NCBI GenBank assembly: GCA_902536695.1
Contig: CACAYQ010000007.1
Location: forward strand, 1 to 41,781
Direction of reading: 5' to 3'
DNA length: 41,781 bases
From: an uncultured Bacteroidota bacterium
GTDB taxonomy: Bacteria > Bacteroidota > Bacteroidia > Flavobacteriales_D > Parvicellaceae
In this document: positions 1-41,781 of the stretch, piece by piece
Layout: each line of letters opens with the position of its first letter
How positions within the stretch are numbered: the first letter of the stretch is position 1
Position numbers and translations under genes: made by a program
The notes under the pieces: model-generated
The model's input: the letters and a program-made list of their open reading frames with translations, nothing else
The model's database searches: none
What the model was told of the DNA's origin: nothing

Positions 1-111
1 TTTAGCTCCATAGTAAAATGATAGATGGATATCTTTGATTATTTGTTTCCCTTGTGGTGTGTTTTTACTCACATTCACCATAGAGAATATTATCTTTTTG
101 TCATCTGACAT
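1..111 (-). CDS. ettA: EttA, ABC-F translation throttle protein (N-terminal fragment, runs off left edge)
   Basis: Only the first 37 codons are in the window, from ATG at 111-109 reading leftwards; the frame is open to base 1. The peptide begins MSDDKKIIFSM and continues with PQGKQIIKDIHLSFYYGAK. This matches my recollection of the extreme N-terminus of Bacteroidota EttA, just before the first Walker A motif. EttA is an ABC-F ATPase that binds the ribosomal E site and gates the first elongation step according to ATP/ADP. It starts 5 nt after the stop of the upstream glycosyltransferase, so it is probably read from the valS transcript. The ABC motifs lie outside the window, so the call rests on the N-terminal match only. 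Confidence 0.8.
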   Translation of the reverse strand, partial: MSDDKKIIFSMVNVSKNTPQGKQIIKDIHLSFYYGAK

Positions 112-116
112 AACGT

Positions 117-1235
117 TTAATTTTTAGTCATTTTATTATACAGCACATTAAAGGCTTCGGCAACTTTTTCATTAGAAAAATGTTGAATCGCATAATTACT
201 TATTTTTTTGTAGTCAAACTGATCATAATTAGCAATCATTCTTTTCATGTTTAAATATAATTCTTCTTCTTCTTTTGGTTTTATCATATAACCTGCAAAT
301 GAATTAAAAATTTCAGGTATCCCTCCCACATTCGTAGTTATTATCGGCATACCTGTTGACATGGCCTCAATTAATACTAAAGGTAAATTTTCAATGTTAC
401 TAAATAATATAAAAGCATTTGCGTTCTGCATCTCAATAGCAATTTCGTTATATGTTTTTTCACCTTCTACTTCTATTTTATCATTTAACTTATACTTATT
501 TATTAAATCGAAAATATAAGACTTTTCTCCCTCTCCAATAATTTTAAGTGTTGCCTTTTCGTCCTTTAATTTTGAAAAGGCTTGAATGATACCACTTACA
601 TTTTTTATATTGTCATCTAATGTTGAAACATGTAAAAATTTGAATTTTGTTCTGAATGTTCTATTAACAGGCTTGAATAATTTGGTATTAACCACATTTG
701 GAACCACGTGATAATTAGCTTTTAAACCCTGTTCTTTCATTCCTTTTAACAATTGCTTAGATACTGGACAAATAGCATATGCGTTTTTAAACCCTTTTTT
801 AATTAATATCGACTGAAGAAATCCAATTTGTTCATTTTTAAGGTTTTGAAAACCATGCCAGTTTTCTGATACTAAATAAGGTGTTTTTTTAATCCATTTA
901 ATGTAAAGAGCTTGCCAAATAGCTGGATGCATAATGTTCATATGAACCAGATCAAAATTAAAATTTGTGGTTACGTATTTTAATCCCTTCACAAAAGCAA
1001 TGAAGTAATTTAAGTATTTGAAAAAACCTCTTTTAAAATATACAATCGTAGTTTGTATTCCATCAATAGATTCTGTAACAATCTCATAATCTTTAATGGT
1101 GTCATCAGCTGTTATATAAAGTACATGAACTTTATTTGTTTTAGATACAGCTTTTACATGATAACTCACAAAATTTCCTAGTGTAGAGTGGACTCTACTT
1201 GGATACCAAGAACTTAAGAAAAGGACTTTTTTCAC
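117..1235 (-). CDS. Glycosyltransferase family 4 (GT-B fold)
   Basis: This 372-residue cytoplasmic GT-B enzyme should transfer a sugar from an activated nucleotide donor. The N-terminal Rossmann half begins KKVLFLSSWYPSR. The C-terminal donor-binding half holds the retaining-GT4 EX7E motif at E282...E290 (IENLPLVLIEAM), followed by a Gly-rich GGIPEIF segment. The start codon is GTG at 1235-1233; no nearby ATG gives a full N-terminal domain. It lies 9 nt after valS and 5 nt before ettA, an unlikely functional grouping, so co-transcription is probably a matter of packing. Acceptor and product (capsule, LPS or exopolysaccharide) cannot be told from the sequence. Confidence 0.85.
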   Translation of the reverse strand: MKKVLFLSSWYPSRVHSTLGNFVSYHVKAVSKTNKVHVLYITADDTIKDYEIVTESIDGIQTTIVYFKRGFFKYLNYFIAFVKGLKYVTTNFNFDLVHMNIMHPAIWQALYIKWIKKTPYLVSENWHGFQNLKNEQIGFLQSILIKKGFKNAYAICPVSKQLLKGMKEQGLKANYHVVPNVVNTKLFKPVNRTFRTKFKFLHVSTLDDNIKNVSGIIQAFSKLKDEKATLKIIGEGEKSYIFDLINKYKLNDKIEVEGEKTYNEIAIEMQNANAFILFSNIENLPLVLIEAMSTGMPIITTNVGGIPEIFNSFAGYMIKPKEEEELYLNMKRMIANYDQFDYKKISNYAIQHFSNEKVAEAFNVLYNKMTKN

Positions 1236-1244
1236 TAGTCTATT

Positions 1245-3875
1245 TTAAAGTGAGGATAATTCGATTAATCTTTCTTTTAGAATTTGAATTTGGTTTTCAG
1301 CATCACTTTTTTTCTTTAGTTCCATATCTACCACTTTTTGAGGAGCATTAGCCATGAATTTTTCATTGTCTAATTTTTTCATCACACTTTTAAGAAAACC
1401 TTCTTTATCATCTAATTCAGATCTTACTTTCACCATTTCTGCATCTAAATCAATTCCCTTACTAAAAGGAATAAAAAATTCATTATTATTTACAACAAAT
1501 GAATTTGCCCCTTTAATAGAGCTATCTACAAATTTAATTTCCTTAATATTTCCTAATTTGATTATTAATGAATTAAATAAATTATCCCATTTATTATTAA
1601 TCCTAACATTGAAATCTAAGAGAACCTTATTGGCTATATTATTTTCTTTTCTGATATTTCTAATCCCAGAAACCACATCTTTAAAAGTGGTAAACTGCTT
1701 TAATATATTGTCATCTAGAGGATTATTTTCTGGCCACTTTTCATTAACAATAAAAGATGACTCTTCTCTCTTTTCAATTAGTTGCCAAATTTCCTCACTA
1801 ATAAATGGTGTGAATGGATAAACTAATTTTAATATTTTATCAAAAATACCAATGGTATCCTCATAGGTCTGTTTATCGATGGGGTGACCATAGGCTGGTT
1901 TAATCATCTCTAGATACCAAGAACAAAAATCGTCCCATACTGTTTTATAAGTTGACATTAATGCCTCGGAAATTCGAAATTTATTGTAAGATTCATTTAT
2001 GGACGTAAGGTTTTCATTAAACTTCGATTTAAACCATTGTATTGCTACTTCAGAAGAGTTTTCTTGTTTTAATTCTTCACTTACTGACCAAGAAGAAATG
2101 AGTCGATAGGAGTTCCATATTTTATTAGTAAAATTTCTCCCTTGTTCGCATAATGCACTGTCAAATAAAAGGTCATTCCCTGCTGGTGAAGAAAGTAGCA
2201 TTCCCACTCTTACCCCATCAGCACCATATTTCTCTATCAGTTCAAGCGGATCAGGGCTATTACCAAGTGATTTTGACATTTTCCTCCCCAATTTGTCTCT
2301 AACGATACCTGTGAAATATACGTTTTTAAAAGGTGGTTTTTCTTTATATTCATAGCCAGAAATTATCATTCTTGCTACCCAAAAAAACATGATTTCTGGG
2401 GCAGTTACTAAGTCATTTGTAGGATAATAATAATCTATTTCTTCATTTTTGTTAAAACCATTAAAAACAGCTATTGGCCATATCCAAGAAGAAAACCAAG
2501 TATCCATAACATCCTCATCTTGTTTTAGGTCTGCCTTGGTATAATTTTTATCGAATTGCTTATTTAGTTTTTCTAATGCTTTATCAATGGACTGAGCAAC
2601 GATAAAATCATCTTTTCCTTCACCAAAATAATATGCGGGTATTCTGTGTCCCCACCATAATTGACGAGAAATACACCAATCTCTTATGTTTTCCATCCAA
2701 TGTTTGTAGGTGTTTTTGAATTTTTCTGGATAAAATTGGACGGTATTATTCATTACATTTTCTAGAGCTGGTTTGCTTAGTTTTTCCATTGCACAAAACC
2801 ACTGTAATGACAATCTTGGTTCAATTACTGCATCTGTTCTTTCTGAAAAACCTATTTTATTTATGTGGTCTTCTTCTTTTATTAAATAACCAGTAGTATG
2901 TAACTCATGTGCTATTTTTTTTCTCACTTCAAATCTATCTTCTCCTACATATAGCTTAGCATTTTTATTTAAAGTCCCATTTGGATTTAGAATATTAATT
3001 ACTTCTAGATTATGTTTTTTTCCAATTTCATAATCATTTGGATCATGCGCTGGTGTGATTTTTAGACAACCTGTACCAAACTCCATATCTACATAATCAT
3101 CAAAAATGATAGGAATAGTACGATTGATTAGTGGTACTAATACTTCTTTTCCAGCCAAGTGACTGTAGCGATCATCATTAGGATTAATACAAATCGCAGA
3201 ATCTCCAAGGATCGTTTCTGGTCTTGTAGTAGCAATTTGAATCCATTCATCTTCTGAGTCTTTTACTTTATATCTTACATAGTACAATTTGGAATTGACT
3301 TCCTTGTAAAATACTTCTTCATCACTTAATGCAGTTTTAGCTTCAGGATCCCAATTAATCATTCTTTCCCCGCGATAAATAAATCCTTTATCATGAAGAT
3401 CACAAAACACATTGATGACTTCATTGTAATAATTGTCATCCATGGTAAAGGTAGTTCTATCCCAATCGCAAGATGCACCCAATTTTTTTAATTGTTCAAG
3501 AATAATTCCTCCATGTTTATTAGTCCATTGCCAGGCATGTTCTAAAAATTCATCTCTAGATAAATCACTTTTTTTGATCCCCTCTGATCTCAATTTTTGG
3601 ACTACCTTGGCTTCTGTAGCTATTGATGCATGATCTGTACCAGGAACCCAACATGCATTTTTACCTAACATCCGTGCTCTTCTTACCAGTACATCTTGAA
3701 TGGTGTTGTTAAGCATATGTCCCATATGTAAAACACCCGTAACGTTGGGTGGTGGGATAACTACAGTGTAAGGATCTCTATCGTTAGGTTTTGATTTAAA
3801 TAGATCAGCCTCAATCCATTTAGCATACCACTTATCTTCTGCTTTAGCAGGATCATATGTCTTAGAAACTTCCAT
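1245..3875 (-). CDS. valS: Valyl-tRNA synthetase
   Basis: This class I aminoacyl-tRNA synthetase charges tRNA-Val with valine. At 876 residues it has the usual bacterial length. The class I HIGH motif appears as HMGH at residues 50-53 after PPPNVTG, and KMSKS lies at 532-536. Between them is the CP1 editing domain with TTRPETILGD (216-225), which hydrolyses mischarged Thr-tRNA. The C-terminal 70 residues form the Lys/Glu-rich coiled-coil arm typical of ValS. Translation starts at ATG 3875-3873. A -7-like box TACTTTTG sits 19 nt upstream. It is first in a run with the glycosyltransferase and ettA. Confidence 0.98.
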   Translation of the reverse strand: MEVSKTYDPAKAEDKWYAKWIEADLFKSKPNDRDPYTVVIPPPNVTGVLHMGHMLNNTIQDVLVRRARMLGKNACWVPGTDHASIATEAKVVQKLRSEGIKKSDLSRDEFLEHAWQWTNKHGGIILEQLKKLGASCDWDRTTFTMDDNYYNEVINVFCDLHDKGFIYRGERMINWDPEAKTALSDEEVFYKEVNSKLYYVRYKVKDSEDEWIQIATTRPETILGDSAICINPNDDRYSHLAGKEVLVPLINRTIPIIFDDYVDMEFGTGCLKITPAHDPNDYEIGKKHNLEVINILNPNGTLNKNAKLYVGEDRFEVRKKIAHELHTTGYLIKEEDHINKIGFSERTDAVIEPRLSLQWFCAMEKLSKPALENVMNNTVQFYPEKFKNTYKHWMENIRDWCISRQLWWGHRIPAYYFGEGKDDFIVAQSIDKALEKLNKQFDKNYTKADLKQDEDVMDTWFSSWIWPIAVFNGFNKNEEIDYYYPTNDLVTAPEIMFFWVARMIISGYEYKEKPPFKNVYFTGIVRDKLGRKMSKSLGNSPDPLELIEKYGADGVRVGMLLSSPAGNDLLFDSALCEQGRNFTNKIWNSYRLISSWSVSEELKQENSSEVAIQWFKSKFNENLTSINESYNKFRISEALMSTYKTVWDDFCSWYLEMIKPAYGHPIDKQTYEDTIGIFDKILKLVYPFTPFISEEIWQLIEKREESSFIVNEKWPENNPLDDNILKQFTTFKDVVSGIRNIRKENNIANKVLLDFNVRINNKWDNLFNSLIIKLGNIKEIKFVDSSIKGANSFVVNNNEFFIPFSKGIDLDAEMVKVRSELDDKEGFLKSVMKKLDNEKFMANAPQKVVDMELKKKSDAENQIQILKERLIELSSL

Positions 3876-3894
3876 TTTCTCGATTGTGGTTTTG

Positions 3895-3902
3895 CAAAAG
3901 TA
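3895..3902 (-). promoter_or_regulatory. Candidate -7 box (TAnnTTTG) for valS
   Basis: Read on the minus strand this is TACTTTTG, a match to the Bacteroidota -7 consensus TAnnTTTG. It ends 19 nt before the valS ATG. No good TTG -33 element lies 17-23 nt upstream of it, so the assignment rests on the -7 box alone. Confidence 0.5.
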
Positions 3903-3948
3903 AACTTATTATCTAAATAAGGAGTTGAATTTTAATCCATATCATAAT

Positions 3949-4521
3949 TCATATTAACAACCAGTTTTTTAAAATTTCTTTACCATGTTCAGTTAGTATG
4001 CTTTCTGGATGAAATTGAACACCAAAAATATTAAGTCTTTTATGTCGAAATGCCATATTTAAACCGTTGTTATTTAACGCTGTTTCTGTTAAATCATTGC
4101 TTAGCTTTTTGACATTCCATGAATGATAATGGCCTATTTTAAATTTTTTGGGGATATTTTTAAATAATCCTTCATGGTCAACAACTAGCAACTCACTAGA
4201 TATACCGTGTCTTACCTTTTTTAGATTATATAAAGTAGAACCATAATAGGAAGCTAAATATTGATGACCTAAACATATTCCTAATATAGAATGAGAATTT
4301 TGGTATTGATAAATAATATTATCTAGATATGTATATTCATTTGGGTGACCTGGCCCAGGAGAAATTAAAATATGTTTTATATTATCAAAATGCTTTTCCT
4401 CTACTTGATCTTTACGAATTACCTTTACATCAGCACTAAGACTTTCTAAATAATGGACAAGATTAAATGTAAATGAATCATAATTATCGATTACAACGAC
4501 CTTAATATTTTTAGATTTCAT
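3949..4521 (-). CDS. Class I glutamine amidotransferase, TrpG/PabA type
   Basis: This 190-residue protein supplies ammonia from glutamine to a chorismate-using synthase (anthranilate or aminodeoxychorismate synthase). It begins IKVVVIDNYDSFTFNLVHYL, the family signature. The oxyanion segment is SPGPGHP (54-60), the nucleophile is C83 in GICLGHQ, and the catalytic pair is H171/E173 in GVQFHPES. I chose ATG 4521-4519. The open frame reaches 4596, but that extension is not family-like and would overlap the start of the divergent acyltransferase. No trpE or pabB partner is in the window, so TrpG and PabA cannot be told apart; one subunit may serve both. Confidence 0.88.
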   Translation of the reverse strand: MKSKNIKVVVIDNYDSFTFNLVHYLESLSADVKVIRKDQVEEKHFDNIKHILISPGPGHPNEYTYLDNIIYQYQNSHSILGICLGHQYLASYYGSTLYNLKKVRHGISSELLVVDHEGLFKNIPKKFKIGHYHSWNVKKLSNDLTETALNNNGLNMAFRHKRLNIFGVQFHPESILTEHGKEILKNWLLI

Positions 4522-4560
4522 TTGATAAAATTTATTGTCTTTAAGTCTTGAAGATAAAAT

Positions 4561-4568
4561 TATATTTG
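4561..4568 (+). promoter_or_regulatory. Candidate -7 box (TATATTTG) for the acyltransferase gene
   Basis: TATATTTG fits TAnnTTTG and ends 19 nt before the ATG at 4588. A TTG at 4535-4537 lies 23 nt upstream of it, the long end of the usual -33/-7 spacing. The site is in the 66-nt gap between two divergent starts. Confidence 0.5.
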
Positions 4569-4587
4569 CTTCGAAATATACAAATTC

Positions 4588-5451
4588 ATGCACCAATTAT
4601 TGTATTACATTATCATAATTCCTTTATCCTTATTACCTCATTTTGTCTTGTATAAAATATCTGATCTTCTTTGTGTTGTAATGAAGGACATATTGAAATA
4701 TAGAAAGGATATTATCCTAGGTAATATTAAAAGATCTTTTCCTGAAAAAACAGTGGATCAACAGCTGGAAATATATGCAAACTTTTACCGTCATTTTTGT
4801 GATTTATTAATTGAAAATCTAAAAGGCTTTACCATTACAAAAACTCAGATTAAAAACAGATTGAACATGTCTAATCCTGAGTTAGTAAATGATTATTTTG
4901 AAAAAGGAAAAAGTGTTATTCTTATTGGAGGACATTACAACAACTGGGAGATCACTGCACAAGGATGTCCAATTTATTTAAAACATGAGCTATATGCTAT
5001 TTACAAACCTCTAAAAAATGATTTTTATAATAATAAAATGAGAAGTACTCGTGGAAAATTTGGTTTACATCTGACGCCAATGAAATTGACTAAAAAATAT
5101 TTTGAATTAGAAACTAGCAATCCGAAAGCAATTATTTTTGGTTCAGATCAAAGTCCATCTAATATTAAAAACGCATATTGGACTACATTTTTAAAACAAG
5201 ACACAGGCTTTTTATTCGGTGCTGAAAAATATGCTAAAGATTATAACTACCCTGTTATTTATGTACATATAGAAAAGATTAAAAGAGGATTTTACAGGGT
5301 AAATTTTGAACTGATTTGTGAAAGTCCTAGATCATTAAAACATGGTGAAATAATGGAGCTTTTTTCTAAAAAATTAGAGAAAAATATTGTAGATATCCCT
5401 CATTATTGGTTGTGGAGTCACCACCGTTGGAAAAAGTCTAAACCGTTGTAA
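4588..5451 (+). CDS. Lipid A biosynthesis acyltransferase, LpxL/HtrB family
   Basis: This inner-membrane-associated enzyme should add a secondary acyl chain to a lipid A precursor from acyl-ACP. It has 287 residues, close to the family length. An N-terminal hydrophobic segment (5-30) anchors it. The catalytic HX4(D/E) motif is H116...E121 in GGHYNNWE. A second conserved block, GSDQSPSN, follows in the middle of the protein. ATG 4588 is the first codon of the membrane segment. It is divergent from the amidotransferase gene. Some members of this superfamily acylate other lipids (for example ornithine or flavolipins), so the substrate is inferred from family membership only. Confidence 0.87.
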   Translation: MHQLLYYIIIIPLSLLPHFVLYKISDLLCVVMKDILKYRKDIILGNIKRSFPEKTVDQQLEIYANFYRHFCDLLIENLKGFTITKTQIKNRLNMSNPELVNDYFEKGKSVILIGGHYNNWEITAQGCPIYLKHELYAIYKPLKNDFYNNKMRSTRGKFGLHLTPMKLTKKYFELETSNPKAIIFGSDQSPSNIKNAYWTTFLKQDTGFLFGAEKYAKDYNYPVIYVHIEKIKRGFYRVNFELICESPRSLKHGEIMELFSKKLEKNIVDIPHYWLWSHHRWKKSKPL

Positions 5452-5588
5452 ACAAGTAGCTTATCTATTTTTAATCGTTTTTAAACGGATGTTAAATGGT
5501 TAATCTCCGACTATAATTTTCTTTTAAGTATTCCTTTGTGATGTCAATTCCGAAAAATGACAATTTATTAACCAATAAAAAATCACAT

Positions 5589-5921
5589 ATGAATAAAATA
5601 AGAAATAAAGTACAATTAATAGGTAATGTAGGGGCTAAACCAAACATTGAGCAAACTAAAAATGGTCATGTATATACTAAAATATCGCTTGCTACAAATG
5701 AGTTTAAATATGATGCTGATGGCGTGAAAAGTCAGCACACATTATGGCATCAAGTTATCGCTTGGAATAAACTTGCAAAAACAGTAAATCAGTATGTTCA
5801 GAAGGGTCAGGAAATATGTATAAATGGTAAATTAAATCACAGAACTTTTGAAGATCTAGATGGAAAAAAACAATATGTTACAGAAGTAATAGCAGATGAA
5901 GTACTTTTTTTAAAAAAGTAG
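5589..5921 (+). CDS. ssb: Single-stranded DNA-binding protein (short, no acidic tail)
   Basis: This 110-residue OB-fold protein covers ssDNA during replication and repair. NKIRNKVQLIGNVGAKP is the usual Bacteroidota SSB start, so I chose ATG 5589 over the in-frame GTG at 5538. The core includes LWHQVIAWNKLAKTVNQYV and the final strand KQYVTEVIADEVLFLKK, and the protein stops there. There is no disordered linker or DDDIPF-like acidic tail, which in E. coli SSB recruits partner enzymes. This may be an accessory SSB, with a tailed copy elsewhere. A strong hairpin terminator follows. Confidence 0.93.
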   Translation: MNKIRNKVQLIGNVGAKPNIEQTKNGHVYTKISLATNEFKYDADGVKSQHTLWHQVIAWNKLAKTVNQYVQKGQEICINGKLNHRTFEDLDGKKQYVTEVIADEVLFLKK

Positions 5922-5936
5922 CTTATTTACCTATTC

Positions 5937-5963
5937 AAAGGGCCAACATAGGTTGGTCCTTTT
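5937..5963 (+). terminator. Rho-independent terminator after ssb, between convergent genes
   Basis: An 11-bp stem pairs 5937-5947 (AAAGGGCCAAC) with 5952-5962 (GTTGGTCCTTT), with one G-T pair, a 4-nt loop (ATAG) and a short T-run on the plus strand. It sits between the ssb stop (5921) and the stop of the convergent glycosyltransferase (5971). It may work in both directions, but the minus-strand T-run is poorer. Confidence 0.82.
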
Positions 5964-5970
5964 AATTATT

Positions 5971-7083
5971 TCATAATACCTTATTTATAAACTCATGCCA
6001 AGAGTATTGGCCAGCTTTAATTTTCGCACCCTTTTCTATTTTCTTTCTTAGTAAATCATTGTCGTAAAAATTTAGAATATGTTTTGCAATTTCTGATGAG
6101 TTTGGTTCAGAAATAAAACCATCACTATTGTGATTAACTACTTCAGGAAGACCTCCAACATTATTTACAAGCATGGGTTTTTGATAATGAATAGCAAGTT
6201 GAGTTATTCCGCTTTGAGAAGCTGAAATGTAGGGTAATAAAATAAGGTCTGCTAATTCAAAATAGCTTGAAACCTGATGATTGGGAATGAATTTATCATG
6301 AATAATAATATTATTTAATTTCAACTCTTTTATTAGCTGTAAATAGCCATTTTTATCGTCATAGAACTCCCCAGCAATTAATAATTTTAATTTACGGTCC
6401 TTTAATTTGGGATGACTCATGGCTTCTATAGCTAAATCTAAACCCTTATATTTTCTAATTAAACCAAAGAACAAAATATAGTCACCATCATCTAAACCTA
6501 AAGCACTTAACGCTTCTGCCCTACCTGGTTTTTTGCTGTAAATATTGTAAACAGGGTGAAATAGTGATGTTACATTAAAATTATTATTTATAGATTTAAT
6601 TTCAAGTGAGACTTTATTACTAAGCGTAAAAATATGATCACATTGTTTCAAAAAGTAACGAACTAACTTTATATCTCCAATTCTTTTTTCATGAGGAATA
6701 GCATTATCTACGATTCCATATACGTGGTATTTTTTATTTCTAATTTTTTTAGCAATATAACCCAAACATGGGGCAAAAAATGGCATCCAGAATCGAATAA
6801 AAACTTTATCAGGATTCAATTTAATTATCTCTTTATATGTTTTTATCCAAGAAAATGGGTTAATGGAACTAATTAGATTCTGTATTTGGAATGAAAAATC
6901 TGCTTTTTTCTCTACTCTATACTGTGTTTTTCCTGGAAAAAGAAAAGAGGGATATTGTAGCTTGAAAGAGATGATTGTTACTTCATGACCATTTTTTTGC
7001 AATTCAGAAGCAAAAGCTTCATTAAAATCTGAGATGCCACCACGGTAAGGATGTGCAGGCCCTACCAGAACAATTTTACTCAT
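5971..7083 (-). CDS. Glycosyltransferase family 4, variant without the EX7E motif
   Basis: This is a 370-residue GT-B glycosyltransferase. The N-terminal half begins KIVLVGPAHPYRGGISDFN, where the Gly-rich loop contacts the acceptor. The donor-binding half includes LFFGLIRKYKGLDLAIEAM and ends VNNVGGLPEVV. Where most GT4 enzymes have EX7E, this one reads SASQSGITQLAIHY. I recall this from a GT4 subgroup, so it need not mean loss of activity. ATG 7083 overlaps the last 8 bases of the upstream GT2 gene, implying translational coupling. The pair probably builds a surface glycan; the exact product is unknown. Confidence 0.85.
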   Translation of the reverse strand: MSKIVLVGPAHPYRGGISDFNEAFASELQKNGHEVTIISFKLQYPSFLFPGKTQYRVEKKADFSFQIQNLISSINPFSWIKTYKEIIKLNPDKVFIRFWMPFFAPCLGYIAKKIRNKKYHVYGIVDNAIPHEKRIGDIKLVRYFLKQCDHIFTLSNKVSLEIKSINNNFNVTSLFHPVYNIYSKKPGRAEALSALGLDDGDYILFFGLIRKYKGLDLAIEAMSHPKLKDRKLKLLIAGEFYDDKNGYLQLIKELKLNNIIIHDKFIPNHQVSSYFELADLILLPYISASQSGITQLAIHYQKPMLVNNVGGLPEVVNHNSDGFISEPNSSEIAKHILNFYDNDLLRKKIEKGAKIKAGQYSWHEFINKVL

Positions 7084-8032
7084 CTAAATTGGATTTGTGG
7101 CTTATCTTATACACATTTCTTTTAGGTGAATTTCTAGCAATCATTTCACCTAAAAACCCAGCTAAAAAAAGTTGTACACCCAAAATTAAAGCCGTTAATG
7201 CTACGTAAAATTCAGTTCTGTTAGCAATCAATTTAGCTCCTTTATTTAAGAAAAGTTTATCAACTCCAATATAAATTAAAAATAAAAAGCTGATTAAAAA
7301 CATCAAAGTTCCTAAAGAACCAAAAAAATGCATGGGCCTTTTAGCATATTTAACTATAAATGTAATACTGAATAAGTCTAAAAATCCAAAAATAAATCGT
7401 TCTAATCCAAATTTAGATACCCCATGTTTTCTAGCATAATGAACAACTGCCTTTTCAGTTATTTTATCGAATCCAGACCATTTAGCAATGACTGGAATAT
7501 ATCTATGCATTTCTCCATATACTTCTATATTTTTTACTACTTCGGATTTATAGGCTTTCAAGCCACAGTTCATATCATGTAATTTAATACCAGAAACACG
7601 TCTTGTAACTGCATTATATAATTTGGTTGGGATAGTTTTAGATAATGGATCTTTTCTGTCTTTTTTCCAACCAGAAACAATGTCAAACCCATCTTTAATA
7701 ATCATGTCATAAAGTGATGGTATTTCATCAGGGGAATCCTGTAAATCAGCGTCCATAGTAATAACCACGTCACCTTGTGCATGTTCAAAGCCTACATTTA
7801 ATGCAGCAGATTTTCCATAATTCCTTCTGAAGGAAATCCCTTTAATATTGGTGTTTTCTTTACTTAAAATGGAAATTACATTCCATGAGTTGTCTGTACT
7901 TCCATCATTTATAAGTAAAATCTCATACTTATAATTTTTGGAATCACATACTTTTTTAATCCAAGTAGTTAACTCAGCTAATGAGTCCTCTTCATTATAC
8001 AATGGAATAACTAAAGAAATGTCTATATTCAT
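7076..8032 (-). CDS. Glycosyltransferase family 2, polyprenyl-phosphate sugar transferase type (DPM1/ArnC-like)
   Basis: This protein of about 318 residues has a GT-A domain (LVIPLYNEEDSL near the start, the DXD-type MDADLQDSPDEI, then GLKAYKSEVV) followed by two C-terminal membrane segments. That architecture is typical of enzymes loading a sugar onto undecaprenyl phosphate (the DPM1/ArnC/GtrB group). I chose ATG 8032; the open frame continues to a TTG at 8050, but that lies upstream of the likely promoter box at 8038-8045. Its stop overlaps the GT4 start by 8 bases. It probably provides lipid-linked sugar for envelope or protein glycosylation. Confidence 0.87.
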   Translation of the reverse strand: MNIDISLVIPLYNEEDSLAELTTWIKKVCDSKNYKYEILLINDGSTDNSWNVISILSKENTNIKGISFRRNYGKSAALNVGFEHAQGDVVITMDADLQDSPDEIPSLYDMIIKDGFDIVSGWKKDRKDPLSKTIPTKLYNAVTRRVSGIKLHDMNCGLKAYKSEVVKNIEVYGEMHRYIPVIAKWSGFDKITEKAVVHYARKHGVSKFGLERFIFGFLDLFSITFIVKYAKRPMHFFGSLGTLMFLISFLFLIYIGVDKLFLNKGAKLIANRTEFYVALTALILGVQLFLAGFLGEMIARNSPKRNVYKISHKSNLDE

Positions 8033-8037
8033 TAGAA

Positions 8038-8045
8038 CAAATATA
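8038..8045 (-). promoter_or_regulatory. Candidate -7 box (TATATTTG) for the GT2-GT4 operon
   Basis: On the minus strand TATATTTG ends only 5 nt before the ATG at 8032, so transcription would begin at or next to the start codon. No well-placed -33 TTG is visible. The box lies between the ATG and the alternative TTG start at 8050, which argues against that upstream start. Confidence 0.45.
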
Positions 8046-8127
8046 TTCAAGATTAATGATTACTTATGTTCATCAAATTAAATTTAAGCGCTTTAATGTT
8101 AATGTTTTAAAAATTACAGCCTTAGGG

Positions 8128-8157
8128 TTGTCAATTCGTACCTAATAATTATGTTTG
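8128..8157 (+). promoter_or_regulatory. Bacteroidota-type promoter of the gldF operon
   Basis: TTG at 8128-8130, a 19-nt spacer and TATGTTTG at 8150-8157 match the -33 TTG / -7 TAnnTTTG consensus very well. Only 7 nt separate the box from the gldF ATG (8165), predicting a very short or absent 5' leader. It is the best promoter in the window. Confidence 0.75.
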
Positions 8158-8164
8158 TAGCACA

Positions 8165-8893
8165 ATGAAAGCCTTAATTTTTAAAGAAGTTCGGTCCTAT
8201 TTTGGTTCTATAATAGGCTTCATTACTATTGTTGTATTTTTAATCATAACAGGTGTTTTTTTATGGGTAATTCCAGGTAATTTCAACCTGCTAAATATGG
8301 GTGAATCTTCTTTAATACCCTTTTTTAAATTGGCCCCATATATTTATCTGGTACTTATTCCGAGTTTTACAATGAGGTTATTTGCCGAAGAACACCGTAC
8401 AGGAACTTTCGAACTCTTGACAACAAAGCCTATTACTGCTTCTCAAATTGTGTTTTCAAAATTTATCTCAGGTTGTTTATTGACTTTATTTACCCTAATT
8501 CCTACATTCATATATTATATTTCTATTGTTTTTTTAGGAGAAGAAATAGGAAATATAGACCATTCTTCTACCATTGGCAGCTATGTAGGTTTAGTTTTAT
8601 TGGCCTTTTCTTTTGTCTCTATTGGAATGTACTGTTCTTCTCTAGTGAAAAACCAAATTGTGGCATTTATCTCAGCAGTTATTCTAAACTATATTATTTA
8701 TGAAGGATTCTATTTATTTGCGGATTTAGTAGTTCAACCGTTTGATTTTTATCTTTTAAAATTTAGTATGCTTGAACATTTCAAATCATTTGAAAGAGGA
8801 ATTCTAGATTCTAGAGATATAATATTTTATATATCAATCTCAACCTTTTTTATAGTTACTACTCAATTATTTGTTTCTACTAAAAAAGCTTGA
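8165..8893 (+). CDS. gldF: Gliding-motility ABC transporter permease GldF
   Basis: This 242-residue inner-membrane protein has about six hydrophobic spans: two early (near 15-35 and 55-68) and four more in the remainder. Between them is the cytoplasmic block FAEEHRTGTFELLTTKPI, a hallmark of ABC-2 permeases of the GldF/NosY group. In Flavobacterium johnsoniae GldF works with GldG and the ATPase GldA, and mutants lose gliding; the transported substrate is unknown. Its stop overlaps the gldG ATG by one base (TGATG), so the two are coupled. No gldA-like ATPase lies in the window. A clear promoter stands immediately upstream. Confidence 0.93.
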   Translation: MKALIFKEVRSYFGSIIGFITIVVFLIITGVFLWVIPGNFNLLNMGESSLIPFFKLAPYIYLVLIPSFTMRLFAEEHRTGTFELLTTKPITASQIVFSKFISGCLLTLFTLIPTFIYYISIVFLGEEIGNIDHSSTIGSYVGLVLLAFSFVSIGMYCSSLVKNQIVAFISAVILNYIIYEGFYLFADLVVQPFDFYLLKFSMLEHFKSFERGILDSRDIIFYISISTFFIVTTQLFVSTKKA

Positions 8894-10782
8894 TGAAAAG
8901 CAATAATTATATAATACTATTTCTATTGCTACTGACTCTTTTATTGGTAAATTATTTACTTTCTTTTACCTTTTTTAGAGTTGATTTATCAGAGGATCAA
9001 ATTCATGAGCTATCTCCGTACACAAAAGATAAATTAGAAAACCTTGATGATTACTTAAAAATTGACGTCTATTTAGTAGGTGATTTTCCTGTAGAGATTG
9101 AAAAACTTGAGAAAGGACTTTTAGAAAAACTACAAGAAATTAAAGCTTATGGTGCACAAAATTTAGACTTATCTTTTATAGATCTTAATGAAGATGTAGA
9201 ACTAGCCGAAGATTACAAAAAACAAGTATTTGATAATGGGAATGGTATCAAACCAGCTTACATAGACATCATCAAAGACGATAAAAGAGAAATCGTTGAA
9301 ATTTGGCCTGGCATAAGCTTACAAATGGGAGAGTACAGTATTCCAGTTCAATTACTATCACCTTCAACAAGAGACAATCCCTACCCTATTAACCAGGCTG
9401 TTACTAACTATTTTATAGATCACATTGAGGAGAATATTGTTGTAGGCTTAGATAAATTATTTATGACAGAGAAAAAAAGAATCCACTTTCTTCAAGGTCA
9501 TGGAGAATTATCCGTATTTGATCAAAGAGAAGCTTGGTTTTATCTACAAAAAAACTTCATTGTAGATACCCTAAACATTAAAGAACTTAAAACAGAGATA
9601 TACAATAAAGCAGTTGATCTTGGAATAATGGAATTTGATTCATTGTTACGAAAAAAAGTAGATTCGTTTTCTATAAATAATATTTCTGTTCCAGTCTTAG
9701 ATAATAAACGTATAATTTCTAGTTATTTAAAAAATAAATGGATGAATACTTTTAAAAAAAATCCTAATAATTTAATTGAAAGATTAGATGCCCTAAATGA
9801 GACTGATTTATTAATCGTGTCAAAGCCTAGGTCAACCTTTACTATAAAGGAAAAGTATGTAATTGATCAATATATAATGAATGGTGGGAAAGTTATATGG
9901 CTTATAGATATGATGGACGTAAATGAAGCTATTCTTGCTCAAAAAAACAGATTAGCATATAATGAAGTATTAGACCACGAATTACAATCCTTTCTCTTTA
10001 AGTATGGTGTCCGATTCAACAAGGATATGGTATGTGATGAACAGTGTTCCCCTGTGGTCAGAGAAGATAATCTCGGTGTAGTGTCAAAATGGTTCTTCTA
10101 TCCAACGCTGAAGAATTATAATAACCATATTTTAATGAAAAACGTATTACCTATTAAAGGTAGATATGTATGTTCTCTAGATACTGTCGGAGAAGAAAAA
10201 TTAAAACGAACTGTGGTTTTACAAACCTCAATAGAGAATAAATTGATGAGGCAGTCAAGAATTCAATATCAAAACACTCAAAATTATGATCCAACATTAA
10301 CGGGAAATCAAATCAAAAACAAACTTAATGTAGGCTATCTATTTGAAGGTATTTTTCAATCTAATTTTAAAAACAGAAGAATTGCAAATGATTTTATTAA
10401 AAACCCTTCTATACAATTTAAGAAAGAAAGTGTTCCAACAAAAATGGCTTTTATTGGTGATGGTGATTTAATAAGAAATGATATTTCAGGGGAAAGAACA
10501 CCCGTTCCACTTATGTTTGAAAAATCGAATTACAATACCCCCTACTACGAAATGCCTACATATGGCAATGCAACGTTCTTTCTAAATTTAGTCGACAAAA
10601 TGTTAAATCGCGATGATTTTATCGAACTGAGATCCAAGATGAATCCACCAAGATTAATGAAAAAAAATGAAGCGGGTAAAAAGATGAAATGGCAGTTAAT
10701 CAACTTGGCACTGCCAATTCTATTGGTACTTATATTTGGATTTTTCAATCTGTACATTAGAAAACTTAAATATGAATCTTAA
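8893..10782 (+). CDS. gldG: Gliding-motility ABC transporter component GldG
   Basis: This 629-residue membrane protein has an N-terminal span (about 6-26), a long periplasmic region and a C-terminal span in the last 25 residues (LINLALPILLVLIFGFF). The early VDLSEDQIHELSPYTKDKL segment and later KRIHFLQGHGEL and GGKVIWLIDMMDV segments are typical of the GldG / ABC-type auxiliary family. I take ATG 8893, which overlaps the gldF TGA; a TTG one codon upstream is a weaker option. GldG is the partner of GldF in the GldAFG transporter required for gliding in F. johnsoniae. Whether this organism glides cannot be judged here. Confidence 0.92.
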   Translation: MKSNNYIILFLLLLTLLLVNYLLSFTFFRVDLSEDQIHELSPYTKDKLENLDDYLKIDVYLVGDFPVEIEKLEKGLLEKLQEIKAYGAQNLDLSFIDLNEDVELAEDYKKQVFDNGNGIKPAYIDIIKDDKREIVEIWPGISLQMGEYSIPVQLLSPSTRDNPYPINQAVTNYFIDHIEENIVVGLDKLFMTEKKRIHFLQGHGELSVFDQREAWFYLQKNFIVDTLNIKELKTEIYNKAVDLGIMEFDSLLRKKVDSFSINNISVPVLDNKRIISSYLKNKWMNTFKKNPNNLIERLDALNETDLLIVSKPRSTFTIKEKYVIDQYIMNGGKVIWLIDMMDVNEAILAQKNRLAYNEVLDHELQSFLFKYGVRFNKDMVCDEQCSPVVREDNLGVVSKWFFYPTLKNYNNHILMKNVLPIKGRYVCSLDTVGEEKLKRTVVLQTSIENKLMRQSRIQYQNTQNYDPTLTGNQIKNKLNVGYLFEGIFQSNFKNRRIANDFIKNPSIQFKKESVPTKMAFIGDGDLIRNDISGERTPVPLMFEKSNYNTPYYEMPTYGNATFFLNLVDKMLNRDDFIELRSKMNPPRLMKKNEAGKKMKWQLINLALPILLVLIFGFFNLYIRKLKYES

Positions 10783-11776
10783 AATTACCCATAACATTAT
10801 TATACTTATAGCTCTAACAATATCATTGTTTTCATCTTGTAAAAGCCCGACAAGTAGTGTTGATTTAAAAGATTTTAGTATAAAAGATACTGCTAATGTT
10901 TATCGCTTCACCATCACTACAAACAATGCTGATTCCATTACCTTATCTAGGATGAATGAAAATAAAGTATGGATGATTGAAAATCCTAATTACAAAGCTA
11001 ACATGTCTAACATCAATCTTATAATGGAAACATTTTATAGAATTCAGATAAAACAACCTGTTTCCAAAAATGCTGAAAAAAATGTGATAAAAAGATTAGC
11101 AGTAAGTAATAAACGTGTAGATATATATGACAAGGAAAATAAACTGATTAAAACATGGTATGTTGGATCTCCTACCCCTGATCATTTAGGAACACATATG
11201 TTATTAAAACAAAATGGAATAAAAGGGAGTAAACCCTATATCATGTTTAAACCAGGGGTTTATGGATCTCTAGATGTGAGATTTTTCACAGATTGGACAC
11301 AATGGAGGTCACCTCAAATATTTCATTATCCAAATTCAAAAGATATTCTTCAAGTCAAATTAAATTATAATCAGTTAAAAAACGAGAGCTTTATTATTTA
11401 CCAAAATAATGATGAAATCAGATTATTAGATTCAAATTCAAACCCAATAAACCAATTTGACACTATACAGCTCAAACATTATTTCACTCACTTCAATAAT
11501 ATATGCTATAATAAAATCATGTTTGTAGATCAATCATATAAAGATTCCGTGTTTTCAAGTAAATCTTTTATTGACATTTCTCTTTTGAACAGTAAAAATG
11601 AAACCACTCGTGTTCAATTTTGGAGAATCAAAAATATAGAGTCTTCCACTAATTGGGACAAAGAGTACGGTTATATACGAGTAAATGGAAGTGATGAACT
11701 ACTAAGAGCGCAGTATTTTAACTGGGATATCATTTTTAAACCACTATCATTTTTTACAAATGATATTAGGAGATAG
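10772..11776 (+). CDS. DUF4340-like lipoprotein downstream of gldG
   Basis: From ATG 10772 this gives 334 residues and a lipoprotein signal peptide: hydrophobic 8-20, then LFSSC with the lipidated Cys at 23. The body resembles DUF4340: DSITLSRMNENKVWMIENP followed by a mixed strand/helix repeat and a KTWYVGSPTPDHLGTHML segment. DUF4340 proteins commonly sit beside GldG-like ABC components in Bacteria. The start overlaps the last 11 bases of gldG, so it is coupled to gldF-gldG and may be a periplasmic accessory of that transporter. The function is unknown. An upstream in-frame start at 10736 would spoil the signal peptide. Confidence 0.72.
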   Translation: MNLKITHNIIILIALTISLFSSCKSPTSSVDLKDFSIKDTANVYRFTITTNNADSITLSRMNENKVWMIENPNYKANMSNINLIMETFYRIQIKQPVSKNAEKNVIKRLAVSNKRVDIYDKENKLIKTWYVGSPTPDHLGTHMLLKQNGIKGSKPYIMFKPGVYGSLDVRFFTDWTQWRSPQIFHYPNSKDILQVKLNYNQLKNESFIIYQNNDEIRLLDSNSNPINQFDTIQLKHYFTHFNNICYNKIMFVDQSYKDSVFSSKSFIDISLLNSKNETTRVQFWRIKNIESSTNWDKEYGYIRVNGSDELLRAQYFNWDIIFKPLSFFTNDIRR

Positions 11777-11858
11777 CTGTTAATAAATAACATTTGATAT
11801 GATTATTTATTTTAAAAACAATCATGATATTTATAGCATATTATTCAAATCATAGAAC

Positions 11859-12974
11859 ATGAAATTTATTGTATCGAGTCAAGCCTTATTTAAACAATTA
11901 CAAACTATTTCTGGTGTGTTAAATAGTTCAAATACATTACCAATACTTGATAACTTTTTATTTGAGATAAAGGATAATATTCTTAAACTTTCTTGTTCTG
12001 ATCTTGAATCAACTATGACTTCTACTATTTCAGTAGAATCTAAAAATGAAGGAAGTATTGCCATTCCAGCAAAAATTTTACTAGATATCTTAAAAACTTT
12101 TCCAGATCATCCACTAACCTTTTCTTTCGATGAAAAAATGGGAATTGAAATATCTTCTGATTACGGTAAGTACAAATTGAGTGGGTTCTCAGGTGAGGAA
12201 TTTCCTAAGTCTCCAGTAATTGAATCTCCTACCTCAGTTCATTTTGATGCCCATACAGTACAACGTGCTATTGAAAAATCAATATTTGCTACAGGAAATG
12301 ACGATTTAAGACCTGTAATGAGTGGTATTTTCGTTCAGTTAAGCGAAAATGATGTGACGTTTGTTGCTACTGATGCTCATAAACTAGTTAGATACAAAAG
12401 AACTGATGTAAAAACATCCACTCCTTCATCTTTTATCATACCTAAAAAACCTATGAATCTTTTAAAAGGAATTCTGCAGAACGTAGATGGAGAAATTCAA
12501 GTTGAATTTAATGAATCCAATGTCAGCTTTTCTTTTGAAAATTCTTCTTTAACTTGTCGTTTAATTGATGGGAAGTATCCTAATTATGAAGCAGTAATCC
12601 CAGATCAAAATCCAAATAGGCTTACTATTGAAAGAAATTCATTCCTTCAATCTATTAAAAGAGTAAGTATTTTTGCTAATAAAACTACGCATCAAGTAAG
12701 GCTTAAAATTAATGGTAGTGAACTCAATATTAGTGCTGAGGACATTGATTTTTCTAACGAGGCCAATGAAAGATTAACTTGTTCATATGAAGGCGAATCT
12801 ATTGAAATCGGATTCAACTCAAGATTTTTAATAGAAATGCTTAATAATGTTGATACGGATAACGTTGTAATCGAACTGAGCGCACCACACAGAGCGGGAA
12901 TAATAGTGCCAGAAAAAAATGAAGGTGGTGAAGATCTACTAATGCTTGTTATGCCAGTTATGTTAAATAATTAA
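11859..12974 (+). CDS. dnaN: DNA polymerase III sliding clamp (beta subunit)
   Basis: This 371-residue protein is made of three tandem clamp domains and is near the usual length of about 370. It begins MKFIVSSQALFKQLQTISGVL and carries the signature LPILDNFLFEI, the mid-protein VATDAHKLVRY and DGKYPNYEAVIP, and the C-terminal VMPVML that closes the partner-binding groove. As a ring dimer it tethers replicative and repair polymerases to DNA. It is separated from the gldFG operon by 82 nt with no obvious TAnnTTTG box. Its stop shares a TTAA with the stop of the convergent lipoprotein gene. Confidence 0.98.
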   Translation: MKFIVSSQALFKQLQTISGVLNSSNTLPILDNFLFEIKDNILKLSCSDLESTMTSTISVESKNEGSIAIPAKILLDILKTFPDHPLTFSFDEKMGIEISSDYGKYKLSGFSGEEFPKSPVIESPTSVHFDAHTVQRAIEKSIFATGNDDLRPVMSGIFVQLSENDVTFVATDAHKLVRYKRTDVKTSTPSSFIIPKKPMNLLKGILQNVDGEIQVEFNESNVSFSFENSSLTCRLIDGKYPNYEAVIPDQNPNRLTIERNSFLQSIKRVSIFANKTTHQVRLKINGSELNISAEDIDFSNEANERLTCSYEGESIEIGFNSRFLIEMLNNVDTDNVVIELSAPHRAGIIVPEKNEGGEDLLMLVMPVMLNN

Positions 12975-13738
12975 AAGAAGGTATAAATCTTATCTAAATT
13001 TAATTTCTCCTTTTCTGTTAGTAGTTGACTTACTCTATAATTTTGTGGTATATACCATTTTTTGTGACTAAACATCTCTCTGGTCTCATTATTAAAAAAA
13101 ATAAGACCGTGTTTTGCCAAGATTTCTTCTGTTATATATACTAACTCGTCCTTTGATAGCTCTTCTAGTTCTGAGTTGGTTATTAATCGCTGAGAAAATT
13201 CTGGATATGTTCCAAGAGTTACATCATACTCATAATTCCTTTTTTCTAATACTAAAGAGTCTTGGTCTCTATCGTCAAATAATTTTGATACTCCAGACAT
13301 AGTCATATCTTCAAGTGAAAGCTGTAGTGTATATAATCTTAGGTTAGTATCAATATCTTGTGTAATCTCCAAGTCGTAATGTATGTTATCTTGAGTATTG
13401 AACAATCCTTTAAAAGAATGAAATAATGTATCAGTAATGATAAAGCCTCTCAACATATGATTTGAAGTACTAGTTATATTTAGAGATATCCAGTTATTTC
13501 TAATCTTACCAAACCACGATCCTAGTAATTGAAAGTCACCAATTTCATATTTTTCCTCATGAAATAACATATCCATATGCACATTAATTTCACGTTGATA
13601 GATAGCATTTTGTGCTGATAAATCATGTTTATAGTAAACAGGGTGAGCTTGTTCAATATAATCATAGTTAGACTGAGTAGATTCACCTTTACATCCCAAC
13701 ATTATAGTAAAAAGAGGTATATATAGATACTTTAACAC
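12971..13738 (-). CDS. YARHG-domain lipoprotein
   Basis: This 255-residue exported lipoprotein starts at GTG 13738. The signal peptide LKYLYIPLFTIMLGC has a lipobox with Cys16. The last 60 residues form a YARHG domain: ELVYITEEILAKHGLIFFN, then FSHKKWYIP and a terminal LTEKEKLNLDKI. YARHG is a small extracellular domain of unknown function, often in lipoproteins. The middle portion (about 50-170) is strand-rich and unrecognised. The gene lies 21 nt after rocD on the same strand, probably read from the same transcript. Its stop overlaps the dnaN stop by 4 bases. Confidence 0.78.
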   Translation of the reverse strand: MLKYLYIPLFTIMLGCKGESTQSNYDYIEQAHPVYYKHDLSAQNAIYQREINVHMDMLFHEEKYEIGDFQLLGSWFGKIRNNWISLNITSTSNHMLRGFIITDTLFHSFKGLFNTQDNIHYDLEITQDIDTNLRLYTLQLSLEDMTMSGVSKLFDDRDQDSLVLEKRNYEYDVTLGTYPEFSQRLITNSELEELSKDELVYITEEILAKHGLIFFNNETREMFSHKKWYIPQNYRVSQLLTEKEKLNLDKIYTFF

Positions 13739-13759
13739 AGTATCTAATTTAATTAAAAA

Positions 13760-14980
13760 TCAGCTGTATTCTTCAATAGAAGAAATAATTGTATCTATAC
13801 AGGTATCAAGCTGTTCTTTATTAATAACTAATGGAGGAGCAAACCTTATTATATTGCCGTGAGTAGGTTTAGCTAATAGACCGTTCATTTTCATTTTTAA
13901 GCACAAATCCCATGCTGTGGAACTTTTTTCATCGTCATTAATAACAATTGCATTTAATAAGCCCTTCCCTCTAACTAACGTAACTAAATCTGATTTGGAA
14001 ATATATTCATTCATTTTATTTCTAAAATAAGCTCCCAACTTTTCAGCATTACTTGCTAAATTTTCTTCTATAACTACTTCTAGTGCCGCTTTTGCTACAG
14101 CACAAGCAAGGGGATTACCACCAAAAGTAGAGCCGTGCTCGCCTGGCTTTATACAAAGCATAACTTCGTCATTTGCAAAAACAGCAGAAACAGGAAATAC
14201 TCCACCAGATAGAGCTTTTCCTAAAATCAAAATGTCTGGTTTAGCATCTTCATAGTCAGTTGCTAACATTCTGCCGGTCCTAGCTATTCCAGTTTGAACT
14301 TCATCCGCTATAAATAAGACATTATATTCATCGCACAATTTTCGAACTCCTTCTAAATAACCATCGTTTGGTACTACAACACCTGCTTCACCTTGAATGG
14401 GTTCCACCATAAATGCAGCCACATTAGGATCTTTGAGCTCATTCTCTAAAGCATTCAAATCATTGTAAGGAATTAAGTCATAGCCTGGCATATAAGGGCC
14501 AAACCCTTTATACGAAACTGGGTCATCAGAACTTGAAATTGCAGCAAGCGTTCTGCCCCAAAAATTTCCGTTTGCAAAAATAATTCTAGCTTTATTTTCT
14601 TCTATTCCTTTTTTCATGTAACCCCACTTCCTCGCAAGTTTATTTGCAGTTTCCCCACCTTCAACACCTGTATTCATAGGTAAAACTTTATCATATCCAA
14701 ACAAGTCACACATAAATTTTTCGTACTCACCTAGTTTAGAATTGTAAAATGCTCTGCTAGTAAGTGTTAATTTTTTTGATTGTTCTACTAATGCATTAAT
14801 GATTTTGGGGTGACAATGACCTTGATTTACAGCAGAATAAGCAGAAAGAAAATCAAAATATTTTTTTCCTTCACAATCCCAAACATAAACACCCTCTCCT
14901 CTATCTAGAACTACAGGAAGGGGGTGATAATTATGAGCACCATATTGGTCCTCTAACTTCATTAATGTATTTGATTTCAT
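13760..14980 (-). CDS. rocD: Ornithine aminotransferase
   Basis: This 406-residue class III PLP aminotransferase converts L-ornithine and 2-oxoglutarate into glutamate semialdehyde and glutamate, linking arginine and proline metabolism. It opens with [17 protein letters not shown], a strong ornithine aminotransferase signature. [15 protein letters not shown] is the PLP-phosphate loop, FIADEVQTG carries the pyridine-N aspartate, and K255 in LGKALSGG is the Schiff-base lysine. I chose ATG 14980 over an in-frame TTG at 14986. A -7-like box lies 20 nt upstream. The YARHG lipoprotein gene follows 21 nt downstream. Confidence 0.96.
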
Positions 14981-15000
14981 ACGCAATTAAATTTGGAATT

Positions 15001-15008
15001 CAAATATA
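15001..15008 (-). promoter_or_regulatory. Candidate -7 box (TATATTTG) for rocD
   Basis: On the minus strand TATATTTG ends 20 nt before the rocD ATG at 14980, inside the 92-nt gap between divergent rocD and ttcA. No good -33 TTG is seen at the usual spacing. Confidence 0.48.
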
Positions 15009-15072
15009 ACCTAAGTCAACTATTTATAAAGTTAATTGGATGTCATTTTAAAAAGTATTTTTTTTGTGTTCA

Positions 15073-15864
15073 ATGGAAGATTTAAAAAAAGTAAGGAAAA
15101 AAATTATTTCAAGTACAAGTAAGTGTATTAAAGAATTTAATATGATTCAAGAGGGTGATCATATCATGGTTTGTATTTCTGGCGGTAAAGACAGTTACAC
15201 CATGTTAGATATGTTCATTCATTTTCAAAAATATGGAGATATTCCATTTGAAATTACTGTAGTAAACATGGATCAAAAGCAACCTGGATTCCCGGAAAAG
15301 GTTCTACCTGAATATCTGAATAAGTTAGGAGTTCGTTTTCATATTGCTGAAAAAGATACTTATTCCATTGTAATGGATAAAATACCTGAAGGCAAGACCA
15401 TGTGTAGTTTATGTTCCAGATTACGAAGAGGAACACTTTATGACAAAGCCAGAGAGTTAGGTTGTAATAAATTAGCACTTGGGCATCACAGAGAAGATAT
15501 TATTGAAACTTTCTTTTTAAATTTATTTTTTAGCGGAAAGTTAGAAGCTATGCCACCAAAATTTAAAATTGATGAGGGTGATCTACTAGTCATAAGACCT
15601 CTTTCTTTTTGTAAAGAAGATGATATAGCTACTTATTCAAGTCTTAAAGAATTCCCCATAATACCTTGTAATCTATGTGGGTCTCAAGAAAATTTGCAGC
15701 GAAAGAAAATAAAATCATTAATAAATGACTGGGAAAAGGATTATCCTAATAGAAAATCAATCATATTTAATGCACTCAAAAACATTTCGCCTTCACATAT
15801 GTTAGATTCAAAATTGTACAACTTTTTTCAGCTTCAAGCTGAACTAGAAAAGATAGATATTTAA
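15073..15864 (+). CDS. ttcA: tRNA 2-thiocytidine(32) synthetase TtcA
   Basis: This 263-residue PP-loop ATPase thiolates C32 of certain tRNAs using a [4Fe-4S] cluster. The PP-loop is SGGKDS at 36-41. The TtcA cysteines are present: C111 and C114 in [10 protein letters not shown], and C199/C202 in [26 protein letters not shown] is a further family signature. I chose ATG 15073; the frame is open to a TTG at 15064, which adds only three residues. It is a single-gene unit, divergent from rocD and convergent with porQ, sharing a TTAA that gives a stop on each strand. Confidence 0.95.
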
Positions 15865-16838
15865 TTTATTTTTCTAATAATTGAAAAATGGTTTGATGTA
15901 CCTGACATATGAAATTTTGCATTAGTAAAATTAATCATCATTTTTTTGATTTTCAATTGAACTCCCCATGACAGTCCACTTGTTCCTGGTCTAGCACTCG
16001 GCTGCAATTCCATTCTATTTAAAAAATTATAACCAAATCTAAAATGAAAATTTTCACTGAACATTAGTTCTGAACCAAAAATAAAATGACTGAATAGTGT
16101 TCTTCTAAATGAATAAAAATTGTTCTCAGGCATTATTACTAAATTCCATCTATCTATGTTACGGTATGTGGCATGAAATCGGATAGGTGCATATTCCAGT
16201 TTCTTATTTACACCCAACTCTAAGGAGAAGGGTAGTTTGTAATTCAACTGAGATGGATAGAATTTCATGATTTGTCTACCTAAATTTTTGACTAAAAAAT
16301 ATGATCCAAAATTCTTTGTTTTATCAAAATAAGTAAGAGATAAATCAGTTGCTAATGCAAATGACCTGTACCTTTCATAAAATGAACCAGCAAGTTTCAT
16401 ATTGATACCAATTTGTAATTTATCGCTTAATTTTCTGCCATGTCCTAATTGAAACATAATGTCATTGACTGAAAAAGTTTGATCTAAAAATTGTCCTGAA
16501 GGATCAGCATACTCAAAATAACCGTAATTACAATAGACCAAACTTGTTGACAAAACACCCACCTTCTTTTGATCAAATGTATAATTCAAAATGGCTATAT
16601 CACTATCAGCAAAATAATTAATATAATTCATTTGCAATAATCCATCTTGTAGTGGAGTTAGGTTTGAAGGTAACTGTATTGATGTTGATGGATCGTGATC
16701 AAAAATACCTACGTTGATACCACCTAAAGCACTGTTTCTAGCTGTAGTATTAAAATTTAAAATGGGGAAACTCGTATTTGACTGACCTATTCCTAAGCTG
16801 TAAAGACTACTAATTAAACAAAAAAGGAATATTCTCAC
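15861..16838 (-). CDS. porQ: Type IX secretion system protein PorQ
   Basis: This outer-membrane beta-barrel protein of about 325 residues has a signal peptide ([18 protein letters not shown]). It matches PorQ as I recall it: [21 protein letters not shown] near the start, then [19 protein letters not shown], and [13 protein letters not shown], with alternating amphipathic strands to the end. In Porphyromonas gingivalis PorQ works with PorU, PorV and PorZ in processing and anchoring T9SS cargo. The start is uncertain: GTG 16838 gives the cleanest signal peptide, while an in-frame TTG at 16853 adds five residues. It follows ychF. Two T9SS cargo genes lie nearby. Confidence 0.84.
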
Positions 16839-16871
16839 TTCGGTAAAACGCAAAAATCAAAAAATTATTTT

Positions 16872-17969
16872 TTACACATTAAATCTAAAATGCATTACAT
16901 CGCCATCTTCAGGAACATACTCTTTTCCTTGCACCATTAATTTTCCAGCTTCTTTAACTGCTGTTTCTGTTTTAAATCTAATGTAGTCTGAATACTTAAT
17001 TACTTCTGCTCTAATAAAACCCTTTTCAAAATCTGAATGAATTACTCCAGCAGCCTGTGGAGCAGTCATACCTTTTTTAATAGTCCAAGCTCTTACTTCC
17101 TTTTCACCAGCTGTAAAATAGGTTTGAAGATTTAATAAATTATATGCTTTCTTAATTAACTTACTGACTCCTGGTTCATCGAGGCCTAAATCATCTAAAA
17201 ACATTTTTCTTTCTTCAAAATCTTCAAGTTCAGCAATATCCGCTTCAATAGCAGCACCAAGGGTTAATATCTCAGCATCTTCTTTTGAAATAGCATCTTT
17301 TACTCTATCTACATGTTGATTACCATTCTTAACAGCTGTTTCTTCTACATTACAGATATACATTACAGGTTTTGATGTAATGAGTTGTAATTCAGTAAGG
17401 TATTCTTCTTGAGACACTTCTAATTCTAAAGATCTTACTGAATATCCTTGTAAAAGATGTTCTTTCACGGCTACGTAGGTGTCATACACTTTTTTTGCAT
17501 CTTTGTCTCCTGAATTTGCTTTACGTTCAATACCTCCAATTCTTTTTTCAACCGTTTCTAAATCTTTAAGTTGCAATTCCATATCTATAATCTCTTTATC
17601 AGAGATTGGATCTACTTTACCATCCACATGTATTACGTTATCATCATCAAAACACCTTAAAACATGAATAATGGCATCAACTTCCCTAATATTGGCTAAA
17701 AATTGATTTCCTAACCCTTCTCCTTTGTGGGCTCCTTTTACTAAACCAGCAATATCTACTATTTCAATTGTTGTTGGTATAACTTTTTCTGGTTTAACTA
17801 GACTTTCTAAACTGGCTAATCTTTCATCTGGAACAGTAATGGTGCCAACGTTAGGTTCTATGGTACAAAAAGGAAAATTAGCCGACTGAGCCTTAGCATT
17901 AGAAAGACAGTTGAATAAGGTTGATTTCCCCACATTTGGTAAGCCAACGATGCCACATTTTAAAGCCAT
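16872..17969 (-). CDS. ychF: YchF/Ola1-type ribosome-associated ATPase
   Basis: This 365-residue protein has the typical YchF length. The P-loop is GLPNVGKSTLFNCL near the N-terminus and DIAGLVKGAHKGEGLGNQFL is the switch II region. The nucleotide-specificity motif is NVEE instead of NKxD, which explains YchF's preference for ATP over GTP. A coiled-coil insert precedes the C-terminal TGS domain ending MVQGKEYVPEDGDVMHFRFNV. It binds ribosomes and affects stress responses and translation fidelity. The ATG at 17969 is preceded by a -7-like box inside the gap to the T9SS cargo gene, so it may have its own promoter. Confidence 0.97.
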   Translation of the reverse strand: MALKCGIVGLPNVGKSTLFNCLSNAKAQSANFPFCTIEPNVGTITVPDERLASLESLVKPEKVIPTTIEIVDIAGLVKGAHKGEGLGNQFLANIREVDAIIHVLRCFDDDNVIHVDGKVDPISDKEIIDMELQLKDLETVEKRIGGIERKANSGDKDAKKVYDTYVAVKEHLLQGYSVRSLELEVSQEEYLTELQLITSKPVMYICNVEETAVKNGNQHVDRVKDAISKEDAEILTLGAAIEADIAELEDFEERKMFLDDLGLDEPGVSKLIKKAYNLLNLQTYFTAGEKEVRAWTIKKGMTAPQAAGVIHSDFEKGFIRAEVIKYSDYIRFKTETAVKEAGKLMVQGKEYVPEDGDVMHFRFNV

Positions 17970-17985
17970 AAAAATAAATTAGCTC

Positions 17986-18018
17986 CAAAAATAGTGGCTT
18001 AATTTGAATTTCCTACAA
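17986..18018 (-). promoter_or_regulatory. Candidate promoter for ychF
   Basis: On the minus strand TATTTTTG (17993-17986) fits the -7 consensus and ends 16 nt before the ychF ATG. A TTG (18018-18016) lies 22 nt upstream of it, within the end of the preceding cargo gene. Both elements and the spacing are plausible. Confidence 0.5.
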
Positions 18019-20494
18019 TTTGAATAACACCTTCTTTTTTTTCTTGATCATTATTAAATTTCAAAATATAAAAATAGGTACCATCAGATAATGCACTTCC
18101 ATTGTTTTTAACTCCATTCCAATCATTTCTGTAATTGGTCTTTTCAAATACTTCTCTCCCCCATCTATTGTATACAATTAGCGTAACATCAGCATATATT
18201 TCAGCATAATGGGTATAAAACACATCATTATTTAGATCTCCGTTAGGCGTAATTATATTTGGTATTTTACAATTCTTCACTATTAAAGATACATCTGTAA
18301 ATAACGTGTCACATTGATTTGATATGGTTAAATTTAAATCTGACATCCCTATAGATAAAGCGTTTGCATCTATGTATAGTGAATCTCCAATCATTAGTGT
18401 ATCTCCAATATTATTTATCCAAGTATAGCTGAAATCTTCATTTGAGTTTAAAATAGAAAAACTATAATTTTCACCATAGCAAATACTATCTGCAATAGGC
18501 AAATGAGGTTCTGGCGTAATTAAAAAATGAATTATATGCTGTAAGGTATCTTTACAAAAAAGATCGATTAGATTTAGGTTGTAAGTGCCAGGATCACTGC
18601 AAGTAACAAATGGATTAATGAAGTTGGTATCATCAAAGATTAGTGTTCCACTATGGCTTGTGTAAGTCCAAAACCCTGTTGTTGGAACATAATTATTATT
18701 GAATTGATAAAATTCATCACATGTTTGAACGTCAGGTTCAACGGACCCTGGTTGCTGCGTGATTACTGTTATCGTGGTATCGTAAGTACATCCAAAATTA
18801 TCCTCAACAGAAAAAGTGTATGTATTACCTCCAAGATTAGTAGGTTGGACAGTTATGTTTGTATCCTGATTAGAAATTATGGATGGGTCTGACAACCAGT
18901 TGTGAGAAACAATCGATGGGGCATAAATTTCGCTGTTTGGATTTAGAGCACTGTTAAAATAAATACCCCACTCGCAAATAAAACCATCATCAACACTTAA
19001 ATTATCTCTTACAGTAAGCGTCCATGTTCCATTAATGGGACATCCTTGTAACGCTGGTATGAAATTTTGCTCTGGCTGATAAAGACCGGGTGTTACCATT
19101 GTCCCAGTACTAGGTCCAGTTGCTGCAGTGGTTGGATAACCATTGGCCCAAGACGGTAATGCATTTGAAGACATTGAAAAACAATACTCCTCACAGACTC
19201 CAATATTGCCAGTATTGTTATCATAAGCTCCCCCCAGAAAGTTACTTCCACCAGAAAACCCACCCGGAAAAAGACCGGAACCACTGTAAGAATTGAACAT
19301 ATTTATGCTTTGTCCACTAGGACACGTTAACATCATTTCTAAGTCCCCTAAATAGGAATGTTCAATTTCAAAACAAACTTTATCAATGTCGTTGCTATTT
19401 TGTAATGTAGCACCAGGTGTAAATCCAGAAATGTTTATATCTGTTGTATAATTAATTCCTGAACCGTCTGGCAAATATGTCTGCGTACCAAAAACACCTC
19501 CGATAGGAAAATTAGCAGAAACGGGGTCTACTCCGGCAGTATCTGAATTTGTAACACCTCCAATAAGTTGTGTTGTATTGCCTAGACATATGGGCGAATC
19601 TAAAGGTGCACAAGACGAAAAGTTAGGCACTGTAGACACCCTAACTTTACAGAAACTATATTGAAATTGTCCTTGGCTATCTTCTATTCTTAGTGAAATA
19701 AAAAATCCATTTCTAGAAGAAGGTATATAATCAAAGGAATTCGAACTATATGTGGTTCCATCACTAAGTTCCCACAATACGGTGTAGTTGTTAGACTGCA
19801 TGTAACCACCTCCGCTTATTGATGCAGAATCACCACCAGGTTCATAAGGGAAATAAGGATCAGCAACAAAAGTTACGGTATCGCCTAAACAAATATCAAC
19901 ATATCCTGTATCTACTGGAAAGAGATCGTTTAAGGTATCATTAGCTCCGTTAGCTTCTCCATTTACAAAGGCTAGAATGTGGTTGGAAAAAGGTTGAATT
20001 AAATTAGCACAAGATAAATTAGCTTCCCATCCAGATCCTTCATTCGTGACATCGCTTATAAATTGAAATGTTAAGCAACCTGACGTATTTGACCAAGATG
20101 CAGGCAAGTTAACACCATTTGGAAAAGTGCTGTTATTTATTTTGGCAAGTAAAGGCGATGTCGTTTGTATTCCATCGTAAACAAATAATGTGTCACTTGT
20201 GTGAATATCTAAAGTATATCCAGCATTGGTTCCAAATACTGCCACCATTTTAGATCCACTAGCATCAGGGCATAATGTAATGACTTCATTTTCATTTGAC
20301 GAATACGAATTTGTATTATTTCCTGAGTCAAAAAAATTAGTAACAGATCCATTATTGAAATTAGTTGCACAATTACATGCTCCGTTGGATGATGTTAAAG
20401 TCCAATCATCATCCGAAATAAGTACATTTGATTGAGCATGTGTAAAAGTAGAAGCAATTATAAACACAATCACATTTAAAACCCGTTTTTTCAA
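17999..20494 (-). CDS. T9SS type B cargo protein with CUB and proprotein-convertase P domains
   Basis: This 831-residue secreted protein starts at TTG 20494; the signal peptide KKRVLNVIVFIIASTFTHAQ begins there and no closer ATG exists. In order: a CUB-like domain (about 40-162, with FDSGNNTNSYSSNENEVITLCP and GCLTFQFISD), a PKD-like region (200-290), a P-domain (about 350-515, with KVCFEIEHSYLGDLEMMLTCP and NGTWTLTVRDN), another PKD-like stretch (540-580), and a CHU_C / type B sorting domain (743-826: PNIITPNGDLNNDVF, IVYNRWGREVFE, LSDGTYFYILKF). No protease catalytic domain is present, so a binding or adhesin role is likeliest. TTGA overlap couples it to the upstream small gene. Confidence 0.88.
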   Translation of the reverse strand: MKKRVLNVIVFIIASTFTHAQSNVLISDDDWTLTSSNGACNCATNFNNGSVTNFFDSGNNTNSYSSNENEVITLCPDASGSKMVAVFGTNAGYTLDIHTSDTLFVYDGIQTTSPLLAKINNSTFPNGVNLPASWSNTSGCLTFQFISDVTNEGSGWEANLSCANLIQPFSNHILAFVNGEANGANDTLNDLFPVDTGYVDICLGDTVTFVADPYFPYEPGGDSASISGGGYMQSNNYTVLWELSDGTTYSSNSFDYIPSSRNGFFISLRIEDSQGQFQYSFCKVRVSTVPNFSSCAPLDSPICLGNTTQLIGGVTNSDTAGVDPVSANFPIGGVFGTQTYLPDGSGINYTTDINISGFTPGATLQNSNDIDKVCFEIEHSYLGDLEMMLTCPSGQSINMFNSYSGSGLFPGGFSGGSNFLGGAYDNNTGNIGVCEEYCFSMSSNALPSWANGYPTTAATGPSTGTMVTPGLYQPEQNFIPALQGCPINGTWTLTVRDNLSVDDGFICEWGIYFNSALNPNSEIYAPSIVSHNWLSDPSIISNQDTNITVQPTNLGGNTYTFSVEDNFGCTYDTTITVITQQPGSVEPDVQTCDEFYQFNNNYVPTTGFWTYTSHSGTLIFDDTNFINPFVTCSDPGTYNLNLIDLFCKDTLQHIIHFLITPEPHLPIADSICYGENYSFSILNSNEDFSYTWINNIGDTLMIGDSLYIDANALSIGMSDLNLTISNQCDTLFTDVSLIVKNCKIPNIITPNGDLNNDVFYTHYAEIYADVTLIVYNRWGREVFEKTNYRNDWNGVKNNGSALSDGTYFYILKFNNDQEKKEGVIQIVGNSN

Positions 20495-20808
20495 TTCACT
20501 GGATTTTTGATATGAGCATAAGATCTTATCACCAGTAGAATATCTAAATTTTTAATTAGGTAATATTGGTAATTGTCTGAGGAGATTTTAATAGGAAGCT
20601 GCAATAAATCAAGATTTGAGGTATCTGTTATTTCAAATGTTCCGCTTAGTCTATCCTCAATATTTTTTTCAGCTGGAATTTCTGCAAAATAGTACAAGGA
20701 TTTTTGATTTTTCACTTCTTTAACAAGTTCAGATAAATTAATTTTATCTTGAGCTTTACTGTGAAAATTAATCGTCAGTACACTTAGCAGAATAAATAAT
20801 TTTTTCAT
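20491..20808 (-). CDS. Small exported protein of unknown function
   Basis: This 105-residue protein begins with a signal peptide (KKLFILLSVLTINFHSKAQ) and is then mature from about residue 20. The mature part looks mixed helix/strand, with LSELVKEVKN near its start and a hydrophobic IKNLDILLVIRSYAHI end. I do not recognise the family. Its stop overlaps the TTG start of the 831-residue T9SS cargo protein (TTGA), so the two are translationally coupled and may act together. A -7 box ends 4 nt before its ATG, predicting a leaderless mRNA. Confidence 0.68.
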   Translation of the reverse strand: MKKLFILLSVLTINFHSKAQDKINLSELVKEVKNQKSLYYFAEIPAEKNIEDRLSGTFEITDTSNLDLLQLPIKISSDNYQYYLIKNLDILLVIRSYAHIKNPVN

Positions 20809-20812
20809 TATT

Positions 20813-20820
20813 CAAAAATA
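20813..20820 (-). promoter_or_regulatory. Candidate -7 box (TATTTTTG) for the small exported protein and T9SS cargo operon
   Basis: On the minus strand TATTTTTG ends 4 nt before ATG 20808. A TTG at 20838-20836 lies 15 nt upstream of it, somewhat short of the usual spacing. It overlaps the right arm of the divergent region containing the palindrome at 20834-20854. Confidence 0.45.
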
Positions 20821-20833
20821 ATGTTTTGAACTA

Positions 20834-20854
20834 AACAACTTTTCTAAAGTTGTT
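20834..20854. promoter_or_regulatory. Perfect inverted repeat in a divergent promoter region (possible operator)
   Basis: AACAACTTT (20834-20842), TCT, AAAGTTGTT (20846-20854): a perfect 9-bp inverted repeat with a 3-nt centre. It lies between the divergent T9SS-cargo and transketolase operons, upstream of both -7 boxes. It has no T-run and no gene ends before it, so it does not look like a terminator. An operator for a dimeric regulator is one reading. Confidence 0.4.
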
Positions 20855-20884
20855 AACACTGGTTTTATAAAATAACTATATGAT

Positions 20885-20892
20885 TACTTTTG
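20885..20892 (+). promoter_or_regulatory. Candidate -7 box (TACTTTTG) for the transketolase operon
   Basis: TACTTTTG fits TAnnTTTG and ends 18 nt before the ATG at 20911. Its final TTG is also the apparent upstream start of the open frame, which suggests that upstream start is false. No TTG lies at the -33 distance; the nearest one is 32 nt away. Confidence 0.5.
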
Positions 20893-20910
20893 ATCTTTAA
20901 TCATTATCGA

Positions 20911-21759
20911 ATGAACAATTATAATTTACAAGAACTAAACAACTTAGTTCCACAAGTTAGAAGAGATATCGTTAGAATGGTACATGCACGAAATTCAGGT
21001 CACCCTGGTGGTTCATTGGGGTGTGCAGAGTATTTCATTGCCTTATACAAAGTAATAATGAACCATAATACCGATTTTTCTATGGATGGCATTCATGAAG
21101 ATTTATTCTTTCTGTCAAATGGCCATATTTCACCCGTTTTTTATTCTGTTTTAGCAAGATCAGGCTATTTTCCTATTGAAGAGTTGAAAACGTTCAGAAT
21201 GATTGATTCCCGCTTGCAAGGACATCCTACTACTCATGAAGGATTACCAGGTGTTAGAGTAGCTAGTGGATCTTTAGGACAAGGACTAAGTGTTGCTGTA
21301 GGAGCTGCACTTACTAAAAAACTAAATCAAGATTCAAGTATTGTGTATACTCTTCACGGTGACGGTGAATTACAAGAAGGTCAGATTTGGGAGGCTGCTA
21401 TGTTTGCATCTGCTCATAAGGTAGATAACTTAATATCAACTATTGATTATAATGGAAGGCAAATTGATGGCGATGTAGATGAAGTATTGTCGCTTGGAAA
21501 TTTGGAAAATAAGTGGATTGCTTTTGGATGGCAAACATTAAATTGTAATGGAAATGATCTTGAAGAAATAATCAGAACTCTCTCTAAAGCTAAAGAAATG
21601 ACTGGAAAAGGACAGCCCATCATGATCATCATGAAAACTGAAATGGGTCATGGAGTTGACTACATGATGGGGTCTCATAAATGGCACGGTGTGGCTCCAA
21701 ATGACGAACAATTAGAGGTTGCTTTGAACCAAAACCCTGAAACAATGGGTGATTATTAA
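20911..21759 (+). CDS. Transketolase, N-terminal (TPP-binding) subunit
   Basis: This 282-residue protein is the first half of a split transketolase. It contains NSGHPGGSLGCAE (H31), the TPP/Mg motif HGDGELQEGQIWEAA (GDG at 150-152, with N181 in DYNGRQIDG) and GHPTTHEGLPGV. With the C-terminal subunit it moves two-carbon ketol units between pentose-phosphate sugars. I chose ATG 20911; the frame opens at a TTG inside the promoter box. The partner gene is not adjacent: a 1.4-kb VWA gene lies between (starting 32 nt downstream), and all three probably share a transcript. Confidence 0.95.
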   Translation: MNNYNLQELNNLVPQVRRDIVRMVHARNSGHPGGSLGCAEYFIALYKVIMNHNTDFSMDGIHEDLFFLSNGHISPVFYSVLARSGYFPIEELKTFRMIDSRLQGHPTTHEGLPGVRVASGSLGQGLSVAVGAALTKKLNQDSSIVYTLHGDGELQEGQIWEAAMFASAHKVDNLISTIDYNGRQIDGDVDEVLSLGNLENKWIAFGWQTLNCNGNDLEEIIRTLSKAKEMTGKGQPIMIIMKTEMGHGVDYMMGSHKWHGVAPNDEQLEVALNQNPETMGDY

Positions 21760-21791
21760 TTTTTGGAATCAATTTTGATGTTGATTAAATC

Positions 21792-23165
21792 ATGAATTAT
21801 AGACCATCATTTATATCGCTGTTATTATTATTCTCCAGCTTATTTACAATTGCTCAGGAAGACAGTAAGATAAGAATACTATTCATTTTTGATGGTTCCA
21901 ATAGTATGAATGCACAGTGGGAAAACAGCAGTAAAATTTTAGTAGCTAAAAAACTAATGATCCAAACAATGGATAGCCTAAAGGGACTTGAAAATGTAGA
22001 TTTAGCATTGAGAATATACGGTCATCAAACTAGGATAGTTCCAGGAAAGCAAGATTGCTCAGACACTAAATTAGAAGTGCCATTTGCTAGTTCCAAGGAA
22101 AACTACTCTAAAATTATTACTAAAATTCGTGGTTTAGAACCAAAGGGAACCACACCTATTGCAAGATCTTTGGAATATTCTGCAGATGATTTTCCTGAAT
22201 GTAAATCATGTAGAAACATCATAATTTTAATTACGGATGGAATCGAAGCTTGTGACGAAGACCCTTGTGCTGTTGCATTAGCATTAAAAGAAAAAAATAT
22301 AAAACTAAAACCATTTGTAATCGGTCTTGGTCTAGATACATCATACTTATCTCAATTTTCCTGCATCGGAGAATTTTTAAGTGCTGATAATGAAGATTCA
22401 TTTAAGGGAGTATTAAAGTTTGTAATTAGTCAAGCATTAAACAACACTACTGTTCAAGTAGATTTAAATAATATAAATAAACTTCCAAAAGAGACAGATG
22501 TGGCCATGAGTTTTTACAACTCTAAAAGCAATAAGCTAATGCATACTTACACACATACACTAAATAGAAATCAATTGCCTGATACATTCGCTCTAGATCC
22601 TATTTATACATATAAAATGGTGGTACATACTGTTCCTGAAGTAGTAGTAGACAACATAAAGCTTATTCCAGGAAAACATAATACAATTGTAGCACAAACA
22701 CCTCAAGGTATATTGAAGTTAAGCACTCAAGGTTCTAACAGTCAGTTTACTGGGATTAATGTTATCGTTAGAAAAGATAACGAATATAAGACTATTAATA
22801 TTCATAAGATGAATTCAGAAAAGGAATATTTATTGGGCAAATATGATTTAGAAATGCTAACTCTACCTAGATTATATTTTGAAGATGTTGAAATTAAGCA
22901 AAGTAAAACTACAGAAATTACCATTCCATTATATGGGTCTGTTCAAATTTCAAAAGGAAACGGTCCGGCATCATTATTTTTAAAGGAAAATGGACAAAAT
23001 ATATGGTTATATGATTTTGATAATTTTAGATACATTGAAAATCTTAATCTCCAGCCTGGGAAATATATGATTTCATTTAGAAATAGCAGATCTAATAGCA
23101 TGGCACACACTATTATTAAAGAATTTAAAATTTCTTCAGGACAAAATTTAAACTTAAACTTATAA
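21792..23165 (+). CDS. Exported von Willebrand factor A domain protein
   Basis: This 457-residue protein has a signal peptide (hydrophobic 7-20, SLFTIAQ) and a VWA domain at about 27-215. The MIDAS metal site is complete: D34-G-S36-N-S38, T120/T121 in KGTTPIARSL, and D149 in LITDGIEAC. Cysteine pairs C137/C140 and C154/C159 could form disulfides in the periplasm. The C-terminal 240 residues are strand-rich with no domain I can name and no membrane anchor. It likely binds a protein ligand through a divalent metal. It sits between the two transketolase subunit genes, 32 nt after the first and 2 nt before the second. Confidence 0.85.
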   Translation: MNYRPSFISLLLLFSSLFTIAQEDSKIRILFIFDGSNSMNAQWENSSKILVAKKLMIQTMDSLKGLENVDLALRIYGHQTRIVPGKQDCSDTKLEVPFASSKENYSKIITKIRGLEPKGTTPIARSLEYSADDFPECKSCRNIIILITDGIEACDEDPCAVALALKEKNIKLKPFVIGLGLDTSYLSQFSCIGEFLSADNEDSFKGVLKFVISQALNNTTVQVDLNNINKLPKETDVAMSFYNSKSNKLMHTYTHTLNRNQLPDTFALDPIYTYKMVVHTVPEVVVDNIKLIPGKHNTIVAQTPQGILKLSTQGSNSQFTGINVIVRKDNEYKTINIHKMNSEKEYLLGKYDLEMLTLPRLYFEDVEIKQSKTTEITIPLYGSVQISKGNGPASLFLKENGQNIWLYDFDNFRYIENLNLQPGKYMISFRNSRSNSMAHTIIKEFKISSGQNLNLNL

Positions 23166-23167
23166 AC

Positions 23168-24118
23168 ATGGAAATAGATATTTTAGGAAAAAACGACACC
23201 AGATCAGGTTTTGGTGCTGGCCTATCCTATTTAGGTGAAACAAATCCTAATGTGGTTGCATTATGTGCAGATTTAACAGGGTCATTAAAAATGAATGATT
23301 TCCAAAATAAATTTCCTGAGCGATTTTTTCAAGTTGGTATTGCGGAGGCAAATATGATGGGAATTGCAGCTGGTTTGACGATTGGTGGAAAAATTCCATT
23401 TACTGGAACATTTGCAAATTTTTCTACTAGTCGAGTCTATGACCAAGTAAGACAATCTATAGCCTATTCAGGGAAAAATGTAAAAATTTGTGCCTCACAT
23501 GCTGGACTTACACTAGGAGAAGATGGAGCAACTCATCAGGTTTTAGAAGATATTGGCATGATGAAAATGCTTCCAGGCATGACAGTAATTAATCCATGTG
23601 ATTATAATCAAACAAAAGCAGCAACTATTGCTGTAGCAGACCATGTTGGCCCTGTTTATCTACGATTTGGCAGACCAAAAGTGCCCATATTTATTCCCGA
23701 AAATCAAAAGTTTGAAATAGGAAAAGGATTATTACTAAATGAGGGAACAGATATATCTATTTTTGCAACAGGACATTTAGTATGGGAAGCAATTGAAGCC
23801 GTAAAAGAACTTAAGAACAAAGGCGTTTCAGCCGAACTAATTAATATCCACACGATAAAACCTTTAGATGAAGAATGTATATTATCTTCTGTATCCAAAA
23901 CAAAGTGTGTTGTATCTGCGGAGGAACATCAAATTGCAGGTGGTTTGGGCGAATCGATTGCCAAAGTTTTGGCAAGCAATTCACCGGCTCCAATGGAATT
24001 TGTTGCCGTTAACGATAAATTTGGAGAAAGTGGTAAACCAGCAGATTTAATGAAAAAATACGGTTTACATTCATCTAATATCGTTGACGCCACTCTTCGT
24101 GTTTTGAAACGTAAATAA
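23168..24118 (+). CDS. Transketolase, C-terminal (pyrimidine-binding) subunit
   Basis: This 316-residue second half of transketolase contains the pyrimidine-binding and C-terminal domains. The catalytic glutamate is in FFQVGIAEANMMGIAAGL, and HAGLTLGEDGATHQVLEDIGMM and GPVYLRFGRPKVPIF are further family signatures. The C-terminal domain ends with EEHQIAGGLGESIAKVL and FGESGKPADLMKKYGL. Without the N-terminal subunit it should be inactive. The ATG follows the VWA stop by 2 nt, so expression is probably coupled to that gene. About 175 nt without a gene follows. Confidence 0.95.
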   Translation: MEIDILGKNDTRSGFGAGLSYLGETNPNVVALCADLTGSLKMNDFQNKFPERFFQVGIAEANMMGIAAGLTIGGKIPFTGTFANFSTSRVYDQVRQSIAYSGKNVKICASHAGLTLGEDGATHQVLEDIGMMKMLPGMTVINPCDYNQTKAATIAVADHVGPVYLRFGRPKVPIFIPENQKFEIGKGLLLNEGTDISIFATGHLVWEAIEAVKELKNKGVSAELINIHTIKPLDEECILSSVSKTKCVVSAEEHQIAGGLGESIAKVLASNSPAPMEFVAVNDKFGESGKPADLMKKYGLHSSNIVDATLRVLKRK

Positions 24119-24142
24119 ATTTATTTAATACGATTTACATAT

Positions 24143-24166
24143 ATATGGAAAAGTAATTATCCATAT
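24143..24166 (+). other. Weak hairpin after the transketolase operon
   Basis: ATATGGA (24143-24149) pairs with TCCATAT (24160-24166) around a 10-nt loop, then TTTGA. It is too AT-rich and lacks a real T-run, so it is a poor terminator. The rest of the 24119-24293 gap shows no gene and no clear TAnnTTTG promoter on the plus strand. Confidence 0.25.
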
Positions 24167-24293
24167 TTGAAATCATCTACTTTTATCAAAATCCTACAAT
24201 TTACTGGATAGTAAATATTTATTTTATGTAATCAAATATTATGTGTTGAATAAATTATGTATTATCTTGATGTAGATTTTAAAGGTTTTTATT

Positions 24294-26021
24294 TTGAAAA
24301 AATTTACATTTTTACTTATAAAATGCTTTTTATTGAATGTTATTTTATCTCAAACGAATCCATGCGGATATGTTTCTTTTTTAAATGACACCTCGATTTG
24401 TTTTAATGACTCTGTAGATATTGTTGCAAGTGGTGGAATTTCTTATGCATGGTACCCTAATTACAATATTTCAGATACTACCGTATCAAATCCACAAGTT
24501 TTTAATCATGTTGACACTACATATTATGTAGAAATTACAGATAATAACGGATGCGTAATTACAGACTCAATTGCTATTTCTGTAAACATGTTACCATCTG
24601 TAAATGTTCAAGGAATTGACACCATTTGTGATGGTTCTTCTACACAACTCATAGGTACAGGTGCATTATCATACAGTTGGTCTCCTCCCCATAGTTTAAC
24701 AAATTCAAGCATCCCATATCCAAGCGCTAATCCAAATACAAACACCAACTATATTGTTACAGGTACTGATGCTAATGGTTGTGTTAATAGAGATACCATT
24801 TCAGTTGTGGTTTTACCACTTCCAAATGTTGAGGCTGGCAATGATACAACTATTTGTCCAGGATTATCCGTACAGCTTAATGCAACAGGAGGTGATACTT
24901 ATCAGTGGTTAACAACTGTCAACTTAAGTAATTATTTAATTTCTAACCCAGTAGCCACACCCAATACATTAACAAGTTATGTGGTAAGAGCTACAGATGT
25001 GAATGGGTGTTTAAATACGGACACTATAAGAGTAGCCTTACATGATTCGGCTAATGCTGATGCTGGATTTAATGTTAGTGCTTGTTATGGTGATGCGATT
25101 CAACTAAACGCTTCGGGTGGTGTTTCTTATTCATGGGAGCCTAATTATTTTTTAAATCACCCTACTCTAGCAAATCCGCTGGCTTTCCCAAATGATGATA
25201 TGGTTTTTACAGTTCAAGTTACTGACATTAATGGATGTACTGACTTTGATAGTTTGAATATTTCTGTTTTTGTTGCCCATGCTGGTGATGATGCCATTAT
25301 TTGTGAGGGTGATTCTATTCTAAGAAGTATTGGAGGTGATCCGGCTACTACCTTTAATTGGTCACCAACGGATGGTGTTTCTGATCCAACTATCTACAAC
25401 CCTACTCTTTCGCCTTCCATTCCTACGCAATATATAGTTAATATTGAGAATGCTGGTGGATGTAATTACACTGATACAGTTTTTATTAATGTATCTAATC
25501 CAATACCCACTTTTGATACTATCTTAAGTCCTGGTTGTAATGGAGTCTATGCTGAGTTTGTTAATACCTCGAATAGTGAATTTGGGGTTACATGGAATTT
25601 TAATAATGGAGATTACACTACAGATAATAAAGTAGAAAAAGTATTTAATTTTGAAAGTAGTTTCAGTGCTACACTTACAGTTCAAGATTCATTGAATTGT
25701 ACAAACAGCATAGATATTAATATAGATACGGATTTATTTGAAAATTATTTTGATATCTACTATCCTAATGTATTCACTCCTAACAGTGATGGTGAAAATG
25801 ACCTTTTTATCGTTGAAGTTCCTGGGAGAATAAATCAATGTACAGAATTAATTATCTACAATAGATTTGGTGAAATTCAATTTATTTCAACAGGTAATAA
25901 TTTGAAATGGGATGGAAGAAACAATGTTGGTCTTGAACTACCTAATGGAAAATACTTCTTTACATTAAATGTCAAAAATGGCTTCTTTAGCCAAAGTGGA
26001 ACGCTTTATAAATTTCAATAA
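24294..26021 (+). CDS. T9SS type B cargo protein with tandem Ig/PKD-like repeats
   Basis: This 575-residue secreted protein starts at TTG 24294, which begins the signal peptide KKFTFLLIKCFLLNVILSQ; the next Met is near residue 99. Five Ig-like repeats of about 75 residues follow (roughly 28-97, 103-173, 178-248, 255-325, 328-400). Each has an early Cys (IC or AC), a central YxW, an Asn-Pro turn and most end TDxNGC. A PKD-like domain (403-478, VTWNFNNGDYTTDN) and a CHU_C / type B sorting domain (490-573: YPNVFTPNSDGENDLF, IIYNRFGEIQF, LPNGKYFFTL) complete it. It is likely a surface-attached or released structural/adhesive protein; no enzyme domain is seen. Confidence 0.88.
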   Translation: MKKFTFLLIKCFLLNVILSQTNPCGYVSFLNDTSICFNDSVDIVASGGISYAWYPNYNISDTTVSNPQVFNHVDTTYYVEITDNNGCVITDSIAISVNMLPSVNVQGIDTICDGSSTQLIGTGALSYSWSPPHSLTNSSIPYPSANPNTNTNYIVTGTDANGCVNRDTISVVVLPLPNVEAGNDTTICPGLSVQLNATGGDTYQWLTTVNLSNYLISNPVATPNTLTSYVVRATDVNGCLNTDTIRVALHDSANADAGFNVSACYGDAIQLNASGGVSYSWEPNYFLNHPTLANPLAFPNDDMVFTVQVTDINGCTDFDSLNISVFVAHAGDDAIICEGDSILRSIGGDPATTFNWSPTDGVSDPTIYNPTLSPSIPTQYIVNIENAGGCNYTDTVFINVSNPIPTFDTILSPGCNGVYAEFVNTSNSEFGVTWNFNNGDYTTDNKVEKVFNFESSFSATLTVQDSLNCTNSIDINIDTDLFENYFDIYYPNVFTPNSDGENDLFIVEVPGRINQCTELIIYNRFGEIQFISTGNNLKWDGRNNVGLELPNGKYFFTLNVKNGFFSQSGTLYKFQ

Positions 26022-26031
26022 AATACTTCAT

Positions 26032-26057
26032 TTACTTAACTCTAATTAAGTAATTTT
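26032..26057 (+). terminator. AT-rich hairpin with T-run, just before menA
   Basis: TTACTTAA (26032-26039) pairs perfectly with TTAAGTAA (26046-26053) around a 6-nt loop, followed by TTTTATA. It could be a weak terminator of the T9SS cargo gene. It ends 5 nt before the menA GTG, so it could alternatively affect menA translation. Confidence 0.35.
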
Positions 26058-26062
26058 ATATT

Positions 26063-26962
26063 GTGAAACTAGTATACTGGATTAAAGCTGCTAGACTTAG
26101 GACACTTCCACTTGCATTTTCTTGCATATTAATGGGCGCTGCCATAGCTAAAATTTGCTCCTTCGAATTTTCAATTATTAAGTTAATTTTAGCTCTTTTT
26201 ACTACTCTTTTTCTTCAAATACTTTCAAATTTTGCAAACGATTACGGAGATGGAATTAAAGGTAGCGATCAGTACAGACAAACAAATGATAGGATGGTTC
26301 AAACTGGGAAAATTTCAAAAAAAGAAATGAAAAGAGGTATAATTATTATGAGTATTTCTGGTTTTTTTTCTGGACTATTATTGATATTTTTTTCTTTTCC
26401 TTTAGAAGACACATATAAAATTTTGCTTTTTCTGGTACTAGGAGTTTTAGCCATTGTTGCAGCTATTAAATATACAGTAGGAAGAGCTGCATATGGATAT
26501 TATGGATTAGGGGATTTATTCGTATTCCTATTTTTTGGAATTGTTGGTGTATTTGGAAGTTTTTTTCTATTTACTCAAGAAATAAACATCTTAGCAGTTC
26601 CAGGGTCATTATATATTGGTTCTCTAAGTTGTGCGGTACTAAATCTCAACAACATGAGGGATATTGAAAACGACATTAAGTCTAACAAGCAGACATTTGC
26701 GGTATTATTAGGCCAAAAGAAATCAAAAATTTATCATTACTTTTTAATTATTACAGCATTTATATCTCTAGTTTTTTTACTTATTAGTTCTGGAAATAAA
26801 TTGTATTATTTATCCATTTTACCCTTTGTAATTTGCCTGATTAATATTCTTAGTGTGTATAAGAATAAAAATCCTCAAGATTTAGATGGAGAGCTTAAAA
26901 AGGTTGCATTAAGCTGTTTTATTACTAGTCTAATGTTATACGTTACTGGAATAATTATCTGA
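26063..26962 (+). CDS. menA: 1,4-dihydroxy-2-naphthoate polyprenyltransferase
   Basis: This 299-residue UbiA-superfamily membrane enzyme joins a polyprenyl chain to dihydroxynaphthoate in menaquinone synthesis. It starts at GTG 26063 with KLVYWIKAARLRTLPLAFS. The first Asp-rich motif is NFANDYGDGIKGSDQ (about 56-70), followed by RMVQTGKISKKEMKRG. The second is NNMRDIENDIKSNKQTFAV, and there are about eight to nine membrane spans. Menaquinone is the usual Bacteroidota respiratory quinone. The preceding 41 nt hold a hairpin and no obvious promoter box. Its 3' end overlaps the convergent mltG by 8 bases. Confidence 0.94.
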   Translation: MKLVYWIKAARLRTLPLAFSCILMGAAIAKICSFEFSIIKLILALFTTLFLQILSNFANDYGDGIKGSDQYRQTNDRMVQTGKISKKEMKRGIIIMSISGFFSGLLLIFFSFPLEDTYKILLFLVLGVLAIVAAIKYTVGRAAYGYYGLGDLFVFLFFGIVGVFGSFFLFTQEINILAVPGSLYIGSLSCAVLNLNNMRDIENDIKSNKQTFAVLLGQKKSKIYHYFLIITAFISLVFLLISSGNKLYYLSILPFVICLINILSVYKNKNPQDLDGELKKVALSCFITSLMLYVTGIII

Positions 26963-28001
26963 TTCCTTCTTGATCTAACCAATTCGTGTATTTTTTTTGA
27001 TTCTTCATGTGATCTTTGTAAGAAGATGCAAAACTATGGTTTGCATTATATGACGGATAGGCACACATAAATAGGTAATCATGCTCCTCAAAATTTAATA
27101 CAGCATCAATTACTGAGGTCTCAGGAATATAAATAGCACCAGGTGGTAAACCATGGTGTAAATAAGTATTATAAGGTGAATCTACCTTCAAATGTTTGTT
27201 GAGCACTCTTTTAAGTTCAGGATTATTTAAGGCATATTTTACAGTAGGATCTGCCTGTAACTTCATACCCAATTTTAGCCTATTTAAATATAATCCAGCT
27301 ATGGTTCTGTGTTCTTCAAAATTTGATTGCTGCTCTAACTGAACAATGGAAGCTAATACCGTAATTTCCGATGGTTTTAAGTTCAATTTATTGGCTTTAT
27401 TTATACGACTATCATTCCAGAATTTTTTGTAATTCTTAGCTAGTAAATCTAATAAGTTATCAGGGGTTGTATTTTTATAAACTTCTAGGGTTGTCGGAAG
27501 AAAGAAAGTAGAAAAAATGACTGAACTAAAACCAAATTTTTGATGAGTTAATGGATCATTAAACTTGTTTATCAAAACTTCGGCTGTTAAATCTGTTTGC
27601 TTTGCTATTTTGGTGGCAAGATCGTTCAAATTCCTACAAGAAGGAATATGTAAATCAATGATGTTTTGATTTCTCATTAAGAAAATTTGATTGACTAATG
27701 TATTCGCACTCCATATTTTTTGTAAAGTGTATTTACCCGCAACCAATGTGTCATTATCATAGTTTTTAAATTCGATTAATGACTTTAAACTGTAAGCTGA
27801 GTCCATGAGTTTATTAGTTATTAAAACACTATCTAATTTAGACATGGATACATCTTCTGAAATTTTAAATGTTTCAGATGAACTATTAAATTTAAGTACT
27901 CTTTTATCCCTGAGTTTATAAAGCTCATAGTATGGCTTAATGAAGTATAGTAGTATAGCTATAGATACTAATGAAAAAAATATCTTTATAATTCTCGTCA
28001 A
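26955..28001 (-). CDS. mltG: Endolytic murein transglycosylase MltG
   Basis: This 348-residue inner-membrane enzyme cuts nascent glycan strands in the periplasm. It has an N-terminal membrane anchor (about 7-22), a LysM-like middle and the YceG catalytic domain with ASIVQLE, GLYLNRLKLGMKLQADPTVKYAL and GLPPGAIYIPE. E223 in ASIVQLE aligns with the catalytic Glu of E. coli MltG (second Glu of ASIIEKE, by memory). The start is TTG 28001, one nt after the LysM gene's stop, with no better ATG. It is last in the guaA-LysM-mltG run, which suggests coordinated cell-wall function with its neighbour. Confidence 0.93.
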   Translation of the reverse strand: MTRIIKIFFSLVSIAILLYFIKPYYELYKLRDKRVLKFNSSSETFKISEDVSMSKLDSVLITNKLMDSAYSLKSLIEFKNYDNDTLVAGKYTLQKIWSANTLVNQIFLMRNQNIIDLHIPSCRNLNDLATKIAKQTDLTAEVLINKFNDPLTHQKFGFSSVIFSTFFLPTTLEVYKNTTPDNLLDLLAKNYKKFWNDSRINKANKLNLKPSEITVLASIVQLEQQSNFEEHRTIAGLYLNRLKLGMKLQADPTVKYALNNPELKRVLNKHLKVDSPYNTYLHHGLPPGAIYIPETSVIDAVLNFEEHDYLFMCAYPSYNANHSFASSYKDHMKNQKKYTNWLDQEGIR

Positions 28002-28002
28002 A

Positions 28003-29841
28003 TTACTTTAGTTGATGTAGCATATAGTCGCTGTATTCAAAAAGTTTGACGACTTTATTTTCAAAACCATTATTAGAACCAATTTGTCTGTAGTCACAAT
28101 AATTATAATGGCCTTGAAGTGGGATTTTAACTACTTCTTTCTCAACCGGGTAAAGTGTATTAATCATTGACATCAACAGATCATATCCTAGAAATGCATT
28201 TTCCTGGGGACTCATTTTAAATGTATCTTGATAGTCTTCCATGAAATTTATAGTTTTCTCATTACTATAATCAATTCTACCTTTTGATGTGAACTTCAAC
28301 CTGAAATTATTTTTATACTTAATATCAATAGAGTTCATTTTAAAAAGTTCTTGAAAACCAATGATAGAAAATTTAGTTCGAAAGAATTTTTCAGAATTAG
28401 ATAACTCTAATAAATCATTGAAAACAAACGTCAAAAATGGAATATCAGACGCAGCCACAACAAATAAATTTTCTTTTTTAGTGTCTACTTCATTTCTTAC
28501 CGTGGATGTAGATTTTCCTCTGTAAAGTCTTAAAAATGACAATGTATCTACAGCTGTTATGGAATCATTAACTACAATGGTATCTGCGTAATTTTCAGCT
28601 ATAACCTTGGCATATGTATAACTTTTTTTATCCTCTCCATTTGAGATGAGAATGATGTTGTAATCTGATTTCACCTGTTTCAAATAAGAACCAATTTTAG
28701 CTGACTGTGTTACCTTAGAAGGGAAATATTTAAATAAATCAGGATACATGAATAAAGCCTGATTGGGAATGTCAAAAGGAGTAATCATAGGAATTGAGTA
28801 GAATCTTGAAAAATTCCTCACTTTTTTGATATTTGTAGATAACACAGGACCTATTATAAGATTTGATTTTTTAAATGTAGAATCATCTAATATTCGATTA
28901 ATAACAGCAGTATCGTACTGTGTATCAAATACATTTAGGTCTATTTGATAACCTTTCTTTTTTAGTTCATTTAAAGCTATTAATACTCCATTATATAAAT
29001 CAACTGAGTTTATAGTTTTACTATTTAAATTACATAGATTTGGATCTAAACCATTTGCCATTAAAGAATCAGCATCTTCAAACATAAATGGTAATAGCAA
29101 GGAAATGGTTAACTTATTGCTTATAAATACAGAAGACTCTAAAAGACTAATTGTATCCTGTAATCTTTGAATAGAATCTATATTACAATCTTTAAGTCTG
29201 TAAATGATTTTTATAGACATCCCCTTTTGTAATCCCTTTTCTTCTAGATCTGGATTGTTTTTTAGAATAGAATTTAAAGAAACCTCATATAAATTAGCTA
29301 TCCCATATAATGTTTCCTTTCGTCTGACTCTGTGAATAACAATTGTATCGCAAGAATTGAGTAAGGGATGAGGCGGGTGTTTCACCAATGGTTTTACTGC
29401 ATTGGCCGTGTCTGCAGGAATATTTGGTATCAAGATAACTTGATCAATATTTAAATGGATATCTTCCAAATGATTATATGTTTTAATCAAATCTACCTCT
29501 ACACCATATTTTTTAGCAATTGACCATAATGTTTCACCTGAAACTACAATGTGTTGATTTGAAATAGAATCAGAACTTTGTTGACTACTATCTGATTTTA
29601 TCAAAATAGGAATTTTAACGTACTCCCCCCTATTTAAACCGTTACTTGCAGAAGTATTGAATTCGAAGAAAACATTTAAATCAATATTGTATTTTTTAGC
29701 AATACCATAGCTGGTTTCTCCTTTTTCCACTTGATGAAGAACGAATTTTGTGGTATCATAGGATTGAGCAAAGGATACGAAGTTTGTAAATACAAAACTC
29801 AATGTAAATATGCGGTGATATATGTATTTTCTTATTCCCAT
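28003..29841 (-). CDS. Exported protein with three LysM domains and a periplasmic-binding-protein-like domain
   Basis: This 612-residue protein has a signal peptide (about 8-25, ending SFAQ). Three LysM peptidoglycan-binding domains follow at 33-78 ([17 protein letters not shown]), 96-139 ([16 protein letters not shown]) and 167-213 ([17 protein letters not shown]). Residues 245-600 resemble the type 1 periplasmic-binding fold of branched-chain amino acid receptors ([26 protein letters not shown]-like helix, [17 protein letters not shown]). The ligand is unknown. ATG 29841 overlaps the guaA 3' end by 10 bases, and mltG follows after 1 nt. It may sense or organise the cell wall; this is inference from domains and context. 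Confidence 0.85.
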
Positions 29842-31358
29842 TCTATAGTCGCAGGAGGTTTAGAACTAATATCATAGGTTACTCTGTTTATACCAGAAAC
29901 CCGGTTAATAATCTGATTTGATATATCTGCCAAAAAATCATACGGTAAATGGCACCAATCTGCTGTCATCCCATCTGTTGAAGTTACCGCTCTTAATGCA
30001 ACCGCGTTTTCATACGTTCGTTCATCGCCCATAACTCCTACAGATTGAACAGGGAGTAATATAGCACCTGCTTGCCAAACATCATCATAAAGTCCACTTG
30101 TTTTCAATCCATTAATAAATATATGATCTACCTCTTGCAAAATCTGTACCTTTTTTTCAGAAACTTCACCTAGAATACGAATTCCAAGTCCAGGGCCTGG
30201 AAATGGATGTCTATTTAAAATTATCTCAGGAAGATTAATAGATTTCCCAACACGTCTTACTTCATCTTTAAATAATGTTTTTAGCGGTTCAATTATTTTT
30301 AATTTCATGTAGTCAGGTAATCCACCTACATTATGATGAGACTTTATGGTTGCAGATGGGCCATTAACTGAAACAGACTCAATAATATCAGGGTAAATAG
30401 TACCTTGAGCTAACCATTTTACATTTGAGATTTTTTGAGCTTCTTCATCAAACACATCGATAAAAGTTTTTCCAATGGCTTTTCTTTTATCTTCAGGGTC
30501 AGTAAGACCATGTAAACTATTATAAAAAAGTTGTTTTGCATCAACCCCTTTTACATTTAAACCTAAAGATTTATATTTATCTAGAACGTCTGTAAATTCA
30601 TTCTTTCGTAAGAGTCCATTATCTACAAAAATACAGGTCAATTGTTCGCCAATCGCTCTATGTAGTAACAAAGCGGCTACACTTGAATCTACTCCACCAC
30701 TTAGGCCTAATACTACATTTTCTTTTTTTACCGTTTCTCTGATTTCCGATATGGTACTCTCCACAAATGAATTGGGAGTCCAAGTTTGGGATGCATTTGC
30801 AATATGCACCACGAAATTTTCAATTAATTTTTTTCCATCAGTTGAATGATATACTTCAGGGTGAAATTGTATACCCCAGATTTGTTGATTAACAAATCTG
30901 TATGCTGCGTTCTTTACATCTTGGGTACTTCCTAAATTAATCACACTTTTTGGTGTTTCAGTAATTGTATCTCCATGTGACATCCAGACTTGACTTTCAG
31001 CAGACATACCATTTAAGAGAGGATCACTTTGCATGGAAATTTGAAGTTTAGCTCTGCCATATTCTCTAGTATCAGATTTTTCAACATTTCCACCATAATG
31101 GTGAATTAACCATTGTGCTCCATAACAAATTCCTAATAGCGGGATCTCGTTGATTACACCGTCTAAATTGGGCATAGGTGCATCTTGTTGTCTGACTGAA
31201 GAAGGACTACCCGATAGAATAACGCCCTTAACGTTATCTAATGAAGGTATTTTATTATAGGGATGTATTTCACAATACACATTGAGCTCTCTGATTCTTC
31301 TAGCAATTAATTGAGTGTATTGTGAACCAAAATCTAATATTAGAATTTTATCAATCAT
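29832..31358 (-). CDS. guaA: GMP synthase (glutamine-hydrolysing)
   Basis: This 508-residue enzyme makes GMP from XMP, ATP and glutamine. The class I amidotransferase domain has C78 in GICYGAQW and H166/E168 in GIQFHPEVY. The ATP-pyrophosphatase P-loop is SGGVDS at 220-225. The C-terminal dimerisation domain includes [17 protein letters not shown] and ends with the GMP-synthase signature [19 protein letters not shown] chose ATG 31358; the TTG at 31364 sits inside the candidate promoter box. It leads the operon with the LysM protein and mltG. The promoter box ends 3 nt from the ATG. Confidence 0.98.
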
Positions 31359-31361
31359 ATG

Positions 31362-31369
31362 CAAATCTA
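31362..31369 (-). promoter_or_regulatory. Candidate -7 box (TAGATTTG) for the guaA operon
   Basis: On the minus strand TAGATTTG ends 3 nt before the guaA ATG at 31358, which would make the mRNA essentially leaderless. It lies in the short gap between divergent guaA and miaA. The -33 element is not obvious. Confidence 0.45.
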
Positions 31370-31444
31370 ATCAACGCTGTCAAATAGTGTAAAATTTGTA
31401 TTTTTTTTTGTTGAAAATAAATGGTTAATTACTTTTATTTACGG

Positions 31445-32362
31445 ATGATCAAAAAACCAACTTTAATCGTAATTGCTGGACCTACAGCAGTAGGAAAGAC
31501 ATCAATGTGTATCGAGCTTGCGAAACATTTTAATTGTTCCATTATCTCGTGCGATAGCAGACAATTTTACCGAGAGTTAAATATCGGTGTTGCAAAACCA
31601 AATGACAACGAACTCATTGAGGTAAAACATCATTTTATCGGACAAAAATCCATTGAAAATTTATATTCAGCTGGTGAATTTGAGGTGGATGTCATAAACT
31701 TTTTAAAACATTACTTTAAGAGTAATGATTTAATTATTATGACTGGAGGTTCAGGAATGTATATAGACGCAGTATGTAGTGGATTAGATGAAATTCCACG
31801 CGATGAAAAAGTTAGAGAAGAATTAAATATTCAATATGAAAAGTATGGAATAAAATACATACAAGAAAAATTAAAACAGTTGGATCCAACTCATTACCAA
31901 AGTGTAGACATAAAAAACCCACAACGTATCATAAGAGCCATTGAAGTTTGCCTAACGACTAATAAACCCTATTCTTCATTTCTAAACAGAAGCTCAAAAA
32001 AAAGACCTTTCAAAATAGTTAAAATATTGTTGCATTTACCCAAGAATAAATTGCATTATAATATTGAAAAAAGATGTGAAATAATGATTAAAAAAGGATT
32101 GATTGAGGAAGCAGAGAGTTTACTTTCCAAAAAGCACTACAATGCACTAAATACAGTAGGTTATAAAGAATTATTTGATCATTTTGAAACCAATACTAAT
32201 ATGGAAGAAGCTGTTAATAAAATCATATCAAACACTAAAAAATATGCAAAAAGACAAATGACATGGTTTAAAAAAGATGATGACTACTATTGGGTTAACA
32301 ATGAAGACTTAAATGTAGCTAAAAGCAAAATCATTAGTCACATACAATCATCTATGAGTTGA
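31445..32362 (+). CDS. miaA: tRNA dimethylallyltransferase
   Basis: This 305-residue enzyme prenylates A37 of tRNAs reading UNN codons. It has the P-loop GPTAVGKTS near the N-terminus, the DSRQFYRELNIGVAKP signature (catalytic Asp/Arg region), VKHHFIG, GGSGMYIDAVCSGLDEIP, and the C-terminal NTVGYKELFDH and YAKRQMTWFKKD. I chose ATG 31445 (IKKPTLIVIAGPTA); an upstream in-frame ATG at 31421 adds eight residues and is possible. It is divergent from guaA. Its stop is 4 nt from the stop of the convergent phosphatase gene. Confidence 0.96.
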   Translation: MIKKPTLIVIAGPTAVGKTSMCIELAKHFNCSIISCDSRQFYRELNIGVAKPNDNELIEVKHHFIGQKSIENLYSAGEFEVDVINFLKHYFKSNDLIIMTGGSGMYIDAVCSGLDEIPRDEKVREELNIQYEKYGIKYIQEKLKQLDPTHYQSVDIKNPQRIIRAIEVCLTTNKPYSSFLNRSSKKRPFKIVKILLHLPKNKLHYNIEKRCEIMIKKGLIEEAESLLSKKHYNALNTVGYKELFDHFETNTNMEEAVNKIISNTKKYAKRQMTWFKKDDDYYWVNNEDLNVAKSKIISHIQSSMS

Positions 32363-32366
32363 AAGT

Positions 32367-33248
32367 TCATAATTCTTTTTGTAAAAATAAATTATAAATT
32401 ATTCCATCAGACAAGCCTACTTTAGGAACAATTATTTGGTTTGCCCCGGTAGAACTCATCACCATTTTATAGATTTCACCTGATGGAACAATTACATCTG
32501 CTCTATCCGGTTTAAGCTTCAAGACACGAATTCTATCTTCATAGCTAAATGATGATATATATTTTATTATTTCATTTAAGCTTTTGTAGGTCATAGGTTG
32601 GTCAAAGTTATGTTTACTTAAGTTGTAAAGTTTATTTATGCTTCCCCCTGTACCTATGGCTGAGATCTCTTCATTTTTTGAATAGTTGTCATTCAGCCAA
32701 GATTTCATTTGAATTTTTACTTTTTCAGCTTCATTCCCACTTAAATACCTCACAGATCCGATATTAAAAGATTTTGATGAAGTCTTCACATTGTTTTGAA
32801 TTAGTGATAGTTCAGTACTACCACCACCTACGTCAATGAATATATAATTCTTTTCTAGGTCAATAGATGACAAATGAAAGTTGGAAAATATCATTTTTGC
32901 CTCTTCTTTTCCAGAAATTACTTCTAAATCTATTCCGGTGTTATGAAGTATACTTTCACAAATATCATGTCGGTTTTCAGCTTCTCTCATTGCACTAGTC
33001 GCACATGCTCTGTAAAAATCAACTTCATTAATCTTCATAAGAAGTTTAAAAGCTTTAAAAGCATCAATAAGTTTACTTTTTGTTTTTTCTGTGACATAAC
33101 CTTTAGAGAACACATCTTTACCTAACCGTAAAGGAATTCTCGTTAAAGAAATTTTCTTAAAATAAAAGTCATTTTTACTGACAACTTTAGATTCTTCAAT
33201 AAGTAATCTTATAGCGTTTGAGCCAATATCTATCGCTGCAAATATCAT
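32367..33248 (-). CDS. Ppx/GppA family phosphatase (short form)
   Basis: This 293-residue member of the ASKHA fold family begins FAAIDIGSNAIRLLIEE, the first phosphate-binding loop. The second is FIDVGGGSTELSLIQ, with EAKMIFSNFHL and SAIGTGGSINKLYNL later. Only the two-lobed phosphatase core is present, without the C-terminal HD-like region of E. coli Ppx. The family cleaves polyphosphate or converts pppGpp to ppGpp; the sequence does not decide which. It is transcribed alone, divergent from mutA and convergent with miaA. ATG 33248 fits the first strand. Confidence 0.9.
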   Translation of the reverse strand: MIFAAIDIGSNAIRLLIEESKVVSKNDFYFKKISLTRIPLRLGKDVFSKGYVTEKTKSKLIDAFKAFKLLMKINEVDFYRACATSAMREAENRHDICESILHNTGIDLEVISGKEEAKMIFSNFHLSSIDLEKNYIFIDVGGGSTELSLIQNNVKTSSKSFNIGSVRYLSGNEAEKVKIQMKSWLNDNYSKNEEISAIGTGGSINKLYNLSKHNFDQPMTYKSLNEIIKYISSFSYEDRIRVLKLKPDRADVIVPSGEIYKMVMSSTGANQIIVPKVGLSDGIIYNLFLQKEL

Positions 33249-33325
33249 CTTATTCTAAATATATAATTTTTAATGTGGATTATCAATTATAGTTCGCTAT
33301 GTGTATATTTACTTTTTATTTCTTT

Positions 33326-34591
33326 ATGGAAAAAGCACATCCATGGTCATCTTTTAAATCTTCAAGTCCATCTGAATGGAGAGATAAAATTCTTAATGAC
33401 TTAAAAGGCAAACCAATTGACAGTTTAACATGGAATACAACTTATGGTAGAATTGATCCAACTGAAATTTCTGATCATTTCAACGAAATTTCATTCAAAT
33501 CTACTGAAGAAATATCCTGGGAATTTAATGCTGATTTAGCATTGAATACTAACATTCTTGAGGTGCTTAATAATGGTGCAAATTCCATTTATTTGAACAA
33601 CATCCCTTATAAAGAAAATATTTTCTCAAGTGTGATGAACGATATTATACACACACATGTAAATATCAATGAGCTTAGCGCTGAAGATCAATATTCATGG
33701 ATTAATTGGGCTCAAGCAAATGACTTCTCTGGATCTATTAGAAATACTATTCATCCATCTCATCTACTTCAAAATGATTTTGTACAAAACTCTGAAAATT
33801 TTAAGAAGTTAAATGGGAAATTGGAAGACCATGTAATGAACTGTTTATTTATTGATGGTGATTATTTTTCAAATCGAATTTTTGAGATAGACTATGAACT
33901 TGCTTGGTTATGTTCTTATTTAAATGAGCTGATTGAATATTATCTCATTAATAAAATAGTTATTCCAAAGAAAATAATTATTTCTACTTCTTTAGGAACT
34001 ACCTTATTTGAAAATATAGCTAAAATAAAATCTCTCATTGTACTAGCAAATACCATAATAAAGGTTCATAATTTAGATTGTGCTATTGAAATAGAAACCT
34101 CTTTCAATCAAGTAGACATTAGCCCAATTGAAAAAGAGCATCATATTCTAAGGTTAACTGTAGCTTGTATGTCCAGTACCCTTTCAGGTTCGAAAAGATT
34201 TAAATTAGGTTCAAAAGATGCCATTTTTGATGGTGATTATTGGAACAAAATTGCATGTAACATTCCTATCATTTTAAAAGAAGAATCTTATTTGTTTAGG
34301 AATATAGACGCAACCAAAGGTTGTTATATTATAAATCAATTAGAAAAAAAGTTAGCTGATTCTTCATGGAGTAAATTCAAAATGATTGAATCAAATGGAG
34401 GTTTCAGATCAACAAATAATAAAAAGCAATTTAATGAGGTTGTTGAAGAAAATAGCAAGAAAAGACTGCATGCTTTAAAGGAGAATAAAAAAATGATAAT
34501 CGGTTTTAATGCTTTTTCAACTGCTGAAGATCAAATTCAATTTAATAATGAAATGAAAACCCCCTTATATCTTCAAGATTTAATTTCATGA
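33326..34591 (+). CDS. mutA: Methylmalonyl-CoA mutase small subunit
   Basis: This 421-residue non-catalytic subunit pairs with MutB. It begins [32 protein letters not shown], a typical MutA N-terminus. It retains a degenerate TIM-barrel and lacks the C-terminal B12-binding domain found in the longest MutA proteins. I chose ATG 33326; an upstream in-frame ATG at 33299 adds nine hydrophobic residues that do not look family-like. Its TGA overlaps the mutB ATG (ATGA), so the two are coupled. It takes part in interconversion of succinyl-CoA and (R)-methylmalonyl-CoA. Confidence 0.9.
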
Positions 34592-36645
34592 GAAAATCCT
34601 TTGAACATATACATTTAGATTTCCAATCAAAAAAAAGTCAAAAATTATCTCATCAAGAATATCATTCTGGGATCCCTCCCTTCTTAAGAGGACCATATTC
34701 TACCATGTATCTTAGCCGACCCTGGACTATTAGACAATATGCTGGTTTTAGTACCGCAAAAGCTTCTAATGAATTCTACAGAAAAAACCTAGCTGCAGGA
34801 CAAAAAGGACTTTCAGTTGCATTTGATTTGCCTACTCATAGAGGATATGATTCAGATCATAAAAGAGTTACAGGCGATGTGGGAAAAGCTGGTGTAGCAA
34901 TTGATACCGTGGAAGATATGAAGGTATTATTTGATCAGATCCCTCTAGATAAGATGTCAGTCTCCATGACTATGAATGGGGCTGTTATACCTGTTATGGC
35001 ATTTTACATTGTTGCAGCTATGGAACAAGGTGTGGACTTAAAAAGTTTATCAGGAACAATACAGAACGATATACTTAAAGAGTTCATGGTAAGAAATACC
35101 TACATATATCCACCATCACACAGCATGAGGTTAATTGGTGATATTTTTCAATACACTTCTAAGAATATGCCAAAATTCAATTCCATCAGCATATCTGGTT
35201 ATCATATGCATGAGGCAGGTGCTAGCGCTGAAATAGAACTAGCCTATACTTTAGCTGACGGTCTAGAATATATACGAACAGGAATTAATGCTGGTCTGGC
35301 TATTGATGATTTTGCTCCTAGATTGTCTTTTTTTTGGGGGATTGGGATGAATCACTTTAGAGAAGTTGCAAAAATGAGAGCTGCTCGATTGTTATGGGCT
35401 AAAATTATAAAAGATTTCAATCCTAAAAACCCAAAGTCAATGGCGCTGAGGACTCATTCACAAACATCAGGATGGAGTCTGACGGAGCAAGATCCATACA
35501 ACAATGTTACAAGAACATGTGTTGAGGCCATTTCTGCAGTTTTGGGGGGAACACAATCATTGCATACCAATTCACTTGATGAAGCTATTGCCTTACCAAG
35601 TGAATATGCTGCTAAAATTGCTAGAAACACGCAATTATTTATTCAAAACGAAACTGATATTACTAAGATGATAGATCCTTGGGGTGGTTCTGAATACGTT
35701 GAAAAACTTACGGAGGAAATAGCGCTTAATGCCTGGGAGTTGATAAAAGAAGTAGAAGACTTAGGTGGGATGACAAAAGCAATTGAGTCAGGACTACCAA
35801 AAATGAGAATTGAGGAATCTGCTGCCATCAGACAAGCAAGAATTGACAGTAACAAAGAACTCATTATTGGTGTAAATTCATACCAATCCAAGACTGAACC
35901 TGATATTGAAACTCTTGAAGTAGATAATAAAAAGGTGATAGAGAGCCAAGTTGAAAGATTAAAAACAATCAAGAATAACAGGGACCACATTAAAGTTCAA
36001 AAGGCACTAGATGCTATAACTAAATGTGCTAATGAACAAAATGGTAATTTATTAGAGCTTGCAGTTAACGCAGCCAAAGAAAGAGCCACACTGGGGGAAA
36101 TATCTAATGCAATGGAACAGGTATTTGGTAGATATCAAGCTACTGTAAAAACAATTTCAGGTGTATATTCAAATGAACTTATGAACGATGAAAATTATAT
36201 TAAAGCTCTAGACTTAGCAAAGCAATTTGAAACTAAATCAGGAAGAAGACCTAGAATTATGATAGCGAAGATGGGGCAAGATGGACACGATAGAGGAGCT
36301 AAAATAGTTGCAACTTCATTCGCTGATATTGGATTTGATGTGGATGTGGGTCCATTATTTCAGACCCCATTTGAAGCAGCAAAACAAGCCATTGAAAATG
36401 ATGTTCATATTATTGGTATTTCGTCTCTTGCTGCAGGGCATAAAACATTAGTTCCTGAGGTAATTAAGGAATTAAAAAATCAAAAAAGAGAAGATATCAT
36501 GGTCATAGTTGGTGGTGTTATTCCTAAAAAAGATTATGATTATTTATTTGATGAGGGAGTAGCAGCTGTTTTTGGACCAGGGACTAATATTCCTAAAGCC
36601 GCTCAAGAAATTATAACCATTATGCTAAATGGCATTAACTCTTAG
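34588..36645 (+). CDS. mutB: Methylmalonyl-CoA mutase large (catalytic) subunit
   Basis: This 685-residue adenosylcobalamin-dependent mutase isomerises succinyl-CoA and methylmalonyl-CoA in propionate metabolism. The N-terminal substrate barrel includes [26 protein letters not shown] (CoA channel), [28 protein letters not shown] and [12 protein letters not shown]. The C-terminal cobalamin domain has D565-x-H567-x-x-G570 in [10 protein letters not shown], where H567 is the lower cobalt ligand, followed by [14 protein letters not shown] overlaps the mutA stop. Its stop is 2 nt before a small repeat-protein gene. No epimerase or MeaB chaperone gene is in the window. Confidence 0.98.
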
Positions 36646-36647
36646 AA

Positions 36648-37073
36648 ATGAAGCCAATTAAAATCAGAAGTTTGAATTACCCTGCTAAAATTCTTTTAGC
36701 ATGGAAAGAAGCCATTGGGGGAAATAAAGAAATTAGATCATTCCTACTTAAAAGTAAGTACAAGGAACTGGGAGTTTTTTGTTTTGCACTGATGAACGAT
36801 AAATCATCAAGAGAGTGGCTATTAAAAAATAATTATGCTCATTTACTAGCATTGATACATGGAGTTGAAGGAAAGACAGATGCTTGGTATTGGCTTAAGA
36901 AAAATGAATTTACCACGTTATTTCATATGGCAAGAGGAGGTGACTCGTGGAAAGAATCATTAGATTGGTTAAAAGAAAGAGATAAGATTTTATATGGAAT
37001 AACTCTGCAAATGGAAAAAATAAAAGATGAGATTGATGAGAAAAACAATGATCCTCACAAAATCAATCCCTAA
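36648..37073 (+). CDS. Small protein with 25-residue helical repeats, coupled to mutAB
   Basis: I do not recognise this 141-residue protein. It shows an internal repeat of exactly 25 residues with aromatic anchors F32, W57, W82 and W107: SFLLKSKYKEL, EWLLKNNYAHL, YWLKKNEFTTL, DWLKERDKILY. The repeats look like paired short helices, so a helical solenoid is likely. There is no signal peptide or membrane span; the tail is charged (about 121-141). It starts 2 nt after mutB, strongly suggesting co-transcription. Its stop abuts the stop of the next, convergent gene (TAATTA). A role with the mutase is inferred only from position. Confidence 0.75.
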   Translation: MKPIKIRSLNYPAKILLAWKEAIGGNKEIRSFLLKSKYKELGVFCFALMNDKSSREWLLKNNYAHLLALIHGVEGKTDAWYWLKKNEFTTLFHMARGGDSWKESLDWLKERDKILYGITLQMEKIKDEIDEKNNDPHKINP

Positions 37074-37634
37074 TTATTTTATTATCTCAAGAACTTCAGC
37101 CGCTTCTATTATCTCATTAAGCGTACTATCATTTTCTACTTGTTCATCAGAACTTGAATCTGATGCTTGATCTGTTATTTGAGGTTCATCAGCCTCTATG
37201 TCATGATGTGATTCATCCGATGAATGCTTGGCATGAACATCATCTACTTCTATATGTTCTTCATGGCTACTATCTCCCGTAAACATGATAAAACCAAAAT
37301 ATCCACCTACAGCAAGTAGTAATACAATAAGTGATATTAAAATGAGTTTCTTCTTAGTTTTAGGTGGATTTGAAACTTCAATATTTTCGGAAGATTCTGA
37401 AGCAACATCGTCATTATCTATAGCAGAAGGGCGTACAGGTTTACTAGTTTCAATAGATTTATTGATTTCCTTGTAAACAAGCTTAGATGGTCCACCCTTT
37501 TGATATATTTCTTCTAACCTTTTAAAAACTGCGTCTTCATCCTGTCTAAAGTTTCTTGCTATTTGTTTAGCTAAGTAAAGTCGATCGGGGTCATTTTTTT
37601 TAAAAAAATCTTTTAATCTTTTTTGATAGGACAT
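37074..37634 (-). CDS. Single-span membrane protein with His/acid-rich tail
   Basis: This 186-residue protein of unknown function has three parts: a basic N-terminal helical region (about 1-60, RLKDFFKKNDPDRLYLAKQI and DAVFKRLEEIYQKGG), one membrane span (about 96-118) after a KTKKK stop-transfer block, and a tail rich in Asp, Glu, Ser and His. Six His (124, 127, 134, 137, 143, 144) lie within 21 residues, which could bind metal. The basic N-terminus is likely cytoplasmic and the tail periplasmic. It is convergent with the mutAB operon and divergent from the patatin gene. There is no signal peptide. Confidence 0.7.
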   Translation of the reverse strand: MSYQKRLKDFFKKNDPDRLYLAKQIARNFRQDEDAVFKRLEEIYQKGGPSKLVYKEINKSIETSKPVRPSAIDNDDVASESSENIEVSNPPKTKKKLILISLIVLLLAVGGYFGFIMFTGDSSHEEHIEVDDVHAKHSSDESHHDIEADEPQITDQASDSSSDEQVENDSTLNEIIEAAEVLEIIK

Positions 37635-37711
37635 GATGTAATTTTTTGTTCAGTTAAATATATAAATTTAGATGACTTAACTTTATCTAATATTCTAAAA
37701 CTTTCAGGATA

Positions 37712-38581
37712 ATGAGAAAAATCGCTCTAGTTATACAGGGAGGTACACTCAGAACTATTTTTACTGCTGGTGTGTTGGATGGATTTATGAGTTTACGTTT
37801 CTTCCCTTTCCAATATATGGTTGGAGTTTCAGGTGGAGCGATGTGTTTGGCCTATTATGTAAGTCGACAACGTAAATGTGCGTATGATATCTTTAAACAT
37901 ATTTTTGATGATGAAAAATTCATCAATTGGAAAAATATGTTCTCTGAACAAGGAATGATAAATTTAGAATACTTAGTTCAATACGCTAAAAGCAGACATC
38001 ATATTAACATGAGAAAGTTTAGACGATTTTCAACAAACAGATTAGTTGAAATTGTAACCACATCATACTATACAGGTAAACCCATTTACATTGTTCCAAA
38101 TACAACTAATTTATTTGATGTAATAAAAGCAAGTGCAACCCTACCATTTTTAACTAAAGGTGTACAAGTGGTTGATGACCGCATAAAGTTATTGGATGGA
38201 GGATGGAGTGACCCAATACCTGTAAAAAGAGCCATTAAATTGGGATATAAGGAGATTGTAGTTATTAGAACCTATCCTAAAGAACATAGAGAAAATTGGA
38301 CCTACATGAACAAATTTGGAAGTTATTGGCATAAAAACAATCCTGAGTTAAGTAAAACATTTGACTCTGACCATATTAAATATAATGAAATTGCTAACTT
38401 TTTGGAAACAGACCTATATCCAATAAAAATTCATCAGATCATACCCGAAAATTATCTTGAAACTACAAGTTACTCTACAAGTCAAAAAAAACTTCAAATT
38501 GATTATAGACATGGCTTTGAATTGGGTGTTGAAATGGCCTTAAAATTGAAAAGAAATATATTTAGAAAGAAAATTGAATGA
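37712..38581 (+). CDS. Patatin-like phospholipase, YjjU group, with altered oxyanion loop
   Basis: This 289-residue protein matches E. coli YjjU along its length: IFTAGVLDGFM, GVSGGAM with nucleophile S40, KASATLPFL and LDGGWSDPIPVK with D162 of the Ser-Asp dyad. The oxyanion loop that reads GGGQRG in YjjU reads QGGTLRT here (about 9-15), replacing Gly by Thr and removing the Gly after Arg. It has no signal peptide, so it is probably cytoplasmic. Substrate is unknown; patatins hydrolyse acyl esters. Its 3' end overlaps the convergent DUF2797 gene by 20 bases. Confidence 0.86.
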   Translation: MRKIALVIQGGTLRTIFTAGVLDGFMSLRFFPFQYMVGVSGGAMCLAYYVSRQRKCAYDIFKHIFDDEKFINWKNMFSEQGMINLEYLVQYAKSRHHINMRKFRRFSTNRLVEIVTTSYYTGKPIYIVPNTTNLFDVIKASATLPFLTKGVQVVDDRIKLLDGGWSDPIPVKRAIKLGYKEIVVIRTYPKEHRENWTYMNKFGSYWHKNNPELSKTFDSDHIKYNEIANFLETDLYPIKIHQIIPENYLETTSYSTSQKKLQIDYRHGFELGVEMALKLKRNIFRKKIE

Positions 38582-39374
38582 GATAGCCAGCATGTCTTCT
38601 TACATTAAAGACTGTATCATTGTCAAACAAAAGATATTGTCCTTTTATACCTACTAGTTTTTCTTCAATTTGAGGTACTTTATCAAGTGTTACTGATTTC
38701 ACTTTTGTAGGGTACTTAATCACAGGGAAATTTACCTTATTAATCTCGCTATCGCGAGTCACATATTTTTTAAGCTCATCTTCTAAATGGTTAGTTAGCT
38801 CATTTTTAACTTCAATGAGAGAACTTTCTGATAAATTATTTTGGAGCATTTTCCGCCAGTTCGTTTTGTCGCTAATGTGTTTTTTAAGGGTAACTTCTAT
38901 TAATCCAGCCGCTTGTCTGTAAGGAGTTTTTGCTAAGATCAATGCCTCAACAGCTCCCTGATCAATCCACCTATATGGTATTTGAGTTTCTCTGGTAACT
39001 CCTACCTTAATACCCGCTGTTTTAGAAAGATAAACAATATGTGGTTGCATATGGTGTGCCATTTCCCAATCGTAATCTCTTAATGCCACACCTTCATGGA
39101 TTCTACTTAATTCTGGTCGAATAATACTTTCAACAGCAAGAGGAGATGATTTAAATGCATCATAGGACATCCCATCACCATACGTTTTATTGATTTTTTT
39201 TCCACTTACGACACAGTTTATTATACCGGAATAAGAGATATTAATGGTAGAACCAATAAGATGATTTAAACTTATACTTTCAGAAAAAGAGATTTTATCA
39301 TATAAAGGAATTTCATAGTGAACTTCTTCGTGGAGCTCACTAGTCATTTTCCTTAAATTACCATAATGTATCAT
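38562..39374 (-). CDS. DUF2797 family protein lacking the zinc-knuckle cysteines
   Basis: This 270-residue protein matches DUF2797 from memory: IIRPELSRIHEG, HMQPHIVYLS, GIKVGVTRETQIPYRWIDQGAVEAL, and TPYRQAAGLIEVTLK. The family usually has CxxC pairs flanking a GxxY-type loop. Here the positions read C54-V-V-S57 and S70-Y-D-A73, and C54 is the only Cys in the protein. The function of DUF2797 is unknown. The VGVTR...RW block is loosely like a GIY-YIG core, but I cannot confirm that. It lies 14 nt after the TPR gene, in the gyrA run. The ATG at 39374 fits the conserved start YGNLRKM. Confidence 0.82.
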   Translation of the reverse strand: MIHYGNLRKMTSELHEEVHYEIPLYDKISFSESISLNHLIGSTINISYSGIINCVVSGKKINKTYGDGMSYDAFKSSPLAVESIIRPELSRIHEGVALRDYDWEMAHHMQPHIVYLSKTAGIKVGVTRETQIPYRWIDQGAVEALILAKTPYRQAAGLIEVTLKKHISDKTNWRKMLQNNLSESSLIEVKNELTNHLEDELKKYVTRDSEINKVNFPVIKYPTKVKSVTLDKVPQIEEKLVGIKGQYLLFDNDTVFNVRRHAGYLIQFSF

Positions 39375-39388
39375 GGAGTAGCAGTAGG

Positions 39389-40672
39389 TTAATTAGCTGC
39401 TTCAAGAAGGGCTTTTATTCGCTTGTAATTTTCCATGTCATCCATGTTCGCATAAATGATTTTCAGAACTGATAATGTATTTTTATCATTTGGAGTGAAA
39501 GTAAGTACTTTTTCAAGGTATGGAATTCCTTTTTGCATGGTTTCTTGTCCTCTCTTCATTTCCTGCTCATACTTTTCTCCATCATAATCATTTGCAATAG
39601 ATTGAATTTCTTGAGATTCATTCACATACAAAGCACCTAAATTATAGTAAGCATCTACATATTTATCATCTAACTCTATGGCGCTTTTGTATCCTGTTAC
39701 GGCTTTTTCAATGTATTCAAAGGCTTTCTCGTGATTTTTTGCTTCATGTTCTGTTTTGGCTAAATTATCATACGTTACCCCAATGTTAAAATGAAGTATT
39801 TTATTTGTAGGATCAGCTTCAATAGCGTTTTGTAGGGCTTGCTGGGCCTTTTCGTTATCTCCTTTATTATACCAAAAGTTGAATTCTTCTACATTCAACA
39901 CGAAATCATTGGGAAACTTATTTTTTCCTTCTTCAATAACAGAAAGTATTTTTTGATCATCCTTGTTTTCGTTTTTAGGAGAATTTAAAACTCTTATCAT
40001 AGATTGATACATTTCAGCACCTTTACCGTAATTATTATCCGCACACATTTTATAGTAATTAAAAGCTTCATCAAAACGATTTAAGTTTTCCGCTGCTAGA
40101 GCTGCATTAATCATGGCTAACGTATCAGGCTTGCTTAAAACATCGTACATTTTAACTGATCCGTCAAATGCATCATAAGCAGCCTCAAAATTTTTCTGAT
40201 TAAACATTTCTGCACCAGCGTTGAACATCATAGCTCTCAAACTCTCAATTCTTCTATTTACATCGCTTTTCCACTGGTTTTTTGTGTCTAATTCAATACA
40301 TTTTTTCAAAGATCCAAAGGAAGCTAATTCAAGCTGTTCTTCTTCCATCGCCTCCAGTTCTTTCATTATACCTTCATCCATTGATGCCATCATGATATAA
40401 TCTAAATATATCATACCTCTGTAATAATACATTTTAGTTTCGTCTTTTAACTTTAGTACAGGAGATTCTGTTTGTTTAGCGAAAGATTCATCAATGGCTT
40501 TTTTGGCTTTGAGTAATACAGATTTATTAGATTCCAATTGATCAGGTTGCATCATCCAAGCCTTACTGAAATTGTTTTTGTATTCAGTAGCAGCTTCAGT
40601 AAGTTGTAATTTTTGCGCATTACCATTTAGTAAAATAGCAATACCAACTGCTGTTAATATATTTTTATTCAT
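39389..40672 (-). CDS. Exported tetratricopeptide-repeat protein downstream of gyrA
   Basis: This 427-residue protein has a signal peptide (NKNILTAVGIAILLNGNAQ). Helical TPR-type repeats cover most of the rest: AGAEMFNQKNFEAAYDAFDGS, ALAAENLNRFDEAFNYYKM, NEKAQQALQNAIEADPTNKI, NIGVTYDNLAK and AYYNLGALYVNESQEI are clear units. TPRs bind protein partners; the ligand is unknown. The mature protein should be periplasmic. It starts 10 nt after the gyrA stop, and a TPR gene directly after gyrA is, as I recall, common in Bacteroidota. The DUF2797 gene follows 14 nt later. Confidence 0.87.
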   Translation of the reverse strand: MNKNILTAVGIAILLNGNAQKLQLTEAATEYKNNFSKAWMMQPDQLESNKSVLLKAKKAIDESFAKQTESPVLKLKDETKMYYYRGMIYLDYIMMASMDEGIMKELEAMEEEQLELASFGSLKKCIELDTKNQWKSDVNRRIESLRAMMFNAGAEMFNQKNFEAAYDAFDGSVKMYDVLSKPDTLAMINAALAAENLNRFDEAFNYYKMCADNNYGKGAEMYQSMIRVLNSPKNENKDDQKILSVIEEGKNKFPNDFVLNVEEFNFWYNKGDNEKAQQALQNAIEADPTNKILHFNIGVTYDNLAKTEHEAKNHEKAFEYIEKAVTGYKSAIELDDKYVDAYYNLGALYVNESQEIQSIANDYDGEKYEQEMKRGQETMQKGIPYLEKVLTFTPNDKNTLSVLKIIYANMDDMENYKRIKALLEAAN

Positions 40673-40682
40673 CTTGTTTTAG

Positions 40683-41781
40683 TTATTCGTTATCAATAAT
40701 GTTGCCAGAATCTTCGTTAGATTCATTATCCATCATATTTTCTTCATCTTCATCACGTTCCACTTTAGCTACAGCAGCAATATGATCACTTCCTTTTAAA
40801 TTGATCAATTTCACTCCTTGGGTTGCACGGCCTTGTGATCTAATATCTGCCACATGCATTCTAATGGTAATTCCTGATTTATTGATTATCATTAAATCAT
40901 CTTCATCTGTTACATCTTTTATGGCGATTAGATTTCCTGTTTTGTCTGTGATATTCAAGGTCTTAACACCTTTACCTCCACGATTTGTTACTCTATAAAT
41001 AGGCTCATCTGTTTCTGGATCATTCAAGTAAGTTCTTTTACCGTATCCATTTTCAGATACCACTAAAACTGTTTTTGAAAAATCTTCTACCGTCACCATA
41101 CCAACTACTTCATCAGATTCTGTCATGGATATTCCTCTAACTCCTGATGCCGTTCTTCCCATTGGCCTTACAGTGGATTCGTTGAAACGAATGGCTCTAC
41201 CAGACTTGATTGCCAATAAAATTTCATTTTCGCCATTGGTAAGTTTAGCTTCCAGTAATTCATCACCCTCCCTAATTCCTATGGCATTAATTCCATTAGT
41301 TCTAGGTCTAGAATAAGCATCTAAACTTGTTTTCTTAATGACTCCTTTTTTTGTACACATTACAATGAAGTTATTAGTAATGTATTCTTCATCTTTTAGA
41401 TCCTTAACCACTACGTAAGCTTTCACTTTATCATCCTGTTCTATATTGATTAAGTTTTGAATTGCTCTTCCTTTTGCAGCTTTGTTTCCTTCTGGAACTT
41501 CAAATATTCTCATCCAGAAACATCTGCCCTTTTCAGTAAAAATTAAAAGCCAATTATGATTGGTAGCTACGAATAGTTTCTCTAAGAAATCTTTTTCTCT
41601 AGTTGAAGATCCCTTTGAACCTACTCCTCCTCTGTTTTGAACTTTGTATTCGGTTAGGCTTGTTCTTTTAATGTATCCTGCGTGGGAAATGGTAACAGCA
41701 ACTTCTTCGTTTGGAATAAGATCTTCGATTCGCATTTCATTTGCTGAATATTCAATAATTGAACGCCTTTCATCACCATAT
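40683..41781 (-). CDS. gyrA: DNA gyrase subunit A, C-terminal part (runs off right edge)
   Basis: The frame is open to the window edge: residues before the internal Met at 41735 read YGDERRSIIEYSAN, the normal GyrA sequence, so this is a truncated gene and 41735 is not its start. The fragment covers the end of the breakage-reunion domain and the beta-pinwheel that wraps DNA: ISHAGYIKRTSLTEY, the GyrA-box-like QNRGGVGSKG, GRAIRFNESTVRPMGRTASGVRG and IDVAD-like IRMHVADIRSQGRATQGVKLI. It ends with an acidic tail (ERDEDEEN...). GyrA with GyrB introduces negative supercoils. ParC is unlikely given the box and the pinwheel blades. TPR and DUF2797 genes follow. Confidence 0.95.
   Translation of the reverse strand, partial: YGDERRSIIEYSANEMRIEDLIPNEEVAVTISHAGYIKRTSLTEYKVQNRGGVGSKGSSTREKDFLEKLFVATNHNWLLIFTEKGRCFWMRIFEVPEGNKAAKGRAIQNLINIEQDDKVKAYVVVKDLKDEEYITNNFIVMCTKKGVIKKTSLDAYSRPRTNGINAIGIREGDELLEAKLTNGENEILLAIKSGRAIRFNESTVRPMGRTASGVRGISMTESDEVVGMVTVEDFSKTVLVVSENGYGKRTYLNDPETDEPIYRVTNRGGKGVKTLNITDKTGNLIAIKDVTDEDDLMIINKSGITIRMHVADIRSQGRATQGVKLINLKGSDHIAAVAKVERDEDEENMMDNESNEDSGNIIDNE

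What the first reader, a model, noticed from the sequence alone, without database searches (positions are those of the whole stretch)
36648..37073. Exact 25-residue tryptophan-anchored repeat protein coupled to methylmalonyl-CoA mutase
F32, W57, W82 and W107 recur at exactly 25-residue spacing in a repeated (aromatic)-L-(L/K)-K motif, giving a compact helical repeat of a type I do not recognise (the spacing is unlike TPR at 34 or HEAT at about 40). It begins 2 nt after mutB. It could be a mutase-associated scaffold or chaperone, or a family of its own.
Basis: partly seen in the sequence, partly recalled or inferred. Interest (0 to 1): 0.5.

Follow-up and report, generated by a model that had tools for sequence, protein, structure and literature searches.

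The report
Uncatalogued 25-residue helical repeat protein family
A small bacterial protein built from regularly spaced 25-residue helical repeats belongs to a widespread family that the databases searched here do not describe, and its position beside a vitamin B12 enzyme gene is mostly a habit of one bacterial family, not a sign that the two work together.

Summary
The 141-residue ORF at 36648-37073 has F32, W57, W82 and W107 at exact 25-residue spacing. Lag 25 is the best self-similarity (0 of 10,000 shuffles reach it), and in a 45-sequence family profile only lags 25 and 50 are positive. AlphaFold models of this protein and a distant homologue show about two short helices per 25 residues, at low confidence (pLDDT 61.8 and 65.8).

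The family is real, and no library searched gives it a convincing match (Pfam, NCBIfam, PHROGs, PADLOC, PDB sequences). It is found in 135 of 150 genomes of the order (113 of 119 near-complete ones); diverged relatives occur elsewhere in the class (95 of 295 genomes).

The mutase link does not hold for the family. The gene is near mutB in 23 of 29 positive genomes of the window's own family but in 2 of 106 others. Seven f3 genomes have the gene but no close MutB. Elsewhere it follows unrelated genes.

Best reading: a lineage-specific core gene for a small soluble alpha-solenoid, probably a protein-binding adaptor. The repeat is shown; the fold is supported weakly; the function is inferred. The repeat unit does not resemble the ankyrin, HEAT and TPR proteins tested.

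The parts
36648..37073 (+). Repeat-protein gene (141 aa, ATG to TAA)
   Evidence: homologues in 135 of 150 genomes of the order
36684..36728 (+). N-terminal half repeat, residues 13-27 (AKILLAWKEAIGGNK), second helix only; conserved Y11 stands just before it, and K14, W19 and G25 lie in it
   Evidence: register with residues 38-52; conservation Y11 100%, W19 99%, G25 99% of 152
36729..36803 (+). Repeat 1, residues 28-52, anchor F32
36804..36878 (+). Repeat 2, residues 53-77, anchor W57 (100% W in 152)
36879..36953 (+). Repeat 3, residues 78-102, anchor W82
36954..37028 (+). Repeat 4, residues 103-127, anchor W107; its second helix runs on into the C-terminal cap
37029..37070 (+). Conserved C-terminal tail, residues 128-141 (EIDEKNNDPHKINP); I129 93%, D135 94%, H137 91% of 152
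34588..36645 (+). mutB, methylmalonyl-CoA mutase large subunit: neighbour in the same probable transcription unit, judged not part of the system
   Evidence: PF01642 and B12-binding, PRK09426 1249.8 bits
33299..34591 (+). mutA-like small subunit (430 aa), overlaps mutB by 4 nt: neighbour, judged not part of the system

Best explanation
The gene encodes a small soluble alpha-solenoid: one half repeat and four repeats of 25 residues, each a helix of about 9 residues, a short N-G-(aromatic)-P/E turn and a helix of about 10 residues. The aromatic-Leu pair and small residues (mostly Ala) form the core; a conserved cap follows (K126, I129, D135, H137). It belongs to an uncatalogued family of nearly fixed size, inherited largely with its host lineages within part of the class Bacteroidia and nearly universal in the window's order. 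It most likely works as a protein-protein adaptor. Its adjacency to mutAB in the window's family is co-transcription, not a functional requirement: other lineages place the gene behind other unrelated genes. Shown: the repeat, the family, its distribution, the shifting neighbourhood. Supported at low confidence: the two-helix fold. Inferred: the adaptor role, co-transcription, and membrane proximity in some lineages from an aromatic and basic N-terminal extension.
For: 25-residue periodicity. Both AF2 models are all-helical, with helices alternating at the repeat spacing. 135 of 150 genomes of the order, 55 of 56 genera; 66 of 198 and 95 of 295 class genomes with profiles; the fetched relatives keep about 4.5 repeats. 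The tree of 152 sequences mostly groups by host family. No convincing library match. mutB linkage 25 of 135. 7 f3 genomes have the protein without close MutB. Recurrent other neighbours among 78 loci: a membrane-protein gene of one cluster upstream in 11 loci, an M16-like peptidase gene facing it in 9, an RluD-like gene upstream in 7 (names given by eye, not scanned). No long hydrophobic stretch in the core (maximum 19-residue mean 1.69) and median core pI 5.9. N-terminal aromatic/basic extension by a set rule in 26 of 152.
Against: No partner, phenotype or structure is known, so the adaptor role is inferred only from the type of fold. The models rest on 3-row alignments (pLDDT 61.8 and 65.8), and no PDB match is significant (best Foldseek E 1.5 and 3.6; VIA Z at most 4.2), so an alpha-solenoid is likely but unproven. 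The conserved D-x-H tail could be a binding or catalytic site, although H137 is Y in 7%. The clustered mutB link in one family could reflect a lineage-specific partnership. The 26-of-152 N-terminal rule includes at least one probable out-of-frame extension (L171). Nominal Pfam hits exist, best E 3.4e-4 in one of 45 members, and LNS2_PITM1-3 in 10 of 45 (best 0.0018) and Ish1 in 9 of 45 (best 0.0051).
Confidence: 0.55

Rival explanations
1. A mutase-associated scaffold or chaperone: it binds MutA/MutB and helps assembly or B12 handling.
For: 2-nt gap and same strand in the window; near mutB in 23 of 29 positive genomes of the same family (22 within 63 nt, one at 567 nt) and in 2 genomes of two other families. 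The link is clustered on the tree: 5 changes against a shuffled mean of 22.7. In some unlinked genomes only 1.0-2 kb upstream was held (10 of 104 outside the family, all 6 unlinked ones inside it).
Against: Not near mutB in 104 of 106 positive genomes outside the family; 93 of these 104 had at least 2.9 kb upstream. Present in 7 f3 genomes with no close MutB (G038, G049, G056, G454, G459, G467, G471), three of them at least 99% complete.
Confidence: 0.08
2. A diverged member of a known helical repeat class (ankyrin without its hairpin, HEAT, TPR or DUF4116).
For: Similar overall idea (short helical hairpins). Weak Ank_4 hits in 4 of 45 members, best E 0.032, and in L042, E 0.099. Real ankyrin and HEAT proteins score about 0.8 bit above their shuffles with the unit profile, less than one shuffle SD. 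PF13475 (DUF4116) has 49 positions, about twice 25, and a published contact-based model of it is an alpha-solenoid (PMC8078820, passages).
Against: The unit profile gives ankyrin, HEAT and TPR proteins of the same order best means of -2.57, -3.07 and -3.83 bits against -3.39, -3.90 and -3.77 for shuffles, while 26 distant family members average 17.5 bits. hhalign probability is at most 4.4% for these, against 99.8% for distant family members. DUF4116 was not among the Pfam families shown but was not compared profile to profile.
Confidence: 0.15
3. A relative of the helical domain of ECF sigma factors or another transcription protein.
For: tblastn hits to ECF-sigma-like ORFs (L033, L034) at E 8.2e-5 and 1.8e-4; weak NCBIfam sigma hits; sigma-containing PDB rows among the insignificant Foldseek matches; the A1 profile scores L033 at E 5.5e-6 and L034 at 1.1e-4 in a 22-protein set.
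Against: Searched as a whole genome with the profile, the genome of L033 (G061) has no match at E 0.001. hhalign against 10 ECF-type sequences gives 2.9-5.1% probability. Sigma factors lack a 25-residue repeat (recalled).
Confidence: 0.05
4. A nucleic-acid-binding solenoid, as in PPR or TALE proteins.
For: A solenoid of short helical hairpins is compatible with it in principle.
Against: Core net charge averages -3.2 (range -13 to +6) and median pI is 5.9 in 152 members; fixed repeat number; no hypervariable specificity position was looked for.
Confidence: 0.06

Closest known systems
alpha-solenoid repeats as a class (TPR, HEAT, ankyrin, Arm, alphaRep)
   Same: Tandem two-helix units with a conserved hydrophobic signature; many rows of the fold searches are such repeats, none significant.
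   Different: The unit is 25 residues (these are about 31-42, recalled), the signature is (A)-x-x-W-L-x-x-N-G-(Y/F)-x-E-L, and there is no convincing profile or unit-level similarity to ankyrin, HEAT or TPR.
DUF4116 (PF13475)
   Same: Pfam model of 49 positions, recalled as two units of about 25; modelled as an alpha-solenoid (PMC8078820, passages read).
   Different: Not among the Pfam families listed for 45 and 9 family members; it rang neither in 14 control genomes nor in the window's genome, so that search is uninformative; no direct profile comparison was possible.
MutA/MutB methylmalonyl-CoA mutase
   Same: Genomic neighbour in the window's family.
   Different: Not linked or required in most other genomes of the order.

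Membership tests
Methylmalonyl-CoA mutase accessory protein | Gene linked to mutAB across lineages | tested here: not met
   25 of 135 positive genomes, 23 of them in one family
Methylmalonyl-CoA mutase accessory protein | Occurs only where the mutase occurs | tested here: not met
   7 f3 genomes have the protein but only a weak (E 4e-54 to 1e-57) or no MutB match
Methylmalonyl-CoA mutase accessory protein | Physical binding to MutA/MutB | not testable with these tools
   no complex prediction offered
TPR | 34-residue TPR signature | tested here: not met
   period 25; no TPR family among the Pfam families shown; unit profile no better than shuffles on 12 TPR proteins
HEAT | Match to a HEAT profile | tested here: not met
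   no HEAT family among the Pfam families shown; unit test and hhalign negative
Ankyrin | 33-residue unit with beta-hairpin and TPLH signature (recalled) | tested here: not met
   period 25; only sub-threshold Ank_4 hits; unit profile within one SD of shuffles on 12 Ank proteins
DUF4116 | Match to the PF13475 profile | tested here: inconclusive
   not among the families shown (25 of 50 families shown); no profile-profile comparison
alpha-solenoid (fold) | Stacked two-helix repeats in a solved or confident model | tested here: inconclusive
   two low-confidence AF2 models show paired helices at repeat spacing; VIA-align Z at most 4.2

The most novel reading that the evidence does not exclude
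The family is a new alpha-solenoid class with a very short two-helix unit (25 residues) and a fixed size of four and a half units. It would be a core protein of part of the Bacteroidia whose conserved caps and D-x-H tail dock an important partner, in some lineages at the membrane through an aromatic and basic N-terminal extension.
Probability: 0.4. Interest if true: 0.55.

Novelty: new variant of a known kind. Interest (0 to 1): 0.42.

Why it matters
It adds a distinct repeat family, without a convincing match in the curated libraries searched, that is close to universal in one order of Bacteroidia and persists in diverged form in other families of the class. A near-universal gene with no annotation is a good candidate for a missing lineage-specific cell function, and a very regular 25-residue unit would interest those who design repeat proteins. 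It also corrects a tempting guilt-by-association call to methylmalonyl-CoA mutase.

Tried and rejected
Rejected: chance or spurious ORF. Mutase coupling as a family trait. Fusion proteins: open frames of 306-530 aa in f74 were looked at; the family homology begins at a conserved internal Met and the upstream part looks like read-through of an open frame (by eye). Phylum-wide hits outside the order with the single sequence (L033-L035): two are sigma-like ORFs, recognised by eye, and one has stops inside; treated as false. Ankyrin, HEAT, TPR and sigma relationship. The mobile-element idea: no match in 72,556 plasmid records; the viral contig scan could not be run. A conserved neighbour: among 78 loci only lineage-specific ones. 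No Rfam match in the window, and no promoter or terminator excess at 33000-37900.

Absences in the fold lists (no ankyrin chain among the VIA rows, for instance) are not evidence, since only Foldseek's own 118 and 104 candidates were aligned.

Literature: searches for '25-residue repeat'/'helical repeat'/'Bacteroidetes', 'DUF4116', 'alpha-solenoid' with '25-residue', 'methylmalonyl-CoA mutase' with 'helical repeat protein' and a four-term solenoid query listed nothing that appears to describe this family, judged from titles and abstract starts. The library holds only open-licence PMC papers. Read: passages of PMC8078820, PMC3236050 and PMC3570807 found by term; of other papers only search listings.

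Full report
WHAT IS THERE. The ORF at 36648-37073 is exactly as described: ATG start, 141 aa, beginning 2 nt after the mutB stop codon. mutA and mutB themselves overlap by 4 nt, and the downstream gene at 37074-37634 is convergent, so the repeat gene is the last gene of a probable mutAB unit. The four aromatic anchors are at 32, 57, 82 and 107.

THE REPEAT IS REAL. Over residues 11-116 the best self-similarity lag is 25, the next 50; none of 10,000 shuffles reach the observed maximum. In the 45-row alignment A1 the profile similarity is 0.868 bits per column at lag 25 and 0.626 at lag 50, and negative at every other lag from 8 to 60. The unit consensus, from 388 units of 97 non-redundant homologues, is roughly x-A-R-x-W-L-x-K-N-G-(Y/F)-(P/E)-(E/H)-L-x-A-x-(A/I)-x-A-(A/L)-(E/D)-(G/N)-(K/D)-(D/E) (that script failed later, after its consensus table was printed). 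A half repeat at residues 14-27 precedes the first full unit. In 152 distinct homologues Y11, W57 and A79 are at 100%; W19, G25, E40, L58 and A68 at 99%; K126 97%, D135 94% and H137 91% mark the C-terminal cap. Those 152 come from loci in which the family profile scores at least 120 bits, and some of them helped to build that profile.

STRUCTURE. AlphaFold2 on the window protein (3-row alignment) gives pLDDT 61.8, with helices at 13-23, 27-34, 39-49, 52-60, 64-73, 77-85, 89-96, 101-111 and 113-132, that is, two per 25 residues. The homologue L042 (23-29% identical depending on the alignment) gives pLDDT 65.8 and nearly the same layout. Both are low-confidence models, and their PDB searches return nothing significant (best E 1.5 and 3.6; VIA Z at most 4.2 and 4.0). 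Many of the rows that do appear are other helical repeats (alphaRep, TPR, designed repeats), beside aminopeptidases and pheromone receptors, which fits a solenoid but does not prove it.

FAMILY AND DISTRIBUTION. No convincing match in Pfam, NCBIfam, PHROGs, PADLOC or PDB sequences. Nominal hits exist: among 45 members scanned in Pfam the best E is 3.4e-4 (Spectrin_SYNE1, one member), and the most frequent are LNS2_PITM1-3 (10 members, best 0.0018) and Ish1 (9 members, best 0.0051). They are weak, differ between members, and I take them for chance similarity of helical sequences. The single sequence finds the family in 51 of 60 relatives and in 135 of 150 genomes of the order, 113 of 119 near-complete ones and 55 of 56 genera. 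One of these, G508, is Fluviicola taffensis RW262T, judging by the exact contig length of 4,633,577 bp (PMC3236050, passages). In samples of the whole phylum only the window's order was hit with confidence: 3 of 395 and 3 of 296 genomes including the window's own; the first sample also listed L033-L035, which I treat as false. Samples drawn evenly from the class reach further: 66 of 198 genomes with the order's profile and 95 of 295 with a broader one, in 30 of 156 genera. Diverged relatives mostly keep the full length and the N-terminal Tyr, and two or three copies occur in some genomes. The tree of 152 sequences mostly groups by host family, as vertical inheritance would give, though with only 148 columns many deep forks are unresolved and rows of f4, f11 and f70 mix with f1.

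THE MUTASE LINK. Loci were examined for all 135 positive genomes of the order. mutB (over 50% identical) lies upstream on the same strand in 25: 23 of 29 in the window's family (22 within 63 nt, one at 567 nt), one in f11 (91 nt) and one in f10 (1.95 kb). It is absent from the flank held in the other 104 of 106 outside the family; of these 104, 93 had at least 2.9 kb upstream, 10 less than 2 kb, none less than 1 kb. The 6 unlinked genomes of the window's family were seen with only about 1.3-1.5 kb upstream, so a mutB one or two genes away would be missed there. None of 25 positive genomes outside the order with a readable single-sequence match showed the link. On the tree the link needs 5 changes against 22.7 for shuffled labels, so it clusters by descent. 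Seven f3 genomes carry the repeat protein yet show only a weak MutB match (E 4e-54 to 1e-57, the level at which about 36%-identical mutases score in the listed rows) or none. Elsewhere the gene follows other genes: a membrane-protein gene in f8 (11 loci), an RluD-like gene in f7, f69 and f106 (7 loci), or faces an M16-like peptidase gene in f9 (9 loci) (78 loci examined; these names are my reading of the sequences). The position next to mutB is therefore a lineage habit.

WHAT IT IS NOT. A profile of the 25-residue unit scores 12 natural ankyrin, 12 HEAT and 12 TPR proteins from the same order at best means of -2.57, -3.07 and -3.83 bits, against -3.39, -3.90 and -3.77 for their shuffles (ankyrin and HEAT about 0.8 bit above, less than one SD), while 26 distant family members average 17.5 bits and 2.5 units each. 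hhalign gives 99.8% between the order's family and the distant members, but at most 4.4% against ankyrin, HEAT and TPR alignments and 2.9-5.1% against ECF-type sigma factors. The alignments of heterogeneous repeat proteins used there are crude, so the unit-level test carries more weight. Results pointing the other way: the single sequence hits two sigma-like ORFs at about 1e-4, the profile gives one of them E 5.5e-6 in a set of 22 proteins, and Ank_4 appears below threshold in 4 of 45 members.

HOW IT MOST LIKELY WORKS. A short, mostly acidic, soluble solenoid of nearly fixed length, with conserved ends, is most simply a binding module. In 26 of 152 members (23 of them in f8) an aromatic and basic N-terminal extension of the type M-x-W-F-K-R precedes the core; by resemblance (recalled) to short membrane-targeting peptides, those versions may sit at the membrane. 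The window protein lacks it. The C-terminal tail is N-N-D-x-H or similar in the order, and often (F/Y)-x-G-P-(F/Y/I) in distant relatives, which may mean that partners differ between subfamilies. Partner and process remain unknown; the adaptor role is inference.

VERDICT. The repeat and the 'family of its own' stand; the mutase coupling does not. A new variant of a known kind (alpha-helical repeat proteins), moderately interesting because it is nearly universal in an order and unannotated in the libraries searched. Checking changed several counts but none in a way that called for other odds.

Noticed in passing
L043-L082, L140-L206 (order members): 26 of 152 family members, 23 of them in f8, carry an N-terminal extension rich in F/W and K/R (for example MNWFKRIFGKE..., MFSFFKK...), resembling short membrane-targeting peptides; the rule also caught a probable out-of-frame case (L171).
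   Followed up: partly
L118:6108-6935, L113-L117, L139: Some class genomes (f98, f105) hold two or three diverged paralogues, in G636 and G734 side by side; several distant members end in a short (F/Y)xGP(F/Y/I) tail instead of NNDxH.
   Followed up: partly
window:33299-34591: The mutA-like subunit is short (430 aa) and scores only 75 bits against the small-subunit model (cut-off 617); it is 46% identical to its counterpart in L041 while MutB is 84%, so it diverges much faster.
   Followed up: no
window:37074-37634 (-): Convergent 186-aa protein with one apparent transmembrane segment (by eye) and an acidic, His/Ser-rich C-terminal half; 49% identical in the nearest relative, and without a convincing family match.
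   Followed up: no
L033, L034: Sigma-factor-like ORFs align with the repeat protein over about 85 residues at E about 1e-4; profile-profile comparison does not support homology, but the similarity recurs in several libraries.
   Followed up: partly
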